From positions 91,252-155,251 of the forward strand of contig CACEMT010000001.1 of the NCBI GenBank assembly GCA_902560685.1: a stretch of DNA of 64,000 nt. Direction: 5' to 3'. Within the stretch, counting starts at the first letter, position 1, and every line of letters starts with the position of its first letter. The translations under genes and the position numbers were made by a program. This stretch comes from an uncultured Pelagibacteraceae bacterium (GTDB lineage Bacteria; Pseudomonadota; Alphaproteobacteria; Pelagibacterales; Pelagibacteraceae). A model generated the notes under the pieces. The model ran no database searches. It saw nothing but the letters and a program-made list of their open reading frames with translations, and was not told where the DNA came from. This document shows, one piece after another, positions 1 through 64,000 of this stretch.

Positions 1-332
1 ACTTGATCTGTTGAAATTTGGACAAGTTTAAAACTGTGTAATTTTGACAATAATGATAAATATTTTACCAAGTTTAGATTAATCAACTTGGCTTCTTTAT
101 AATTTTTTTCACAGAAATCTATATTAACTTTTGCTACGCAATTAATAACTACTTCAAATTCATTTTTTGAAAAAAAATATTTTAATTTTTCAAAGTTTTT
201 TAGATCTAAATTATAATCCGAATTACTTCTGGCTATTTTTTTATGGCTTATTTTATTTTTCCTTAGATATTTAATTATGTTGGATCCAAGAAGCCCTTTA
301 GAACCAATTATAAGAAACTTATATTTTTTCAT
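1..332 (-). CDS. RmlD-like NAD(P)-dependent sugar reductase, C-terminus beyond the window
   Basis: Only the N-terminal 110 codons lie in the window and the frame is open to the left edge. The protein opens with a beta strand followed by a glycine-rich dinucleotide loop (IGSKGLLGSN, residues 9-18), has a downstream VINCVAKVN strand and ends at the edge in ISTDQV. That layout, in particular the STD-V motif, is typical of dTDP-4-dehydrorhamnose reductase (RmlD) and related extended SDR proteins. The YxxxK catalytic pair would fall outside the window, so the substrate cannot be judged. The ATG is 9 bp downstream of the pseI-like stop, so the two are almost certainly co-transcribed and the product probably modifies a deoxysugar or a nonulosonic-acid precursor. 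Confidence 0.75.
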   Translation of the reverse strand, partial: MKKYKFLIIGSKGLLGSNIIKYLRKNKISHKKIARSNSDYNLDLKNFEKLKYFFSKNEFEVVINCVAKVNIDFCEKNYKEAKLINLNLVKYLSLLSKLHSFKLVQISTDQ

Positions 333-341
333 TATTGGAAA

Positions 342-1403
342 TTAAAATTTAATATCCTTTAACTTTACTGGAAGACCTTTTTTTACTTTTTTCTTTAACT
401 TTTTACCTAAAATTTTTTCAAAGTAAGAAAGATTTAATCCTGTCCCAGGCCTTATTGATTGTATATTTTTTAAGCTAATTTTTTCATTTTTTTCTATATT
501 TTTAGAATAAAAAATCGACCTTGTTATAGTTTTTAATTTATTTTTTAATATTTTTTTTTTATTTATATTTTCTTTTCCAAGCATAATCTCTGCATCTCTA
601 ATCTTTTGAATTAGTGATTTTAATTTTTCTGGAGTGTAAGAAAAACTTTTGTCTGGGGATTTTATATTTTTATTTAATATAAAATGTTTTTCTATAACTT
701 TTGCACCCAAACTAACAGAGATTAGGCTAGCTAAATCCGTATCACTATGATCAGAATATCCGACTATAGGTGTATATTTTTTTAATTTATTTATGTGTAA
801 TAAATTTAATTCTGATTTTTTAGCAGGATAACTTGATATACAATTTAAAAGGATTATATTGTAATTTTGCTCTTTCTTACATATATCAATAGCTTTTTTA
901 ATATTCACATCGTCTGCAATACCAGTACTTATAATTATTGGTTTTTTTGTTTTAGCTATTTTTTTTATGAGTCTTAAATCCTCTATTTCTGGAGAAGCAA
1001 TTTTATATAAAGGGCAATTTAGTTTTTCAAGCAAGTCAACTGCAGTAAGATCGAATGGAGCAGAGAAACATAAAATTTTATTTTTTTTTGCAAATTTAAA
1101 AATTTCTTTATGCCACTTGAATGGAGTTTCTGCTTTTTTATACAAGTTAAAAAGTCTTTCTCCTTTCCAAATTGAGTTATCATCAATTAAAAAATGTTTA
1201 TTTTTTATATCCATAGTCATAGTTTCAGCTTGATAAGTTTGGATTTTGACCGCATCGGCACCTACTTCTTTTGCTTTAAGCATTGTTTTTTTCAAAATAT
1301 TAAGATTACCAGAATGATTTGCTGAGATTTCAGCTACCACAAAACATTTATTATTGTTTGATATGTTTATATTATTTAATAGCTTTATTTTTTTTTTGAC
1401 CAT
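342..1403 (-). CDS. pseI: Pseudaminic acid synthase-like NeuB family protein
   Basis: 353 residues, the full family length. NeuB-family enzymes condense phosphoenolpyruvate with a 6-carbon sugar to make a 9-carbon nonulosonic acid. The TIM-barrel part carries AEISANHSGN (24-33), GADAVKIQTY (48-57), ISTGIA, GYSDHS and VIEKHF, and the C-terminal part has the SAF (antifreeze-like) region with ITRSIFYSKNIEKNE and RPGTGL. The stretch around ETMTMDIKNKHF and the TPF-WH motif match the pseudaminic branch (PseI) better than sialic NeuB. ATG start; first gene of a minus-strand operon with the RmlD-like gene. The -35 element of a good promoter upstream overlaps an operator palindrome. A PseI assignment agrees with pseB on the other side of the intergenic region; a legionaminic synthase remains possible. 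Confidence 0.88.
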   Translation of the reverse strand: MVKKKIKLLNNINISNNNKCFVVAEISANHSGNLNILKKTMLKAKEVGADAVKIQTYQAETMTMDIKNKHFLIDDNSIWKGERLFNLYKKAETPFKWHKEIFKFAKKNKILCFSAPFDLTAVDLLEKLNCPLYKIASPEIEDLRLIKKIAKTKKPIIISTGIADDVNIKKAIDICKKEQNYNIILLNCISSYPAKKSELNLLHINKLKKYTPIVGYSDHSDTDLASLISVSLGAKVIEKHFILNKNIKSPDKSFSYTPEKLKSLIQKIRDAEIMLGKENINKKKILKNKLKTITRSIFYSKNIEKNEKISLKNIQSIRPGTGLNLSYFEKILGKKLKKKVKKGLPVKLKDIKF

Positions 1404-1430
1404 CTGTTAAAAGTTTTTAAGCTTTATACT

Positions 1431-1459
1431 AGTATATTTTTAATCGCTCAATAGTTGAA
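1431..1459 (-). promoter_or_regulatory. Promoter of the pseI-like operon
   Basis: Read on the minus strand: -35 TTCAAC (1459-1454), a 17-base spacer and -10 TATACT (1436-1431), about 27 bases upstream of the pseI ATG at 1403. The -35 box lies inside the operator palindrome at 1446-1460, so a bound regulator would block polymerase. Confidence 0.55.
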
Positions 1460-1461
1460 CT
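1445..1461. promoter_or_regulatory. Degenerate operator palindrome (pseI side, proximal)
   Basis: Core GCTCA-ATAGT-TGAAC at 1446-1460, one mismatch from the consensus GTTCA-N5-TGAAC. It is 23 bases from the perfect copy at 1468-1484, close to the 24-base spacing of the operator pair near the regulator gene. Confidence 0.55.
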
Positions 1462-1467
1462 TAATTG

Positions 1468-1484
1468 TGTTCAAATAATGAACA
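1468..1484. promoter_or_regulatory. Operator palindrome (pseI side, distal)
   Basis: TGTTCA-AATAA-TGAACA, perfect 6-base arms with a 5-base spacer. It lies 65-81 bases upstream of the pseI start, next to the proximal degenerate copy. Likely bound by the MarR-type regulator encoded at 14387-14707 because the same palindrome covers that gene's own start. Confidence 0.7.
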
Positions 1485-1834
1485 GCTATTTAGCCAATTT
1501 ATGTATAATAATTAAGTAAAATGAAACAAATATATATAATTTAAAACGTATAGTGTTAAAAAAGATAATATTTTCAAATCTAAATTAGATATGGTCTATG
1601 ATCCATATTTATATTCTTTAGTTTTGTTAAAAGTAATTAAAAAAAATAAAAAAAATATCAATCAAAAACCAAGTAAAGAAAAATAAAAAAAATATTATGT
1701 TATACGCCCAATTCTTAAACATATATCCAAATTTTTAAAATATTAATTAGTTTTTTATAAAACCTTATAAATTAAATGGTAAGCTCTAAACAAACACAAA
1801 TATTTACTTAAAATATTGTATCAAATTAATTTTC

Positions 1835-1862
1835 TTGACTAACTTATTTAGAGCGTTATTTT
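1835..1862 (+). promoter_or_regulatory. Candidate promoter of the pseB operon
   Basis: -35 TTGACT at 1835-1840, 16-base spacer, -10 TATTTT at 1857-1862. The operator palindrome starts at the last base of the -10 box and would cover the transcription start. The -10 match is only moderate. Confidence 0.4.
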
Positions 1863-1878
1863 GTTCAAAAAATGAACA
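1862..1878. promoter_or_regulatory. Operator palindrome upstream of pseB
   Basis: TGTTCA-AAAAA-TGAACA with perfect 6-base arms, ending 16 bases before the pseB ATG at 1895. The position over the likely transcription start suggests repression. Confidence 0.7.
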
Positions 1879-1894
1879 ATATAAATCCATATAA

Positions 1895-2881
1895 ATGAAT
1901 GGTACTATTTTAATTACTGGTGGCACAGGTTCTTTCGGTAGAGCATTTATAAAATATTTATTAAAAAATAATTATTTTAAAAAAATAATAATTTTAAGTA
2001 GAGATGAGTTAAAGCAACATGAATTGAAAAATGATGAGATATTTAAAAAATATTTAAAAAAATTAAGATTTTTTGTTGGGGACATAAGAGATAAAGAGAG
2101 ATTGATAAACGCTTTTGATAAAGTTGATTTTGTTATTCATGCTGCAGCTTTAAAACAAGTAGATACAGCTGAGTATAATCCTTTTGAATTTATTAAGACC
2201 AACATCCAAGGTACTGAAAATGTTATTCAAGCAGCTGCAGCAAACTCAGTAAAAAAAGTTATAGCTCTTTCTACTGATAAAGCTGTATCTCCAATAAACC
2301 TTTACGGAGCTACAAAACTCTGTGCTGATAAATTAATTATCGCAGCAAACAATATTTTTGGAAGGAAGAATATTTCCTTTTCTATAGTGAGATATGGAAA
2401 TGTTATGAGTAGCAGAGGATCGGTAATTCCAGTATTTAAAAAAAGTGTTGAGGAAGGTAAAAGCTTTATGATTACAAGTCCAAAAATGACTAGATTTAAT
2501 ATAACTTTAGAAAACTGTATAAAGACTGTTCTTTGGACTTTACAAAATTCAAGTGGTGGAGAAATTGTAATTAGAAAATCACCATCTTATAAAATTATTG
2601 ATCTGGCTCGCGCTATATCAAATAAAAATAAATTTAAAGTGATTGGTATAAGACCTGGGGAAAAAGTCCACGAAGAATTGATATCAAAAAATGAAGATTA
2701 CTTTATATTTGAAAAAAATGATTACTATATTTTGGTTAATAAAACTATGAAAAATAATTTAAATAAAATCAAATTAAAAATGAAACTAAAAAAATCCATT
2801 AAACCTTTTAGCTACAATTCTGAGACAAATAAATTTTTTTTAAGTGTAAAACAAATTAGCGACCTATTAAAAAAAACTTAA
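1895..2881 (+). CDS. pseB: UDP-N-acetylglucosamine 4,6-dehydratase (inverting)
   Basis: 328 residues, the usual PseB/FlaA1 length. PseB catalyses the first step of pseudaminic acid synthesis, UDP-GlcNAc to UDP-2-acetamido-2,6-dideoxy-arabino-hexos-4-ulose. Visible motifs: NAD loop GGTGSFG (8-14), GDIRD, HAAALKQV, and the active-site series STDKA...YGATK carrying the Asp-Lys-Tyr set of this family, then RYGNVMSSRGSVIP and a PGEKVHEEL segment near the C-terminus. ATG start 16 bases after an operator palindrome. It heads a plus-strand operon with hisH/hisF paralogs and an amidotransferase; this order suggests a nonulosonic acid carrying an acetamidino group. Confidence 0.93.
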   Translation: MNGTILITGGTGSFGRAFIKYLLKNNYFKKIIILSRDELKQHELKNDEIFKKYLKKLRFFVGDIRDKERLINAFDKVDFVIHAAALKQVDTAEYNPFEFIKTNIQGTENVIQAAAANSVKKVIALSTDKAVSPINLYGATKLCADKLIIAANNIFGRKNISFSIVRYGNVMSSRGSVIPVFKKSVEEGKSFMITSPKMTRFNITLENCIKTVLWTLQNSSGGEIVIRKSPSYKIIDLARAISNKNKFKVIGIRPGEKVHEELISKNEDYFIFEKNDYYILVNKTMKNNLNKIKLKMKLKKSIKPFSYNSETNKFFLSVKQISDLLKKT

Positions 2882-2897
2882 AAATTGATTTTTAAGT

Positions 2898-3521
2898 ATG
2901 AAAACTAAAATCTGTATAGCTGATTATGGCTGTGGAAATACTAAGTCTATATTTAATGCTATTAAATATTTGGGTTATAAAACTATAGTCTCAGGCAACA
3001 ATAGAGATATTTCAGAGAGTTCTCATTTAATTCTACCAGGTGTTGGCTCTTTTTCTAATGCGATAGATAAAATTAAATTAAATTTAGATTTAAAGTTTCT
3101 AAAAAAAAATATTTTTGAAAATAATAAACCAATTTTAGGAATTTGTGTCGGCATGCAGGCCTTGGGCACCTATGGTTTTGAATTCAAAAAATGTAAGGGT
3201 TTGAATTGGATAGAAGGAAAGGTTACTAAAATGAAGAATAATCCAAATATATTACCTCAAATTGGATGGAACAATTTAAATATTATTTCAAAAAATAATA
3301 AATTATTTGAGAATATAGATGAGAAAGATTTTTTTTATTTTGTGCATAGTTTTAAATTTAATCCAAAAAATAAAAAGGAAATTTTAGCCAACACTAAATA
3401 TAACGAAATATTTTCAAGTGTTATACTAAAAAAGAATATAATTGGTGTTCAATTTCATCCTGAAAAAAGCCAAATATCAGGACTTAAGTTGTTAAAAAAT
3501 TTTATAGAGAATTTTAAATGA
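2898..3521 (+). CDS. hisH: HisH-like glutaminase subunit of a sugar amidotransferase system
   Basis: 207 residues, class I glutamine amidotransferase. It has the oxyanion strand region PGVGSF (47-52), the nucleophile elbow GICVGMQ with Cys83, and FHPEKS with His187 and Glu189, so the catalytic triad is intact. HisH normally feeds ammonia to HisF in histidine synthesis. Here it sits in a surface-sugar operon between pseB and a HisF paralog, overlapping the latter by 4 bases (ATGA). Such second HisH/HisF pairs are known to supply ammonia to WbpG/PseA-type N-acetyl-sugar amidotransferases, and the neighbouring gene is of that type. A housekeeping histidine role is unlikely in this context. Confidence 0.88.
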   Translation: MKTKICIADYGCGNTKSIFNAIKYLGYKTIVSGNNRDISESSHLILPGVGSFSNAIDKIKLNLDLKFLKKNIFENNKPILGICVGMQALGTYGFEFKKCKGLNWIEGKVTKMKNNPNILPQIGWNNLNIISKNNKLFENIDEKDFFYFVHSFKFNPKNKKEILANTKYNEIFSSVILKKNIIGVQFHPEKSQISGLKLLKNFIENFK

Positions 3522-4315
3522 AAAATAAAAGAATTATTCCAATTTTTTTGTTAAATGAGTTTAAACTAGTACAGAGTCGAAATTTCGACCATTTTGAACC
3601 AATAGGAAATCCATTAATAACATTAAAACGTTTTAGTGAATGGATGGTGGATGAATTGATATATTTAAATATTACAAGAACAAAAAATGCAACTCACGAA
3701 AGGTCTGAAGTAAAAAAATTTATTAAACTAATACAGCAGATTTCAAAATATAATTTTATTCCTATTACTATTGGAGGTAAAATAAATAATATTAATTTAA
3801 TTTATAATTATCTTAAAAATGGGGCAGATAAAATAGCAATTAACAGTCATGCTTTTAAAGACAAAAAATTTATAAATAAAGCTGCCAAAGAGTTTGGCTC
3901 ACAATGTATTGTAGTTTCAATAGATGTAAAAAAAATTGGAAATAAATATATGGTTTTTAAAAATAATGGTCAAATAAATACAAATCTAACTCTTGAATAT
4001 TGGGTAAATGAAGTTCAATCCGAAGGTGCAGGTGAAATTTTAATAAATTCTATTGATAGAGATGGAACAAAAAAAGGTTATGATTTTAAAATTTTAAATT
4101 CAATAAAAAATAAAATTAAAGTCCCATTAATTTTCTGTGGTGGTGTTGGACACTGGAATGATTTTAAACTAGGTTTAAAAAAAAAGGAAATAGATGCAGT
4201 TGCTGCTTCAAATATATTTCATCATTTTGATCAAAGTGATTATTTAGCCAAAGATTACTTGAAAAAAAATAATATACAAAATATAAGACCACCTAGTTTT
4301 TTTGAATTTAAATGA
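3518..4315 (+). CDS. hisF: HisF-like cyclase-subunit paralog (ammonia channel partner)
   Basis: 265 residues, TIM barrel of the HisF family, starting KRIIP like true HisF. In histidine-pathway HisF the next residues include the catalytic Asp11; here residue 11 is Leu (IPIFLL). The second catalytic Asp (Asp130 in HisF) has a counterpart at Asp136 in VVSIDVKK, and the phosphate loops TIGGKIN and FCGGVGHWNDF are kept. Loss of one catalytic Asp argues against imidazole-glycerol-phosphate synthesis and for an ammonia-passing role. The gene overlaps hisH before it and the amidotransferase after it by 4 bases each, so the three are translationally coupled. Confidence 0.87.
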   Translation: MKNKRIIPIFLLNEFKLVQSRNFDHFEPIGNPLITLKRFSEWMVDELIYLNITRTKNATHERSEVKKFIKLIQQISKYNFIPITIGGKINNINLIYNYLKNGADKIAINSHAFKDKKFINKAAKEFGSQCIVVSIDVKKIGNKYMVFKNNGQINTNLTLEYWVNEVQSEGAGEILINSIDRDGTKKGYDFKILNSIKNKIKVPLIFCGGVGHWNDFKLGLKKKEIDAVAASNIFHHFDQSDYLAKDYLKKNNIQNIRPPSFFEFK

Positions 4316-5517
4316 AAATTATAAATCAAAAGCCAATGAAATATTGCAAGGGATGTACGTACCCAGAAATTGCAGTTAACATAAAATTTGATGACAAAGG
4401 ATATTCTTCTACTTATAAGTCTTTTCATGCCTGGCAAAATATTTCTAATAAAGAATGGAAAAAAAGAAAAAAGATTTTTGAAAAAATAGTTTTAAATATA
4501 AAAAAAAATAATAAATCAAATTACGATTGTATAATTGCTGTTAGTGGAGGAAAAGATAGTTATTACCAAACACATATAATTAAAGAGTATGGACTTAAGC
4601 CATTATTAATAACATATAATGGGAATAATTATCTTCCAGATGGAGAATATAACCGTGAGAGAATGAAAAAAGTTTTTGATGTTGACCACTTAATGATTTC
4701 TCCAAGCCAAGACTCACTAATTAAACTTAACAGAATTGGATTTAATAAAGTAGGTGATATGAATTGGCACAACCATACTGGAATTTATAGTGTACCAATC
4801 CAATATGCAGTTAGATTTAAAATACCCTATGTTATTTATGGCGAACCCCCTTGGGAAATATCTGGGATGCATAAACCAGATGATTTCACAGAATTTACTA
4901 ACAAAATAAGAGTTGAATTTGCTATGAGAGGAAATGAGTGGGATCAATTTATCAAAAATAATAATGAAGGCTTAAACGCTAAAGACATGAATTGGGCAAA
5001 ATATCCTTCAGACCGAGAAATAATTGAAAATGGTGTAAGAGGTTTATTTATAGGCAATTATTTTAAATGGGATCCAAATAAAAATACTAAATTAATTATT
5101 AAAAAATATGGATGGAGACCATCAAAAAAAAAATTTGAGAGAACATATAGAAAAATTTCTAATTTAGATGATATTTACGAAAATGGAGTTCATGATTACC
5201 TAAAATTTGTTAAATTTGGATATGGCAGAACTACTGATCATACGAGCAAAGATATTCTTACAGGTTATATGAGTCGAGATAAAGGTGTAAGACTTGTGAA
5301 AAAACTTGATCATATTATTCCTTCAGACCTTAAGATCTGGTTAAATTATGTTGGAATGAAAGATGAAGAATTTTGGAAGAAAGCTGATACTTTTAGATCT
5401 AAAAACGTTTGGTGGGTAAAAAATAACCAATGGTTTAAAGATAATATTTGGGGAGTTCCGTCAGCTTATGGAAAAGTTCATTTGTCAAAAAAAGATAAAC
5501 AAAAATATGAAATCTAA
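4312..5517 (+). CDS. N-acetyl sugar amidotransferase (WbpG/PseA family)
   Basis: 401 residues. It contains CKGC (12-15) and the ATP-pyrophosphatase loop SGGKDS (78-83), both hallmarks of the WbpG/PseA family, which turn an N-acetyl group on a sugar into an acetamidino group using ATP and ammonia. Other conserved-looking stretches are GEPPWE, YFKWD and the C-terminal aromatic region. ATG overlaps the HisF paralog stop (ATGA), consistent with HisH-HisF-amidotransferase complex formation. With pseB upstream and pseI across the promoter region, an acetamidino-pseudaminic acid is the simplest product. The exact sugar cannot be settled from sequence. Confidence 0.88.
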   Translation: MKIINQKPMKYCKGCTYPEIAVNIKFDDKGYSSTYKSFHAWQNISNKEWKKRKKIFEKIVLNIKKNNKSNYDCIIAVSGGKDSYYQTHIIKEYGLKPLLITYNGNNYLPDGEYNRERMKKVFDVDHLMISPSQDSLIKLNRIGFNKVGDMNWHNHTGIYSVPIQYAVRFKIPYVIYGEPPWEISGMHKPDDFTEFTNKIRVEFAMRGNEWDQFIKNNNEGLNAKDMNWAKYPSDREIIENGVRGLFIGNYFKWDPNKNTKLIIKKYGWRPSKKKFERTYRKISNLDDIYENGVHDYLKFVKFGYGRTTDHTSKDILTGYMSRDKGVRLVKKLDHIIPSDLKIWLNYVGMKDEEFWKKADTFRSKNVWWVKNNQWFKDNIWGVPSAYGKVHLSKKDKQKYEI

Positions 5518-6517
5518 ATCAAATAAGCTCACAGAAGAACAAATTAGACCTAAGTTATTAAAAAAAAAAATTAAAAAAAATTTTTATCATGATCTCAAAT
5601 ATCTGGTTTCAAGAAAAAAAAGTTTTGAAAAGGTAAGTTGTCCCGGATGTCAAAATAAGAATAATAAAAAATATTTGGAAAAAAATAAAATTAATTATTT
5701 AATTTGTCCTAAATGTAAAACTTTTTTTGTTTCACCAAGACCTCCTGAAAAATTATTAGAAGAATTCTATAAACAATCAAAGGTTTATGAATTTTTTAAT
5801 AATTATATCTTCCCACAGACAGAAAAAATAAGATCAAAAAAAATTGCAAAACCTAGAGTAGATAATATTTTAAAATTATCAAAAAAGTATAAACTTTTAA
5901 AACCTTCTATATTAGAAGTAGGCCCAGGTTATGGAACATTCTGTAGTTTGGCAAATAGAACTAAGTTTTTTTCATCAGTAGATGCAGTTGAGCCATCTCC
6001 AGAAGGAGCAGATAACTGCAGAAAAAAAAGAATTAATGTTTATGAGGAAACTATTGAGAATTTAAAAATTAAAAAGAAATTTGATATCGTGGTAAATTTT
6101 GAGGTAATAGAGCATTTATTTTCACCAAAAAAATTCATTTTATCAATGAAGAAATTTTTAAAAAAAAAAGGATTTATGATCTTAACTTGTCCGAACGGCA
6201 TGGGATTTGATATACAGATTTTAAAAGAAAAATCTGATTCCATAGATCATGAACATTTAAACTATTTTAATCCTCTTTCTATCGAAAAATTATTTGAATC
6301 TTGTAATTTTAAAATTTTGGAAATTTTTACTCCAGGACAACTTGATGTAGATCTTGTAAGAAATAAAATTTTAGATAAAAAATTTAATTTAGATAGTAAT
6401 TTTTTTTTAAATGATATTATTATTGATAATTATGATACAAAAGGCAATGAATTTCAAAAGTATTTAATAAATAATAGGCTTTCATCTAATATGTGGGTAG
6501 TAGCTCAAAAAAAATAA
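5507..6517 (+). CDS. Zinc-ribbon class I SAM methyltransferase
   Basis: 336 residues from the ATG at 5507. An upstream ATG at 5468 would add 13 residues inside the preceding gene; the later start overlaps it by only 11 bases and is preferred. The N-terminus carries a four-cysteine ribbon (Cys45, Cys48, Cys67, Cys70), followed by a SAM-binding loop ILEVGPGYGTF and a post-loop VVNFEVIEHL motif. This architecture is common in sugar C- or O-methyltransferases of surface-glycan clusters. It is the last gene of the pseB operon and its stop lies 2 bases from the convergent gene. The methyl acceptor is unknown. Confidence 0.8.
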   Translation: MKSKSNKLTEEQIRPKLLKKKIKKNFYHDLKYLVSRKKSFEKVSCPGCQNKNNKKYLEKNKINYLICPKCKTFFVSPRPPEKLLEEFYKQSKVYEFFNNYIFPQTEKIRSKKIAKPRVDNILKLSKKYKLLKPSILEVGPGYGTFCSLANRTKFFSSVDAVEPSPEGADNCRKKRINVYEETIENLKIKKKFDIVVNFEVIEHLFSPKKFILSMKKFLKKKGFMILTCPNGMGFDIQILKEKSDSIDHEHLNYFNPLSIEKLFESCNFKILEIFTPGQLDVDLVRNKILDKKFNLDSNFFLNDIIIDNYDTKGNEFQKYLINNRLSSNMWVVAQKK

Positions 6518-6519
6518 TT

Positions 6520-7914
6520 TTATTCTTTTTCTATAGAATAAACTTGAGGATAAACTTTTGAAATCTTTATTTTTTCATTTATATTTAATTGTTTTTGGTA
6601 CTCATTTAGAGTTTCACCAATTTCATTTTTATCAAGACTAGCAAATTTTTTTTTTAATAAAATTGATAATGTTTTATTTTGTTTTGTGAAAATTTTTCTA
6701 TAAAGAAACCTAATGTAGTAATAAATATTTAAAAAAATAGAACTAAAAAAACCTGAAAATTTATCTTTAGAATCAAATGAATAAAGCTTATCTCCAACTT
6801 GTGAATTTGAATTTAATGAATCTATAAAATATTTTACACTGCATTGGTCCTTTTCAAAATTATGAATAGATTGTCTTGCTAAATTATCAACATAATTTTT
6901 ATCAATATTGAAATCATTTTTATCAATTAAATAATTTATTAATTCACTATCATTTTTAATATTACAACTCATCAATTTAGGAAGCTTAAATTCAACTCTT
7001 TCATCTTCATACACTTTATAATTTGCTGAAATTTTATTTAACAGATAACCCTCAACGCTTGTAGTACAATTAGAACTTATGCATTTTTTTGCTGCAATAA
7101 TCCAACTACATGTACTTTTATCGTCGATAACTACTTCTATATTTTTTTTATCTTTTGAAAAATTAGTCCATGTTTCAGAATATTCTCCTGGATGAGGTCG
7201 AATTATAATTTTTTTACTTGGGTTATCATTCGAAAAAGAGCTTAAAAAATTTTTAATATGTTTTAAATTTTCTTTTTGAAATTTCAGATATGGTCTAGCA
7301 TATTCTACTTTTAAACTATCTGGTTTATGACCATTTTTTATTAGAGACTCAATATAATCCTCGTTATCCATAATTAATTGCATATTATTTGCTTTCGTAA
7401 ACATAGTATTTACTAAAAAAAATTCTCCATATTTTTCTTTTATTACTTCTGCCTCTTTAAAATATTTTTCTGATAAGGGTTTTTTTAAAATATCAATTCT
7501 AGCATTTCCAACTTTAAATATTTTATTTTTTTGTGTCGGAAATTTATTAATTAACGCTTGATAGTCATTTTCTCCCCAACAAAAAAAAATATCTATATTT
7601 TCTAAACATGGAGGATAAATTCTTTCTGTGTATTCTTCTCTAGAAAAAAACATCATTCCTTCCTCATCTAAAGATCCAACTATAAAACCAAGTTTTTTAT
7701 ATTCTTTAATTTGCTTAAAATTGTTAATACCAATACTTTTAAAAATTATAATTCCTTTTCTGATTCTTTTTCTATTATCAAAAATTTTAGGCTTAGCTGC
7801 TATGACTGTTGAAAAATTAGATAAAGAAGCTTTAAGTGCAAAATATATTCTTGAATCTAACTCTCTTTTTTTATTCTCCATCAATAGGTAAATCCTAGGT
7901 TTAATTTTTTTCAT
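6520..7914 (-). CDS. Surface carbohydrate biosynthesis protein, GT-B-like
   Basis: 464 residues, no signal peptide. The N-terminal half has the conserved-looking SLDEEGMMF and FCWGENDYQ stretches; the central part has IIRPHPGE and SSNCTTSVEGYLL, features seen in GT-B-fold capsule and polysialate-type transferases and in the 'surface carbohydrate biosynthesis' family. A divergent paralog lies at 16499-17872, which shares the DEEG, WG-xD, GSPRID-like and RPHP landmarks in the same order. Start ATG overlaps the stop of the upstream methyltransferase gene, so the two are coupled. A glycosyl- or phosphosugar-transferase role is likely, but donor and acceptor are unknown. Confidence 0.7.
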   Translation of the reverse strand: MKKIKPRIYLLMENKKRELDSRIYFALKASLSNFSTVIAAKPKIFDNRKRIRKGIIIFKSIGINNFKQIKEYKKLGFIVGSLDEEGMMFFSREEYTERIYPPCLENIDIFFCWGENDYQALINKFPTQKNKIFKVGNARIDILKKPLSEKYFKEAEVIKEKYGEFFLVNTMFTKANNMQLIMDNEDYIESLIKNGHKPDSLKVEYARPYLKFQKENLKHIKNFLSSFSNDNPSKKIIIRPHPGEYSETWTNFSKDKKNIEVVIDDKSTCSWIIAAKKCISSNCTTSVEGYLLNKISANYKVYEDERVEFKLPKLMSCNIKNDSELINYLIDKNDFNIDKNYVDNLARQSIHNFEKDQCSVKYFIDSLNSNSQVGDKLYSFDSKDKFSGFFSSIFLNIYYYIRFLYRKIFTKQNKTLSILLKKKFASLDKNEIGETLNEYQKQLNINEKIKISKVYPQVYSIEKE

Positions 7915-8960
7915 TATATTTTTTTGAAAACTATGTGATACATTCCACTCAAAATCTCACTGGAAGAAACTCTTGGATAATTTTTTCTAATATTAGGCCA
8001 AAAATTATTTATAGATTTTGTGAAATTTAAAATTTTTTTAAAGTATCTAGGTTTCTCAGAAGATACATAAATAGGATAAAAATTATTTTTTAATGCTATT
8101 TCACACATGTCAGATACAGAATATCTTGGATAAGCCAAACCTTTAAAGAAGAAATTATTCATTTCTTTTGATCTTGAGGAATAGAATTTTTTAGTGAATT
8201 TTTTATATTCTTTATCATTTAACAACACATGACCCCAAGGTATCCCAATACTTGAAAATCTATGAGCTCCTAAATATGAAAAGAATGATCTATGTTTGAA
8301 ATATAATACAGATCCATTTTTAGATACTTTATTAATATTTTTAAATACAAGTTCCCAGTTGGGTATATGCTCTATTGCTTTACAATATATAATGTCAAAT
8401 TTTTCGTTTAATAAACCCAATTTATGTGCATCAATTTTAATTTTTTTAAATTCTTTTTTTTTATTATTTTTTTTTAATTTTATATCTGGTGGTATAAATG
8501 AGAAATTTTCTAAATTTATAAACTTTTTATATTTTTTAAAAAAAAAATTTTTCTTATCTGAATTTTTATTTATAAAGTTTATAATTTGCTTTAAATTTTC
8601 ACTAGTTTTGTTTGGCTGCCAGCTAGAAACATGCTCATTTTCCTCATAAGGATCTACACCGATTGCAGATGAGATATTAGTATAATTTAAAAATAGTTGT
8701 GGAATTAATGCATTACCCGTTCCTATGTCCAAAAATTTTTTATTTTTTGTTTCTATATTTAATGAATATAATAAACCGAGAATTTGATGTAGTTGTAACA
8801 AAACTCTTCCAAAGTATCTTTTTGTAAGCTTTCCTCCTTCAGGAGAAGGCTCCCAATATTTCGTACCTTTTGATGTAGGTGTAAGCATTGGTAAAAGAAA
8901 CTTTTTTTCATTTATTTCAAGTTTAGAATTAAATTTATTCTTAAAGTATTTTTTTTTCAT
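7914..8960 (-). CDS. Class I SAM methyltransferase with a lysine-rich insertion
   Basis: 348 residues from ATG at 8960, which overlaps the upstream stop as ATGA; an ATG five codons earlier is less likely. The SAM-binding loop reads FLDIGTGNALIP, and the acidic strand IGVDP follows. A long insertion rich in Lys, Asn and Phe separates this from IIYCKAIEHIPNW (motif II/post-II). The C-terminal half includes SFFSYLGAHRFSSIGIPWGH, a pattern I have no specific name for. Part of a run of four methyltransferase-like genes downstream of a nonulosonic synthase. Acceptor unknown; O-methylation of a glycan is the simplest guess. Confidence 0.72.
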   Translation of the reverse strand: MKKKYFKNKFNSKLEINEKKFLLPMLTPTSKGTKYWEPSPEGGKLTKRYFGRVLLQLHQILGLLYSLNIETKNKKFLDIGTGNALIPQLFLNYTNISSAIGVDPYEENEHVSSWQPNKTSENLKQIINFINKNSDKKNFFFKKYKKFINLENFSFIPPDIKLKKNNKKKEFKKIKIDAHKLGLLNEKFDIIYCKAIEHIPNWELVFKNINKVSKNGSVLYFKHRSFFSYLGAHRFSSIGIPWGHVLLNDKEYKKFTKKFYSSRSKEMNNFFFKGLAYPRYSVSDMCEIALKNNFYPIYVSSEKPRYFKKILNFTKSINNFWPNIRKNYPRVSSSEILSGMYHIVFKKI

Positions 8961-9688
8961 TTGATAGCAAGCCATCCTTCAAAACATAAGAATTTCATTA
9001 TACTAATTATATCCTTAAAACCTGCTCTTTTTAAAAGTTCTAAATTAGCTTTACTACTAAATGGCTCCATTACTCCTTTTAAACTTTTTGACTTTGCAAT
9101 AATTTCTTCTGGCGAGTAGCCTTGATCAATTTTATAATCTTGATAAATCTGAGAAATTATATCTTGAAATCTAGCATCCGGCGCTCTTACTTTTTCAAAT
9201 AAGATGAAAGCGCCACCCCAATCTAAAGCTCTATAAATTTTATTAAATATTTTTTGTCTTTTTGAAGGATGTATAAATTGAATAGTATAAAATGAACTAA
9301 TTAATGCACTATTTTTTAATTTCAAATTATCAATATTAGAATTAATTATCTGAACATTTTTATTTTTTGAATTTCTTTGTTTGGCAATCTTGCACATATC
9401 TTTGATTTCATCTATTCCAATAAATTTAATTTTCTTATAATTATTATTTCTTCTACATACTTTGCTTAAAAAAGTACCTGTTGAACAACCCAAGTCATAA
9501 GAGTTTCCCTTTTCAGTTAAAAAGAAATCTGAAGTTTTTAATGCGACTTCATGAGACCATTCGTATAAAGGAACAGATTTAGAAATATGTTTATCAAAAT
9601 TTTTTGCAGTTTTTCCAGAAAATTTCCATTGTGCATTTTTTGATATTATATTATCACCAGAATATATTTTATAATTTCTTTTCTTCAT
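8957..9688 (-). CDS. CmoA-like SAM-dependent protein
   Basis: 243 residues. It resembles CmoA, the carboxy-SAM synthase of tRNA wobble modification, over its whole length: a SVPLYE segment, the loop YDLGCSTGTFL, a T-QF..PS.RQ..F.KIY.AL..GGA segment, and a final GAF/GF...F.CF region. CmoA binds the extra carboxylate of carboxy-SAM with an arginine (Arg199 in E. coli) in a KR-SML-NVM segment; here the aligned segment reads KSKSLKGVM, so the arginine appears lost. I infer an ordinary methyltransferase recruited to glycan modification. ATGA overlaps on both sides bind it into the operon. Confidence 0.75.
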   Translation of the reverse strand: MKKRNYKIYSGDNIISKNAQWKFSGKTAKNFDKHISKSVPLYEWSHEVALKTSDFFLTEKGNSYDLGCSTGTFLSKVCRRNNNYKKIKFIGIDEIKDMCKIAKQRNSKNKNVQIINSNIDNLKLKNSALISSFYTIQFIHPSKRQKIFNKIYRALDWGGAFILFEKVRAPDARFQDIISQIYQDYKIDQGYSPEEIIAKSKSLKGVMEPFSSKANLELLKRAGFKDIISIMKFLCFEGWLAIK

Positions 9689-10692
9689 ATCTTAATTCTT
9701 TCTATTAATTTTTTATTTTTTGAACATAAAAAATACATTTCAGGTGTATAAAAGCTTTTATCAATTAAATTTGTAATATCAAAAGTATATATTTTTTTTT
9801 TATTAAGAAATTTTAAAAATTCCCTGCTAAAAGAGAATAAATGTTGTTTTTCCAACTTCTTATCAATATGACAATACACAACCACATATTTACTTGAATT
9901 TAAAGCAAAGTTTAAAATTTTATTTGGTTCAAAGGTATGATCTAAAGTATGAAATATTCCAAAAAGATCAAATTTTGTTTTAATCTTTTTAAAATTAAAA
10001 TTTATTATTTCCATTTCTAAAAGTTCAGAACCAAGAGATTTACTATTTACAGATTTATAATTATCATTTTGGCCCCAGCAAAGACTAGAATTATCAACAA
10101 AAAGATATTTGTTAATTTTTTTTTTTATTAAAAAATTTTTTTTTAAATTTTTACAATTTGACAAAAATTTTTTTGCTTTTTGGGAACGTAATTTTATTTT
10201 CAGAGCATTATTTCCAGCAATTTGTCTTGATGATAAGTAATCTAAAGTATTTTTTAAAACTTTTTTATAAAATGATAAATTTCTTTCGTATTCTCTTTCA
10301 AAAAGATTAATCATAAGTCCCATAAATGGGCTATTAAATTCTGCATAATTCTTAATTTTTATATTTTTATTTAATATTTCAAATAATTTTCCATGATTAG
10401 GTACTTTTCCTTTTTGAAAAAAATTAATTAGATTTGACCAGCTCCGATTATGCTGTCCATAAATGTTTGAATAAATTTTTCTAGCATAGTTTTCTGAAAA
10501 CCATGGATTATTTTGATAATTTTTACAATTTTTGCATCTATAAACTTTTAATTGCTCGAGTTTTTTTTTCGATATTTCTAGATCATTCTGTATTGCTTCA
10601 GTGTAAAAGTTGTATTTTGAGTATTGGGTTTTTTCTTTTACTAAGCTTGAGCTGTTGCAATAAATACATTTATTATACTTTTTAAATAACAT
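9685..10692 (-). CDS. Divergent zinc-ribbon methyltransferase-like protein
   Basis: 335 residues. The N-terminus carries two CxxC pairs (Cys9/Cys12 and Cys53/Cys56), as in zinc-ribbon sugar methyltransferases. The SAM domain is degenerate: where a glycine-rich loop is expected the protein reads AEFNSPFMGLMINLFE, and the later strand FDLFGIFHTLDHTFEP resembles motif II with EH replaced by DH. The central region is Lys/Asn-rich and poorly conserved in appearance. It may be a structural or inactive partner of the neighbouring methyltransferases, or an enzyme with altered cofactor use. ATG start; 5 bases downstream of the preceding gene. Confidence 0.6.
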   Translation of the reverse strand: MLFKKYNKCIYCNSSSLVKEKTQYSKYNFYTEAIQNDLEISKKKLEQLKVYRCKNCKNYQNNPWFSENYARKIYSNIYGQHNRSWSNLINFFQKGKVPNHGKLFEILNKNIKIKNYAEFNSPFMGLMINLFEREYERNLSFYKKVLKNTLDYLSSRQIAGNNALKIKLRSQKAKKFLSNCKNLKKNFLIKKKINKYLFVDNSSLCWGQNDNYKSVNSKSLGSELLEMEIINFNFKKIKTKFDLFGIFHTLDHTFEPNKILNFALNSSKYVVVYCHIDKKLEKQHLFSFSREFLKFLNKKKIYTFDITNLIDKSFYTPEMYFLCSKNKKLIERIKI

Positions 10693-10697
10693 AATAA

Positions 10698-11669
10698 TTA
10701 TCTTTTTTTATAAATTAAAGTAATCATATTTCCAAAAAAAGCCGGACTTATTGATTTTGACTTGATACCTTTTCTTTGTCTTTTTATTTCTAAAACAATT
10801 TCGTTTATATCTTTTTCAAAATTTTCATAAGGAGTTTTTAAGTAAAAAGAATGTGATCCTACTTTCGTAAATTTTTTATTTAAGAATAGACTATCAATAT
10901 GATTTTCACTTAAATGTAATATATGAGATTCAGGCCTATGTTGTGTCCAGCGTTCTTTAAAAATTTTTGCTGATACACAATTCAAATCTGGAGTTGCAGA
11001 TATAAAAATATAACCTTCTTTTTTGAGGATTTTTTGAGCATTGAATATATATTTTTTTGGATTTTCTACATGCTCTACAACGCCTCTCATAATGATTAAA
11101 TCAAATTTTTTTTTTAAATTTAAATTATCATCGAAGTTTCCATAATACATTTTATGTTTTTTCTTTGCTATAAGGTAAGAATCTTCGCTCACTTCTACAC
11201 CATATGTTTTTTTATTGTATTTCTTAAACAAATCTAAAAAAAATCCTCCTCCACAGCCAACATCTAAAACATTTTTAATATTGTTAAAGTTTTCAACTAC
11301 ACTTTTTAAATAATTTAATTCTTGTTTATACATAATTGATCTTTGTTTAACTTTAATATTTCTTTTTTGATGAACATTGGTGGCATAATTTTTATAATAT
11401 AAATTTTGAGCTTCAGTGCTTAATGGGTTTTTAATATATACCAAATGACATTTTGAACATTCTGCTGAGTAAAAATCTCTAACTTTATTACCCCATGGAA
11501 AGTATTTTTTTGAATTACAATATGGACAATAATTTACAATTCTTCTATTTTTAGTTCCACATCTTCTGCATTTTGTAGGATATTTTTTTCCCAATATATC
11601 CTTTTCAAAAATAAAAACTTTTGAATTACAATTTAAACAACCATTAACTTGTTTTTTTTTTATTTGCAT
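10698..11669 (-). CDS. Class I SAM methyltransferase with two N-terminal zinc ribbons
   Basis: 323 residues from the ATG at 11669. A longer frame starts with TTG at 11723 inside the previous gene and is less likely. Eight cysteines form two ribbons (Cys11/14/34/37 and Cys48/51/71/74), followed by the SAM loop VLDVGCGGGFF (about 135-145), VEVSEDSY and LIIMRGVVEHVENPKKY. This is a standard sugar-modifying methyltransferase layout. It follows the second NeuB gene by 29 bases, so the nonulosonic acid made there, or the glycan that carries it, is a plausible target. Confidence 0.8.
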   Translation of the reverse strand: MQIKKKQVNGCLNCNSKVFIFEKDILGKKYPTKCRRCGTKNRRIVNYCPYCNSKKYFPWGNKVRDFYSAECSKCHLVYIKNPLSTEAQNLYYKNYATNVHQKRNIKVKQRSIMYKQELNYLKSVVENFNNIKNVLDVGCGGGFFLDLFKKYNKKTYGVEVSEDSYLIAKKKHKMYYGNFDDNLNLKKKFDLIIMRGVVEHVENPKKYIFNAQKILKKEGYIFISATPDLNCVSAKIFKERWTQHRPESHILHLSENHIDSLFLNKKFTKVGSHSFYLKTPYENFEKDINEIVLEIKRQRKGIKSKSISPAFFGNMITLIYKKR

Positions 11670-11698
11670 AAATTTATACTTAGAAAACTTTAGTTCTT

Positions 11699-12661
11699 TT
11701 ATTGAACATTTTGCTCTTCCCAATTAAAAATGTAATTACCATCTTTATCTTTGCTTGCAAATCTCCCTTGATAATAATCTCTATTTAATAACTCGACATC
11801 AGTCATATCTCTATTTTCAGATCCAAGAAGAATTTTATAATCTGAAATATTTTCATCAATATAATTTTTAATATTTTCTTTATTTGATTTACTTAATTCA
11901 ACAATCTCTCTTAATTGTTTTGAATTAGCTGATACAGGCCCATCTTTAGTTTTATCTTTACCTAAAATTGTGAAGTGTTTTTCTAAAACATCTATACCTA
12001 AATAGAAAGAAACAGCAGCAACGATGTTTTTATTTATCTCTGGATTTGAATGGTCACTTACTCCTACATTAGACGAAAAATTTTTAAGATAATTTATCCT
12101 TGTTATGTTAGCAAATTCAATTGGTGTAGGATATATTGAAACACAATGAAGTAGTGAAAAACTTTTATTAGCTTTCTTTAAAATTTCAGAGGTTTTTTGA
12201 ATTTCCCTATTAAATGTTGCTCCTGTAGATACAATAATATGGTTAAAATTTTTATTGGATATTTCTTTAATAAGTCTATGTGAAGCGCAGTCAAAACTAG
12301 AAATTTTCACTTCTTTAAAATATTTATTAACCATTTCAACTTTACCCAAAGAAAAAATCGTAGTTAATGGCTTAATATTATATTTTTTACAATATTCTAT
12401 AAATTTAATATGATCAGTTTCACTTAAATCTAATTTTTTTAATCTATCATATTCGTTTTTATAAGGTCTTTTAATTACTTTAACTTTATTACCTTCTATA
12501 AGACCATCGTCAAATCTTTTTCTGTGCGTAAGTTCATCAGAGTGCAAAGATTGAATTTTAGCATAATCCGCACCTGCTTCGGATGCAGCGTGCACCATCT
12601 CTTCTAGAATTTTTATATCTCCATTATGATTTTGACAAAGCTCAGCTATAATTTTAGTCAT
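11699..12661 (-). CDS. neuB: Second NeuB-family nonulosonic acid synthase, short C-terminus
   Basis: 320 residues with the NeuB barrel motifs: IIAELCQNHNGD, GADYAKIQS, KISSFDCASH, STGAT, HCVSIYPTP, GVSDHS and VLEKHFT. It condenses PEP with an N-acetylhexosamine-type substrate. The C-terminal SAF domain seems reduced: after MTDVELLNRDYYQGRFASKD there are only a few residues, against about 60 in the PseI-like paralog at 342-1403. It clusters with the cytidylyltransferase (13784) and a GT28/PseG-like protein (12670), so this operon probably makes and activates a second nonulosonic acid. The paralogs are clearly divergent rather than a recent duplication. Confidence 0.85.
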   Translation of the reverse strand: MTKIIAELCQNHNGDIKILEEMVHAASEAGADYAKIQSLHSDELTHRKRFDDGLIEGNKVKVIKRPYKNEYDRLKKLDLSETDHIKFIEYCKKYNIKPLTTIFSLGKVEMVNKYFKEVKISSFDCASHRLIKEISNKNFNHIIVSTGATFNREIQKTSEILKKANKSFSLLHCVSIYPTPIEFANITRINYLKNFSSNVGVSDHSNPEINKNIVAAVSFYLGIDVLEKHFTILGKDKTKDGPVSANSKQLREIVELSKSNKENIKNYIDENISDYKILLGSENRDMTDVELLNRDYYQGRFASKDKDGNYIFNWEEQNVQ

Positions 12662-12669
12662 TTGCTCCT

Positions 12670-13779
12670 TTATATTATTTTTGATATTTTATTTACTACT
12701 TGGTTTGCTCCATTATATTTAAAATTTTTATATAGTAATTTTTTATAAATTTTTTTGCTATCTTTTTTAATAAATAGGTTAAGTTTTTTACTGAAATTTC
12801 TGCCCCAATCATTGTTATTAATTAGACTAGCAAGTTTGTGCTTTGTACTAACTAATTTAAGATTCTCCCTAACCTCAGGATTATTTTTTTCATTAAAAAA
12901 AAGAGCAGGTTTTTTTAAAACCAAACACTCTGAAATAGTGTTAAAGCCCCCTCTAGCTATAACAATATCCGCACCAGCAAGTTTTTCATGCATATTTTTA
13001 AGTCCAGAAACAGGAACAATGTTATTTGATATAAAGATTTGGTCTTTAAAATTTTGCTTTAGATTATCTATGCACACATAAAATTGAATATTTTTAATCT
13101 TATTTAGAAAGGGGACAGTTTTATTTATAGAACTTGATAATGATCTTGTGCCATTATCCATGATCAAACACTTATTAAAATTATTCTTGCTAGTTTTCTT
13201 TGCAAATTCACCAACAATAAAATTAATTTTAGAAATTTTTTTATTATATTTGGTTAATATTTTATCTGGCGTAAAGGGTGGAAAAAAAAAATGATCACAC
13301 TTTTTAAATGAATCCTCCATTTTTTTTAAATATTTAGAATTTACTTTGCATACGCTATTAAAAAACCAATCCCAAGTAAAATGGCACACACCAAAACTTG
13401 GTATATTAAACTCTTTTGATAAATCAAAAGCCTCAGGTACGCAATCTGAAATAATAAAGTCAAAATTTAAAAAATATTTTTTTACCTTTTTTTTCCAATT
13501 GATAATATTTTTTTCCCAATTATAAAAAATTATCCTTGTTTTTTTAATATTTAAAGACCCATCCTTTTTTTTTATAGTTCTTAAATTAGGTGAAATATTT
13601 AAATATTTAATATTATTTTCAAAAGTTTCTTTTAAGTAAAAAATATTTTTTGATGTAAATACTGTAATTAAAATAGAGGGATATTTTTTTACCAATTCTT
13701 TTATTATTGCTCTTTGTCTTACCATGTGTCCAAAACCTTCATCAGAAATAAATATTCCACATTGTAATCTTTTTTTCAT
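12670..13779 (-). CDS. GT28/MurG- or PseG-like protein (UDP-sugar hydrolase or glycosyltransferase)
   Basis: 369 residues, GT-B fold. The N-terminal loop DEGFGHMVRQRAI (13-25) matches the GxGHxxR signature shared by MurG-type transferases and PseG-type UDP-sugar hydrolases. The C-terminal donor-binding region has IARGGFNTISECLVLKKPALF. It lies between the CMP-nonulosonate cytidylyltransferase and neuB, which is where a UDP-sugar hydrolase (PseG/NeuC step) would be needed, but the residue pattern alone cannot exclude a glycosyltransferase. ATG start; 8-base spacer to neuB and 4 bases after the cytidylyltransferase. Confidence 0.65.
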   Translation of the reverse strand: MKKRLQCGIFISDEGFGHMVRQRAIIKELVKKYPSILITVFTSKNIFYLKETFENNIKYLNISPNLRTIKKKDGSLNIKKTRIIFYNWEKNIINWKKKVKKYFLNFDFIISDCVPEAFDLSKEFNIPSFGVCHFTWDWFFNSVCKVNSKYLKKMEDSFKKCDHFFFPPFTPDKILTKYNKKISKINFIVGEFAKKTSKNNFNKCLIMDNGTRSLSSSINKTVPFLNKIKNIQFYVCIDNLKQNFKDQIFISNNIVPVSGLKNMHEKLAGADIVIARGGFNTISECLVLKKPALFFNEKNNPEVRENLKLVSTKHKLASLINNNDWGRNFSKKLNLFIKKDSKKIYKKLLYKNFKYNGANQVVNKISKII

Positions 13780-13783
13780 GAAT

Positions 13784-14383
13784 TTATTTTTCTATTATTT
13801 TTTTTACTCTTAAATATTCTTTCATATTATGAATATCTATATAGTTTGTTTTAAAAATACCTACCTTGGTACTCAAGGTTTTTTGAAAAACAGTTTTATA
13901 AGTCATAATTCTAAATGCACCATTTTGTAAATTATTTTTGTCAACAGCAAAAACTTCTTTTATTTTTTTATCTTTAAATATATTTTTAAAAAATCTTATC
14001 GCTTTATCTAAATCATTAGAAGTAATTTGTGGAGTATTTGCTTGTAAAGAAATTACAATCTTTGGAAAGTATTTTTCTTTATAAGATAAATACTTTGCAG
14101 CATGAACTATAGCATCATGTTTTTCCACATGATTTTTTGATAAATATTTTGGTCTTTTTATAAATTCAATTTTATTTTTTTGGCATAATTTTAAAATTTT
14201 TAAATTTTCTGAGCTAACAACTATTCTTGGTTTGTAAATGGACTTTTCAATTTTTTTTATAACATATAAAAACATTGGTTTATTTTTAATTTCTAAAATA
14301 TTTTTATTTTTTAATCTTTTTGAACCGCCTCTAACAGGCACAATCACTAAAATTTTTTTAGATTTTTGAAACTTTGATAACAT
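13784..14383 (-). CDS. neuA: CMP-nonulosonate cytidylyltransferase
   Basis: 199 residues, slightly short for the NeuA/PseF family. It begins with the nucleotide-binding PVRGGSKRLKNKNI loop, followed by PRIVVSSEN, HDAIVHAAKY and ISLQANTP segments in family order. It activates a nonulosonic acid with CTP to give the CMP-sugar donor. The C-terminal dimerisation part of NeuA appears trimmed. It is the second gene of the minus-strand operon, 3 bases after the regulator. It is the only such enzyme seen, so it may serve both nonulosonic pathways, or another copy lies left of the window. Confidence 0.85.
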   Translation of the reverse strand: MLSKFQKSKKILVIVPVRGGSKRLKNKNILEIKNKPMFLYVIKKIEKSIYKPRIVVSSENLKILKLCQKNKIEFIKRPKYLSKNHVEKHDAIVHAAKYLSYKEKYFPKIVISLQANTPQITSNDLDKAIRFFKNIFKDKKIKEVFAVDKNNLQNGAFRIMTYKTVFQKTLSTKVGIFKTNYIDIHNMKEYLRVKKIIEK

Positions 14384-14386
14384 TCT

Positions 14387-14707
14387 CTATTTTTTTAACT
14401 CTTTTTTTAATTCATCATATTCTATCATTTTTCTTTTCATAAAATTAACTGTGAGTTTAGTCTTTAGGGCTATGCCCTTAGGTGTAAGCAAATATATATA
14501 TTTTATTTTTTTTGGATTTTTTGCAAAATTTTTTATTTTTATAACACCTTTTTCTTTTAATTTTACTAAACAGTAATTTAATTTTCCTAGGCTCAATCCT
14601 AAATCAGTAGCCATTCTTCTTTGAGTAATGTCAGGATTTTTATGAATTTTCCTTAAAATATTCAAATCTTCTTGATTTTCAGTAGAGTTTTTATTTTTGA
14701 TGTTCAT
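14387..14707 (-). CDS. EPS-associated MarR-type winged-helix regulator
   Basis: 106 residues from the ATG at 14707. The frame is open up to an ATG at 14764, but that start would lie upstream of the promoter proposed here, and family members begin about 15 residues before the ILRKIHKNPDITQR helix. The winged helix-turn-helix is NPDITQRRMATDLGLSLGKLN... with the wing ending in YLLTPKGIALK and a final C-terminal helix. Proteins of this type (EPS-associated MarR family) occur at the head of exopolysaccharide clusters. Two TGTTCA-N5-TGAACA palindromes flank and cover its promoter and start codon, so autoregulation is very likely. Start is nearly leaderless. Confidence 0.88.
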   Translation of the reverse strand: MNIKNKNSTENQEDLNILRKIHKNPDITQRRMATDLGLSLGKLNYCLVKLKEKGVIKIKNFAKNPKKIKYIYLLTPKGIALKTKLTVNFMKRKMIEYDELKKELKK

Positions 14708-14717
14708 TTTTTGAACA
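14701..14717. promoter_or_regulatory. Operator palindrome over the regulator start codon
   Basis: TGTTCA-TTTTT-TGAACA, perfect arms. The regulator ATG (14707-14705, minus strand) lies inside it and the inferred transcription start is within a few bases, so binding would block initiation. Confidence 0.7.
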
Positions 14718-14746
14718 AATTTAACGTTCATAACTTGAACAGTCAA
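14718..14746 (-). promoter_or_regulatory. Regulator promoter
   Basis: On the minus strand: -35 TTGACT (14746-14741), 17-base spacer exactly filled by an operator core, -10 TAAATT (14723-14718). The start codon at 14707 is 11 bases past the -10 box, which implies a leaderless or very short leader transcript. Confidence 0.55.
14725..14741. promoter_or_regulatory. Operator palindrome between the two divergent promoters
   Basis: Core GTTCA-TAACT-TGAAC at 14726-14740 with one flanking mismatch (CGTTCA...TGAACA). It occupies the whole spacer of the regulator promoter and contains the -35 of the divergent ABC-operon promoter. Spacing to the other copy is 24 bases. Confidence 0.7.
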
Positions 14747-14762
14747 GTTAATTACATATAAC
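14735..14762 (+). promoter_or_regulatory. Promoter of the ABC-transporter operon
   Basis: -35 TTGAAC (14735-14740), which is the right arm of the operator, 16-base spacer, -10 TATAAC (14757-14762), 23 bases before the ATG at 14786. Overlap with the operator implies co-regulation with the divergent regulator operon. Confidence 0.5.
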
Positions 14763-14785
14763 ATGATAAAATTAAAATATAATTA

Positions 14786-16495
14786 ATGAGATTAATAAAA
14801 AAAATTTGGAGCACATTAGGTGCGTATAAAACTAAAACTATAATTTTTGGTTTGATATTAATTATAACTGCAATCTTTGAAACATTAGGAGTGGGTATAA
14901 TTTATCAAATATTAAAAATTATTAGTGATGAAAATTTTATCCAAAATAATTTTTATTTTATTTATTTAAAAAATAATTTTAATTTAAATTATAACGAATT
15001 GTTGCTTACTATAGTTTCATTAGTATTAGTAATTTTTATTATAAAAAATTCTTTAATAGTTTATTTTGCAAGATGGCAACAGGGTTTTTTAAATTTATTT
15101 GATATTTATTTATCAGATAAACTTTTTTCTTATTATATAAACCAACCATTTGAAAGATATCTTAAACATAACTCTTCTATTTATGTAAGAAATCTTACTT
15201 ATGAAATGTCAAATTTTAAAGGAGCGTTACAACATTACATGAACTTAGTAACCGAAGGAATAATTTTAATATTTATTTCGAGCTTTTTAATTTATATTAA
15301 TCCAATTGCTACTTTAGTAATTTTTTTTATTTTATTTGCTTTTTCATCATTTTATTTTTTTGGACCATTAAATAAATTTTTAAAAAAATGGAGTAAAGAA
15401 AGACTAGATTTTTCCGATAAATATACCAAACATCTTATTCAAGGCTTAGAGTCTGTTAAGGAAATTAGAGTTTATCAGTCTGAGGATGAGGCAAGATCAA
15501 ATCATTATAATGCAAAAAAAAAGGTAAACGATCTGATGAGACACCTTGTAGTTTTGAATGTTATTCCAAGAAATTTATTTGAAATAATTACAATATTAAT
15601 TTTAAGTTCTTGTATTATTTATTACTCTGTCAATGGTGAAAATCTAATTGAAATAATTCCTTTGGTTGGAGTTTATTTGGCTGCAGCATATAAAATTCTT
15701 CCATCAATGGTAAAAATTTTAAATTCAATAAACTCTCTTAAATTTTTTCACGCTTCTATAGATCATATTTTTAATGAACTTAAAGAACAAAAAAAAATTT
15801 ATTTAAAGAAAACTAATAAAGATAAAATTGACTCTTTTAAAAGTTTAATATTTAAAAATGTAAATTTTAAATATTCTAGTTCAAATAAAAAAATATTAAA
15901 TAATTTTTCATTAAATCTTAAAAAGGGAGATATTATTGGTATTAAAGGAGAAAGCGGATCAGGAAAAAGTACATTAATTAATTTAATGCTTGGATTGCTA
16001 AAACCGACAAATGGTAGAATTTTACTTAATGGAAAAAATTTACAAATGAATAACAGAGGATGGCTAAAAATTGTAAGCTATGTACCTCAAAATATTTATA
16101 TTACCGATGATAATATTTATAAAAATATCGGTTTTGGAAAAAAAATATATGAAATTAATAAGCTGAAGGTTATTGCACTTTTGAAAAAACTTAAAATATA
16201 TAAAGATATTAAATCAAAAGGTTTTACAAAAAATGTAGGTCAAAGAGGATCTTTTTTTTCAGGAGGTCAAGCACAAAGGATTGTATTGGCTAGAGCATTG
16301 TATAAAGATCCCGATGTAATTTTTTTTGATGAAGCCACAAGTAGCCTGGATAAACAAAATGAACAAAATGTTGTTAAATTAATACTGAAATTAAAGCGAA
16401 AAAAGACCTTAGTCATATCCTCTCATAACGATGAATTATTAAATTTGTGCGATCGTGTTTTAAATTTGAATAAAGGGTTAATTAAAACAAATTAA
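14786..16495 (+). CDS. ABC exporter (fused permease-ATPase), PglK/MsbA type
   Basis: 569 residues. The N-terminal 330 or so carry about six hydrophobic segments typical of ABC exporters; the C-terminal ATPase has Walker A GESGSGKST (near 388), Q-loop YVPQN, signature FSGGQAQR (near 490), Walker B VIFFDEATSS and an H-loop SSHN. Half-size exporters of this class flip lipid-linked oligosaccharides or lipid A-like substrates. It heads the plus-strand operon that also encodes phosphoramidate-pathway enzymes, and no Wzx-type flippase is visible in the island, so it is the leading candidate to move the lipid-linked glycan across the inner membrane. Confidence 0.88.
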   Translation: MRLIKKIWSTLGAYKTKTIIFGLILIITAIFETLGVGIIYQILKIISDENFIQNNFYFIYLKNNFNLNYNELLLTIVSLVLVIFIIKNSLIVYFARWQQGFLNLFDIYLSDKLFSYYINQPFERYLKHNSSIYVRNLTYEMSNFKGALQHYMNLVTEGIILIFISSFLIYINPIATLVIFFILFAFSSFYFFGPLNKFLKKWSKERLDFSDKYTKHLIQGLESVKEIRVYQSEDEARSNHYNAKKKVNDLMRHLVVLNVIPRNLFEIITILILSSCIIYYSVNGENLIEIIPLVGVYLAAAYKILPSMVKILNSINSLKFFHASIDHIFNELKEQKKIYLKKTNKDKIDSFKSLIFKNVNFKYSSSNKKILNNFSLNLKKGDIIGIKGESGSGKSTLINLMLGLLKPTNGRILLNGKNLQMNNRGWLKIVSYVPQNIYITDDNIYKNIGFGKKIYEINKLKVIALLKKLKIYKDIKSKGFTKNVGQRGSFFSGGQAQRIVLARALYKDPDVIFFDEATSSLDKQNEQNVVKLILKLKRKKTLVISSHNDELLNLCDRVLNLNKGLIKTN

Positions 16496-16498
16496 ATT

Positions 16499-17872
16499 AT
16501 GAAAAAAATTATTTTTTTTCCTATTGAAATAAAATCAAGAGAACTTAGGCCAAGACTTTTAATGTCGTTATTTGCTTTGAAAAAAAATTACGCATGTTTT
16601 GTAGGAAGTAAACAAGGAATATTAAGAGCAACAAGACACTTCAGCCCTGGTACTTATTTTTATAAATCAATGAATCATACAGATTTAGATCATATAAAAA
16701 AAATTAAAAAATTAAAAAATAATTATTTCGTGATCGATGAAGAAGGAGGATTTCAATATTCAACTTCAAAACAACTTAATAAGTTTATAACGATTAGAAG
16801 TAGTAAAAAAAATGTAGAACTTATAGATAAATTTTTTTCTTGGGGAAAATTTGACTTTGAAGAGTGGAAAAAAAGATATAACTCAAATTCAAAAAAGTTT
16901 AAATTGTTAGGATCTCCAAGAATAGATTTTTGGAGGGATGAAATTATCACTAAAGTATATAAGGAGGAGTTAGATGAGATTCAAAACAAATTTAGTAAAG
17001 ATATAGTTTTAGTTATAAGTTCATTTCTGACTTCGAAAAAAGAAGTAAAAAAATTTTTAAAAAATTATGATCATTGGTTTAAATTTAGAAATAAAAAAGA
17101 GAAAAGAAATGCAATAAAACAAGTAATGTCTGATTATAGATTTTTTAAAAATTACTTAAAAATGATTTCCCATATATCTAAAAATAATCCAAACTTAAAT
17201 TTTGTAATAAGACCTCATCCAAATGAAAATATTAATGATTGGAAACAATCAATAAAAAAAATGCCAAAAAATGTTTATGTAGATAAAAGTTATGATGTTA
17301 CTCCATGGATATATGTTTCAAAATATGTAATTCACAATTCTTCAGCCGTTGGCATGCAGACATCAGCTATGAAAAAAAATTTGATTACATATAGACCCAA
17401 AGGTTTTTTGTATGATAGAAATTTTACAAATAAGCTAGGACTGATTGTGAACAGTAAGTATAAGTTAGACAAAATTTTAAAATTAGAAATAAAAACTAAT
17501 AAAATTAAGTTATCAAATTATAAAACACTTAAAAAAAGATTTTATAGCCTAGGAGAAAAAAGTTTTGTATCCAAAAAAATAATAGATGAAATTAATTATG
17601 CACATAATTTTAAATCAAATATAAATATTTCTAAATTTTTAATCTTATCTTTGAGTTATAAGATTAAAGATTTAATTTATTCTTTTTTCAATATATTTAT
17701 AAAATCAAAAAAAAGACAACCGCATACTTCAAGAAGCTTTTTTGAAAAAATGTCCGGTGGTATAAAAAAAGGTGAAATAAGTTTATTTTTTAAATCAATG
17801 TCCAATTACGATCAAAAAATAAATTTATTAAAATTTTGTAAAAATTGTTTTCTTATATATAAGAAGGAATAA
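16499..17872 (+). CDS. Surface carbohydrate biosynthesis protein, paralog of 6520-7914
   Basis: 457 residues, same overall layout as the protein at 6520-7914: an N-terminal IFFPIE...RELRPRL segment, VIDEEGGFQY, FSWGKFDFEEW, LLGSPRID, a central FVIRPHPNE and HNSSAVGMQTSAM region. The RPHP-N/G-E landmark and the Ser/Thr-rich stretch after it recall GT-B capsule transferases. ATG start 3 bases after the ABC exporter stop. The two paralogs head for opposite ends of the divergent regulon; they may act on two sugars of the same repeat. Function beyond glycan assembly is not assigned. Confidence 0.7.
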   Translation: MKKIIFFPIEIKSRELRPRLLMSLFALKKNYACFVGSKQGILRATRHFSPGTYFYKSMNHTDLDHIKKIKKLKNNYFVIDEEGGFQYSTSKQLNKFITIRSSKKNVELIDKFFSWGKFDFEEWKKRYNSNSKKFKLLGSPRIDFWRDEIITKVYKEELDEIQNKFSKDIVLVISSFLTSKKEVKKFLKNYDHWFKFRNKKEKRNAIKQVMSDYRFFKNYLKMISHISKNNPNLNFVIRPHPNENINDWKQSIKKMPKNVYVDKSYDVTPWIYVSKYVIHNSSAVGMQTSAMKKNLITYRPKGFLYDRNFTNKLGLIVNSKYKLDKILKLEIKTNKIKLSNYKTLKKRFYSLGEKSFVSKKIIDEINYAHNFKSNINISKFLILSLSYKIKDLIYSFFNIFIKSKKRQPHTSRSFFEKMSGGIKKGEISLFFKSMSNYDQKINLLKFCKNCFLIYKKE

Positions 17873-17886
17873 CTATCAAAATTGAA

Positions 17887-18510
17887 ATGAAAGATAAATA
17901 TTTACAAAAAATAGAAAATGCTTTTTTAGAACATCTTTTAAAAATAAAAGATCCTCAAATTCTAGAATTTGGAGTAAGACATGGTCAATCGACCAAATTA
18001 TTCATTGATATTTGTGAAAAAACAAATGGATTTTTATATTCTGTAGATATTGATAATTATGAAAATAAATTCTTGTCAAAAAAATGGAAATTTATTCATG
18101 GTAGAGATGATAATTATGAATTAGTTGAAAAATTTATACCAAAAAAATTAGATGTTGTATTTCTAGATAGTTTTCATAACGCGAACCATGTTGAAAAAAT
18201 ATTTTATCATTATTATCCAATGGTAAAACAAGATGGTATTTTTGTAATTGATGACATTAACTGGATGTTATATTCAAAAAATAACACTAGAGACAATTTT
18301 AATTCAGAAATAAATAATTATGAAACCTTTTTTAGAATTTTAGATATTTACAACTCAAATATTGAAAATTTTGACTTATCATTCGACTTTATCGGTTCAG
18401 GTATAGCTAAAATAAAAAAAATTACTAACAATCAATTATCAAAAAGAAAGAAAGTTATTTTAAGAAAAAATACAATTAAAAATATTATTAGAAAAATCTT
18501 ACAAAAATAA
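17887..18510 (+). CDS. Class I SAM methyltransferase, Methyltransf_24-like
   Basis: 207 residues, compact SAM fold: ILEFGVRHGQSTKLF as the cofactor loop, LYSVDIDNYE as the acidic strand, DVVFLDSFHNANHVEKIFYHYYPMVKQDGIFVIDDINW as the family's typical distal motifs. This pattern (FGV..G.ST, DSxHxxxHVxKD-like, G..V.DD) is that of small O-methyltransferases related to cephalosporin hydroxylase-like and macrocin-type families. No membrane segments. It sits between the surface-carbohydrate protein and the sulfotransferase-fold gene, so a glycan hydroxyl or the phosphoramidate group is a likely acceptor. Confidence 0.75.
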   Translation: MKDKYLQKIENAFLEHLLKIKDPQILEFGVRHGQSTKLFIDICEKTNGFLYSVDIDNYENKFLSKKWKFIHGRDDNYELVEKFIPKKLDVVFLDSFHNANHVEKIFYHYYPMVKQDGIFVIDDINWMLYSKNNTRDNFNSEINNYETFFRILDIYNSNIENFDLSFDFIGSGIAKIKKITNNQLSKRKKVILRKNTIKNIIRKILQK

Positions 18511-18513
18511 TTT

Positions 18514-19497
18514 ATGAAAAGTTTGAAAGTGGTAAATATTAGTCCTGGCCTAAGCGGCGCCGGTTTAATTTCTGATTATTTATTGAACAGGAAAGATTTT
18601 ACTAATCCTTTTAATTTAGAGGCTGAATTTAGATTATTACATGACCCGGGTGGTATTCATAATTTGTATAAAGGTTTGTATGAAAATTTTAGTGTAAATA
18701 ATTCATCTTATTTTTTTAATGAGTTTGAAAAATATATTTTAAATTTAAAAAACCTTTCTTCAAAAATAAAAAATAAAAAAAAATATCATTACGATTCAGT
18801 TTTTTTTAATGAGGTTAAAAAATATGTAAGTGAAATAAGTTTAATAAGTTATTTTGGTCTACCAGAATATTTTAGAATTGGATTTGATTTTAATGATAAG
18901 CTCAAATGGAGAATACTAAGGATTAGCAAGTCATCTCAAGAGGTTAAATTTTGTAAAATGAGAATTCCAGTAGAAAAAGAAATCTTTTTAAAAAAAACAA
19001 GAATATTTTTAAACAAAGTTTTATTTATTTTATCAGGAAAGAAAAAAATAAACTATGTAATCGATCAAGGAGGAAATTTTTGGGATCCAATTAAATCTAC
19101 ACAGTATTTCGATAATAGAAAAATTGTTTTGGTTACAAGGGACCCAAGAAGTATTTTTTCAAGCATGAAAACAAGGAAATCTTTGGCATATCCTGGGCAC
19201 GATATTAAAATTTTTTGTGAATGGTATAAAAATATAATGAAAAATTATACTAAAATAAAGGAAAGTAATATTTTAATAAAAATAAAATACGAAAACTTCA
19301 TTTTAAATCATGAGAAAGAATCAAAAAAACTTCTTAAATTTCTTAATATAAAAAACTTGAAAAAAAAAAAATTTGATATAAGCAATTCAAAAAGTAATAT
19401 TTTTAAAGCTAAAAATTACTTAACAAATAAAGAACTTAAATATATAGAAAAAAAACTAAAAAAATACTTACAATGGCCCAAAAAAATTTATATTTAA
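18514..19497 (+). CDS. Sulfotransferase-fold protein, candidate phosphoramidate transferase
   Basis: 327 residues. The segment IVLVTRDPRSIFSSMK (about 204-219) is the 3'-phosphate-binding motif of sulfotransferases, and the C-terminal ILIKIKYENFILNHEKES...LLKFLNI segment is the usual family ending. The 5'-phosphosulfate loop at the N-terminus reads NISPGLSGAGLISDYLL, a degenerate form of GxxRSGTT. Standard family members move sulfate from PAPS. Here the operon makes 3'-phospho-CDP-amidate, a PAPS-like donor, and SAR11 is known to lack assimilatory sulfate reduction, so I infer transfer of phosphoramidate as an alternative. Its last 25 bases overlap the next gene. Confidence 0.72.
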   Translation: MKSLKVVNISPGLSGAGLISDYLLNRKDFTNPFNLEAEFRLLHDPGGIHNLYKGLYENFSVNNSSYFFNEFEKYILNLKNLSSKIKNKKKYHYDSVFFNEVKKYVSEISLISYFGLPEYFRIGFDFNDKLKWRILRISKSSQEVKFCKMRIPVEKEIFLKKTRIFLNKVLFILSGKKKINYVIDQGGNFWDPIKSTQYFDNRKIVLVTRDPRSIFSSMKTRKSLAYPGHDIKIFCEWYKNIMKNYTKIKESNILIKIKYENFILNHEKESKKLLKFLNIKNLKKKKFDISNSKSNIFKAKNYLTNKELKYIEKKLKKYLQWPKKIYI

Positions 19498-20075
19498 TAA
19501 GACATGGAAAAGCTGCGATGGATGGATTTGATAGAGAAAGAGTTTTAGACTCGGATGGAATAATTCAAGCCACTTCACTTTGTAAAAAAATTAAAACTCA
19601 ATTCAAAGATCAAAAAATAAGGATTATTTCAAGTCCCTTCAAAAGAGCGATGCAAACTATAGAAAAACTATCCCAAGATATGTCTGCCGATATTGAAAAA
19701 AGTCAATCATTAGAAGAGATAAATATTGGAAAAGATCAAAATTTATCTAAGCACCAAATAATTGAAAAAATGTGGAGTGATAAAAATTTCAAGGTTCAAA
19801 ATGGCTCGTCACAATCAGAACATGTTGATAAAATAAAAGATGAATTTAATAAAATCTTAGATGATTTTTATAAAAATGATTACAATTTAATATTAATTTC
19901 TCATGGTAATTCAATTGGCATTATTTTAAAGTATTTTTTAGATACTGAATTTACATTTAATGACTGGAAAAAAATTAGCATGCCAGATATGTATTGCTTG
20001 AGTTTCAATGAGGAAAATAAGATTATTAATTTTAAAAGAGATATAGATGGTATAGAAAAAATATTTACTATTTAA
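19473..20075 (+). CDS. Histidine phosphatase superfamily protein
   Basis: 200 residues with the phosphohistidine motif LIRHGKA (8-14), SSPFKRAMQT, the second catalytic His in LISHGNSIG and a PDMYCLSF end strand, all typical of the phosphoglycerate-mutase-like phosphatases. The start codon lies inside the sulfotransferase-fold gene (25-base overlap), implying translational coupling. In an operon that makes a nucleotide with a 3'-phosphate, it could recycle 3'-phospho-CMP or dephosphorylate an intermediate; this is inference, since the family is broad and acts on many small substrates. Confidence 0.82.
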   Translation: MAQKNLYLIRHGKAAMDGFDRERVLDSDGIIQATSLCKKIKTQFKDQKIRIISSPFKRAMQTIEKLSQDMSADIEKSQSLEEINIGKDQNLSKHQIIEKMWSDKNFKVQNGSSQSEHVDKIKDEFNKILDDFYKNDYNLILISHGNSIGIILKYFLDTEFTFNDWKKISMPDMYCLSFNEENKIINFKRDIDGIEKIFTI

Positions 20076-20104
20076 TTATGAAAGAAGTTAATTATGAAAG
20101 AAGA
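20073..20104 (+). repeat. 16-base tandem duplication at the start of the next gene
   Basis: TAATTATGAAAGAAGT occurs at 20073-20088 and again (15 of 16 bases) from 20089. It duplicates the start codon: the first ATG at 20078 opens an 11-codon out-of-frame ORF ending at 20113, the second ATG at 20094 opens the methyltransferase. Confidence 0.85.
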
Positions 20105-20921
20105 AATAAATAAAAAATACTTAAAAGAAAAACAGTATAAATCTACTAAATACCTGGAGGCAAGAATCAAGATTCACCAGTTTACAAAAAATAAGATTGG
20201 TTTTCATGAGTGGATTTTTAGTCAATATGATTTATCAGAATTTGAAAAAGAAAATAACGAAATTAAAATCTTAGATGTTGGGTGTGGAACCGGAGTATTT
20301 TGGAAAAAAAATATAAATAATTTTAAAAAATATAAGCTTGATATTACTTTTACAGACGCAACAGAAGCCATGGTTGAAAAGGAAAAAATAAATACTGCTG
20401 AATTAGATGCAAAAAAAAAATATGAGATAGCTGACATAGACAATTTAGAAAAGTATAAAAATCAATTTGACATAGTTTTTTGCCACAATGTTGTTTACCA
20501 CGCAGGAGATAAAGAAAAGTCAATAAAAAATTTAAAAGACTGTCTAAATGATAAACCATCTTCTTTTTGTAGTATTACTACTAATAGCGAAAAACATATG
20601 TTAAATGTTTATGAAATAGGAAGAAATTTAGATAAAAATTTTCCAACAGATAGAATTATAGATTCTTTCACTGAAGAGATAGCTGATAAAATGTTGCCAA
20701 AATTTTTTAAAATTGAAAAAAAAATTGAAGAGGAAGAATTAAGAGTTACAGATTGGGAAATTTTAATGGGTTTTGTTGCATCAGGAGTTGAACCAAGAGG
20801 AATAAAATTAGTAGATAATTTTTGGGATGAATATAAAAAAATTTATGATCAAGAATTTAAAAAAAATGGGTATTTTAAAATTATAAAAAGGTCTCCATTA
20901 TATATTTGTAAAAAAAATTAA
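20094..20921 (+). CDS. Class I SAM methyltransferase in the phosphoramidate cluster
   Basis: 275 residues. The cofactor loop is ILDVGCGTGVFW, followed by ITFTDATEAMV and IVFCHNVVYHAGDKEKSIKNL (motif II and post-II), a usual small-molecule methyltransferase pattern. In Campylobacter jejuni the phosphoramidate genes are accompanied by SAM methyltransferases thought to add the O-methyl group; this gene is directly upstream of the kinase and may have that role. The start at 20094 is the second copy of a duplicated start region. An out-of-frame ATG 16 bases upstream may lower its translation. Confidence 0.78.
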   Translation: MKEEINKKYLKEKQYKSTKYLEARIKIHQFTKNKIGFHEWIFSQYDLSEFEKENNEIKILDVGCGTGVFWKKNINNFKKYKLDITFTDATEAMVEKEKINTAELDAKKKYEIADIDNLEKYKNQFDIVFCHNVVYHAGDKEKSIKNLKDCLNDKPSSFCSITTNSEKHMLNVYEIGRNLDKNFPTDRIIDSFTEEIADKMLPKFFKIEKKIEEEELRVTDWEILMGFVASGVEPRGIKLVDNFWDEYKKIYDQEFKKNGYFKIIKRSPLYICKKN

Positions 20922-20929
20922 TCCACGAA

Positions 20930-21454
20930 ATGATTTTATGGATAACCGGTATTTCAGGCTCGGGCAAAACAACACTTGGTAAATATTTTTTTAAAGATTT
21001 TAAAAAAAAACATAAAAATACTATATTTCTTGATGGAGATGAATTTAGATCCTTATTCAGTAACGATTTAAAATATACAATTAAAGATAGAGATAAGAAT
21101 GCAGAGAGAATGACAGCTTTTGTTAAATACTTATCTAATCAGAGTATTAATCTTGTTATAAGTGCAAATATTACATCTCAAAAGTATAGAAATTGGTGTA
21201 AAAAAAATCTGAAAAATTTTGTTCAAATTTATATAAGGGCAAGCCTTAATTCGTTAAAAAACAGAGATTATAAAGGTTTATACAAAAAAGCACTAAGTGG
21301 AAAAATCAAAAATGTTGTAGGAGTTGATTTACCATTTAGGGATCCAAAAAAAATAGATCTTTTTTTAAGTAATGATGGATCTAAGAAAGAATTTTTAAAA
21401 AAAGTAGACATAATTAAGAAATTTTTAAGGAAAAATTTAATTAAGATTTATTAA
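20930..21454 (+). CDS. CysC-like kinase, probable CDP-amidate 3'-kinase
   Basis: 174 residues, adenylylsulfate-kinase fold: P-loop GISGSGKTT (7-15), FLDGDEFRSLF, DRDKNAERM, VISANITS, and the ending NRDYKGLYKKALSGKIKNVVGVDLPFRDP, close to APS kinases. The Campylobacter counterpart Cj1415 is a CysC-type enzyme that phosphorylates CDP-amidate on the 3'-hydroxyl. Here the next three genes match in type the other three enzymes of that pathway, so I assign the amidate role over APS phosphorylation; no ATP sulfurylase gene is in the window. Sequence alone cannot rule out APS kinase. Confidence 0.82.
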   Translation: MILWITGISGSGKTTLGKYFFKDFKKKHKNTIFLDGDEFRSLFSNDLKYTIKDRDKNAERMTAFVKYLSNQSINLVISANITSQKYRNWCKKNLKNFVQIYIRASLNSLKNRDYKGLYKKALSGKIKNVVGVDLPFRDPKKIDLFLSNDGSKKEFLKKVDIIKKFLRKNLIKIY

Positions 21455-21476
21455 TTTATGTCCATAAATTTAGTTC

Positions 21477-23861
21477 ATGTTTATAAATAAAGCACAAAAT
21501 CTAAACTATTTAGAGAAATTTAAGATTAAAAATACAGGAATACCAAAATTTATTTATTTTAACGTTTTGGAATGGAAGAATAATAGACAACTCATAATTA
21601 AAAAAATAACAAAAAAATTAGATAATAAAATTTGTATAAGATCATCATTTTATAAAGAAGATTCAAGTAAAACCTCTCTTGCAGGTAAATTTGAGAGTTT
21701 TATAAATATTTCAAATAACAAAAAAAATATTACTAAAGCTGTAAATAATTTAATAAATCAATATCAAAGGTTCGATAAAAAAAAAAAATTTTTTTTTAAA
21801 AATTATTTACTAATACAAAATTTTGTTAAAAATTCTATTTGTAGCGGTGTAGTTACCAATTATACACTTGGAGATGGTGCACCATATTATTCTATAAATT
21901 ATAACGATCAAACAAGTTCTACACTTTCAGTCACGTCTGGGGATAAGAATAGTTATAGAGTTTTACATGTTTCAAGAAATTCAAATAAAAATATTAGATC
22001 TATTAAATTTAAAAAAATCATAGATGCTATAAAAAAAATTGAAAAAATTTATAAATACAAGCCTCTGGATATAGAATTTGCACTAAATAAAAGTTTTAAA
22101 GTTTTTATTTTACAAATTAGACCTATCTCAACATCTTTTAAATGGAAAAAAATAAATGAAAAAAAATTTAACAATTTATTAAAACAAAATGAAAAAAAAT
22201 TTAGAAAAATTTGTAAAAGAAATGTAAAATATGGAAAAAAAGGTATTTTTGGATTGATGCCAGACTGGAATCCTGCAGAGATTATTGGATTTCAGCCTAA
22301 TATATTTTCTTATTCTTTATATAAATTTTTGGTAACCGATGAAATCTGGGCAATTGCTAGAGAGCAAATGGGATATAAAAAATTAAGAAAACCAAAACTA
22401 ATGTATTCATTTACAGGGAAACCTTATATCGATCTAAGAATGTCTTATAATTCTTTACTCCCAAAAAATTTAAATAAGAGCATAGAACCAAAAATAACAA
22501 ATTACTGGATAGATGAACTAATTAAAAAACCTTATCTTCACGATAAGATTGAATTTGAAATTACAGATAACTGTTACTATTTTGGTTTTGAAAAAAAAAT
22601 AAATAAGAAATACAATTTTTTAAATAAAAAGGAAAAAAAAATATTTATTAATTCTCTTAAAATGTTAACAAATAATATTTTAGAAAATTATAAATCTAAT
22701 TTTGAAGAAATGAAAAATGAAATTCTAGATTTAGAAAGATTTAGAGTTTCATCAATAAAGAGTTTTTTAAATAAAAAAGATAATATTAAACACTCAAAAC
22801 AGTTATTAGAAAAATGCAAAATTTCTGGTTTGGTACCTTTTTCTAAACAAGCAAGAAATGCGTTTATATCAAAGAAGATTTTATCATCACTAGTTGATAA
22901 TAATATATTATCTAAATCAAGTTATTTTAAAATTCTAAGTAAACTTAAAACTGTTTCCCATGATTTTATTTCTGATCAAAATAAACTTAAGGTAAATAAA
23001 ATGAAAAAAAATGACTATGAAAATAAATACTTTCATTTAAGACCTAATACTTATGATCTTTTAAATAAGAGATATAACGAAAATATACTGGAGCATAAAA
23101 TTCCAGAAGTGCAGCTTAATTTATTGTTAAACCATGATTTTAAAAATGTAGAAAGATTAATTACAAAGAAAGAATTTAGTAAATTAAATTTAATTTTAAA
23201 AAGAAAAAAAATTAAAACTGATGTAAATAATTTACTTTCTTTCTGCATAGGGTCTTTAAAACTAAGAGAAAATTACAAGTTTATTTTTTCAAGAAGTTTA
23301 AGTGATGGAATTCAATTGCTAAGGAACTATTCTAAAAAAAAAGGAATAATTGAACATTTTTCAAATGTCGATTTAGAAACTATTTTTAAAGTTAAAAACA
23401 GATCAGATTTATTAAATTTAAAGAGAAAATCTCACAATAATAAAGTTTTAAGTGAATATTTTAATTATGTAAAATTGCCATATCTTATAGTTTCAAATAA
23501 TGATTTTTTTGTTTCGTCTATTCTATTGTCTAAGCCAAACTTTATAACTGATAAAAATATATCTGGAAAATTAGTTTTTTTAGATGGAAAATCAGCAAAA
23601 AGCTCATTAAAAAATATGATAGTTGTTATAGAAAATGCTGATCCTGGTTTTGACTGGATTTTTTCTCATAAAATTAAAGGTTTAATTACAAAGTTTGGAG
23701 GCATAAACTCACATATGTCTATAAGGTGTGAAGAATTAAATATTCCTGCAATTATTGGATTTGGAGAAGACAATTTTTCTAAAATCACTAACTTAGAAAA
23801 ACTTAATGTAAATTGTAAATTACAAAAAGTGAATTTTGGAGAATTAAAAAACAATGATTAA
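21477..23861 (+). CDS. PEP-synthase-like kinase, probable L-glutamine kinase
   Basis: 794 residues. The N-terminal part is the ATP-grasp domain of the PEP-synthase/PPDK family: CIRSSFYKEDSSKTSLAGKF-type loop, QNFV...SGVV, LDIEFAL and FILQIRPIS. The C-terminus is the swivelling phosphohistidine domain with KGLITKFGGINSHMSIR, catalytic His at about residue 746, and IPAIIG. No PEP/pyruvate barrel is recognisable between them; the middle is a Lys-rich domain of about 400 residues. Campylobacter Cj1418 (about 767 residues, His near 737) has the same design and phosphorylates the amide nitrogen of glutamine with ATP. The adjacent amidotransferase and nucleotidyltransferase complete the pathway. Confidence 0.85.
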   Translation: MFINKAQNLNYLEKFKIKNTGIPKFIYFNVLEWKNNRQLIIKKITKKLDNKICIRSSFYKEDSSKTSLAGKFESFINISNNKKNITKAVNNLINQYQRFDKKKKFFFKNYLLIQNFVKNSICSGVVTNYTLGDGAPYYSINYNDQTSSTLSVTSGDKNSYRVLHVSRNSNKNIRSIKFKKIIDAIKKIEKIYKYKPLDIEFALNKSFKVFILQIRPISTSFKWKKINEKKFNNLLKQNEKKFRKICKRNVKYGKKGIFGLMPDWNPAEIIGFQPNIFSYSLYKFLVTDEIWAIAREQMGYKKLRKPKLMYSFTGKPYIDLRMSYNSLLPKNLNKSIEPKITNYWIDELIKKPYLHDKIEFEITDNCYYFGFEKKINKKYNFLNKKEKKIFINSLKMLTNNILENYKSNFEEMKNEILDLERFRVSSIKSFLNKKDNIKHSKQLLEKCKISGLVPFSKQARNAFISKKILSSLVDNNILSKSSYFKILSKLKTVSHDFISDQNKLKVNKMKKNDYENKYFHLRPNTYDLLNKRYNENILEHKIPEVQLNLLLNHDFKNVERLITKKEFSKLNLILKRKKIKTDVNNLLSFCIGSLKLRENYKFIFSRSLSDGIQLLRNYSKKKGIIEHFSNVDLETIFKVKNRSDLLNLKRKSHNNKVLSEYFNYVKLPYLIVSNNDFFVSSILLSKPNFITDKNISGKLVFLDGKSAKSSLKNMIVVIENADPGFDWIFSHKIKGLITKFGGINSHMSIRCEELNIPAIIGFGEDNFSKITNLEKLNVNCKLQKVNFGELKNND

Positions 23862-24462
23862 AATTGGCATTACATCAAATATTAAAAAATATTATAAAGG
23901 CTATATAGACTTCATAGATCATTACTGGATTAATTTTTTTGAAAAAAAAAAAATTGAATATAAACTCATTCCTAATAGTAAGTATTTATCTGAAAAAACA
24001 CTGAAAAAAATTGACATTCTTATTTTAGCTGGAGGTAATGACATTATCTCTAAAAAAAAAGAATCTTTTATTAGAAATAAAATTGAAATTAATTTGATAA
24101 ATAAAGCTATTAAAAAAAAAATTCCCATTTTAGGAATTTGTAGAGGAGCGCAGCTGTTAAATATAAAATTTGGAGGGAGAATTAGTAAAGTAAAAAATCA
24201 AATGAGAACAAGACATAATATATATTTTTATAAAAATGATATAATTAAAAAAAATATACTCAATGTAAATAGCTTCCATAATTATGGAATTAAACATAAG
24301 GATTTTTCAAAAAAATTGAAAATTGTAGCAGCTGACATTGATAAAAACATAGAAATGTTCATATCTAAAAAAAATAAAATTATAGCTACCATGTGGCACC
24401 CTGAGAGAGAAGAAAATAAAAAAATTTTAATAAATCTACTTAAAAAACTTGCAAAACTATGA
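23854..24462 (+). CDS. Class I glutamine amidotransferase-like hydrolase, probable CDP-glutamine hydrolase
   Basis: 202 residues, peptidase C26-like fold: LILAGGNDI (oxyanion region), nucleophile elbow GICRGAQ with Cys96, RTRHNIYF, and MWHPEREE with His182 and Glu184. All three catalytic residues are present. Cj1417 of Campylobacter is of this type and splits gamma-glutamyl-CDP-amidate to glutamate and CDP-amidate. The gene overlaps the kinase before it by 8 bases and the nucleotidyltransferase after it by 4 bases (ATGA). Without that context it would be read as a generic gamma-glutamyl hydrolase. Confidence 0.85.
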   Translation: MIKIGITSNIKKYYKGYIDFIDHYWINFFEKKKIEYKLIPNSKYLSEKTLKKIDILILAGGNDIISKKKESFIRNKIEINLINKAIKKKIPILGICRGAQLLNIKFGGRISKVKNQMRTRHNIYFYKNDIIKKNILNVNSFHNYGIKHKDFSKKLKIVAADIDKNIEMFISKKNKIIATMWHPEREENKKILINLLKKLAKL

Positions 24463-25196
24463 AAGTAATAATTTTATGCGCAGGAAAGGGCAGAAGGTTT
24501 AAAATGAGGACTCCAAAGTGTTTGCTTAAAATAGGCAAAGAAACTCTAATTGAAAAATGCTTAAAAAATTTCAAAGATAATAATATTGAATCGAAAGATA
24601 TAATTTTTGCAACTGGTTTTAAAGAAAATTTAATAAAAAAAAAAGTAGGAAATAAATATGTTTTTATCAAAAATAAAGATTATGAAAATACAAATATGGT
24701 TTATACTTTTTTTAATGCACTAAAAAAAATCAAAGATGTAGATATCATTGTTGCATACTCAGATATCATGTTTAGTTCAAAAGATTTAAATAATTTAATA
24801 AAATCAAAATATAAATTTACTACACTCATAGACTCAAAATGGAAAAATATATGGAAAAAAAAGAAAAAGCTTTTATTAGACTCTGAAACTCTTAAAATTA
24901 ATAAAAATAAAATAATATCCTTAGGAAAAAAAACAAAAAATATAAAAAATATTGATGGAAGATTTGTTGGAATTAGTAAAATATCTTCCAATGAATTAAA
25001 AAAAATAAAGCTTATTTTTAATGAAAATTTATTTAAGTATCCAGAAAAATTTAAAAAAATTGATATGACTAATTTTTTTGATTTTCTTATAAAAAAAAAA
25101 CAAAATATTTATACGACCAAAACACATTCAAGTTGGTATGAATTTGATGATAAAAATGATTTAAAATCTTTTAAAGGTCAAAACTTAAAAAGCTAA
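24459..25196 (+). CDS. Nucleotidyltransferase, probable CTP:phosphoglutamine cytidylyltransferase
   Basis: 245 residues, nucleotidyl-transferase fold of the LicC/Cj1416 kind: opening LCAGKGRRFKMRTPKCLLKI, FATGFK, NTNMVYTFFNAL, VAYSDIMF and a closing SSWYEFDDKNDLKSF motif that resembles the end of CTP-using transferases of this group. Cj1416 transfers CMP to glutamine phosphate. ATG overlaps the amidotransferase stop (ATGA). It is the last gene of the operon that begins at 14786. An alternative reading as phosphocholine cytidylyltransferase cannot be excluded from the fold alone. Confidence 0.83.
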   Translation: MKVIILCAGKGRRFKMRTPKCLLKIGKETLIEKCLKNFKDNNIESKDIIFATGFKENLIKKKVGNKYVFIKNKDYENTNMVYTFFNALKKIKDVDIIVAYSDIMFSSKDLNNLIKSKYKFTTLIDSKWKNIWKKKKKLLLDSETLKINKNKIISLGKKTKNIKNIDGRFVGISKISSNELKKIKLIFNENLFKYPEKFKKIDMTNFFDFLIKKKQNIYTTKTHSSWYEFDDKNDLKSFKGQNLKS

Positions 25197-25248
25197 TTTT
25201 AAATAAAAAAATTATATTTGATGAGTTTTTATATAGTTTTTATGCAAG

Positions 25249-25265
25249 ATGTTCATAATTTGAAC
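25249..25265. promoter_or_regulatory. Operator palindrome upstream of gmd
   Basis: TGTTCA-TAATT-TGAACA, perfect 6-base arms, 64 bases before the gmd ATG at 25329. Its right arm contains a TTGAAC that could serve as a -35, but no good -10 follows at normal spacing. Marks gmd as the head of another regulon operon. Confidence 0.68.
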
Positions 25266-25328
25266 AAAGTTAATTTGAATAATGTTTAAATTACTTGATA
25301 CTTTTATAACCATAACTTAAAAGACCTT

Positions 25329-26339
25329 ATGAAAAAAAAAGCTTTAATTTTTGGGGTGACTGGACAAGACGGTTCATACTTGTCAGAATTACTTATTAAG
25401 AAAGATTATGATGTAATAGGCGTAATGAGAAGATCAAGTGCTTTCAATACAGCTAGGATCGATCATTTATATGCGCTTTATCCAAATCAATTTGATACGT
25501 CTTATGGAGACTTATCAGATTTAAATAGTATTGAGAGAAACATTGAGAAATTTGAACCTGATGAAATTTACAATCTAGCAGCCCAAAGTCATGTTGGAGT
25601 AAGTTTTGAAATATCTGACAGCACTTTTGATATCAACGCGTTTGGACCATTAAATATTTTGCAAGTTCTTAAAAATAAGGGAATTAAATCTAAATTTTAT
25701 CAAGCTTGTTCAAGTGAAATGTTTGGAATTTCTCCTCCACCTCAAAATGAAAATACTTTGTTTCAACCACAAAGTATCTATGGTGTATCAAAAGTGTCCG
25801 CGTATTATACAACAAGGTATTTTAGGCAAGCTTTTAATATGTTTGCTGCAAATGGAATTTTATTTAATCATGAGTCTCCTAGGCGTGGATTAAATTTTGT
25901 CACAAGAAAAATTACTATTGGAATAGCCAAAATTTTAACAAAAGAGATTAAAGTTTTAGAATTAGGAAATTTATCAGCTCGTAGAGATTGGGGTTTTGCA
26001 GGAGATTATGTTGAAGCAATCTGGAATATTTTGCAACAGGATAAACCAGATGATTTTGTCATCTCAACTGGTGAAAATTATTCCATCGAGGATTTTGCAA
26101 GAGAGGCCTTTAATGTAGTTGGCTTAGATTGGAAAAAATTTGTAAAATCAAATGTAAGTAGATATTTGAGACCATCAGAAGTACCAAGCTTACTTGGAGA
26201 CAGCAGTAAGGCTATCAAACAATTAAAATGGAAACCTAAAGTTTTATTCAAAGACTTGTGCTTAATGATGGTAGAAAGTGATTTAAAAAATTTTAATCTG
26301 ACACTTGATGAGGCAAAAAAAATTGCAAAAAAACTATAA
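25329..26339 (+). CDS. gmd: GDP-mannose 4,6-dehydratase (copy 1)
   Basis: 336 residues. NAD-binding [11 protein letters not shown], the MRRSSAFNTARIDHL segment, [19 protein letters not shown], catalytic YGVSK and FNHESPRRG are all classic Gmd features; the ending RPSEVPSLLGDSSKA-LKW-PK is also typical. It converts GDP-mannose to GDP-4-keto-6-deoxymannose. Followed by an SDR, a formyltransferase and a perosamine-synthase-like aminotransferase, so its product probably goes to GDP-perosamine. A second, clearly different Gmd is at 47253. Confidence 0.93.
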   Translation: MKKKALIFGVTGQDGSYLSELLIKKDYDVIGVMRRSSAFNTARIDHLYALYPNQFDTSYGDLSDLNSIERNIEKFEPDEIYNLAAQSHVGVSFEISDSTFDINAFGPLNILQVLKNKGIKSKFYQACSSEMFGISPPPQNENTLFQPQSIYGVSKVSAYYTTRYFRQAFNMFAANGILFNHESPRRGLNFVTRKITIGIAKILTKEIKVLELGNLSARRDWGFAGDYVEAIWNILQQDKPDDFVISTGENYSIEDFAREAFNVVGLDWKKFVKSNVSRYLRPSEVPSLLGDSSKAIKQLKWKPKVLFKDLCLMMVESDLKNFNLTLDEAKKIAKKL

Positions 26340-27270
26340 TCAATTTTTTAAAAAAAAACTTGAAAATAAAAAAATTGCTGTAACAGGCTCAAATGGGTTT
26401 ATCTCAAAGCACTTAATTAAAGAATTAAAATATTTAAAAATCAAAAAATTAAAGATTAAAGAAATAAACTCAAAAAATACAAACTATTTTAATTATAAAA
26501 GTTTAGAGAGAAATTTAAAATCTGTAGACTATGTTATCCATCTTTCTTCTGCAACAGGTGGAATAAAATATACAAAAGAAAATATGTCAGAACAGTTTTA
26601 TATTACTATGATCAAAGATCTTAATGTTTTCAAAGCTGCTAAAAAAAATAAAGTAAAAAAATTAATTACTATTGGAAATTTGCATGCATATCCAAAAAAT
26701 ATTAACGGAAAGTTAATAGAAAACAAAATTTATGGCGAACTCCCTTTTCCTGGTCACCTCGGAATAGGATGGTCAAAAAGGAACCTGAGTGTTATGGGAA
26801 AAATATTTAGTAAAAATAACACTGATACTAAATTTATAACATTATACTCAGCCAATTGTTATGGACCTGGAGATACATTAGATTTAAATTATGGCCATAT
26901 AATTCCTAAAGTTATTATACAATGTTTGAAAAATAAAAATTTTGATCTATTTGGAAGCTTAAATGCAATAAGAGAGTTTATTTATGTCAAAGATTTGGTA
27001 AAAATTATTATTTTATCTCTTATAAAAGTTAATAAAACTGTCTATTTTAATGTTGGATCAGGAGAAGCAATAAAGATTTCTAAGTTAGTAAATATTATTA
27101 GAAAAAAAACCTCCTTCAGAAAAAAAATTATAAATAAAAATAAAATTATAGATAAATCTAAAAGATTTTGTGGAAATAAAAATTTAAAAAAGTATTTGAA
27201 CTATAAGATTATGTTTAATATGAACATGGGATTAAGTGAAACCATTTCATGGTATAAAAAAGTTTTATAA
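26308..27270 (+). CDS. Extended SDR, GDP-sugar reductase/epimerase-like
   Basis: 320 residues from the ATG at 26308; it overlaps gmd by 32 bases and no closer in-frame ATG precedes the Rossmann strand. The dinucleotide loop is AVTGSNGFI, followed by VIHLSSATGG, which resembles the AKVGG segment of GDP-fucose synthase, then FGSLNAIREFIYVKDL. In the catalytic region the family has YxxxK, but this protein reads GIGWSK, with Ile where the Tyr is expected. It may use another residue or have another reaction. Likely acts on the Gmd product. Confidence 0.7.
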   Translation: MRQKKLQKNYNQFFKKKLENKKIAVTGSNGFISKHLIKELKYLKIKKLKIKEINSKNTNYFNYKSLERNLKSVDYVIHLSSATGGIKYTKENMSEQFYITMIKDLNVFKAAKKNKVKKLITIGNLHAYPKNINGKLIENKIYGELPFPGHLGIGWSKRNLSVMGKIFSKNNTDTKFITLYSANCYGPGDTLDLNYGHIIPKVIIQCLKNKNFDLFGSLNAIREFIYVKDLVKIIILSLIKVNKTVYFNVGSGEAIKISKLVNIIRKKTSFRKKIINKNKIIDKSKRFCGNKNLKKYLNYKIMFNMNMGLSETISWYKKVL

Positions 27271-27279
27271 TAAATTTCA

Positions 27280-28164
27280 GTGAAAAAAAAAGTTGATATC
27301 GTAATATTTGGAGATTTAAGTAATATAATTTGCCGGATTTTAGTTTGGCAAATGATAAAAATATCAAAAAAAAATAATATTAAAATTGCTAGATTTTTTA
27401 ACACCGAAAAAAAGAAAGAAAGTTTAATAATAAACTCAATAAAATTATTTTTTGTAAAATTATTTAATCCTTCTAATAATAGTTTTTTTTTTAATAATAC
27501 TGGTATATTTCTAAAATTATTTTCAGGTTTGAAAATCCAAAATGTTGAAGATATAAATAATAATAAATTTAGAGAAATACTAAATTCAGAAAAATATGAT
27601 TATGCTTTTTCCTTATGCTGTAATCAAATTTTTAAAAAAAAAACAATTAAATGTTTTAAAAAAGTTATTAATTACCATAGTTCAACCATACCATTATATA
27701 GAGGACTTAATTCTACATTATGGTCAATATTTTTTAATGAAAAATACACAGGTTACACCTACCACTATGTAAATTCTAAAATTGATAGTGGAAAAATAAT
27801 TTTTCAGGATAAATTTAAAATTAATTATAAGGAATCTTATAAAAAAATAGAAATTATTAAAACTTTACAAGCTAAAAAATCTCTAGAAAAAGTTATAAAA
27901 TTAATTTTAAGTAATTTTAAAGGAATATCTCTAAAAAAAAAAGGAAGTTATTATGGGAGAAAAGAAATAAAAAAAATTCTAACATATAAAAAAATTAATA
28001 ATATAAATTTAATAAAAAAAGTTATAAGTATTTGGGGAGGTATAGTTTTGATTAAAGACAATAAAAAGTTCTTCATTACTAAAATTTCAGATAGTGGCAA
28101 TATAATAAGAATAAGTCATTATCCAGTTATTGTTTATAAAATGTTAAAATTTATTAAAAATTAA
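27280..28164 (+). CDS. Sugar N-formyltransferase
   Basis: 294 residues, GTG start. The formyltransferase core is well kept: INYHSSTIPLYRGLNS with Asn131 and His133, and VNSKIDSGKII with Asp169, the Asn-His-Asp set of folate-dependent formyltransferases. The C-terminal 100 residues are Lys-rich. Fmt-like enzymes in surface clusters add formyl to 4-amino-4,6-dideoxysugars. It lies directly upstream of a perosamine-synthase-type aminotransferase, so N-formyl-perosamine is the likely product. Confidence 0.83.
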   Translation: MKKKVDIVIFGDLSNIICRILVWQMIKISKKNNIKIARFFNTEKKKESLIINSIKLFFVKLFNPSNNSFFFNNTGIFLKLFSGLKIQNVEDINNNKFREILNSEKYDYAFSLCCNQIFKKKTIKCFKKVINYHSSTIPLYRGLNSTLWSIFFNEKYTGYTYHYVNSKIDSGKIIFQDKFKINYKESYKKIEIIKTLQAKKSLEKVIKLILSNFKGISLKKKGSYYGRKEIKKILTYKKINNINLIKKVISIWGGIVLIKDNKKFFITKISDSGNIIRISHYPVIVYKMLKFIKN

Positions 28165-28165
28165 T

Positions 28166-29257
28166 ATGAAAAAAATTAATCAAATTGAACCTGTAATCAG
28201 CTTGAACGATAAGCTTGCAATAAATAAATATTTAAAAAGTGGAGGATGGATAACTGAAAATAAAATTTCAAAAAAGTTTGAAAAAAATTTTTCTGATCTT
28301 GTTGGTGCAAAACATTCAATACTTCATCCCAATGGAACACTAACTTTACTATCTATAATGTTAGCTTTGGGACTTAAAAAAAATGATGAAGTTATTTTAC
28401 CAAATTATACAATGGTTGCGACTGCAAATGCTGTTATTCTTGCAGGAGCTAAACCAATTTTATGTGATATTTCAGATGAGAATTTATGTTTAGATCCAAA
28501 TAAGTTAACAAATAAAATTAATAAAAATACCAAGGCTGTTATATACGTTACATTAAATGGTAGATCAGGCTTTATTAAACAAATACAAAAAATATGTAAA
28601 AAAAAGAAACTATATTTAATAGAAGATTCTGCACACTCAATAGGATCATATTTAAATAAAAAACATCATGGAACTTTTGGTATTGCTTCTTCGTTTTCAT
28701 TAAGCATGCCAAAATTAATTACTACTGGACAAGGAGGTTTTGTTGTTACAAATAATAAAACTTTAGCAAATAGAGTAAATGAAATAAAAAATTTTGGAAG
28801 AAGAAGAGATGGAAATGATATTTATTTTTCAGTAGGATATAATTTTAAATTTACTGATTTGCAATCTTCTTTAGGAATAAGTCAATTACAAAATATTAAA
28901 CAAAGAATAAAAAAAAAGAAGCAAATATTTCACCACTATTATAAAAATCTTAAAAAAATTAAAGAAATAAAAATGTTTGAGTTTCAAAAAAATGAAACAC
29001 CTTGGTTTATTGATATTTATTTAAAAAATCCAAAAAAATTACAAGAATACTTAAAAAAATTTAATATAACTACGCGCTTGGTTTATCCACCATTGAATAG
29101 TTTGAAAATTTTTAAAATTAAAGGAAGTTTTGCAAATTCGACATATTATTGCAATAGAGGACTTTGGTTACCAAGCTCAATTAATCTTAAAGAAAAAGAT
29201 ATTAAATTTATTATAAATAAAATTAAAATTTTTTTAAATAATTATGCGCAAAATTGA
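28166..29257 (+). CDS. DegT-family aminotransferase, probable GDP-perosamine synthase
   Basis: 363 residues. PLP-binding Lys183 sits in MPKLITTGQGGFV, and Asp154 in IEDSAHS; PNYTMVATANAV and GYNFKFTDLQSSLG are standard DegT/DnrJ/EryC1 markers. The TTGQGG signature is that of GDP-perosamine synthases. Its substrate, GDP-4-keto-6-deoxymannose, would come from gmd at 25329. ATG start; 14-base overlap with the next gene. A UDP-sugar aminotransferase role is possible but less consistent with the neighbours. Confidence 0.85.
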   Translation: MKKINQIEPVISLNDKLAINKYLKSGGWITENKISKKFEKNFSDLVGAKHSILHPNGTLTLLSIMLALGLKKNDEVILPNYTMVATANAVILAGAKPILCDISDENLCLDPNKLTNKINKNTKAVIYVTLNGRSGFIKQIQKICKKKKLYLIEDSAHSIGSYLNKKHHGTFGIASSFSLSMPKLITTGQGGFVVTNNKTLANRVNEIKNFGRRRDGNDIYFSVGYNFKFTDLQSSLGISQLQNIKQRIKKKKQIFHHYYKNLKKIKEIKMFEFQKNETPWFIDIYLKNPKKLQEYLKKFNITTRLVYPPLNSLKIFKIKGSFANSTYYCNRGLWLPSSINLKEKDIKFIINKIKIFLNNYAQN

Positions 29258-30179
29258 TTTTAAATTTATAGAATTTTGCAAAAAAGAAAAAGGCTCTATT
29301 GATGGGGGATTAAGAAAGAAAAATAAAATTAAAAATCCATTATTTTCTATTATTACTGTAAATTTAAATGATGATTTAGAAAGTACAATACTAAGTATTA
29401 AATTTCAAAAATATAGAAATTTAATTGAACATATAATTATAGACGGTGGCTCTAGAAAAAATTATTTAAAATTATTAAAATATTATAATAAAGATATAGA
29501 TTATTGGATATCCGAAAAAGATAATGGTATTTGGAATGCAAGTAACAAGGGTGTTACTTTAGCTAAAGGTAAATTCATTGGATTGTTAGACTCTGGTGAC
29601 ATTTTAAGTAAAAATGCTTCTGAAATTTTAAAAAGAATGTTTAAATTAAAACCAAATGCAGATTGTATTGTTGGTAGTGTTATGAGATCAAGATTATTAT
29701 CTGGCTTTTATCCACAAAAAATTTCAACTCATTTAAACGTTATACCCTCTAACTCAGGTGGCTTCTTTTTAAATAAAAAAATGCAAAAAAAGTTAGGATT
29801 ATTTGATGAGAGATTTAAGTGCTCTGCAGATTATGATTTAGTGTATAAGATGATTAGGTCTAAGAAAGTTAAATTTATTTGTTCTGAAAAACACGAGATA
29901 CTATCTAAAAAAATTCCAGAGGGGTTTTCAACAAAATATGGTTTTTTTAATAATTTATTAGAAGAATTTAAAATTAGAAATAGTAATGGTGAAAATTTTA
30001 TCTATATCTCATTTTTAGCAATTGCAAAAACAATAAATAAATTGTTAAGTATAATAAGAAATTTTGATGGAAATAAATTTGTAAAATATAAGTATTTAGA
30101 ATTAGAGAAAAATCAAATAAACAATCTTAATAAATTTTATGAGTATATTCAGAAAAAAAAAAAATTTAAAAAAATTTAA
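29244..30179 (+). CDS. GT2 family glycosyltransferase
   Basis: 311 residues. GT-A features: FSIITVNLNDDLE, HIIIDGGS, YWISEKDNGIWNASNKG and GKFIGLLDSGD, the last holding the DxD-like metal site. The IWNASNKG motif is common to WcaA-like transferases. Overlaps the preceding aminotransferase by 14 bases and the next gene by 41 bases. Acts in the cytoplasm on a lipid-linked acceptor; sugar specificity unknown. Confidence 0.87.
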   Translation: MRKIDFKFIEFCKKEKGSIDGGLRKKNKIKNPLFSIITVNLNDDLESTILSIKFQKYRNLIEHIIIDGGSRKNYLKLLKYYNKDIDYWISEKDNGIWNASNKGVTLAKGKFIGLLDSGDILSKNASEILKRMFKLKPNADCIVGSVMRSRLLSGFYPQKISTHLNVIPSNSGGFFLNKKMQKKLGLFDERFKCSADYDLVYKMIRSKKVKFICSEKHEILSKKIPEGFSTKYGFFNNLLEEFKIRNSNGENFIYISFLAIAKTINKLLSIIRNFDGNKFVKYKYLELEKNQINNLNKFYEYIQKKKKFKKI

Positions 30180-30912
30180 AAATTATATTAAAATTTTAAT
30201 TAAATTAATTTTAAGAAAACCTTTTACTTTTTACTTAGAAATATTAAATTTTTTAAAAGATTATAGAAGTATTAAAAAAAATATATCTAAATCAAACTTT
30301 GAAATTTATCCAAGTCATCCTTATCTTTTTGATAAGGATGATAAAGGTTTAAAGCTGGAATATTTCCATTTTCAAGATCTTTGGGCTTTTAAAACATTGT
30401 CAAAAAATAGTATTTTTGAGTTAGTAGATATTGGTTCAAACTTAAGCTTTATTACCTTTGCATCCTCAGTAAGTAAAATTAAATGTCTTGATATAAGACC
30501 ACACAAAATATATTTAGAAAATGTTGATTTTATTATTGGTGATATAAATAAACTTCCTTTCAATGATAATAGTGTAAATAACTTAAGTTCATTATCGGTT
30601 ATTGAGCATATAGGTTTAGGAAGGTATGGTGATAATATTGACATATTTGGAATGGAAAAATCTGTTAAAGAATTTGAGAGAGTATTAAAAAAAAATGGAA
30701 ATTTAATTGTTTCATTTCCAGTTGGTAGTAAAAATATTATAGAATTTAATGCTCACAGAATATGTAATTTGGAATATATTGATCAACTGTTTGAAAATTA
30801 TATTTTAAAAAACGAAGCTTTTATATATAGAAGTAAATATAATTCGAGAGAAGAATTTAAAAAATCAGGAGAACCCGACTGCGTTGCATGTTTTCATTTT
30901 ATAAAAAAATAA
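30139..30912 (+). CDS. DUF268-type methyltransferase-like protein
   Basis: 257 residues. After a basic, possibly membrane-associated N-terminus, the protein shows FELVDIGSNLSFITFASSV, CLDIRP and LSSLSVIEHIGLGRYGD, the DUF268 pattern, which is methyltransferase-like with a degenerate cofactor loop. The ATG lies 41 bases inside the preceding GT2 gene, suggesting coupling. Function unknown; a role in modifying the same glycan is inferred from position. Confidence 0.72.
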   Translation: MSIFRKKKNLKKFKNYIKILIKLILRKPFTFYLEILNFLKDYRSIKKNISKSNFEIYPSHPYLFDKDDKGLKLEYFHFQDLWAFKTLSKNSIFELVDIGSNLSFITFASSVSKIKCLDIRPHKIYLENVDFIIGDINKLPFNDNSVNNLSSLSVIEHIGLGRYGDNIDIFGMEKSVKEFERVLKKNGNLIVSFPVGSKNIIEFNAHRICNLEYIDQLFENYILKNEAFIYRSKYNSREEFKKSGEPDCVACFHFIKK

Positions 30913-30928
30913 ATAATTTCAAATTTTT

Positions 30929-32128
30929 ATGATCAGTGTATGTGTTATTGGACTCGGTTATGTAGGCTTACCGATATTAGTTAATTTATCAAAAAAATTT
31001 AAGACAACGGGGTATGATATAAATAAACAAAGGATAGAAGATTTAAAAAAAGGCAAAGATTTATTTAATGAATTTAAAAAAAAAACATTAAAAAAAAGGA
31101 AAATAAATTTTACCAACTCAATTGATTTAATAAAAAAATCTAACTTATTTATAATTACTGTTCCGACACCAATTAACAAAAAAAAACAACCAGATTTAAA
31201 TCATTTAAAAGACGTTTGTAATAAACTTTCAAAAATAATAAAAAAAAATGACATAATAATTTTTGAATCTACAGTATATCCTGGCCTCACCAATGATTTC
31301 TGCATTCCTTTGATTGAAAAAAATAATAATTTAAAAGAAGGTGTAGATTTTTATGTGGGCTATAGTCCTGAAAGAGTTAATCCTGGTGATAATAATCATA
31401 CCCTAAAAAATATTAATAAGATACTTGCCTATCCACATAACTACTTAAAAAAAGAATTAATTAAAGTATATTCTTTAATTAGCAAAAAAATTATTTTTTC
31501 AAATAATATAAGAGAAACAGAAACTGCAAAAGTAATAGAAAATATACAAAGAGATGTGAATATTGGATTAATAAATGAATTTTATTTGGTTTGTAAAAGA
31601 CTGAATTTAGACTTTAACAATGTAATAAACTTAGCTTCAAGTAAATGGAATTTTATTAAATTCAAACCTGGTTTAGTAGGAGGTCACTGCCTTCCTGTTG
31701 ACCCATATTATTTTTCATTTATCAGTAAGAAGAACAATTTTAATACCAAAATCACTTTAGCAGGCAGAACAATAAATAACTTAATGACTACAATTGTAAA
31801 AAAAGAAATTACTGAAAAGTTAAAAAAAATTGATCCACAAAAAAATAAGAAAATTTTATTTTGTGGTTTAACATACAAAAAAAATGTAGCGGATTTAAGA
31901 AATTCGCTCGGTCTAAAAATTTTTAAAAGTTTAAAAAAAAATAATAAAAAAATAAGAGGTTATGATCCAACATTAAATAATCAAATTTCAAAAAAAAATA
32001 ATTTAGTTATTTCCTTTAAAGAATTTAAAAGTTTTGATATTTACATACTTGTTACCAATCACTCTATAATCTCAAGAAATTTAAAAAAACTTAATAAAAA
32101 CAAAACAATAATTAACGTTTTAGATTAA
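30929..32128 (+). CDS. UDP-sugar 6-dehydrogenase, TviB/WbpA-like
   Basis: 399 residues. NAD loop GLGYVGLP, VPTPINKKKQPDL, EST-YPG, YSPERVNPGD, the catalytic Cys in GGHCLPVDPYYF (about residue 253) and CGLTYKKNVADLRNS, all conserved in UDP-HexNAc/UDP-glucose dehydrogenases of the TviB type. It oxidises the 6-hydroxyl to give a uronic acid such as UDP-GlcNAcA or UDP-GalNAcA. The UDP-sugar epimerase at 33260 may follow it. ATG start. Confidence 0.9.
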   Translation: MISVCVIGLGYVGLPILVNLSKKFKTTGYDINKQRIEDLKKGKDLFNEFKKKTLKKRKINFTNSIDLIKKSNLFIITVPTPINKKKQPDLNHLKDVCNKLSKIIKKNDIIIFESTVYPGLTNDFCIPLIEKNNNLKEGVDFYVGYSPERVNPGDNNHTLKNINKILAYPHNYLKKELIKVYSLISKKIIFSNNIRETETAKVIENIQRDVNIGLINEFYLVCKRLNLDFNNVINLASSKWNFIKFKPGLVGGHCLPVDPYYFSFISKKNNFNTKITLAGRTINNLMTTIVKKEITEKLKKIDPQKNKKILFCGLTYKKNVADLRNSLGLKIFKSLKKNNKKIRGYDPTLNNQISKKNNLVISFKEFKSFDIYILVTNHSIISRNLKKLNKNKTIINVLD

Positions 32129-32134
32129 TTGTAT

Positions 32135-33229
32135 ATGAGGGTCGCTTACATTGCAGAAACATCTTTGGATAATCGAAGTGCTTACACCCATCATGTAATA
32201 AAAATGTGTGATGCATTTTGTATAAAAAATTGTAAAACGACTCTCATCATTCCTTTCATTGATAAAAAGACAAGTTTTAAAAAAATAAAAAAAAATTTTT
32301 TGTTAACATCAAAAAAAAAATTTTTAATAAAAACGATTTTAAATTTTAAAGTTAGCAACTTTTTAACAAGGATACTATTTGGTTTTAAAGTTGCAAATCA
32401 TTTGAGCAAAAATTGTCCTGAATTAATTATAACCAGAAGTTTTATATCAAGTATTTTTTTTACTTTTTTTAAAATAAATCATTTTTTAGAAATTCACTCT
32501 GAATTTAGAGGACTTACAAGATTCCTAATGATTAATTTAAATTTTTTGAATTCAAGATATATTTTGAAGATAATATTAATTTCCAAAGCTTTAAATAAAA
32601 GAATATTTAAATTAAATAAAAAAAATTTTTTAATACTCCATGATGCTGTTGATATTAAAAACTTTAAATATAAAAAATTTAAAAATAAAATTAAAAAAGC
32701 AACATATGTTGGTAGTTTTTATAAAGGAAAAGGTATTGAATTTATTTTACAACTTGCTGATAAATTCAAAGACTTAGAATTCAATTTATACGGAGATTCT
32801 AAAAAAAATTATTATAACATTTCAAAAAATGTAAAAATTCATGGATATGTAAATTATGAGAGAGTTCCAAATATCCTGTCTAAATCTGATATATTACTTT
32901 TGCCAAGTGCAAATATACAATATGGAAGAACCAAAAATATAAATATCGCAAACTATAACTCACCACTTAAAATGTTTGACTATTTAGCCTCAGGTAAAAT
33001 AATTGTTTCATCAAAACGTGATGGAATATGTGAAATTTTAAAACATAATTATAATGCTGTAGTAGTTAAAGAATATCAAACCAAAGCTTGGATTAAATAT
33101 TTAAGAAATATACTTGATAATAAATATAATTTAAAAAAAATAAGACTTAATTCAATTAAAACTGCAAAGAAGTATACTTGGAAAAATAGAGTAAATAAAA
33201 TTTTATTAGTACATAAGTCTTTAATTTAA
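32135..33229 (+). CDS. GT4 family glycosyltransferase
   Basis: 364 residues from the ATG at 32135; an in-frame TTG lies two codons earlier. GT-B fold with ATYVGSFYKGKGIEF, HGYVNYERVPNILSKSDILLLPS, and the donor-site loop SPLKMFDYLASGKIIVSS. These are GT4 markers. Single hydrophobic-looking patch around the N-terminal third but no clear signal peptide. Acts in the cytoplasm. Sugar unknown. Confidence 0.85.
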   Translation: MRVAYIAETSLDNRSAYTHHVIKMCDAFCIKNCKTTLIIPFIDKKTSFKKIKKNFLLTSKKKFLIKTILNFKVSNFLTRILFGFKVANHLSKNCPELIITRSFISSIFFTFFKINHFLEIHSEFRGLTRFLMINLNFLNSRYILKIILISKALNKRIFKLNKKNFLILHDAVDIKNFKYKKFKNKIKKATYVGSFYKGKGIEFILQLADKFKDLEFNLYGDSKKNYYNISKNVKIHGYVNYERVPNILSKSDILLLPSANIQYGRTKNINIANYNSPLKMFDYLASGKIIVSSKRDGICEILKHNYNAVVVKEYQTKAWIKYLRNILDNKYNLKKIRLNSIKTAKKYTWKNRVNKILLVHKSLI

Positions 33230-33259
33230 TAATTATATGTGTTTAATACATAAATTTTT

Positions 33260-34222
33260 ATGAAAATATTAATTACAGGAGTTGCTGGATTTATTGGATT
33301 TAGTTTTGCAAAATATTTGCTTGAAAAAAAATATAATATAATTGGATTAGATAACCTTAATGATTATTATGATGTTAATTTAAAAAAAAGAAGACTTAAG
33401 CAACTATCTAAATCAAATAATTTCAAATTTTATAAAGTAGATTTAACAGAAAAAATTAAAATTGAAAAAATTTTTAAAAATAATAAGATAGATTTTATCT
33501 TTCATTTTGCAGCACAAGCTGGCGTAAGACACTCAATCGATCATCCAAGAAAGTATATTGATAGTAACATACTTGGTTTTTATAACTTAATTGAGAATGT
33601 TAAAAATCATAATATTAAAAGATTATTTTATGCCTCTTCTAGTTCTGTTTATGGCGAGAATAAAAATTTTCCCTTGAATGAAAAGGAAAATATATTTCCA
33701 AAAAATATATATGCTTTATCAAAAAAAATTAATGAAGAAATAGGTTTTATTTTTAATAAATATTATAATACAAAATTAACTGGACTTAGATTTTTTACAG
33801 TTTATGGGGAATGGGGCAGGCCAGATATGATGATGATGAAATATATAGATTGCTTTTACAAAAAGAAATTATTCTACCTTAATAATTATGGAAATCATTC
33901 AAGAGATTTTACTTATATAGGCGATGTAGTTAATATTTTGTATTTATTACTTAAAAAACAAAAAAAACTAAAGGATTTTGACTTGTTAAATATCTGCTCA
34001 AATCAACCAATAAATTTAAAAAAAATTATTTCATTTATGAAAAAAAATAAAATTAATCCAAAAATAAAAAAAATCTCTCTTCAAAAGGCCGATATAATAA
34101 AAACACATGGAGATAATCAAAAACTTTTAAAAATTATAAAATATAATAAATTTAGTAATTGGCAAAATTCTGTTGAAAAAACAATTATTTGGTACCAAAA
34201 AAATATGATAAAAAAAAATTAA
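33260..34222 (+). CDS. UDP-sugar 4-epimerase, WbpP/UDP-glucuronate epimerase-like
   Basis: 320 residues. NAD loop TGVAGFIGF, FAAQAGVRHSIDHPRKYI, SSSSVYG, YALSK catalytic pair and GEWGRPDMM are all features of the UDP-glucuronate/UDP-HexNAc epimerase group. It could convert UDP-GlcNAcA to UDP-GalNAcA after the dehydrogenase at 30929. ATG start 30 bases after the GT4 gene. Convergent with the next gene. Confidence 0.88.
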   Translation: MKILITGVAGFIGFSFAKYLLEKKYNIIGLDNLNDYYDVNLKKRRLKQLSKSNNFKFYKVDLTEKIKIEKIFKNNKIDFIFHFAAQAGVRHSIDHPRKYIDSNILGFYNLIENVKNHNIKRLFYASSSSVYGENKNFPLNEKENIFPKNIYALSKKINEEIGFIFNKYYNTKLTGLRFFTVYGEWGRPDMMMMKYIDCFYKKKLFYLNNYGNHSRDFTYIGDVVNILYLLLKKQKKLKDFDLLNICSNQPINLKKIISFMKKNKINPKIKKISLQKADIIKTHGDNQKLLKIIKYNKFSNWQNSVEKTIIWYQKNMIKKN

Positions 34223-34269
34223 AATAATTTAATATTTTAAAATTGCACGTTTTTTATACTGAGTTAACT

Positions 34270-35361
34270 TTAATTTTTTAATACCTCAAAATATTCTTTT
34301 AAATTTAGTTCATAATCGAATCTATTTATTCTTGATAATGCAAATTTTATTTTTTCTTTTCTAATTTTCTTATTTTTTGAATAAAAAATAATTTTTCTAG
34401 CTAAATCTTTATAATTTCCTACTTTAAATAACTCTCCGCCTCTCCCATTATCTAAGATTTCTTTAGGACCCGTTGGACAATTGCTAGAAATTATAAATTT
34501 ATTTAAAACTATAGCTTCCAGAAGAATATTTGGAAGTCCTTCGTGTAAGGATGTTAAAAGTAAAAAATCAGCTTGTTTTATATATGGATAAGGATTTTTT
34601 TTATAATCTAAAATTTTTACACTTTTCTTAAGCTTATTTGTTTCTATAAATTGTAAAATTTTTTTTTTTAAACGACCCCTCCCCATTATAACTGCTTCAA
34701 ATTTAATCCTTTTTTTTAAAAGAGTTAGAGCTTTTAAAAAAGTAATATGATCTTTTTCCTCTGAAAATCTACCAACATGAATAATTTTTAAAAAATTTTT
34801 ATTTAAGTAGATACTTTTAGTTTTTTTTTTAGATAATTTAATTATTTCTTTTCTATTTAAAGGATTATAAATGCATTTAGCATTTATTTTATAAGCTAAT
34901 TTAAATTTTTTTCTTGTTTCAATACTATTAACGATATTTTTGTTAGCTAAGGGTAGAATTTTTTTAAAGACTAAACTTTTTATAAAATTATTTGCCCAAT
35001 CATCAGGAAAACTATTTGATCTTGTTATTACATTTATAGAAAAAATTTTACAAATAATAATAGCATAAATATTTGATTGGAAGCTTAAAACTAAGATTTT
35101 TCTATCTTGTAAAATTTTTTTAATTAAAAAAAATATTGATATAAAGGTTTTAATGCCTCTTCCAAAAATGTCCCATATTTCACTATCTGGACATAAAAAT
35201 TCAATTCTTTTATTAAAATTTTTTTTTGCCTTTTTTGAAGCAGAAATTACTGTTAATTGTTTAAATCTATTACTTAGATAATTTGAAATAATAAACAAAT
35301 TTTTTTCTGCCCCACCTTTTTCAATAGATGGAATGAACAGGATAACTTTTTTTTGATTCAT
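34270..35361 (-). CDS. GT4 family glycosyltransferase (paralog A)
   Basis: 363 residues. GT-B fold: IEKGGAEKNLFIISNYL, VITRSNSFPDDW, IIHVGRFSEEKDHITFLKAL, and donor-site HEGLPNILLEAIVLNKFIISSNCPTGPKEIL. The latter is the EX7E motif of GT4. It is a paralog of 36629-37723, which has the same landmarks in the same order. The two paralogs lie on the minus strand on either side of a plus-strand GT4 gene. Convergent with the epimerase and divergent from 35474. Confidence 0.88.
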   Translation of the reverse strand: MNQKKVILFIPSIEKGGAEKNLFIISNYLSNRFKQLTVISASKKAKKNFNKRIEFLCPDSEIWDIFGRGIKTFISIFFLIKKILQDRKILVLSFQSNIYAIIICKIFSINVITRSNSFPDDWANNFIKSLVFKKILPLANKNIVNSIETRKKFKLAYKINAKCIYNPLNRKEIIKLSKKKTKSIYLNKNFLKIIHVGRFSEEKDHITFLKALTLLKKRIKFEAVIMGRGRLKKKILQFIETNKLKKSVKILDYKKNPYPYIKQADFLLLTSLHEGLPNILLEAIVLNKFIISSNCPTGPKEILDNGRGGELFKVGNYKDLARKIIFYSKNKKIRKEKIKFALSRINRFDYELNLKEYFEVLKN

Positions 35362-35473
35362 ATAAATATTTTTATTTAAAAAACATTAAATTAATTAGCA
35401 AAACTATTAACCATTATTAGTATTAAGAGTTTTTTAATAGTGAGAGATATATTATAAATCATTTATATTTAAA

Positions 35474-36619
35474 ATGAAAAAAAAAGTTTTTTACTGGTCA
35501 CCCCATATAAATGAACAAATTGCTACTGTGAAAGCCGTAGTTAATTCTGCTTTTAGTTTAGTTGAATATGACAAGAACTATGAACCAGTAATCTTAAATG
35601 TTTTTGGTGAATGGAATTCTTTAAAAAATTTATTGAATGAAAAAAATTTAAATTTTAAAAACTTAATCAATTTAAATATAAAACTACCAATTAATGGTTT
35701 TATAAAAAGCAGAATATTTTATACTTTTTTATCTTTTATAATTTTAATACCTCTCTATAAATTTCTAAAAAAAGAAAAGCCAGATTATTTGATTATTCAC
35801 TTAATTACAGTACCAGTTTTAGTTTTGTGCTTTTTCTTCAATTTTAAAACAAAATTTATTTTAAGAATATCTGGATATCCAAAACTTCACTTTTTACGGA
35901 AAATTTTTTGGAGAATAGCTTCAAAAAAAATATACAAAATATTTACGCCTACAGAAATTACAAAAAAAATGCTTATTGAAAATGGGGTTTTTAGTGAAGA
36001 TCAAATCTTCTTATTAAGAGATCCTATAATTTCAATTAAAAATTTAAATATTCTTAAAACAAAAAAAATAGATGATAATTTTGAATTTGATAATTATATC
36101 TTGTCAATTGGTAGATTGACTAGACAAAAAAATTTTCAATTTTTAATTAAAGCATATGCTCATGTGAAACAAGAAGTAACAAATTTACCAAAATTATTAA
36201 TTATTGGTGAAGGCGAAGAAAAGAATAATTTAACTGAAAAAATTAGAGAATATAAGGTAGAAAAAGATGTGCTTCTTTTAGGATACAGAAATAACGTTTT
36301 TCAATATTTAAATAAATCACTATTTTTTTTACTTTCATCAGATTGGGAAGATCCAGGATTTGTTTTATTAGAAGCTGCGGCAAGTAATAAATTAATTTTG
36401 TCTAGTAATGTTTTAAGTGGACCAAAAGAATTTCTATATAATAAAAGTTCTGGTTTTTTATATGAAAAAGAAAATTTTACAGATTTTAAAAATAAAATTA
36501 AACATATTTTAAATAATATTGATTCGAAAGAAATTTATTTAAAAAAAGTAAACGCAAAAAAAAATTCAAAAAACTATACAATATTTTATCATTATAAAGA
36601 ATTATCAAAACTTTTGTAA
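35474..36619 (+). CDS. GT4 family glycosyltransferase
   Basis: 381 residues with ILSIGRLTRQKNFQFLIKAY, IIGEGEEKNNL and the EX7E-like donor loop WEDPGFVLLEAAASNKLILSSN. A hydrophobic segment near residues 75-95 may lie at the membrane. Divergent from paralog A across 112 bases, where I see no operator palindrome. Convergent with paralog B, stop to stop 9 bases. Confidence 0.85.
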   Translation: MKKKVFYWSPHINEQIATVKAVVNSAFSLVEYDKNYEPVILNVFGEWNSLKNLLNEKNLNFKNLINLNIKLPINGFIKSRIFYTFLSFIILIPLYKFLKKEKPDYLIIHLITVPVLVLCFFFNFKTKFILRISGYPKLHFLRKIFWRIASKKIYKIFTPTEITKKMLIENGVFSEDQIFLLRDPIISIKNLNILKTKKIDDNFEFDNYILSIGRLTRQKNFQFLIKAYAHVKQEVTNLPKLLIIGEGEEKNNLTEKIREYKVEKDVLLLGYRNNVFQYLNKSLFFLLSSDWEDPGFVLLEAAASNKLILSSNVLSGPKEFLYNKSSGFLYEKENFTDFKNKIKHILNNIDSKEIYLKKVNAKKNSKNYTIFYHYKELSKLL

Positions 36620-36628
36620 AAGAAATAA

Positions 36629-37723
36629 TTAAATTTCTGTTCTTATAGTTTCATAATATTTATTTAAATTATTCTTAAAATCAAATCTTTCAAGTCCTAC
36701 TTGTGAGGTTTTATTCATAATAAAACATTTTTTTTTATTTTTATGAAAATAAACTATTTTTTTTGCAAGTTCTTTGTAGTTTTTAGATTTAAATAACAAT
36801 CCTCCCTTACCATTATTTAATATTTCTCTAGGACCGGTTGGGCAATTACTTGATATAATAAATTTTTTAAGACAAATTGCTTCAAGCAAAACGTTTGGAA
36901 GGCCTTCATAAATAGATGATAAAACAAATATATCAGAATGTTTTATTAATGGATAAGGGTTTTTTTTATAACTAATTATTTTTATAATTTTATTTAATTT
37001 TTTTTTTTTAATAAAATTTAGTAAATTATTCTTTTCCCTACCATTTCCGACTATTAAAACGTTAATTTTAATTTTTTCCTTAACTAAATTAATTGCTTTA
37101 ATTAAAGTCATTTGATCCTTTTGATCAATAAGTCTACCTACATTAATTATTTTTAAACAATCTTTACCAAAATAACTCTGAGTTTTTTGTTTAGATTTAT
37201 TTATAATCTCTTTTTTATTTAAAGGATTATAAATACAAGTAGCTTTTATATTATATCTTTTTTTAAACTGTTTTTTGAAATCAATACTATTTACAATTAT
37301 TTTATTGGCACTGCTCAGAATGTTTTTAAAGAAAAAATGCTTAAATATATTTTGAGACCATCCATTAGGAGATGTGTTTGACCTTACAATTACTTTTACA
37401 CCTAATATTTTGCAGAGTAGTGTACAATAAATATTTCCTTGAAATGAAAAAACTAATATATTTTTATCTTTAATTATTTCTAAAAACAGAAGAAATAAAC
37501 AAAGGAAAAATTTTTTTCTCCTTCCAAAGTAATTAAAAAAATTATTCCTAAAGAAAATTAATTTAATTTTTTTGTCAAATTTATTTTTAAATTTATTTGA
37601 TATTGTTATTATAGAAATATTATTGATTTTTTTAATAAGAAAATTTGAAATTAAAAATAAATTTTTTTCAACACCCCCATCTTCAATTGATGGCATAAAT
37701 ATGACTATTTTTTTTTTTTTCAC
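36629..37723 (-). CDS. GT4 family glycosyltransferase (paralog B)
   Basis: 364 residues, GTG start. Same landmarks as paralog A: IEDGGVEKNLFLISNFL, RSNTSPNGW, INVGRLIDQKDQMTLIKAI, and YEGLPNVLLEAICLKKFIISSNCPTGPREIL. Resemblance is moderate overall, so the duplication is not recent. The pair may add successive residues of one repeat, or one may be specialised for a different acceptor. Confidence 0.88.
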   Translation of the reverse strand: MKKKKIVIFMPSIEDGGVEKNLFLISNFLIKKINNISIITISNKFKNKFDKKIKLIFFRNNFFNYFGRRKKFFLCLFLLFLEIIKDKNILVFSFQGNIYCTLLCKILGVKVIVRSNTSPNGWSQNIFKHFFFKNILSSANKIIVNSIDFKKQFKKRYNIKATCIYNPLNKKEIINKSKQKTQSYFGKDCLKIINVGRLIDQKDQMTLIKAINLVKEKIKINVLIVGNGREKNNLLNFIKKKKLNKIIKIISYKKNPYPLIKHSDIFVLSSIYEGLPNVLLEAICLKKFIISSNCPTGPREILNNGKGGLLFKSKNYKELAKKIVYFHKNKKKCFIMNKTSQVGLERFDFKNNLNKYYETIRTEI

Positions 37724-37778
37724 CTTAAAAATTATAAAAGTTTATTTTATTATTAATTGAATATATAAACTTAATTTT

Positions 37779-38579
37779 ATGAAAAAACAAAATACTTTAA
37801 TTTCAATATTAATAATTAATTATAACAATCACAGTCTGCTCAAAAGGTCAATCGAATCTTGTTTAAAACAAAGTTATAAAAATATAGAAATATTAATTTT
37901 TGATGATCAGTCAGATGACAGTTCTCCAAATGTTTTAAAAAAATTTATAAAAAATAAAAAAATAAAAATTTTTTTTAATAAAAATAAAAAAGCTAATATA
38001 GCTGCTTTAGATGCAGCTAATGGGTATTACTTTTTGTTTAAAAAATCTAAAGGAAAAATTATTTGTTTATTGGATAGTGATGATTTTTATCATAAGGATA
38101 AAATTTTTAAGATTTATGATTGTTTTGAGAAAAATAAATCATATGATTTTATTCAAAATTTACCAATAATTGTTGAAAATAATATAAAAAATTATAAAAA
38201 AAATAGAAATAATATTTTTAGCTATTGGCCTTATTTTGCACCCGAAAGTTGTATAAATTTTAGAAGAAATTTTATGTTAAGATTTTTAAAAAAAAATAAA
38301 TATTTAAATCACAAATTTACAAATGTTTGGCTAGGTTTCAGGATGGGTGTATATGCTTTTTTTATTGAAAATACGTTTATGACATTAAACGAAAATATTA
38401 CTTATTACAAAAGTTATGGGGAGTCTAAAAAATATTTTACATTAGGTTATAGCTGGTTTATTAGAAGAAAAAATTCGTTTGATTATCTTTCTAAAATATC
38501 AAAAAAAAAATATAAATATAAATTGAACTTTGATTATTTTATTACTTTAATTTTTTCAAAAATGTTAAAATATTTATAA
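37779..38579 (+). CDS. GT2 family glycosyltransferase
   Basis: 266 residues with a GT-A core: ISILIINYNNHSLLKRSIESCLKQSY-type opening, ILIFDDQSDDSS, and KSKGKIICLLDSDDFYHKDK (DxD). ATG start. Followed by the WecE-like gene after a single base. Transfers a sugar in the cytoplasm; specificity unknown. Confidence 0.85.
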   Translation: MKKQNTLISILIINYNNHSLLKRSIESCLKQSYKNIEILIFDDQSDDSSPNVLKKFIKNKKIKIFFNKNKKANIAALDAANGYYFLFKKSKGKIICLLDSDDFYHKDKIFKIYDCFEKNKSYDFIQNLPIIVENNIKNYKKNRNNIFSYWPYFAPESCINFRRNFMLRFLKKNKYLNHKFTNVWLGFRMGVYAFFIENTFMTLNENITYYKSYGESKKYFTLGYSWFIRRKNSFDYLSKISKKKYKYKLNFDYFITLIFSKMLKYL

Positions 38580-38580
38580 G

Positions 38581-39714
38581 ATGAGTAAAAAACATATAAA
38601 ATTTAACATTCCGTATAATTCCAAATTTTCAAAAAAAAATATATTGAAAGTTTTTAAAAATAATAAGTTTGCTGATGGTGAATTTCAAAATAAATGTAAA
38701 TTATTTATTGAACAAAAAATTAATTCAAAGTGTGTTGAGCTAACTCACAGCTGTTCAAGTGCATTAGAAATTGCAATGTTATTAATTGATTTGAAAAAAA
38801 ATGACGAGGTCATCATGCCTTCATATACATTCACATCCACAGCAAATGCCGTATTACTTAGAGGTGCTAAGCCAGTTTTTGTAGATGTGCGTTCTGATGA
38901 TGTCAATTTGGATCCAAAACTAGTTGAAAAAAAAATAAATAAAAAAACTAAAGCGATAATTGTTGTCCATTATGCAGGTTTTTCTTGTGATATGAATTAT
39001 TTTTTAAAATTAAAAAAAAAATATAATATTTATTTGATTGAGGATGCCGCTCATGCGTTTTTAGGAAAATACAATGATAAATATCTTGGTACAATTGGAG
39101 ATTTTGGAGCTTTTAGTTTTCATGAAACAAAGAATTTTGTTGGAGGCCAATGTGGCGCTCTCTCAATAAATAATCTCAAATTTCATAAAAAAGCAAAAAT
39201 TATCCTTGATAAAGGAACAGACAGATCTTTGGTTAAAAATAAAAAAAAATATTATTCCTGGAAAGGCATAGGTTCAGAATATAGAGCAACCGAATTATCA
39301 TCAGCATTACTTTTTGGTCAATTGATAAAGTGTAATTATATACAAAAAGCCAGAGAAAAAATTTGGAATAAATATTTTAATAAATTTTATAAAATTAATG
39401 ATAAAAATTTTTATATATTAAATAAAAGTAATAAATTTAAAATAAGTGCCCATCATGTTTTTGCTTTAATTTTTAAGAGTTTAAGCTTAAGAAATAGATT
39501 TATACTTTACATGAAAAAAAAAGGTATAGATTGTTTTTTTCATTATTATCCTCTTCACATGTCAAATTTTGGAAAAAAAATAAAAAAAATTAAACTTCCT
39601 GTAACAGAGAAAATTTATTATGGGTTAGTTAGATTACCATTACATCCCTCTCTAAACGTAAGTGAAGTAAATAAAGTTATTAAAATTGCAGAAAAATTTA
39701 TTAGGTCAATTTAA
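38581..39714 (+). CDS. wecE: dTDP-4-amino-4,6-dideoxygalactose transaminase-like
   Basis: 377 residues. VELTHSCSSALE, MPSYTFTSTANAVLLRGAKPVFVD, IEDAAHAF (Asp155), PLP Lys184 in FHETKNFVGGQ, KGTDRS and SEYRATELSSALL follow the WecE/RffA pattern closely. It makes dTDP-4-amino-4,6-dideoxygalactose. Its acetyltransferase partner (WecD) is not visible nearby. The dTDP-sugar enzymes RmlA and RmlB are not in the window either and may be elsewhere. Its stop overlaps the convergent acyltransferase by 4 bases. Confidence 0.87.
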   Translation: MSKKHIKFNIPYNSKFSKKNILKVFKNNKFADGEFQNKCKLFIEQKINSKCVELTHSCSSALEIAMLLIDLKKNDEVIMPSYTFTSTANAVLLRGAKPVFVDVRSDDVNLDPKLVEKKINKKTKAIIVVHYAGFSCDMNYFLKLKKKYNIYLIEDAAHAFLGKYNDKYLGTIGDFGAFSFHETKNFVGGQCGALSINNLKFHKKAKIILDKGTDRSLVKNKKKYYSWKGIGSEYRATELSSALLFGQLIKCNYIQKAREKIWNKYFNKFYKINDKNFYILNKSNKFKISAHHVFALIFKSLSLRNRFILYMKKKGIDCFFHYYPLHMSNFGKKIKKIKLPVTEKIYYGLVRLPLHPSLNVSEVNKVIKIAEKFIRSI

Positions 39715-40784
39715 AATTTGTTATACTTTTTCTCTATGTATTTATATGAAAAGTGCGAAAAAACAATTGTAATAAAATAACAAAATAAAACTAATACGCT
39801 AGATTCGAAAATATTTAAATCCAATTTACTGAAACCATCATCATCGACAAATGTTTTAAAATTAAAAATATTTTTTAGTATATTATTTAGAATCCAAAAA
39901 ACAAATAAATGAGACATATATATTGAATAACTTATAGATCCCAGATAAACAAAAAATTTATTACATATAAATTTCCCCAAAATAGATTTTTCATCTAAAT
40001 CACATGAAAAAAATATAAGACATCCAAAAACCATTGGTAGTAAAAATAATTGATTTTCTATAAAATTTATTATTGAGAAAAAAGTAAAAAATATCAGTAT
40101 TAAACTAATGCCATCCTTATATTTTAAGTAGTATTTATTTTTCTCAAAAATTATATAAAGTTTACAAAAAATTACACCCCAATAGAAACCATAAATACAA
40201 TCCAAAAAAGATCTATAAGCACTATGCGATGCTCCAAAGTTAATTTCATCATTTATTCTAAAAAAATAAATTATAACAATAATTAAAAATGATAATTTAT
40301 ATCTAGAGTTAAAAATAATTAAAAATGCAAATAATATATATGTATAAAATTCAGCGGATATAGACCAGCTAGGTGTATTAAATGTGTAATCAACTAGAAA
40401 AGTATGTAATAAAAAAATGTTTGCAAAAAAGCTTAAATAATTATTCTTTACAAAAATTTCAGAATTTACATCTATATTATAATAGTTGACAGCTAAAAAT
40501 TTTGTTATTTCTATTAATAAAAATAAAATCAAAAAAAAAATATGCAATGGATATAATCTAAAAAATCTTTTTTTTATAAAATATTTAATGTTTTCAAAAT
40601 TTTTAATTTTATCTCTATAATTAAAATATATAACAAAGCCACTAAGGGTAAAAAAAAATTGAACGAAATGACCACTAGCTAATTGATGATTTACCAAGGG
40701 TGAATTTAAATCAAAATGAATTGCAGCTATCATTAACGCTGCGAAGGCTCTATAAGTTTCTAGAGAAAGAAATTTTTTTTTCAT
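39711..40784 (-). CDS. Acyltransferase 3 family O-acyltransferase
   Basis: 357 residues, about ten hydrophobic segments. N-terminal ETYRAFAALMIAAIHFDL with the catalytic His, then VQFFFTLSGFVIYF and the RLYPLHIFF motif, all typical of acyltransferase-3 (OafA-like) proteins that O-acetylate surface glycan. Inner membrane. C-terminus ends without the periplasmic SGNH domain found in some members. Convergent with wecE and overlapping it by 4 bases. Confidence 0.88.
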   Translation of the reverse strand: MKKKFLSLETYRAFAALMIAAIHFDLNSPLVNHQLASGHFVQFFFTLSGFVIYFNYRDKIKNFENIKYFIKKRFFRLYPLHIFFLILFLLIEITKFLAVNYYNIDVNSEIFVKNNYLSFFANIFLLHTFLVDYTFNTPSWSISAEFYTYILFAFLIIFNSRYKLSFLIIVIIYFFRINDEINFGASHSAYRSFLDCIYGFYWGVIFCKLYIIFEKNKYYLKYKDGISLILIFFTFFSIINFIENQLFLLPMVFGCLIFFSCDLDEKSILGKFICNKFFVYLGSISYSIYMSHLFVFWILNNILKNIFNFKTFVDDDGFSKLDLNIFESSVLVLFCYFITIVFSHFSYKYIEKKYNKF

Positions 40785-40899
40785 TTGGTATAATACAATT
40801 TAAAAATAACTATTTAATATATTTATTTATTATAGTAAATAATAATACAAAAAATTCTAACCAAACGAAATAATTATTTGTTTTAAAAATTTTTAAATA

Positions 40900-41601
40900 A
40901 TGAAAAAAAAAAAACTAGTTTTTATTATTACCTATAAAGCATCAGAAAAAATCCAAGATATTTTTAATAAGATTTCAAAGCTTAAAGAATTCAAAAATTA
41001 TGATATCTACATAAGTGATGATAATTCTCCAGATGATACAGTTTCATATTTGAAAAATATCAAAAGTAAAAATATTAAAATTTCATTAAATAAAAAAAAT
41101 TTGGGTTATGGGGGCAACATTAAGAAATGTATTAGATATGCAATTAAAAAAAAGTATTCTCAAGCCGTTATGATTCATGGTGATGATCAATACCATGTAA
41201 AGTATGTAAAAAAAATGTTCAAAATATTGGATAATAAAGATACTGCCGCAGTAACTGGATCAAGAATGAAAATAAGAAAAAATGCATTAAAAGGAAAAAT
41301 GCCAATATATAAATTTATTGGAAATTTAGTTTTAACAACTATGTTTAATCTAATATTTAAAACATCCTTTACAGATTGTCATACAGGTTTATGGGCTTAC
41401 AAATTAAAAAAAATTAAAGAAATAAATTTAAATGAAATTGATAGCGGTTATAATTTTGATAGTCAAATGAGGATAAAAATTTTATCTCAAAAATTTGAAA
41501 TCAAAGAAATTCCAATACAAACATTTTATAGAGATGAGCACTCAAGTTATCATGTTAATTATTCTAAAAATTTTTTTAAAGAACTATTTATCTATAGATA
41601 A
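40900..41601 (+). CDS. GT2 family glycosyltransferase, polyprenyl-phosphate-linked type
   Basis: 233 residues: FIITYKASEKIQDIF, YISDDNSPDDT, NLGYGGNIKKCIRYAI, HGDDQYHVKYV, then GSRM and TDCHTGLWAYK. This resembles dolichol- or polyprenyl-phosphate sugar transferases. No C-terminal membrane helices. It may make a lipid-phosphate-sugar for the membrane proteins at 41675 or 45500. ATG start. Confidence 0.83.
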   Translation: MKKKKLVFIITYKASEKIQDIFNKISKLKEFKNYDIYISDDNSPDDTVSYLKNIKSKNIKISLNKKNLGYGGNIKKCIRYAIKKKYSQAVMIHGDDQYHVKYVKKMFKILDNKDTAAVTGSRMKIRKNALKGKMPIYKFIGNLVLTTMFNLIFKTSFTDCHTGLWAYKLKKIKEINLNEIDSGYNFDSQMRIKILSQKFEIKEIPIQTFYRDEHSSYHVNYSKNFFKELFIYR

Positions 41602-41674
41602 AAAACAATTTTTTATATAAATAATATATTAATTAAAAAAGACTAAATACTTAAACAAATAAAACACTTATAAA

Positions 41675-42943
41675 TTGAAAATTATATTAAAAAAAAATTA
41701 TTTATTTATAATATTTTACCTCACTATTTTAATAGGTTTTTATTTTGATGAAGATTTATTAGGTGGAGCAAAACATGATTATTTGTTTCATATAAGATTT
41801 ATAGAGTTATTTTCAAAAGATTTTATTGAAGGTATAAAAATTTACGGTTACGAAGATTATCTCGTTCGTAATTCTCCAATTTTTTATATAATTTTGTCTC
41901 AGCTAAATAAATTAGTAGGCTTAGAAACAATTAGATTAATTAATTCTATATCATCATTGTTGCTAGTAATAATTTTTTATCGTTGTCTAAAAATTAAATT
42001 TAAAACAACAAATAATGAAATTTTAAAAATTTTATCCTGTATTATTTTTTTATCGCCCACCGTTAGATCCCATGCGATTTGGCCTTATCCTATAATGTGG
42101 GGTTTAATATTCTTTACAACTTCAGTTTACTATTTCTTAAAGTTTAAAAATATTAAAATTCGAGAAAATAAATATTTTTATATTTCTATAATATTTTTAG
42201 TAATTAGTTCATATATTCATATAAGTTTTAGTGTTTTTGTAATTTACTATTTTATTTATTTTTTTAAAAATAATAAATTTAATTTTTCATTAATAAAATT
42301 TATAATATTTATTTTTATAATTTCTATTCCTGCTATTTGGTTCGTTTTTTTTAGAGAAGGTATTTATTTTTTTAAAGGACCCGAAGGTTTTGAAATGACC
42401 TATTTTGATATATTTAATATATTTAATAAAATTGCAATTATATCAACAATTATGTTTTTTTATCTAATACCATTTTTTGACAATAAGTTAATTTTCAAAG
42501 ACATTAAAAAATTTACTATTGCTGAGATATTGTCAGTAATTTTGATTTTTACATTATGTTTAATTTTTTTTAATTATCCTTATACAGGTAGCTTTGGAGG
42601 TGGTTATTTTTTTAAATTATCTAATTTAATTTTAAGCAACAATATTTTATTTCATTTATTTTTTTTAATTACATTATTAATATTTATTAAAATATTCGAA
42701 TATAATTTTTATAATTTTCTCTTAATATTCATTTTATTAATTTGTTACAATCTACAGTTTACAATTTATATAAAATATTACGATCCATTGTTATTTATTT
42801 TGTATTTTTTATTATTTGAAATACAAATTGTAAATAGATTTTTAAAAAAATCTAATTTTTTATATAGAATTTATTTTTTTTATTTTTCAATCTATTTTAT
42901 ATTTTTATTCAAAAATAATATTAATGATATTTTTTCATTATAG
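41675..42943 (+). CDS. Polytopic membrane protein, GT-C or polymerase candidate
   Basis: 422 residues, TTG start (no in-frame ATG nearby). About ten hydrophobic segments separated by short Lys/Asn loops. An early loop reads LGGAKHDYLFHIRFIELF, acidic and His-containing as in GT-C glycosyltransferases or lipid-sugar-utilising enzymes. No family can be named with confidence. The neighbouring polyprenyl-phosphate sugar transferase makes a GT-C role attractive; Wzy-type polymerase is an alternative. Confidence 0.6.
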   Translation: MKIILKKNYLFIIFYLTILIGFYFDEDLLGGAKHDYLFHIRFIELFSKDFIEGIKIYGYEDYLVRNSPIFYIILSQLNKLVGLETIRLINSISSLLLVIIFYRCLKIKFKTTNNEILKILSCIIFLSPTVRSHAIWPYPIMWGLIFFTTSVYYFLKFKNIKIRENKYFYISIIFLVISSYIHISFSVFVIYYFIYFFKNNKFNFSLIKFIIFIFIISIPAIWFVFFREGIYFFKGPEGFEMTYFDIFNIFNKIAIISTIMFFYLIPFFDNKLIFKDIKKFTIAEILSVILIFTLCLIFFNYPYTGSFGGGYFFKLSNLILSNNILFHLFFLITLLIFIKIFEYNFYNFLLIFILLICYNLQFTIYIKYYDPLLFILYFLLFEIQIVNRFLKKSNFLYRIYFFYFSIYFIFLFKNNINDIFSL

Positions 42944-42978
42944 TGTATTAATATAATTTCGTAATATAATAAAATTTT

Positions 42979-43725
42979 ATGCCTCTAGTATCTATAATTG
43001 TTACATATTATAAAAAAAAAAAATATATTTTGAAATGTCTGAAGTCTATTTTTAATCAATCATATAAAAATTTTGAAGTTATTTTAATTTTTGACGATAA
43101 TGACAAAAATGAATTTGAATATTTAAAAAAATTAAAAAAAAAATTTAGAAAAATAACTATTTATAAAAATAAATTAAACCTAGGCGCAGGTGAATCAAGA
43201 AATAAAGGTATAAAACTTTCAAAAGGTAAATATATAGCATTTTTAGATAGTGACGACGCATGGCATAAAGACAAATTAAAAAAACAAATGAAATATATGA
43301 TAAAAAATTCATTTTCTATAAGCCACACTTCTTACAAAATAGTTAATGACTCACAAAAATTTCTTGCAAAACGAATTGCTAAAACTTTGGATCATAATAT
43401 GCTTATTAAATCTTGCGATATAGGACTTTCCTCAGTTATTATGAAGAGAAATTTATTTAATAAAAATATCAAATTTGCAAATACAAAAACCAAAGAAGAT
43501 TATGTCTTATGGTTAAATATTACTAAAAATGGAAAAAAAATATATGGATTAGATAAAACGCTACTAACATGGAGGAAAAATGAAAATTCACTCTCTTCAT
43601 CAACAATAAGGAAATTAGTTGATGGTTTTATAGTGTATCATAGATATCAAAAATATAACTTTTTAAAATCAATTTATTTACTTATAATTTTATCATTAAA
43701 TTTTTTGAAAAAAAAATATTTATGA
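42979..43725 (+). CDS. GT2 family glycosyltransferase
   Basis: 248 residues: SIIVTYYKKKKYILKCLKSI, LIFDDNDKNE, NLGAGESRNKGI and GKYIAFLDSDDAWHKDKL (DxD). Typical of EpsE/WcaA-like transferases. ATG start, 4-base overlap with the next gene. Cytoplasmic; sugar unknown. Confidence 0.87.
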   Translation: MPLVSIIVTYYKKKKYILKCLKSIFNQSYKNFEVILIFDDNDKNEFEYLKKLKKKFRKITIYKNKLNLGAGESRNKGIKLSKGKYIAFLDSDDAWHKDKLKKQMKYMIKNSFSISHTSYKIVNDSQKFLAKRIAKTLDHNMLIKSCDIGLSSVIMKRNLFNKNIKFANTKTKEDYVLWLNITKNGKKIYGLDKTLLTWRKNENSLSSSTIRKLVDGFIVYHRYQKYNFLKSIYLLIILSLNFLKKKYL

Positions 43726-44741
43726 AAGTTTATATTCCGTTAATTATTATAATTATTACATTCTTATTAAAATATATATTTGAAAAAAACAATTATGTGA
43801 TGAGCAACAGTGGAGATGCTCACCAGCATTTTATTAATAAATCAAACGTTCCATTAATAGGTGGGTTTTTAGTTCTATCTTCCTTTATAATGGTTTATTT
43901 TAATGAAAATAACTTTTTATTTTTTTTATTTTTAATTTTTTTATTTTTATTGGGAATCATCTCAGATAGCAAAAAAATTCAATCAGCCAAATTTAGATTG
44001 TTTTTTCAATTTTTAATAATTTTAATATATATTGTTTTTGCAGATATAAGACTATCTGGTACTGGAGTTTTAATTTTAGACGATTATAATAAATATGACA
44101 TTTTCAATTATTTATTTGTTTCTTTTTGCCTATTGATTTTAATAAATGGAAGTAATTTTATAGATGGTCTAAATGGACTATGTTTAGGATATTATTTATT
44201 AATTCTTTTATTTTTATTGTCTATAGATATTAATAATACTCTATTTTCAGACAATCTAGGATTAATAATTTTTGGAATATCACTTATTGTTTTGCTTATC
44301 TTTAATTTTTCTAATCAGATATTTATGGGAGATAATGGGTCTTATATTTTAGCTATGATTTTTGGTTTTAACTTAATAGATATTTATAACAATAATAACT
44401 TTATCTCACCTTTTTATATTATTTTACTATTATGGTACCCATGTTTTGAATTATTATTTTCAATAATAAGAAAATTCAATTTTGGAAATTCACCACTAGA
44501 CCCAGACACAAACCATCTGCATCAATTAATTTTTTTTTTAATATCAAAAAAATATAAATTAAAAAAAATTATAAGTAACAACTTAGCTAGCTTAATTTTA
44601 TTAACATATAATTTTGCTATATTTTATTTAGCTTATAAAAATATTTCACATTCTCAACTTCAAATAATTTTATTTATTTTATCAATAATTATATACTGCT
44701 TTGTATATCTAAAGCTGCTTAACTGGAAAAAAAATCAATAA
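43722..44741 (+). CDS. WecA/MraY-type polyprenyl-phosphate sugar-1-phosphate transferase
   Basis: 339 residues with about ten membrane segments. Conserved motifs: NGSNFIDGLNGL (Asp-containing catalytic loop), FMGDNGSYIL and DTNHLHQL (His-rich motif), all found in WecA/WbpL/MraY proteins. It starts glycan assembly by putting the first sugar-1-phosphate on undecaprenyl phosphate. Its stop overlaps the convergent GT2 gene by 7 bases. Confidence 0.9.
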   Translation: MKVYIPLIIIIITFLLKYIFEKNNYVMSNSGDAHQHFINKSNVPLIGGFLVLSSFIMVYFNENNFLFFLFLIFLFLLGIISDSKKIQSAKFRLFFQFLIILIYIVFADIRLSGTGVLILDDYNKYDIFNYLFVSFCLLILINGSNFIDGLNGLCLGYYLLILLFLLSIDINNTLFSDNLGLIIFGISLIVLLIFNFSNQIFMGDNGSYILAMIFGFNLIDIYNNNNFISPFYIILLLWYPCFELLFSIIRKFNFGNSPLDPDTNHLHQLIFFLISKKYKLKKIISNNLASLILLTYNFAIFYLAYKNISHSQLQIILFILSIIIYCFVYLKLLNWKKNQ

Positions 44742-45400
44742 AAAAATAATCTAATCATTTCTTTTAAAATCAAAAAACCATCTTTAAAAGCATTAACTTT
44801 TTTTTTGCCTGCAATTCTACTTTTTTCGTGAGACACTATGGTAGTTAAAAGGTAATTGTTTTTTTTTGCTTTTATTGGTAATTCTACACAGAATCTAAAA
44901 TCATTTTGTATTAAGTTTAATTCCTTAACTTTATTAGTTTTTCCAAGTACAAATGTATAAAGAATATCTGAAATCGGAAGAGAAAAAAAAATTTTACCAA
45001 TTAAAGTAAAAATTTTATTACCAATTAAAGTAATAAATGTATCATCATCACTTTTTGCGCCTTTCTCATATCTTGAAGCAAAAATTAAATCGTAGTTATT
45101 GTTAGATATTTTTTTTAACATTATATCTATTTCGTTTATTTCCATTGAACCATCTGCGTTAAAAATACAAAAATAATCAGTCTCAGATTGATTAATTCCT
45201 TCTATAAGTGCATTTCCAAATCCTTTTTTAGTTTGAAAAATTATTTTACAATTTTTATTTTCAATAGACTTGATTGTTTCAGTGTCTGTTTTTTCTAATA
45301 CAACAAAAATTTCGAAATCTTTATTAACAAATTGATCTAAAACAGTTGGAAGAGATTCTGCTTCATTTTTTGCAGGAATTACAATTGTTAATTTTTTCAT
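44735..45400 (-). CDS. GT2 family glycosyltransferase, DPM-like
   Basis: 221 residues: TIVIPAKNEAESLPTVL, VFVVLEKTDTET, KGFGNALIEGI, and FCIFNADGSM (DxD-like). Resembles polyprenol-phosphate mannosyltransferase-type proteins without membrane helices. ATG start. Probably forms a lipid-linked donor used on the periplasmic side. Confidence 0.82.
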   Translation of the reverse strand: MKKLTIVIPAKNEAESLPTVLDQFVNKDFEIFVVLEKTDTETIKSIENKNCKIIFQTKKGFGNALIEGINQSETDYFCIFNADGSMEINEIDIMLKKISNNNYDLIFASRYEKGAKSDDDTFITLIGNKIFTLIGKIFFSLPISDILYTFVLGKTNKVKELNLIQNDFRFCVELPIKAKKNNYLLTTIVSHEKSRIAGKKKVNAFKDGFLILKEMIRLFFY

Positions 45401-45499
45401 TTTATTTAATAATAGTATATAAGAATTATAAATATAAATAACAATTTTGAACTAATAACTAATTTATACCTAATTTTATACACATTTGATTAAAAATTA

Positions 45500-47188
45500 A
45501 TGGAAATAAATATTATAACTTTTTTTTTATTTTATTTTTTAATTATATTTAGCACCTTAGGGTATGGCATTTTTTTTATAAAAAAATTTGCAGATAAAAA
45601 TGAAAAATTTTCAATTGGGTTTGCTGGTATAATAGGAGTTTTTTTTTTAATTATATTATCTATTTCAAGTCATATTTTTTTTAATCATAGTTTACTTCAC
45701 AACAGTATAATTTTATTATTTGGTTTATTTTATTTTTTAAAGAATATAAAAATATATTCAAAAAAAAATCTTTTAATTTTTATTTTATTTTTTTTAGTTT
45801 TATTTATTGCAACTCTGATTAAAAAAAATCATGATGATTTTAGTTACTATCATTTTCCATACACATACTACATAGTAGAATACCCACTTATGATTGGTAT
45901 TGGTAAATTTGTACATGGATTTAGAACCCCATCTTCAATGTTTTATCTTAACTCAATTTTTTATTTACCCATTGTAAAATATTACATGTTTAACATGGGA
46001 GCAGTAATGATCATGGGTTTTGCAAATATTTTAATTTTTGAGAGAATAAGTATTTCTTTTAAAAAAAATAAATTTGATTATTTATTTATTTTAAACTTAC
46101 TAATATTCTCGTTTATCAACATATTTTTTTACAGACTTGGAGAACATGGTACAGACAGGTCTCCACAAATATTAATTTTATTATTCATTTTAGAATTATT
46201 ATATTTTATTAATTACAAAGGAATTTACAAACAGTTTTATCCTAACTTTCTTGTTTTGTTAGGCTTAATTATATCTTTTAAACCTTTTTATATTTTGTAT
46301 TTAATTTTTACTTTGCCAATATTTATATTAATTAAAAAGTATAAACAAAAAGATAAGTTTTACGAAATATTCAATTTAAAAAATAATTTTTTTATTCTTT
46401 TTTGCTATTTAATTTTTTTAACATTCTCTCTTTATTTTGTTAATACTGGATGTTTAGTTTACCCAGTCTCCTTTACTTGTTTTGAAAATTTTTCATGGTC
46501 AATACCCATAGATCAAGTTAAAGCAATGAATAATTGGTATGAACAATGGTCAAAAGCAGGCGCTGGGCCTAATTTTGAAGTTGAAAACAGAGATATTTAT
46601 ATTCAAAATTTTAATTGGGTTAATAATTGGATCGATAAGTATTTCTTCAATAAGGTTTCAGATTTTATTTTAGGTATGATTTTGCTTCTTTTTATTTTTT
46701 TTATAATTTTCTTCACAAAATCAAAAAAAAATAAATCTATTAAATCAAATTTTAAAAATAAATATATTGGTTTAGTTTATTTAACAATTTTTCTTCTTTT
46801 TTTAGAATGGTTTTATAATCATCCAGCATTAAGATATGGAGGATATATTTTGGTTTTTTTGATATTTTGCATCCCTTTTTCTATATTTCTTGAAAAATAT
46901 CTTGTAAGCAATAATTCAGAAATATTAAAAAAAAAGGTTATAATTATATTTATTTTGGTATTAACAATTTTCCTTACAAGAAATGCTAATAGAATCATTA
47001 AAGAAAATTCGATTTATGAAAAATTAAGTCTTTATAGTGTTAATTATTTAATGGATGAATCTTATTTTAGAATAGATAAGCAATTTAAATCTTTAGAAAA
47101 AAATTATTTTGAATGTAAAAACACTGGGATAAAATGCAAGTCACCAATAAAAAAAGAATTTGGAATATACATTTTTCCATATAAATAA
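45500..47188 (+). CDS. Large polytopic membrane protein of unknown function
   Basis: 562 residues, roughly 12 hydrophobic segments. A periplasmic-looking loop carries [19 protein letters not shown] and [18 protein letters not shown], suggestive of glycosyltransferases using lipid-linked donors or of an O-antigen polymerase. The C-terminus has a soluble tail with several cysteines. I do not recognise a named family with confidence. The next gene (gmd copy 2) starts 64 bases after its stop. Confidence 0.6.
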
Positions 47189-47252
47189 AATTTCAATAAA
47201 TAGAGCTCTTATTTTATTAGACTTAAATATAAACATAAAATATACAAACAAT

Positions 47253-48302
47253 ATGAAAAAAAAAACTGCACTAATTTTTGGTATAACAGGACAAGATGGT
47301 TCTTATTTAGCCGAGTTTTTATTAAAAAAGAATTATACAGTTCATGGTGTAAAAAGAAGATCATCTTCACTCAATACAAATAGAATTGATCATCTTTATC
47401 AGGATCCTCACGACAAAATAAGAAAATTATTTTTACATTACGGAGATGTAAGTGATTCTATCTCGGTATCTTCAATTGTTAAAAAAATAAAACCAGATGA
47501 AATTTATAACTTAGCCGCTCAGTCCCATGTAGCTGTTTCATTTGAAGTCCCTGAATATACAGCAAACGCTGATGCACTGGGAGCTTTAAGAATTTTAGAA
47601 GCAATTAAATTTCATGGATTAGAAAAGAAAACAAAATTTTATCAAGCCGGAACATCTGAAATGTTTGGAAAAGTTCAACAAGTGCCCCAGAATGAAAAAA
47701 CACCTTTTTACCCAAGGAGTCCATATGGAGTTGCAAAGTTATATGCTCATTGGATTACTGTAAATTATAGAGAAGCATACAAAATATTTGCTTGTAATGG
47801 GATATTATTTAACCATGAAAGTCCAGTTAGAGGGGAAACTTTTGTTACAAGAAAAATAGTAATTGGTTTATGTAAAATAAAACTTGGCTTACAAAAAAAA
47901 TTATACTTAGGAAATCTTTCTGCAAAAAGAGATTGGGGTCATGCAAAAGATTATGTAATAGCAATGTGGAAAATTTTGCAAAAAAATACTCCTTCTGATT
48001 ACGTTATTTCAACGGGAAAACAATACACTGTAAAACAATTTGTAAACTTAGTTCTTAATAAGCTTAATATAAAATATTATTGGAAAGGAAAAGATTTTAA
48101 ATCCAAGTGTTACAATAAAAATAATGAAGTTATTATTGAATGTGATAAAGAATATTTTAGGCCTTTAGAAGTAGATACTCTACTTGGAGACTCTAGAAAA
48201 GCAATTAAAGAACTAAATTGGAAACCAAAATTTAATATTAATGATTTAGTTAGAGATATGGTTGATTATGAGTTGCTTAATTTAAAAAATGATAAATCGT
48301 AA
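47253..48302 (+). CDS. gmd: GDP-mannose 4,6-dehydratase (copy 2)
   Basis: 349 residues from the ATG at 47253. A longer frame runs back to 47160 but the extra 31 residues lie partly inside the upstream gene and are not Gmd-like. Motifs: [65 protein letters not shown], and [11 protein letters not shown] near the C-terminus. Compared with copy 1 it has the longer RSSSLNT...HYGD region and a C-terminal insertion like E. coli Gmd. Directly followed by fcl, so it feeds GDP-L-fucose. Confidence 0.93.
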
Positions 48303-49224
48303 TTCAAAAATATTTATAACAGGTCATAAAGGTTTGGTAGGAAGTGCAATTTTAAGAGGACTAAGATTACGTGGATATAAGAACCTAATTTATAAAAATA
48401 AATCTAGCTTAAATTTATTAGATCAAAAAAAAGTATTTAGTTTTTTAAAAAAAAATAAGCCAGACTTTATTTTTATTGCTGCAGCGAAAGTAGGTGGGAT
48501 ATTAGCAAATAATAGATTTAAAGCTGAATTTATTTTTGAGAATTTAAGCATACAAAATAATTTGATTCATGGTGCCTACATAAATAATATAAAAAATTTA
48601 ATTTTTTTAGGTTCAAGCTGCGTATATCCAAAATTTTGTAGACAGCCAATTAAAGAAAAATATTTAATGCAAGGTGAACTAGAAAAAACAAATGATGCAT
48701 ATGCTTTAGCAAAAATAGCAGGTATAAAAATGTGTGAAAGTTATAATTTACAATATGGAATGAATTATAAGTGTTTAATGCCAACCAATACATTCGGACC
48801 CAATGATAACTATGATTCTTTAAATTCTCACTTCTTCCCAGCTTTAATTAAAAAAATTCATGAAGCAAAAATTAAAAATAAAAAACATCTTGTCTTATGG
48901 GGTAATGGCCTAGCTAAGAGAGAGGTAATTTATGTTGATGATTTGGCAGATGCATGTATTTTTTTTATGAAAAAAAAAACTAAAGAAGTTCTCTTAAATA
49001 TAGGCACTAGCAAAGATTATTCAATAAAACAATATGTGAAAATAATATCAAAAGTGATCGCACCAAATAAAAAATTTAAAATTAAATTTGATAATAAAAA
49101 ACCCAATGGAACCCCTAGAAAAATATTAGATACAAGTTTAGCTTTAAAATACGGATGGAAAAGCAAAACAAGACTTGAGCGAGCAATTAAAATAACTTAT
49201 CAAAATTATATTAACGAGAAATGA
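48289..49224 (+). CDS. fcl: GDP-L-fucose synthase
   Basis: 311 residues: NADP loop [35 protein letters not shown] catalytic pair, [12 protein letters not shown] and [10 protein letters not shown]. All are typical of Fcl/WcaG, which epimerises and reduces GDP-4-keto-6-deoxymannose to GDP-L-fucose. The start overlaps gmd copy 2 by 14 bases. It is close to the right edge of the island. Confidence 0.93.
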
Positions 49225-50096
49225 AAAAAATAATTGTAACTGGAGGCGCTGGGTTTGTAGGTACAAATTTGATTGATTATTTTTTAAAAAAAACAAAATT
49301 TAAAATAATTAGTATTGATAATTATTCTTCGGGTTCAGTAAAAAATCATATTAAAAGTAAAAGAATTAAATACATAAATTCAGACACAAAAAATATTGAA
49401 GAAATATTAAAAAAAGATGTAAAATCTATACATTCACTATTCCATTTTGGTGAGTTTTCAAGGATTTACCAAAGTTTTATTCAAATGAGCGAATGTATAG
49501 AGTCTAATTCAATAGGTACTAATGCTGTTTTTAATTTTTGTTTAAAAAATAAAATTAAATTAATTTATTCAGCTACATCTGCTAGTCTTGGAAATAAAGG
49601 TAAAGACAAAAATTTATCTCCTTATGCATTCACTAAGTCAAAAAATTTAGAGTTATTAGAAAATTTAAAAAAATGGTTTAATTTCAAATTTGAAATAATT
49701 TATTTTTATAATGTTTATGGACCAAGACAAATTTCCAAAGGTAAAATGGCGACAGTTATTGGTATTTTTGAAAGGTGCTATAAAAAAAAAATACCTTTAC
49801 CAGTTGTAAAACCTGGAACACAGTCTAGAAGATTTACGCACATTTATGATACAGTAAATGCTTGTTTTTTTGCATGGAAAAGAAATAAATGCTTACATTA
49901 TAGTATTACCAGTAAATCATCTTATTCAATAATTGAAGTTGCTAAAATGTTTGAGTCTAAAATAAAATATCTTCCAGAACGTCCAGGTGAAAGATTTGCT
50001 TCTGCTTTAACTGATATGAATTTGTCAAACAAGGTTCATAGACTATATGGAGATAAAAAACTAAAAGATTACATTCAAAAAATAGTTAAAAATTAA
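49221..50096 (+). CDS. NAD-dependent nucleotide-sugar epimerase/dehydratase
   Basis: 291 residues, extended SDR: VTGGAGFVGTNL, DNYSSG, SATSASLG, catalytic YAFTK, NVYGPRQ, RRFTHIYDTVNA and a PERPGERF loop. Most like UDP-glucose 4-epimerase-type proteins; the substrate is not certain. ATGA overlap with fcl. It is the last protein gene before the 5S rRNA. Confidence 0.82.
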   Translation: MKKIIVTGGAGFVGTNLIDYFLKKTKFKIISIDNYSSGSVKNHIKSKRIKYINSDTKNIEEILKKDVKSIHSLFHFGEFSRIYQSFIQMSECIESNSIGTNAVFNFCLKNKIKLIYSATSASLGNKGKDKNLSPYAFTKSKNLELLENLKKWFNFKFEIIYFYNVYGPRQISKGKMATVIGIFERCYKKKIPLPVVKPGTQSRRFTHIYDTVNACFFAWKRNKCLHYSITSKSSYSIIEVAKMFESKIKYLPERPGERFASALTDMNLSNKVHRLYGDKKLKDYIQKIVKN

Positions 50097-50117
50097 AAAA
50101 AAAGCAATAAATGAGTA

Positions 50118-50145
50118 TTTACATTAATTTTTAATTATATATAAA
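50118..50145 (+). promoter_or_regulatory. Promoter of the orphan 5S rRNA
   Basis: -35 TTTACA (50118-50123), 16-base spacer, -10 TATAAA (50140-50145). The expected start is at about 50151-50152, the very 5' end of the 5S gene, so the 5S would be made without a long leader. Confidence 0.55.
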
Positions 50146-50149
50146 GCTC

Positions 50150-50269
50150 TAGCCTGGTGATTTTTGCGAAGGGGTAATACCCGATCCCATTCCGAACTCG
50201 GAAGTCAAGCCCTTCAGCGCCGATGGTACTTTGTCTTAAGGCACGGGAGAGTAGGACGTTGCCAGGCTA
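50150..50269 (+). rRNA. rrf: 5S ribosomal RNA
   Basis: A 120-base sequence with the 5S hallmarks: the 5' end TAGCCTGG pairs with the 3' end CCAGGCTA, and the internal CCGATCCCATTCCGAACTCGGA segment of the conserved loop is present (shown here only in part: CCCATTCCGAACTCGGAAG). It stands alone in the window, with no 23S upstream. Known SAR11 genomes have the 5S gene split from the 16S-23S genes by hypervariable region 2. Confidence 0.97.
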
Positions 50270-50276
50270 AAAAATT

Positions 50277-50402
50277 ATGAAAATTGCAAGTTCACTAAAA
50301 TCTCTAAAAAAAAGAGACCTTAATTCTAAATTAGTTAGAAGACGTGGCAGAGTTTACATAATTAATAAAAAAAATCCTAAGTTTAAAGCCAGACAAAAGT
50401 AG
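50277..50402 (+). CDS. rpmJ: 50S ribosomal protein L36
   Basis: 41 residues, too short for many gene lists. [36 protein letters not shown] matches L36 of alphaproteobacteria, which lacks the zinc cysteines. The ATG begins 7 bases after the 5S 3' end, so no separate promoter fits; it is probably co-transcribed with the 5S and may be translated from that transcript. Confidence 0.95.
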
Positions 50403-50413
50403 TTTGTTATTTT

Positions 50414-51499
50414 ATGATAATTGGTTCAATATCAGAAAATAAGAATATAGAAAAAAGAATTTCTATAACTCCAGATATAGCAAAGAAGTATATTGCAAGT
50501 GGATTTCAAATTTTATTAGAAGCTGGTTATGGATCTCATTTAGATATTTCCGATGACAGATTTTTAAAAGAAGGCTGTAAAATAGAAAAAAAAGAAAATA
50601 TTTTAAATCAGTCAGATATAATTTTGCAGCTAGATTTACCTGAAGAAAAAAGTTTAGAATCCTTTCAAAATAATAAAATACTAATCGGAAATTTTAATTC
50701 CAGTCAAAATTTAGAAAAAATAAATAAGTTTAAATTAAAAAAAACATCTATATTTTCACTCGAACTTCTTCCTAGAATTACACGAGCACAATCAATGGAT
50801 ATTCTTTCATCACAAGCGAACTTAGCAGGATATAAAGCTGTTGTTGATTCATTTGCAGAATTTAAAAAAGCAATTCCAATGATGATGACTGCTGCAGGAA
50901 CTATATCTGCAGCAAAAGTATTAGTAGTTGGGGCAGGTGTTGCTGGCCTTCAAGCTATAGCAACAGCTAAAAGAATGGGAGCAATTGTATTTGCTACCGA
51001 CGTAAGAACTGCATCAAAAGAACAAGTCGAAAGTCTAGGAGGAAAATTTTTATTCGTTGAAGGTTCCGAAAATCTAGAGACAGAGAGTGGCTACGCAAAA
51101 GAAGCTTCAGATGAATTTAAAAAAAAACAAGAAGATTTATTGTACGAAACCCTAAAAAAAATAGATATCGTTATTTGTACAGCTCTTATTCCAGGAAAAA
51201 AAGCTCCATTAATTATTAAAGAAAAAATGATTGATGACATGCAGCCCGGGTCTATAATTTATGATCTTGCAGCTTCGCAAGGTGGAAATGCAGCATATAC
51301 AAAAGTCGATGAAATTGTTGAAAAAAATGGTGTAACAATACTTGGAGAAAAAAATATTTTAAATAAACTACCTGTATCTGCGTCAAATTTATATGCAAAG
51401 AATTTGTTTAATTTTGTTTTAAATCTTTATGATAAAAAAAATAATAAAATTAATATTAATTTAGAAGATGAAATTATTAATAAAACTTTGGTAAAGTAA
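50414..51499 (+). CDS. pntA: NAD(P) transhydrogenase subunit alpha 1
   Basis: 361 residues, the NAD(H)-binding domain I of proton-translocating transhydrogenase. Opening IGSISENKNIEKRISITPDIAKKY is the AlaDH/PNT signature, and the Rossmann loop VVGAGVAGLQAIATAKRMGA with FATDVRT follows. Part of the alpha-beta arrangement split into three polypeptides, common in alphaproteobacteria. The operon continues with pntA2, pntB and a transaldolase. Confidence 0.93.
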   Translation: MIIGSISENKNIEKRISITPDIAKKYIASGFQILLEAGYGSHLDISDDRFLKEGCKIEKKENILNQSDIILQLDLPEEKSLESFQNNKILIGNFNSSQNLEKINKFKLKKTSIFSLELLPRITRAQSMDILSSQANLAGYKAVVDSFAEFKKAIPMMMTAAGTISAAKVLVVGAGVAGLQAIATAKRMGAIVFATDVRTASKEQVESLGGKFLFVEGSENLETESGYAKEASDEFKKKQEDLLYETLKKIDIVICTALIPGKKAPLIIKEKMIDDMQPGSIIYDLAASQGGNAAYTKVDEIVEKNGVTILGEKNILNKLPVSASNLYAKNLFNFVLNLYDKKNNKININLEDEIINKTLVK

Positions 51500-51500
51500 T

Positions 51501-51809
51501 ATGGAAATAGATCCTTTTATATTTAGATTAAGTATATTTATTCTATCGATTTTTATTGGGTATTATGTTGTTTGGAGTGTTACACCTTCACTTCACACCC
51601 CTCTAATGTCAGTCACTAATGCAATTTCTTCAGTAATTATTGTTGGTGCTATAATTGCAGCTTTGGCAGGAAATTCTGTAAATATTTTTGATACTGCTAA
51701 TATCTATGGATTTTTGGCAATTATTTTAGCTGCAATAAATATTTTTGGGGGATTCCTCGTTACTCAAAGAATGCTTGCTATGTATAAAAAGAAAAGGAAA
51801 GACAAGTAA
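51501..51809 (+). CDS. NAD(P) transhydrogenase subunit alpha 2
   Basis: 102 residues with three hydrophobic segments and the HTPLMSVTNAISSVIIVGAI stretch typical of the PntAB membrane part (domain II, first half). It couples hydride transfer to proton movement across the inner membrane. Starts one base after the pntA1 stop and ends just before pntB. Confidence 0.93.
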   Translation: MEIDPFIFRLSIFILSIFIGYYVVWSVTPSLHTPLMSVTNAISSVIIVGAIIAALAGNSVNIFDTANIYGFLAIILAAINIFGGFLVTQRMLAMYKKKRKDK

Positions 51810-51811
51810 CT

Positions 51812-53206
51812 ATGTCAGCAAATTTATTAGCTATTTTTTATTTAATTTCTGGAATTTTATTTATTTTAGCCCTAAGAGGACTTTCATCTCCAGAGACATC
51901 GAGGCAAGGAAATTTATTTGGAATTATTGGAATGGCAATTGCAATTGGAGTTACTTTTTTATCAGTTGGGAATTTTTCTACAGGGTTTTTGTATGTTCTA
52001 GGTTTTTTAGTAATTGGAGGATCTGTCGGTGCGTTTATTGCATATAAAATACCAATGACAGCAATGCCAGAGCTTGTAGCAGGTTTTCATAGCTTAGTTG
52101 GTCTGGCTGCAGTATTTGTCGCAATATCAGCTTTCTTAAATCCTGAAGTTTTTAATTTAGGTTCACCTGGAGATATAAAAATAGCAAGTTTAATTGAAAT
52201 GTCACTGGGAGCTGCGATAGGAGCCATAACTTTTACAGGATCTATTATAGCTTTTTTAAAACTGAGAGGAATAATGTCAGGCTCTCCAATTACTTTTGCA
52301 GTTCAACACTATTTGAATTTGTCATTAGGATTGATTTTGATAGGTCTAATATTTTATTTATGCAAAACTCAAATTGATACTTGGTTTTGGACAATAATTC
52401 TAATTTCATTTTTACTTGGAATTCTGTTAATCATTCCAATAGGTGGGGCAGATATGCCAGTTGTTATATCTATGTTAAATTCATACTCAGGATGGGCAGC
52501 GGCAGGAATTGGTTTTACATTAGAAAACACTGCTTTAATAATTACAGGAGCTTTAGTTGGATCTTCTGGTGCAATTCTATCCTATATTATGTGTAAGGGG
52601 ATGAATCGATCTTTCTTTAATGTAATTCTAGGAGGCTTTGGTGGAACTGATCAATCTAAATCCAAAACAGATAAAGAACAGAGACCAGTTAAAAGTGGAA
52701 ATGCAGATGACGCAGCATTCTTAATGAAAAATGCATCATCTGTTATTATTGTTCCAGGTTACGGAATGGCAGTTGCACAGGCACAACATGCTTTAAGGGA
52801 AATGGTAGATGGATTAAAAAAAAATGGAGTAAAAGTAACTTACGCAATTCATCCTGTGGCAGGTAGAATGCCCGGTCATATGAATGTGTTGTTAGCGGAA
52901 GCAAACGTTCCATATGATGAAGTATTTGAATTAGAGGAAATAAATAATGATTTTGCTAATTGTGATGTAGCATATGTAATTGGTGCTAATGATGTTACTA
53001 ACCCCGTCGCCAAAACTGATCCACAAAGTCCAATATATGGAATGCCAATTTTAGATGTTGAGAAATCAAAATCAGTACTTTTTGTGAAAAGAAGCCTTTC
53101 ACCTGGATATGCTGGAATTGATAATGATTTATTTTATAGAGATAATACTTTAATGTTATTTGCAGATGCTAAAAAAATGACTGAGGACATTGTTAAAAAT
53201 CTATAA
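51812..53206 (+). CDS. pntB: NAD(P) transhydrogenase subunit beta
   Basis: 464 residues: about eight or nine membrane segments in the N-terminal half, then the NADP(H)-binding domain III with VPGYGMAVAQAQHALREM, IHPVAGRMPGHMNVLLAEANVPYDEV (a loop over the nicotinamide) and GANDVTNPVAKTDP. Forms the complete enzyme with the two alpha polypeptides and supplies NADPH from NADH at the expense of proton motive force. Confidence 0.94.
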   Translation: MSANLLAIFYLISGILFILALRGLSSPETSRQGNLFGIIGMAIAIGVTFLSVGNFSTGFLYVLGFLVIGGSVGAFIAYKIPMTAMPELVAGFHSLVGLAAVFVAISAFLNPEVFNLGSPGDIKIASLIEMSLGAAIGAITFTGSIIAFLKLRGIMSGSPITFAVQHYLNLSLGLILIGLIFYLCKTQIDTWFWTIILISFLLGILLIIPIGGADMPVVISMLNSYSGWAAAGIGFTLENTALIITGALVGSSGAILSYIMCKGMNRSFFNVILGGFGGTDQSKSKTDKEQRPVKSGNADDAAFLMKNASSVIIVPGYGMAVAQAQHALREMVDGLKKNGVKVTYAIHPVAGRMPGHMNVLLAEANVPYDEVFELEEINNDFANCDVAYVIGANDVTNPVAKTDPQSPIYGMPILDVEKSKSVLFVKRSLSPGYAGIDNDLFYRDNTLMLFADAKKMTEDIVKNL

Positions 53207-53209
53207 TTA

Positions 53210-53908
53210 ATGACTAAAATTTTTTGCGATATTGCAGAACTAAATACGATAAAAAAATTTAATAATAAAAAAATTGTAAAAGGATTTACTACAAATCCAA
53301 GCTTAATGAGAAATGCAGGAGCTAAAAATTATTCACAGTATTCAAAAAAAATTCTTAAAATTTCAAAAAAAAAACCAGTTTCTTTGGAGGTCTTCGCAGA
53401 TGATATGGTGAATATGAGAAAACAAGCATTAATAATTAATTCATGGGGCAATAATGTTTATGTAAAAATTCCGGTTACAAATTCAAAAGGAAAATTTATG
53501 GGCAAACTTATAAAAAATCTTAATAATCTAAATATAAAACTAAATATAACTGCAGTTTATACCTCTGGTCAAACTAGGCAAATTTTAAAAAATTTAAATA
53601 AAAAATCAAAAGTTATAATCTCAATATTTGCTGGAAGAGCTGCAGATGTAGGTAAAGATCCAATACCAGAATTTAAAAAAAGTATTAAATATTCAAAAAA
53701 ATTCAAAAATGTTGAAATTTTGTGGGCAAGCGTTAGGGAGCCTTATAATTATCTTCAAGCAAAGCAACTAGGATGTCATATTATAACAGTGCCACCTAAG
53801 TTAATCGAAAAGATTGAAAAATTTGGCAAACCATTTCAAAAACTTACTAAAGAAACTGTGGTTGGTTTTTTAAAAGATAGTAAAAAATCAAGATTTAGTA
53901 TTACTTAA
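53210..53908 (+). CDS. tal: Transaldolase family protein, short TalC-like form
   Basis: 232 residues, shorter than classical transaldolases, as in the fructose-6-phosphate aldolase/MipB group. FCDIAELN, KGFTTNPSLM, Schiff-base Lys86 in VKIPVT, NITAVYTSGQT and SIFAGRAAD are visible. It takes part in the non-oxidative pentose phosphate pathway together with tkt at 61470. Starts 3 bases after pntB; convergent with 53918 (9-base gap). Confidence 0.9.
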   Translation: MTKIFCDIAELNTIKKFNNKKIVKGFTTNPSLMRNAGAKNYSQYSKKILKISKKKPVSLEVFADDMVNMRKQALIINSWGNNVYVKIPVTNSKGKFMGKLIKNLNNLNIKLNITAVYTSGQTRQILKNLNKKSKVIISIFAGRAADVGKDPIPEFKKSIKYSKKFKNVEILWASVREPYNYLQAKQLGCHIITVPPKLIEKIEKFGKPFQKLTKETVVGFLKDSKKSRFSIT

Positions 53909-53917
53909 TAATTTAAA

Positions 53918-55162
53918 TTATATTTTTCTTTTATTATAAGCAGTCATAATTGCAAAATTAAGCCAAAATAGAACTGATGTATACGTTGAAAAAAAACTTC
54001 CTGATGGCAAAAATGGAATTAATGTACACAAAATAAATAATATTGCTGATAATTGATATTTATTCCTACTTTTAAAATAAGATTTTGATGAATAAAATAT
54101 GAAATAAAGAATAAAGATTGTAAAGCTTAAGAAGCCAAATAAACCTGTTTCTGACAAAATTTCAAAATGTATTTGATGTGGATGAGTTCCCATTATTTGA
54201 AAAGTAAAATCTTTATTTTGTTTTGTATAAATTTCTTTTACACTTTCTACTCTATAGTTTTTGATACCAACTCCAAATATATAATTTTTTTTAAAAACAT
54301 TTATTCCAGTATTGAAATGTGAACCATAAGTAGAGTTCAACATGAATTTTTTAATTCCATTTTTTTCAAAGATATTTGGCATTTGTGCAATAAATCTAGT
54401 TTTATAGTTTACGCTACTATAAATTAAAGAAATTATAATTATTATTGTTACTATTAAACCAATTATTTTTTTTTTTATACTCAATTCATAAGCAATAAAA
54501 AAAAATATAAAAATTGTTAAAAAAAACTTTATAAAATTAGATCTTTCTCCAATTAGAAACGAAACTCCAATCAATAAGATTAATGGTAAGTAATTATATT
54601 TTTTATTTTCAAATTCTTGATTAAAGTAAACGAAAGAAAATAAAGCAAAACCTATATAAAAATACCCAATAACTAATTCGTCTCCAATAAAACTTGTTAA
54701 TCTACCAGGCATATAAGAGGTATTGCCAGTCAAATTATGGCCTAAAAAATATTCAAAAACTAAATCAAAAAAAACAATTATAAAAATAATACTCCAAGTT
54801 TTAAAGATAATTTTTTCGAACAAATAATTTTTATATCTCAAAATATATTTTATTGCAGAAATGAAAATAATAATAAAAAAAAATTTTAAGACTCTATTGA
54901 AAGATAAACTAGGATCTTGACTAAAAATTAAATTTATAATGTAAGTTATCCATAGAAGAATTAAACTTATGAAAGTAAAATCTTTAAAATCAGAATAAAT
55001 TTTTTTTCTAAATATAAAAATTAAATAAGTAATACTTATTATTAATAAAAATAAATTAATTATTGAATTTCCCAATAGATAACTTAAAGGGAACAAACAT
55101 ATTAAAAATAATAATTGAATAATTAAAAAATTTTCTTTTTCTAGTTTTCTAAAGATGCTCAT
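53918..55162 (-). CDS. O-antigen ligase/polymerase family membrane protein
   Basis: 414 residues with about eleven hydrophobic segments. The motif GTHPHQIHFEILSETGLFGFLSF in a periplasmic loop is the Wzy_C/WaaL landmark with its conserved His. Such proteins join or polymerise undecaprenyl-linked glycan at the periplasmic face. It lies outside the island on the core side, so it may be the stable ligase for variable island glycans. Divided from the initiator tRNA by only 10 bases. Confidence 0.85.
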   Translation of the reverse strand: MSIFRKLEKENFLIIQLLFLICLFPLSYLLGNSIINLFLLIISITYLIFIFRKKIYSDFKDFTFISLILLWITYIINLIFSQDPSLSFNRVLKFFFIIIFISAIKYILRYKNYLFEKIIFKTWSIIFIIVFFDLVFEYFLGHNLTGNTSYMPGRLTSFIGDELVIGYFYIGFALFSFVYFNQEFENKKYNYLPLILLIGVSFLIGERSNFIKFFLTIFIFFFIAYELSIKKKIIGLIVTIIIIISLIYSSVNYKTRFIAQMPNIFEKNGIKKFMLNSTYGSHFNTGINVFKKNYIFGVGIKNYRVESVKEIYTKQNKDFTFQIMGTHPHQIHFEILSETGLFGFLSFTIFILYFIFYSSKSYFKSRNKYQLSAILFILCTLIPFLPSGSFFSTYTSVLFWLNFAIMTAYNKRKI

Positions 55163-55172
55163 AAAAAGATTT

Positions 55173-55249
55173 TGGTTGCGGGGGACGGATTTGAACCGCC
55201 GACCTCAAGGTTATGAGCCTTGCGAGCTACCAGGCTGCTCCACCCCGCG
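55173..55249 (-). tRNA. Initiator tRNA-fMet (CAT)
   Basis: 77 bases on the minus strand with CAT anticodon in the CTCATAA loop. The acceptor stem begins CGCGGGG and ends CCCCGCA, giving the C1:A72 mismatch of bacterial initiators; the stem GC pairs before the anticodon and encoded CCA end (55175-55173) are present. T-loop GGTTCAAATC is standard. Confidence 0.97.
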
Positions 55250-55257
55250 TCAATAAA

Positions 55258-55464
55258 TTATATTCTATTTTTTAGTCTATTTAATTTTTTTACTCTTTTA
55301 ATATTTTCCTGAAGAATTCTTTTTTTTTTCTCTGAAGGTTTTTCGTAAGTATTTTTTAACTTAATTACTTTAAAAAAACCATCTCTCTGAAGTTTTCTTT
55401 TTAAAACCCTCAGTGCTTGTTCAACATTATTATCTTTTACTTCTATTTTAATAACTACCTCCAA
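55258..55464 (-). CDS. rpsU: 30S ribosomal protein S21
   Basis: 68 residues from a TTG at 55464. KIEVKDNNVEQALRVLKRKLQRDGFFK, YEKPSEKKKR and NIKRVKKL match S21 of alphaproteobacteria. The 5' end is unusual: no ATG or GTG is in frame nearby; a GGAGG sequence at 55461-55457 could be the ribosome-binding site of an ATT codon at 55452-55450, which would start the protein at the family's usual place (IKIEVKDNN). The TTG start would include that GGAGG in the coding region. I list the longer version; the true N-terminus is uncertain by four codons. Confidence 0.9.
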   Translation of the reverse strand: MEVVIKIEVKDNNVEQALRVLKRKLQRDGFFKVIKLKNTYEKPSEKKKRILQENIKRVKKLNRLKNRI

Positions 55465-55503
55465 AAAAGAAACTTAACTATCATTTTAAGAATTAATTGT
55501 CCA

Positions 55504-56082
55504 TTAAATTGATTTTTTTTGTTTTTCAATTTTTTCTTTTTCTTTTTTCTCTCTTTTTATTCTTCTCTCAGCCTTTTCAATTGCTTCAACCAGATCTATT
55601 TGGTTAAATAATCCCATAGCCACTGGGTCCTTGGCATTCAGATTATTATAATTCCAATAACTTTTTTTTCTTATTAGAGTGACTGAGTTTTTTGTTATAC
55701 CAACTAGTTTAGCTATTTGAGAATCTTTTAGTATCGGATACTGTTTTATTAACCACAATGCAGAATCCGGTTTATCTTGTCTTTTTGATAAGGGAACATA
55801 TTTTTTAATTTTTTTATCTACACTATCAATGTTAATCTCGTAATAGTTTATTTTTAAAGGTCTATTTTTATCATCAGAAGAAAGTTTAATTTCTTCCCTT
55901 GTTAACTGACCAGATATAATTGGATTGTAACCAACTATACCCTTGGCCACTTCGCCATCAGCAATTCCTTGAATTTCAACTTCATGAAGTTTGCAAAATT
56001 CTGCAATTTGCTTAAATGTTAATGTTGTATTTTCTACCAACCAAACAGCTGTTGCCATTGGCATTAATGGTGCGTTTGACAT
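55504..56082 (-). CDS. DUF1013 family protein, TrcR-like
   Basis: 192 residues. MPMATAVWLVENTTLTFKQIAEFC, EVQGIADGEVA-like HEVEIQGIADGEVAKGI, GYNPIISGQLT and a second helix-turn-helix-like part PILKDSQIAKLVGITKNSV are the DUF1013 landmarks. This family is conserved in alphaproteobacteria; one member is reported as cell-cycle regulator TrcR in Caulobacter (from memory). C-terminus is charged and probably coiled. Separated from rpmE by 3 bases. Confidence 0.85.
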   Translation of the reverse strand: MSNAPLMPMATAVWLVENTTLTFKQIAEFCKLHEVEIQGIADGEVAKGIVGYNPIISGQLTREEIKLSSDDKNRPLKINYYEINIDSVDKKIKKYVPLSKRQDKPDSALWLIKQYPILKDSQIAKLVGITKNSVTLIRKKSYWNYNNLNAKDPVAMGLFNQIDLVEAIEKAERRIKREKKEKEKIEKQKKSI

Positions 56083-56085
56083 AAA

Positions 56086-56313
56086 TTATTTTTTTTCTGA
56101 TCTAAAGTTTTGAAATTTTTTATTAAACTTACTTACTCTTCCTTTATCAAGAATTTTTTGTTTTCCACCTGTCCAGGCTGAGTGTGAAATTGGATCAATT
56201 TCAAGTTTTAAGACTTCGCCCTCATTTCCCCAAGTTGATCTTGTTTCAAATTGTGTTCCATCAGTCATTTCAACTTTAATTTTGTGATAATTTGGATGTA
56301 TGTTTTTTTTCAT
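56086..56313 (-). CDS. rpmE: 50S ribosomal protein L31
   Basis: 75 residues. [19 protein letters not shown]-type opening and [25 protein letters not shown] are L31 motifs. No zinc-binding cysteines, so it is the C-minus form. ATG start; short gap to the upstream suhB. Ribosome component of the large subunit. Confidence 0.95.
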
Positions 56314-56348
56314 AGGAGGCTTTATAACAAAAGAATATTTAAAAACAA

Positions 56349-57089
56349 TTAAAAGTTATTAAGATTTTCTAACATTTTTTCATATACAGCATTGCTTGCA
56401 GCAAAAACTTGATGATCTTTAATTGCAGAACAGTTTATATCATTAATTTTTCCACCAGCTTCTTTGACGATTATTATACCAGCAGCTATATCCCAGATGT
56501 TTAAAGCTTTTTGAAAATATCCGTCATAACGACCTGCCCCAACATAAGCCATATCCAATGCAGCACTTCCAGACCTTCTATTGTTTAAAGTACTATTAAT
56601 TTCCTTTTTTCCACCAGTAGCAAAAAGGCATTCTTCTATTTTTTTTTTATTTGAAACTCTAATTCTTTGATTATTAAAAAATGCTCCATTATTTTTTTCT
56701 GCGAAGAACATTTCATTTTTTATTGGGTCAAAAATTAAACCGCTAACAATTTCTTGATTATTTCTTAAAGCTATAGATATTGCAAAGTGAGGGATCCCAT
56801 GTAGAAAATTTGTGGTTCCATCAATTGGATCAATAATCCAATAATTTTCTTTATCTGAATTTTTTAACTCTCCTATTTCTTCACCAATTATTGAAAAATT
56901 TTTTCTTGTTTTTGTTAATTCTTCGATGATAATTTTTTCAACTTTTTTATCAGAATTTGTTACAAAGTCCGATGGTCCTTTTGAAGATACTTGTAATTTT
57001 TCTAGTTCTCCGAAATCTCTTATTAATACTTTAGAAGCTTTCTCAGAAGCTTTAATCATAATATTCAAATTTGGAGATATCGAATTCAT
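56349..57089 (-). CDS. suhB: Inositol-1-monophosphatase family protein SuhB
   Basis: 246 residues: [17 protein letters not shown] (Glu70), [20 protein letters not shown] with metal ligands Asp87 and Asp90, and [15 protein letters not shown] (about 199-213). Lithium-sensitive phosphatases of this type act on myo-inositol-1-phosphate and, as SuhB, aid ribosomal RNA transcription. ATG start; 5 bases after efp. Confidence 0.93.
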
Positions 57090-57094
57090 TGTAT

Positions 57095-57655
57095 TTATAT
57101 TTTTTTTACGTATTCAATAGACCTTGTATCAACAATTATTTGATCACCGTTTTCAATAAATGGAGGTACTTGAATCTTTACACCATTGTCTAATATTGCA
57201 GGCTTATATGAAGATGAAACTGTCTGACCTTTTAATGCTACATCAGTGCTTTCTATTTCACAATTAACTTGGTTTGGTAATTCAATAGATATAGGTTTTT
57301 CTTCATAAAAACTTATTTTTACTTCTAATTCTTCTTTTAAAAATTTTCCTTTTTCTCCAACAATTTCTTTTTTTATATTTATTTGTTCAAAAGATTTTTG
57401 ATTTATAAAATAATAATCTATTTCATCTTCGTATAAAAAATTAAAATTGATTTCTTCTAATGAGGCTTTTTCAACAGTATCACTGGATCTAAATCTTTCG
57501 TTTATTTTAGTACCCTTATTTACGCTTTTCATTTCAATCTGATTAAATGCTCCACCTTTTCCAGGTTTTACATGTTGAGTTTTAAGAACTTCCCACAAAT
57601 CATCTTTGTGTTCCAAAAGCATTCCAGGTTTAATTTCATTTCCAGATATTTTCAT
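57095..57655 (-). CDS. efp: Translation elongation factor P
   Basis: 186 residues with the three OB-like domains. KPGMLLEHKDDLWEV and HVKPGKGGAFNQI contain the loop lysine (Lys33) that is modified in many bacteria; the last domain ends ENGDQIIVDTRSIEYVKK. EF-P relieves ribosome stalling at proline runs. ATG overlaps the upstream thiE stop by 4 bases. Confidence 0.96.
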   Translation of the reverse strand: MKISGNEIKPGMLLEHKDDLWEVLKTQHVKPGKGGAFNQIEMKSVNKGTKINERFRSSDTVEKASLEEINFNFLYEDEIDYYFINQKSFEQINIKKEIVGEKGKFLKEELEVKISFYEEKPISIELPNQVNCEIESTDVALKGQTVSSSYKPAILDNGVKIQVPPFIENGDQIIVDTRSIEYVKKI

Positions 57656-58275
57656 TTTAATTTTCTCATAGCTTCTTTTGGGTTTAGTTTTTTATTATTC
57701 CAAATGTAGCCTGAAATAGCTAAAAAGTTAGCTTTATTCAATAGAAGTTTTTTATAATTAGTATCTTTTATACCTCCTATTGCTACAACAGGAGTATTTG
57801 TTAATTTTTTAGCTAAAGTTAGTATTTTTAAACTTGCTTTGTATCTAATTTTTTTTGTTTTAGATGAATAAAATGATCCAAAAGCTAGGTAGTCTGCACC
57901 ATAATCAATAGCCTTTTTTGCTAATCTTATTGAATTATGACAAGTAATTCCAATAATTTTATTCTTTAATATTTTTCTTGCCATTAAAATATTCATATCT
58001 TTTTGACCCAAATGACATCCATCTGCATTAACTTTTTTTGCAATTACCGGATTGTCATTTATTAAAAATATAACTTTATGTTTTTTACAAATTTTTTTTA
58101 TTTTTTTCCCGATATAGATTTGATTCTTTAAGCTTTCTTTTTTCAGTCTTAATTGAAAAAAATTTACTTTTTTTGAACTTAATACTTGATTTAAATTAGA
58201 ATAAAATTCCTCTTCTTTAATTTCATTAGGAGAAATTAAATATATAAATCTCTTATTTTTTCTATTTTTCCTCAA
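57652..58275 (-). CDS. thiE: Thiamine-phosphate synthase-like protein
   Basis: 207 residues, TTG start overlapping the fba stop (14 bases). The TIM-barrel has FQLRLKK, LINDNP, DGCHLGQKDM, GITCHN, YLAFGSFYSSKTK and VVAIGGI, the ThiE landmarks. It couples HMP-PP with THZ-P to make thiamine phosphate. SAR11 are known to need the pyrimidine precursor from outside, so a retained ThiE makes sense. Confidence 0.9.
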   Translation of the reverse strand: MRKNRKNKRFIYLISPNEIKEEEFYSNLNQVLSSKKVNFFQLRLKKESLKNQIYIGKKIKKICKKHKVIFLINDNPVIAKKVNADGCHLGQKDMNILMARKILKNKIIGITCHNSIRLAKKAIDYGADYLAFGSFYSSKTKKIRYKASLKILTLAKKLTNTPVVAIGGIKDTNYKKLLLNKANFLAISGYIWNNKKLNPKEAMRKLK

Positions 58276-59272
58276 GTTCTTTGGACCATTTTCCTTGAGC
58301 TGCGAGGGAGCACATATTTGCTCTATGATTAAAAATTTCCTGTGTACCTTTAATATTTTTTATATCTTTAGACCAAAACTTAATAGCGCTTTGCTGTAAA
58401 GCTCTTCCATATGAGTAGCTCATTATAAAATTTGTATCATTAAATTTATTAATTAAGCTTAGGTTCTCGGCTGCCTCTATTTCAGTTTGACCACCTGATA
58501 AAAAAGCTATTCCGGGCACTTCTTTTGGAACAGAATCTTTTAAACATTTTAAAGTTAAATGAGCAATTTTTTCATTACTAATTTTTTCATTTGATTTATT
58601 TCCTGGAAGTATCATGTTTGGTTTTAAAATTATTCCTTCCAAAATAACCTTATGCTTAATTAGCTCTTCAAAACATTTTTTGATTACTTCTGAAGTTTTA
58701 TTTAAACAATCTTCAGCTGTATGATCTCCATCCATCAATACTTCGGGTTCTACAATTGGAACCATTCCATTTTCTTGAACTATAGAAGAGTACTTAGCTA
58801 AAGCATTAGCGTTGGCTTCAATTGATAATTTGCTAGGATATTTTTTTGAAATAATATAAATGCCTCTCCATTTAGTAAATCTTGCTCCAAGCTTATAGTA
58901 ATCCTTCAATCTTTCTCCCAAGCCATCCAACCCTTCTGTAATTTTTTCATCAGGTGAATCTGCCAGTGATTTTGCTCCTGTATCTACTTTTATTCCAGGC
59001 ACAGCTCCTGATGATGAAATTAACTCTGGAATAGTTTTTTTTGAGCTCGAGTTTTGTTTTATAGTTTCGTCATATAAAATCACACCACCGATGCATGTTT
59101 TCATACTTTCAGATGAAAAAAGTGTTTCTCTAAACATCAGCCTATTTTCTGGAGTTGACTCAACATTTACAGCGCCAAGTCTCTTAGTCATTGTTCCAGT
59201 ACTTTCATCAGCAGCCAATATACCTTTTCCGTGAGATAAAATTTTTAATACGATGTTATTTAATTCAGACAT
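58262..59272 (-). CDS. fba: Class I fructose-bisphosphate aldolase
   Basis: 336 residues. Eukaryotic-type class I aldolase: GKGILAADESTGTMTKR, FRETLFSS, FTKWRGIY (132-139), PIVEPEVL (172-179), Schiff-base Lys217 in IILKPNM, and SGGQTEIEA. Catalyses fructose-1,6-bisphosphate cleavage or its reverse. Member of the tkt-gap-pgk-fba block, in which each gene overlaps or nearly touches the next. Confidence 0.94.
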   Translation of the reverse strand: MSELNNIVLKILSHGKGILAADESTGTMTKRLGAVNVESTPENRLMFRETLFSSESMKTCIGGVILYDETIKQNSSSKKTIPELISSSGAVPGIKVDTGAKSLADSPDEKITEGLDGLGERLKDYYKLGARFTKWRGIYIISKKYPSKLSIEANANALAKYSSIVQENGMVPIVEPEVLMDGDHTAEDCLNKTSEVIKKCFEELIKHKVILEGIILKPNMILPGNKSNEKISNEKIAHLTLKCLKDSVPKEVPGIAFLSGGQTEIEAAENLSLINKFNDTNFIMSYSYGRALQQSAIKFWSKDIKNIKGTQEIFNHRANMCSLAAQGKWSKELEEK

Positions 59273-60455
59273 TTTGATTTAAAGCTTTTATAGCAGGTAG
59301 AGTTTTTCCTTCAAGATATTCTAAAAAAGCTCCACCAGCAGTTGAAACAAAAGTAAATGAATCAAATTTTTTAAACTTGTTTATTGCTGCAACTGTCTCA
59401 CCACCTCCTGCTACAGAAAAAATTTTATCATTCTTTGTTTTTTGAGAAATTAACTCTAATATTTTTTTTGTTCCATTTTGGAAATTTGGATTTTCAAAAT
59501 AACCCGCAGGACCATTCCAAAGTATTGTTCTAGAGTTACTTATAATTGTTTCAATAGATGATATTGTTTTTGGCCCAATATCCAATATCATTTCATTATC
59601 TTTTATTTCATTTACATTTTTTTCTTCTCCTTCTCCATCAAGGCTAGTAGATACAATTGCATCTTTGGGAATAGTAATTTCACAATTATATTTTTTTGAG
59701 CTTTCCAATATTTCTTTAATTAAAAAACCACAATCATTTTCACATATTGATTTTCCTATATCTGAGCCAGTGTGTTTTAGCATTGTATTGCCCATTCCAC
59801 CTACAATTATAATATTGTTAAATTTTTTTATTAAATTGTTTATAATTTTAATTTTTGTAGAAATTTTTGAACCTCCAATTATTAGAGAAACAGGCTTTTC
59901 GATTTCTGAAGTTATTTTTTTTAATGCATTTATCTCCTCAGCGATTTGTAGTCCAAAATATGAGGGTATATATTTAGTGATCCCTTCAACGGAAGCGTGC
60001 GATCTATGAGAACAAGAGAAAGCGTCATTTATATAAATATCTCCTAAATCAGATATTTTTTTAGAAAACTCATTATTATTCAATTCTTCACCTTCGTTAA
60101 AACGAATATTTTCAAGCATTATAATTTTACCATTCGAAATTTTGTTTATTGCTAATAATGTATTTTTATTTATAGGTTCTCTATTAAACAAAACTTCTTT
60201 ATTTAATAATAAAGATAATTTTTCTGAAATAGGTTTTAAAGACATACCCTCAACAACTTTTCCTTTTGGTCTCCCAATATGAGATATTATTATTATTTTA
60301 GCTTGTTTTTCCAACAAAAGATTTATCGTTGGTATTATTTTTTCTATTCTTGAAGTCTCAGTTATAGCTCCATTTTCCATTGGAACATTTAAATCCAATC
60401 TTAATAAAACTTTTTTTCCTTTAAGATCTAGATTTTTATTTAAAACATTTTTCAT
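59265..60455 (-). CDS. pgk: Phosphoglycerate kinase
   Basis: 396 residues: LDLNVPMENGAITETSRI, ISHIGRPKGK, DAFSCSHRSHASVEGI, GGSKISTKIKII, GGMGNTMLKHTGSDIGKS, NGPAGYFE and a final SVAGGGETVAAI with FVSTAGGAFLEYLEGK. All substrate and nucleotide motifs are present. Overlaps fba by 8 bases. Confidence 0.96.
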   Translation of the reverse strand: MKNVLNKNLDLKGKKVLLRLDLNVPMENGAITETSRIEKIIPTINLLLEKQAKIIIISHIGRPKGKVVEGMSLKPISEKLSLLLNKEVLFNREPINKNTLLAINKISNGKIIMLENIRFNEGEELNNNEFSKKISDLGDIYINDAFSCSHRSHASVEGITKYIPSYFGLQIAEEINALKKITSEIEKPVSLIIGGSKISTKIKIINNLIKKFNNIIIVGGMGNTMLKHTGSDIGKSICENDCGFLIKEILESSKKYNCEITIPKDAIVSTSLDGEGEEKNVNEIKDNEMILDIGPKTISSIETIISNSRTILWNGPAGYFENPNFQNGTKKILELISQKTKNDKIFSVAGGGETVAAINKFKKFDSFTFVSTAGGAFLEYLEGKTLPAIKALNQNV

Positions 60456-60462
60456 AAAAGAA

Positions 60463-61467
60463 TTAAATTTTATGAATATATTTTACCAAATCACACATTC
60501 TATTTGAAAAACCCCACTCGTTATCATACCAAGCTGAAATTTTTCCCATATTTTTTCCAACCACACAAGTTAGATTAGCATCAACAATTGCTGAAAAAGA
60601 GTTATGATTAAAGTCAATAGAAACTAATTTTTCTTCTGTAATATCAATTACTTTATTATTTTTTGACTTAGCGGCTTTTAAAAAGCTAGAATTAATTTTT
60701 TCTTTTGTTATCTCATTTTTTGTACAAAAAACCAATTCAATTAAAGATACATTTGGCGTTGGTACTCTCATAGCTATTCCTTCTAGTTTTCCCTTTAAAG
60801 AGGGAATAATTTCACCTATCGCTTTTGATGCACCAGTGGAAGTTGGAACAATTGATTGACTAGCAGATCTAGCTCTTCTTGGGTCTTTATGAGAATTATC
60901 TAGAATTCTTTGGTCGCTAGTAAAAGAATGGATTGTTGTCATAAACGCTTTTTCAATTTTAAAATTATTATTTAAAATATTTGCAACTGGCGCTAAACAA
61001 TTTGTTGTACAAGAAGCCGCAGATATTATTTGATCACTTTTTTCTAAAACATTTTCATTAACACCAAATACAATGGTTTTATCTGCATTTTTACATGGAG
61101 CAGAAACTATAACTTTTTTTGCTCCATTTTTTATATGATCTAATAATTTTTCTTTTGAATTGAATTTTCCTGTACACTCAAAAACATAATCTACATCAAA
61201 TTTGTTCCAATCTATATTTTCTAAATTTGTTTCCTGTGAAAATGAAATTTTATTTTTATTAATTGTTAAATTATTTTTATTTAAATTTATATTTGCATTT
61301 AATTTTCCATGGATTGAGTCATATTTTAGCAAAGAACAGGTCGTTTCTAAGTTAGATCGGTTATTTATATGTTTAATTGATATGTTTTTATTATTACTCT
61401 CGATTATGGCTCGAATTACCATTCTACCAATTCTACCCATTCCATTGATTCCGATTTTTATTGTCAT
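60463..61467 (-). CDS. gap: Glyceraldehyde-3-phosphate dehydrogenase
   Basis: 334 residues: INGMGRIGRMVIRA (NAD loop), ECTGKF, SAPCKNADKT, catalytic Cys153 in ASCTTNCLAP, RAAAQ-like RRARSASQSIVPTSTGASKAIG, and WYDNEWGFSNRM. Glycolytic/gluconeogenic GAPDH. Lies between tkt (3 bases) and pgk (7 bases). Confidence 0.96.
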   Translation of the reverse strand: MTIKIGINGMGRIGRMVIRAIIESNNKNISIKHINNRSNLETTCSLLKYDSIHGKLNANINLNKNNLTINKNKISFSQETNLENIDWNKFDVDYVFECTGKFNSKEKLLDHIKNGAKKVIVSAPCKNADKTIVFGVNENVLEKSDQIISAASCTTNCLAPVANILNNNFKIEKAFMTTIHSFTSDQRILDNSHKDPRRARSASQSIVPTSTGASKAIGEIIPSLKGKLEGIAMRVPTPNVSLIELVFCTKNEITKEKINSSFLKAAKSKNNKVIDITEEKLVSIDFNHNSFSAIVDANLTCVVGKNMGKISAWYDNEWGFSNRMCDLVKYIHKI

Positions 61468-61469
61468 TT

Positions 61470-63428
61470 TTAATTCTTTAATCGATTTTTAATTTTTTTG
61501 GAAATATTTTCTGCAGTTAATCCAAAGTATTTATAAATATTTTTATATGGAGCGCTTTTTCCAAACTCATCAATTCCAAAAACCAAACCTTCATTTCCAA
61601 CGTATTTTTTCCAACAATCTGTTGACCCTGCTTCTATTGATATTTTAAATTTAGTCTCTCCAAGAATTTTTTTCTTATACGATTTAGGCTGCGAGTCAAA
61701 AATATCTTGGCATGGTACCGATATTACTTTTGAATATATTTTGTTTTTGGCCAATTTATGGCTAGCTTCTAATGCTAAATTAACCTCAGATCCACTTGCA
61801 AATATAGTTAGATTAATTTTTTTATTTGTTCTTAAAATTTCATAAGCTCCTAGAGCACACTTATTGTTTATAGAATATTTATTTCGAACTGGGTTAAGAT
61901 TTTGTCTAGTTAAAGATAATATACTGGGAGTTTTTGAATTTTTTAGAGCTAACTCCCAACATTCTATAGTTTCCATTCTGTCTGCTGGCCTAAAAACATT
62001 TAAATTTGGAATAGATCTAAGTCCAGAAAGTTGCTCAATAGGTTGATGTGTTGGTCCATCTTCACCAAGACCAATTGAGTCGTGAGTCATTACGTATATA
62101 ACTTGTTGTTTCATTAGAGCTGATAATCGGATTGAAGGTTTGCAATAGTCTGAAAAAATTAAAAAAGTTCCACCATAAGGAATAAGTTTACTATGTAGTG
62201 CTAAACCATTCATTATTCCACACATTGCGTGTTCTCTTACTCCATAATGAATATAATTTCCACTAAAGTCATTTGATTTAATTATTTTGTGAAATTTAGT
62301 TTTTGTATTATTTGAACCTGCCAAGTCAGCTGAACCACCAATTAAATTTTTATTTTCATAAGTTATAGAATTTAATACTAATTCTGAACATTTTCTTGTT
62401 GCTAAACTTTTAATTTCTTTAATAGCACTTATTTTTTCAGATTTAATCGATTTATTAAAATTATTTTTAAATATTTTATTAATTTTATTTTTCTTTTTGT
62501 TATAAATTTTGTTCCATTTATTTTCAATTTTTGAACCTTTGCTACCTATTTTATTCCATTCATTTAAAATATTTTTTGGGACTTCAAATGGTTTATAAAT
62601 CCAACCTAATTTTTTTCTTACTAATTCTATTTCATCTTTACCAAGTGGACTTCCATGAGAAGACGCTTTGCCAGATTTATTCGGTGATCCATAGCCTATT
62701 TTAGTTTTACAAGAAATAATTGTTGGTTTTTTAGAATTTTGAACTTTTTTTAATGCTTTAAAGATTTCACTATAATTGTGTCCATTAATTAAAATATAAT
62801 TCCACCCGTAACCTTCGAATCGTTTTCTAAAATTATCTGAAACAGCTAAATTGGTTGGTCCATCTATTGAGATCGAGTTATTATCAAATAACATTATAAG
62901 ATTTTTTAATTTTAAATGACCTGCTAAACTCATTGCTTCATGGCTAATACCTTCCATCAAGCATCCATCACCAGCCAAAACATATGTTTTATGGTTAATT
63001 ATATCTTTACCAATTTTTTTTCTTAAAATTTCCTCAGCTATTGCAAAACCAACTGAGTTTGCAATTCCTTGTCCAAGTGGACCAGTTGTTGTTTCAATTC
63101 CTGATCCTGGATGGTACTCAGGATGGCCAGCGCAAATACTGTTTAATTGTCTAAATTTTTTAATACTGTTTAATGAAATACTTTTATACCCTGTTAGATA
63201 TAATAAAGAGTAAAGCAGCATAGAACCATGTCCCGCGGACAAAATGAATCTATCTCTATTAAGCCAATTTGGATTTTTTGGATTATATTTAAGAAAATGT
63301 TTAAACAACACAGTTGCTACATCTGCCATCCCCATAGGCATACCAGGGTGTCCAGAATTAGCTTTTTGTACAGCATCCATGGACAAAAACCTTATTGCAT
63401 TGGATAAATCTTTATAATTTTTGTTCAA
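61470..63428 (-). CDS. tkt: Transketolase
   Basis: 652 residues from a TTG at 63428, preceded by AGG nine bases upstream; this gives the usual N-terminus [21 protein letters not shown] further in-frame TTG at 63458 is less likely. Motifs: [30 protein letters not shown] (TPP site), [30 protein letters not shown] and [20 protein letters not shown]. First gene of the glycolysis block. Confidence 0.95.
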
Positions 63429-63481
63429 AAATATCCTATATAGACTTGGGTGAATCAATTTATTATTATATTTATATATAT

Positions 63482-63805
63482 ATGAATTCTATACATGAAA
63501 AAGAAAAAAAACTTCAACAAGCTTTAGAAAAGTTAAACTTAATTAATCCCCAAAATTTAAATTTAAAGGAAACTATTTCAAATTTAGATCAGCAAAAAAA
63601 TCAATTAGAAATTGAAAAAAAAGAATTAGAAACAAATTATGAAGAACTTCAGCAAAATTATCAAAAATTAAAGTCAAAAATTGATGAGCTGAATAATCAA
63701 AAAGAAACAGAAGTAAAAAAAGAGTTAGAATTTTCAGATAAAATTGATGAATTAAATCAAGAAACAGATAGTTTGTTAGAAGAGATAGATAAATGGCAAA
63801 TGTAA
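63482..63805 (+). CDS. Coiled-coil protein upstream of zapA
   Basis: 107 residues from the ATG at 63482. Almost wholly charged coiled coil, rich in Gln, Glu, Lys and Leu heptads ([18 protein letters not shown]-like), as in short DUF4164-type proteins beside zapA in alphaproteobacteria. It overlaps the start of zapA by 13 bases and is divergent from tkt. Probably a division-associated accessory protein; no catalytic motif. Confidence 0.8.
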
Positions 63806-64000
63806 ACGTAAAATTTAATAATAAAGAATTTCTATTGTCATGCGAAGATGGACAAGAAGAACATTTAGAAGAACTTTCATTTCATCTGAATGAAAAATTT
63901 AACAACTTAAAATCATCATTAGGAAATATTGGAGAAAATAAACTTTTATTAATCACGTCTATTGCTACTATGGATGAGTATTTTGAAACTAAAAAAAAAA
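63793..64000 (+). CDS. zapA: Cell division protein ZapA, cut by the window edge
   Basis: The first 69 codons are visible. [23 protein letters not shown] followed by LEELSFHLNEKFNNL and KLLLITSIATMDEYFE match the N-terminal beta hairpin and helix of ZapA, which bundles FtsZ filaments. The remaining C-terminal coiled coil is beyond the right edge. Overlaps the preceding coiled-coil gene by 13 bases. Confidence 0.87.
   Translation, partial: MANVNVKFNNKEFLLSCEDGQEEHLEELSFHLNEKFNNLKSSLGNIGENKLLLITSIATMDEYFETKKK

Follow-up and report, generated by a model that had tools for sequence, protein, structure and literature searches.

In the capsule pathway of Campylobacter jejuni, a nucleotidyltransferase attaches CMP in one of the middle steps, and a hydrolase then removes glutamate and thereby frees a P-NH2 group. 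Taken together, the four enzymes encoded by Cj1415-Cj1418 make 3'-phospho-CDP-amidate from glutamine, ATP and CTP, and the pathway serves the decoration of the capsule with O-methyl phosphoramidate (MeOPN), according to the portions of PMC11800397 and PMC3907429 available to us. The 3'-phosphorylated compound has already been named as the likely donor in the same portion of PMC11800397. For the HS:19 capsule of C. jejuni, the available part of a paper of June 2026 (PMC13276843) calls the enzymatic details of the phosphoramidate transfer step "currently unclear". Here we describe a related locus of a SAR11-type bacterium and propose, beyond the four-gene pathway, a sulfotransferase-family candidate for the transfer step.

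The DNA analysed, termed the window, is a stretch of 64,000 nucleotides. Its GC content is 23.8%, and genomes of the same order measure ~0.7-1.5 Mb, both of which agree with a SAR11 origin. The original prediction had placed a complete phosphoramidate pathway in four near-touching or overlapping genes preceded by a methyltransferase gene, and this layout is correct to the base. The gaps between the successive reading frames of KIN, GLNK, GAT and NTP are 22, -8 and -4 bases, and MTx is the methyltransferase gene ahead of them. SULT is situated in the same gene run. The features are summarized in Table 1.

Table 1. Genes of the locus, with positions counted from the first base of the window
Gene	Product	Position	Strand	Family evidence
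SULT	Sulfotransferase-family protein, 327 aa, proposed phosphoramidate transferase	18514..19497	+	PF13469, 32.2 bits
HISP	Histidine phosphatase superfamily protein, 200 aa	19473..20075	+	PF00300, 71 bits
MTx	SAM methyltransferase, 275 aa	20094..20921	+	Pfam methyltransferase domains
KIN	CDP-amidate kinase homologue, Cj1415 type, 174 aa	20930..21454	+	NF004041/PRK05541
GLNK	L-glutamine kinase homologue, Cj1418 type, 794 aa	21477..23861	+	NF004508/PRK05849
GAT	Gamma-glutamyl-CDP-amidate hydrolase homologue, Cj1417 type, 202 aa	23854..24462	+	NF045546, below cut-off
NTP	Nucleotidyltransferase, Cj1416 type, 245 aa	24459..25196	+	Homology to C. jejuni locus L081

All four genes of the block are pairwise homologous to the CDP-amidate genes of C. 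jejuni (locus L081), and with E-values from 7e-118 to 6e-22 the likeness is not due to chance. The identity to the respective counterpart is 33% over 811 columns for GLNK (E 7e-118), 39% for KIN (E 1.5e-36), 32% over 252 columns for NTP (E 1.2e-29) and 38% over 141 columns for GAT (E 6e-22). In the reverse search of the 93 open reading frames of the window (E 0.01), each C. jejuni protein matches its counterpart alone, and the predicted correspondence to Cj1415-Cj1418 holds in both directions. As in C. jejuni, the four genes are adjacent, agree in families and motifs, and lie in a surface-glycan locus. The gene order differs, KIN being the first gene of the block in the window and the kinase the last in C. 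jejuni. The window further has the run SULT-HISP-MTx instead of Cj1419/Cj1420-type genes, and none of the genes found around GLNK in 32 loci of the order belongs to a Cj1419/Cj1420-like cluster.

GLNK scores 717 bits with the NCBIfam model NF004508/PRK05849 (cut-off 501), whereas no PEP synthase model exceeds 58 bits, the lowest of their cut-offs being 598, and the assignment as a true PEP synthase was rejected, in line with the original view of the 794-residue protein. That view held it to be PEP-synthase-like and devoid of the PEP barrel; Pfam indeed finds PPDK_N and the PEP-utilizers mobile domain alone, with no match to a PEP/pyruvate barrel up to an E-value of 1. The phosphohistidine expected near residue 746 corresponds to His746 in a GG-NSHM motif, and the C. 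jejuni homologue has its His737 in the same motif. We infer that GLNK is a homologue of L-glutamine kinase, with a predicted N-phosphorylation of glutamine as its reaction.

The best NCBIfam model for GAT is NF045546 with 108 bits. The proposed match to the C. jejuni hydrolase thus stands as homology to the Cj1417 type, but not as membership of the equivalog, the cut-off of which is 250 bits; GAT is a homologue and probably has the same function. The three residues foreseen for a class I amidotransferase are all in place, with Cys96 in a GICRG motif that starts at 94, and with His182 and Glu184 in an HPE motif at 182. It is improbable that the substrate of GLNK is a different amide or some other small molecule, so that a related nucleotide-activated N-phosphoryl group would be made rather than free phosphoramidate. 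The score of GAT and the identity of just 33% between GLNK and the C. jejuni enzyme would agree with such a product, but the four genes are kept together, including the homologue of the P-NH2-freeing hydrolase.

When the C. jejuni nucleotidyltransferase is searched in the genome of the window, which is 81% complete, NTP is the best of five matches with 86 bits, followed by a match of 28 bits. NTP is far below the cut-off of every sugar nucleotidyltransferase model. Since the C. jejuni counterpart falls equally far below, these low scores exclude nothing by themselves; the direct homology to the Cj1416-type protein decides against a sugar uridylyltransferase, as originally anticipated. From this homology, NTP is proposed to use CTP and N-phosphoglutamine.

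KIN, announced as a CysC-like kinase of 174 residues and found as such, belongs to the APS-kinase family of Pfam with 111 bits. This membership, together with that of SULT in Sulfotransfer_3, would also suit a locus that sulfates glycans, in which KIN is an APS kinase, SULT an ordinary PAPS-dependent sulfotransferase, and the other three genes serve elsewhere. Such a locus is very unlikely. KIN scores 145 bits with NF004041/PRK05541 (cut-off 127). In a quick tree of 95 kinase rows, with SH-aLRT support and no bootstrap, 82 rows including the kinases of the window and of C. jejuni form a group (SH-aLRT 98), outside of which are E. coli CysC, two CysN-CysC-type kinases and some kinases of other GLNK loci. 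Fusions of KIN to GLNK occur in 6 of the 112 GLNK loci compared. ATP sulfurylase (PF01747) and CysD (TIGR02039), the markers searched for a PAPS route, are over cut-off in 0 of the 36 genomes with GLNK or SULT, the 81% complete genome of the window among them, which makes a PAPS role for KIN unlikely. KIN as an APS kinase of sulfate assimilation with an ATP sulfurylase partner was rejected on the tree and on this search, in agreement with the original prediction. A residue rule for the position after the DGD motif was also considered and dropped: asparagine is found there in 3 of 3 CysC/CysN-CysC rows and in 0 of 92 other rows, 5 of which lack the motif, and the position is too variable to be diagnostic.

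Very probably, as judged by homology, the four genes make 3'-phospho-CDP-amidate. GLNK would carry out the glutamine kinase step at the start of the pathway, NTP would join its product to CMP from CTP, GAT would remove glutamate to leave CDP-amidate, and KIN would phosphorylate the 3'-OH of CDP-amidate. This four-gene module is accessory in its order and widespread in bacteria. GLNK is over cut-off in 27 of 397 genomes of the order, and a GLNK match is present in 33 of them; 80 named GLNK loci are spread across many phyla. In the fetched stretches of the 112 compared loci, GAT accompanies GLNK in 103 and NTP in 107, and KIN, alone or fused, is found in 80.

For the transfer step, we propose with a probability of roughly 0.55 that SULT is a phosphoramidate transferase, to which 3'-phospho-CDP-amidate would look like PAPS. 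SULT would most likely move phosphoramidate onto the surface glycan of the surrounding island, with 3'-phospho-CMP as the by-product. The scheme resembles the PAPS pathway: the 3'-phosphate would be added by an enzyme of the APS-kinase family, and the product would go to an enzyme with the sulfotransferase fold. It differs in that no ATP sulfurylase is over cut-off here, and in that the donor we propose is built on cytidine and bears phosphoramidate.

SULT exceeds the PF13469 (Sulfotransfer_3) cut-off of 27 bits, and its residues S14-G15 and R209-D210-P211 are invariant in 11 homologues. The SG loop and the RDP motif are phosphate-binding motifs of sulfotransferases. Relatives of SULT are situated near a glutamine kinase gene in five other loci (L057, L058, L059, L106 and L108), and the distance to GLNK is 1.4 kb in Nitrospina and 0.7 kb in Myxococcales; a search of viral contigs for relatives found none. 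At a SULT match of at least 149 bits, a cut picked after viewing the list, 6 of 9 genomes also have a GLNK match, compared with 33 of 397 overall (p 1.5e-5, not corrected for kinship); of all 16 genomes with any SULT match, 6 have one. SULT occurs without GLNK in genomes G074, G329 and G084, and in G084 a window-type KIN adjoins it.

A serious but distinctly less probable reading is that the four genes make 3'-phospho-CDP-amidate and another gene of the island carries out the transfer, SULT being a neighbour with a different job. Of the order's 32 GLNK loci, 24 have none of the five sulfotransferase-like clusters, Sulfotransfer_3 is common in the order (over cut-off in 226 of 327 genomes), and some loci carry PF04464-like genes instead. 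Against this stand the co-occurrence of close SULT relatives with GLNK beyond chance (without kinship correction), the short distances in Nitrospina and Myxococcales, and the sulfotransferase-like fold of a Campylobacter transferase relative described below. Across the compared loci, a sulfotransferase-like gene is present in 43 of 80 with the kinase and in 11 of 32 without it, which is not significant (p 0.09).

A "second route", in which PF04464-like transferases work without a kinase, seemed clear-cut initially and is kept as a lead only. When the comparison is confined to the 22 loci of the order that have 4 kb on either side, the kinase is found in 0 of 4 loci with the PF04464-like cluster, and a kinase match is found in 0 of 5 genomes with this cluster, as against 8 of 8 with a sulfotransferase-like gene in the compared locus. 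Of the five proteins of the cluster, two are without a Pfam match and a third scores below the cut-off. One locus (L038) carries a PF04464 gene plus a kinase, which speaks against a clean second route, and genome G194, with SULT and GLNK matches and no KIN match, breaks the pairing of kinase and SULT.

The MeOPN transferases of Campylobacter offer a further comparison. Cj1421 and Cj1422 consist of an N-terminal part and DUF2972 (NF058596), whereas SULT is a plain Sulfotransfer_3 member; the RDP motif and the glycine loop are nevertheless placed as in SULT. The model of a C. coli relative of these transferases, a DUF2972 protein, is well predicted (pLDDT 82.5) and reveals a sulfotransferase-like fold over residues 84-458. 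VIA gives a Z of 12.1 (223 residues aligned, rmsd 4.3), and 50 of the 50 PDB matches listed are sulfotransferases, counting Teg12, Teg14 and StaL, which we take, partly from general knowledge, to belong there. By Foldseek, the first 33 matches are sulfotransferases or the related retinol dehydratase, and the 34th is an adenylate kinase, with a best E-value of 7e-3 and none at or below 1e-3. The model of SULT itself is too weak to carry a conclusion (pLDDT 54.8), though the 50 matches listed for it are also sulfotransferases or retinol dehydratase. Full-length sequence similarity between SULT and Cj1421/Cj1422-type proteins was not found; a profile link between SULT and the DUF2972 proteins extends over 27 columns (P 1.9e-4, probability 47%), compared with P 0.0023 and 0.0068 against the DUF2972 profile for two clusters of neighbours that show nothing of the fold. 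None of the nine proteins of 16499-25196 matches DUF2972. A search of the same genome gave no match and its controls were silent as well, so that absence is not shown by it. Further C. jejuni proteins, CipA among them, are reported to contain DUF2972 as well, in the available part of PMC9769813.

These comparisons incline us, by a small measure, to view bacterial phosphoramidate transferases as a class of repurposed sulfotransferases, of which SAR11 would use a recognisable Sulfotransfer_3 enzyme and Campylobacter divergent members of the same fold. An APS-kinase relative would then add the 3'-phosphate because 3'-phospho-CDP-amidate is a PAPS mimic.

The two genes between SULT and the block permit guesses. 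HISP scores 330 bits with its homologue in locus L058, and a third copy adjoins MTx and the kinase in locus L164; speculatively, HISP may be a clean-up phosphatase that clears 3'-phospho-CMP. Close homologues of MTx occur in 3 of 397 genomes of the order, that of the window included (611, 555 and 444 bits; next 37), and all three genomes also have the kinase, SULT and a glutamine kinase match. MTx is not of the Cj1419/Cj1420 type, as seen in a search of the 93 window reading frames with the C. jejuni proteins, and may possibly O-methylate the phosphoramidate group.

MeOPN is a phage receptor in C. jejuni, as stated in the available part of PMC5808241. If a SAR11 lineage carries the same group, it could have a bearing on how marine phages and their hosts interact, and the sea would contain a P-N compound that has gone unrecognised. 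The recognisable fold and the donor logic make the transfer step directly testable. If transferases of this class are indeed repurposed sulfotransferases, some of the marine genes annotated as "sulfotransferase" may encode phosphoramidate transferases. A SAR11-type bacterium carries the gene set by which other bacteria make an unusual N-P decoration of surface sugars, attached maybe by a relative of sulfate-attaching enzymes.

All four genes of the predicted CDP-amidate block, KIN, GLNK, GAT and NTP (homologues of the CDP-amidate kinase, glutamine kinase, hydrolase and nucleotidyltransferase), are present as forward-strand open reading frames at the expected positions, near-touching or overlapping, and the motif residues are as originally given (His746 in GLNK; Cys96, His182 and Glu184 in GAT). 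From SULT to NTP the genes form a single run in which no gap exceeds 22 bases, and the following gene starts 132 bases on. Annotation of the neighbouring genes bears out a surface-glycan island as the setting of the block; besides the surface carbohydrate biosynthesis protein, it includes genes for an ABC transporter, GDP-mannose dehydratase, aminotransferase, glycosyltransferases and UDP-sugar dehydrogenase. A CTP_transf_3 cytidylyltransferase gene lies near the block, and a relative of it occurs, with a gene that looks NeuB-like by eye, within the corresponding run of L058, a locus of the same order.

Coordinates of the features discussed (window positions unless a locus or contig is named)
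Feature	Location	Strand	Remark
CTP_transf_3	13784-14383	-	cytidylyltransferase
Surface carbohydrate biosynthesis protein	16499-17872		over cut-off
SULT	18514-19497	+	Sulfotransfer_3 member
HISP	19473-20075	+	histidine phosphatase superfamily
MTx	20094-20921	+	SAM methyltransferase
KIN	20930-21454	+	kinase
GLNK	21477-23861	+	glutamine kinase, 794 aa
GAT	23854-24462	+	hydrolase
NTP	24459-25196	+	nucleotidyltransferase
CTP_transf_3 relative and NeuB-like gene	L058:11439-12982		NeuB-like by eye
Nucleotidyltransferase-like/glutamine kinase fusion	L037:8872-11856		
Long ORF	L063:1290-7565		2092 aa
SGNH/GDSL-like/kinase protein	L178:2243-4078		612 aa, genome G245
Sulfotransfer_3 example	G000:C2:59159-59722		over cut-off

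Direct pairwise comparison with the Campylobacter jejuni CDP-amidate locus (L081) gave 39% identity for KIN (E 1.5e-36), 33% for GLNK (E 7e-118), 38% over 141 columns for GAT (E 6e-22) and 32% for NTP (E 1.2e-29). In the reverse search, every one of the four C. jejuni proteins matches its counterpart alone among the 93 window ORFs (E 0.01), and NTP is the top of five matches to the C. jejuni nucleotidyltransferase in the whole genome of the window. GLNK scores 717 bits against NF004508/PRK05849 (cut-off 501), where the C. jejuni glutamine kinase scores 1171; assignment as a PEP synthase was rejected, the corresponding models giving at most 58 bits. The cut-off of PRK05541 is passed by both kinases. 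The best model for GAT is gamma-glutamyl-CDP-amidate hydrolase at 108 bits, under the cut-off of 250, while the C. jejuni protein reaches 331. The C. jejuni order is different, namely glutamine kinase, hydrolase, nucleotidyltransferase and kinase; upstream of them lie two methyltransferase genes and one for a transferase that is truncated at the contig end. Cj1415-Cj1418 are described as converting glutamine, ATP and CTP to CDP-phosphoramidate 3'-phosphate, the likely donor (PMC11800397). Homology and linkage thus support a four-gene CDP-amidate pathway in the window well, none of the competing assignments named in the original prediction having been found; its biochemistry we infer from the homologues.

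One such competitor was an APS kinase with an ATP-sulfurylase partner. A quickly built tree of 95 kinases, with SH-aLRT support only, puts KIN and the C. jejuni kinase in one 82-row group (support 98), outside which fall Escherichia coli CysC and the CysN-CysC-type kinases of L179 and L180. Some kinases of glutamine kinase loci or genomes are also outside (L038, L039, L041, L071, L091, L092, L178) and a few from genomes without glutamine kinase are inside, so the tree supports the placement of KIN but is not a perfect split. The nearest kin (58-62% identity) are in genomes G352, G084 and G218; G352 and G218 have glutamine-kinase matches, and that of G084 is weak and PEP-synthase-like. The search for ATP sulfurylase (PF01747) and CysD (TIGR02039) covered 36 genomes, namely G074, G329, G084 and the 33 whose glutamine-kinase match is 132 bits or higher. 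Neither is over cut-off in any of the 36, the window's own genome being 81% complete, whereas 5/14 and 4/14 control genomes, respectively, are positive; weaker matches occur in G218 (17.8 bits), G324 (22.6) and G307 (22.5). With KIN grouping apart from CysC, these results argue against the APS kinase. We also note a second, divergent APS-kinase-like gene in G218 (L184, contig C5), which adjoins the sub-threshold 17.8-bit ATP-sulfurylase fragment, and a KIN-family kinase that forms the C-terminus of a protein with an N-terminal part SGNH/GDSL-like by eye (L178); the latter genome also has a glutamine-kinase match.

Within Pelagibacterales, glutamine kinase is over cut-off in 27 of 397 genomes; six further genomes have matches of 132-422 bits that are split, partial or at contig ends, and the remaining matches among those listed are weak (about 20-30 bits), as expected for other PEP-synthase-like proteins. 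A pattern scan of named genomes gave at least 580 confirmed relatives, of which 80 loci were compared (Campylobacterota, Bacillota, Bacteroidota, Spirochaetota, Acidobacteriota, Planctomycetota, Pseudomonadota and others). Together with the window and 31 loci of the order (L035-L065), these make 112 loci, with a hydrolase match in 103, a nucleotidyltransferase match in 107 and the kinase, as a gene of its own or within a fusion, in 80. Kinase and glutamine kinase share one ORF in six loci of Acidobacteriota and Gammaproteobacteria bins (L113, L115, L116, L117, L120, L126), and in L037 a nucleotidyltransferase-like domain is fused ahead of glutamine kinase, a separate nucleotidyltransferase gene also being there. 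Such fusions support the reading of these genes as one shared pathway. In L061, from the single-contig genome G158, the glutamine kinase frame is in two ORFs and the gene looks broken; the long ORF of L063 has the C-terminal half of glutamine kinase at its end.

Description of phosphoramidate in SAR11 was not found in the open-licence literature, where absence is weak evidence; 'SAR11K' in one Campylobacter experiment is a lineage label. The pathway is of a known kind, with no description found for this lineage.

Close MTx relatives are found in 3 of 397 genomes (G000, G218, G352). Each of these has SULT, a kinase of the window type and a match to glutamine kinase, and in all three HISP occurs together with MTx. 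The window and L058 (G218) have nearly the whole run order in common and hence are not independent. HISP may dephosphorylate the by-product, 3'-phospho-CMP, and MTx may be a methylating enzyme.

SULT is over the Pfam Sulfotransfer_3 cut-off, and in an 11-row alignment of its family an SG loop close to the N-terminus and an RDP motif are conserved, the positions at which PAPS enzymes bind the 5' and 3' phosphates. Relatives lie 38 bases (L059) and 84 bases (L057) from the glutamine kinase gene, and farther away in L058 (2.3 kb), a Nitrospina locus (1.4 kb) and a Myxococcales locus (0.7 kb). SULT matches occur in 16 of 397 genomes of the order; glutamine-kinase matches are present in six of the nine with at least 149 bits and, at 132 bits or more, in none of the other seven. 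For the nine, the Fisher p is 1.5e-5, with the 149-bit cut picked after viewing the list and kinship ignored. In G084, 2.3 kb separate SULT from a window-type kinase at the end of a contig; in G074 and G329, SULT lies amid glycan genes with no glutamine kinase; in G194, which lacks a kinase match, SULT and the match to glutamine kinase are on separate contigs. Of 327 genomes of the order, 226 have a protein that passes the Sulfotransfer_3 cut-off, so the bare presence of the fold in a genome says little; the strongest among the matches listed are mostly long proteins (about 500-580 aa). The family is common in the order, yet neither sulfate-activation enzyme is over cut-off in the 36 genomes checked.

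Comparison of 47 neighbour clusters with the SULT profile (hhalign) gave, besides its own, four matches at P 4e-10, 1.3e-6, 4.5e-6 and 3e-4, the last being the DUF2972 cluster (26 columns); the other 42 have P of at least 0.016. Against the DUF2972 profile, SULT reaches P 1.9e-4 over a short 27 columns and the other three sulfotransferase-like clusters 0.002-0.005, while two clusters without sign of the fold still reach 0.0023 and 0.0068; this comparison is less clear-cut. A Pfam sulfotransferase cut-off is passed by cluster members of L049, L051, L053, L054 and L075 but is not reached by the members from L124 and L069, and neighbours in L067, L120, L054 (one) and L042 (one) have no Pfam match at E 0.01. 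One of the five sulfotransferase-like clusters is present in 54 of 112 loci (8/32 in the order, 46/80 elsewhere), with no significant link to the kinase over all 112 (p 0.09). The kinase is lacking from L036, L040, L046, L048 and L052, whose PF04464-like gene cluster may stand for a second route of transfer, directly from CDP-amidate; against this, L038 has both a PF04464-like gene and the kinase, and some cluster members have no Pfam match.

In C. jejuni, the O-methyl phosphoramidate group is gone on loss of Cj1421 or Cj1422 (PMC11800397), both of which are described with DUF2972, a domain of unknown function, at the C-terminus (PMC5808241). CipA is listed as a DUF2972 protein, and arylsulfate sulfotransferase pseudogenes are given separately (PMC9769813). 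Among the open-licence papers, DUF2972 occurs in these two and in PMC12746109. The enzymatic details of decoration are called 'currently unclear' as of 2026 (PMC13276843), and no link of sulfotransferases to phosphoramidate or capsule was seen in titles or abstract starts among the best matches listed from open-licence papers. The partial L081 transferase and its C. coli relative in L085 are over the DUF2972 cut-off and score 407 and 290 bits against the transferase model NF058596, under its cut-off of 600 with partial model coverage. Among 14 aligned family members, R179-D180-P181 and T266 never vary and G104 hardly does, the glycine loop being SG in L081 and VG in L085. These motifs precede the Pfam DUF2972 stretch (252-463 of L085), hence the sulfotransferase-like fold spans both parts. 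With an AlphaFold model of the L085 protein (pLDDT 82.5), all 50 matches listed by VIA are sulfotransferases (best 1t8t_B, Z 12.1, rmsd 4.3, 223 aligned), most covering model residues about 84-458, and the first 33 Foldseek rows are of the sulfotransferase kind, with a best probability of 1.00 yet an E of only 7e-3. The model suggests that this protein is sulfotransferase-like by fold, and the shared fold leaves the donor undecided. Sulfotransferase-type phosphoramidate transfer is proposed as a testable variant, which would explain the 3'-phosphate on the carrier.
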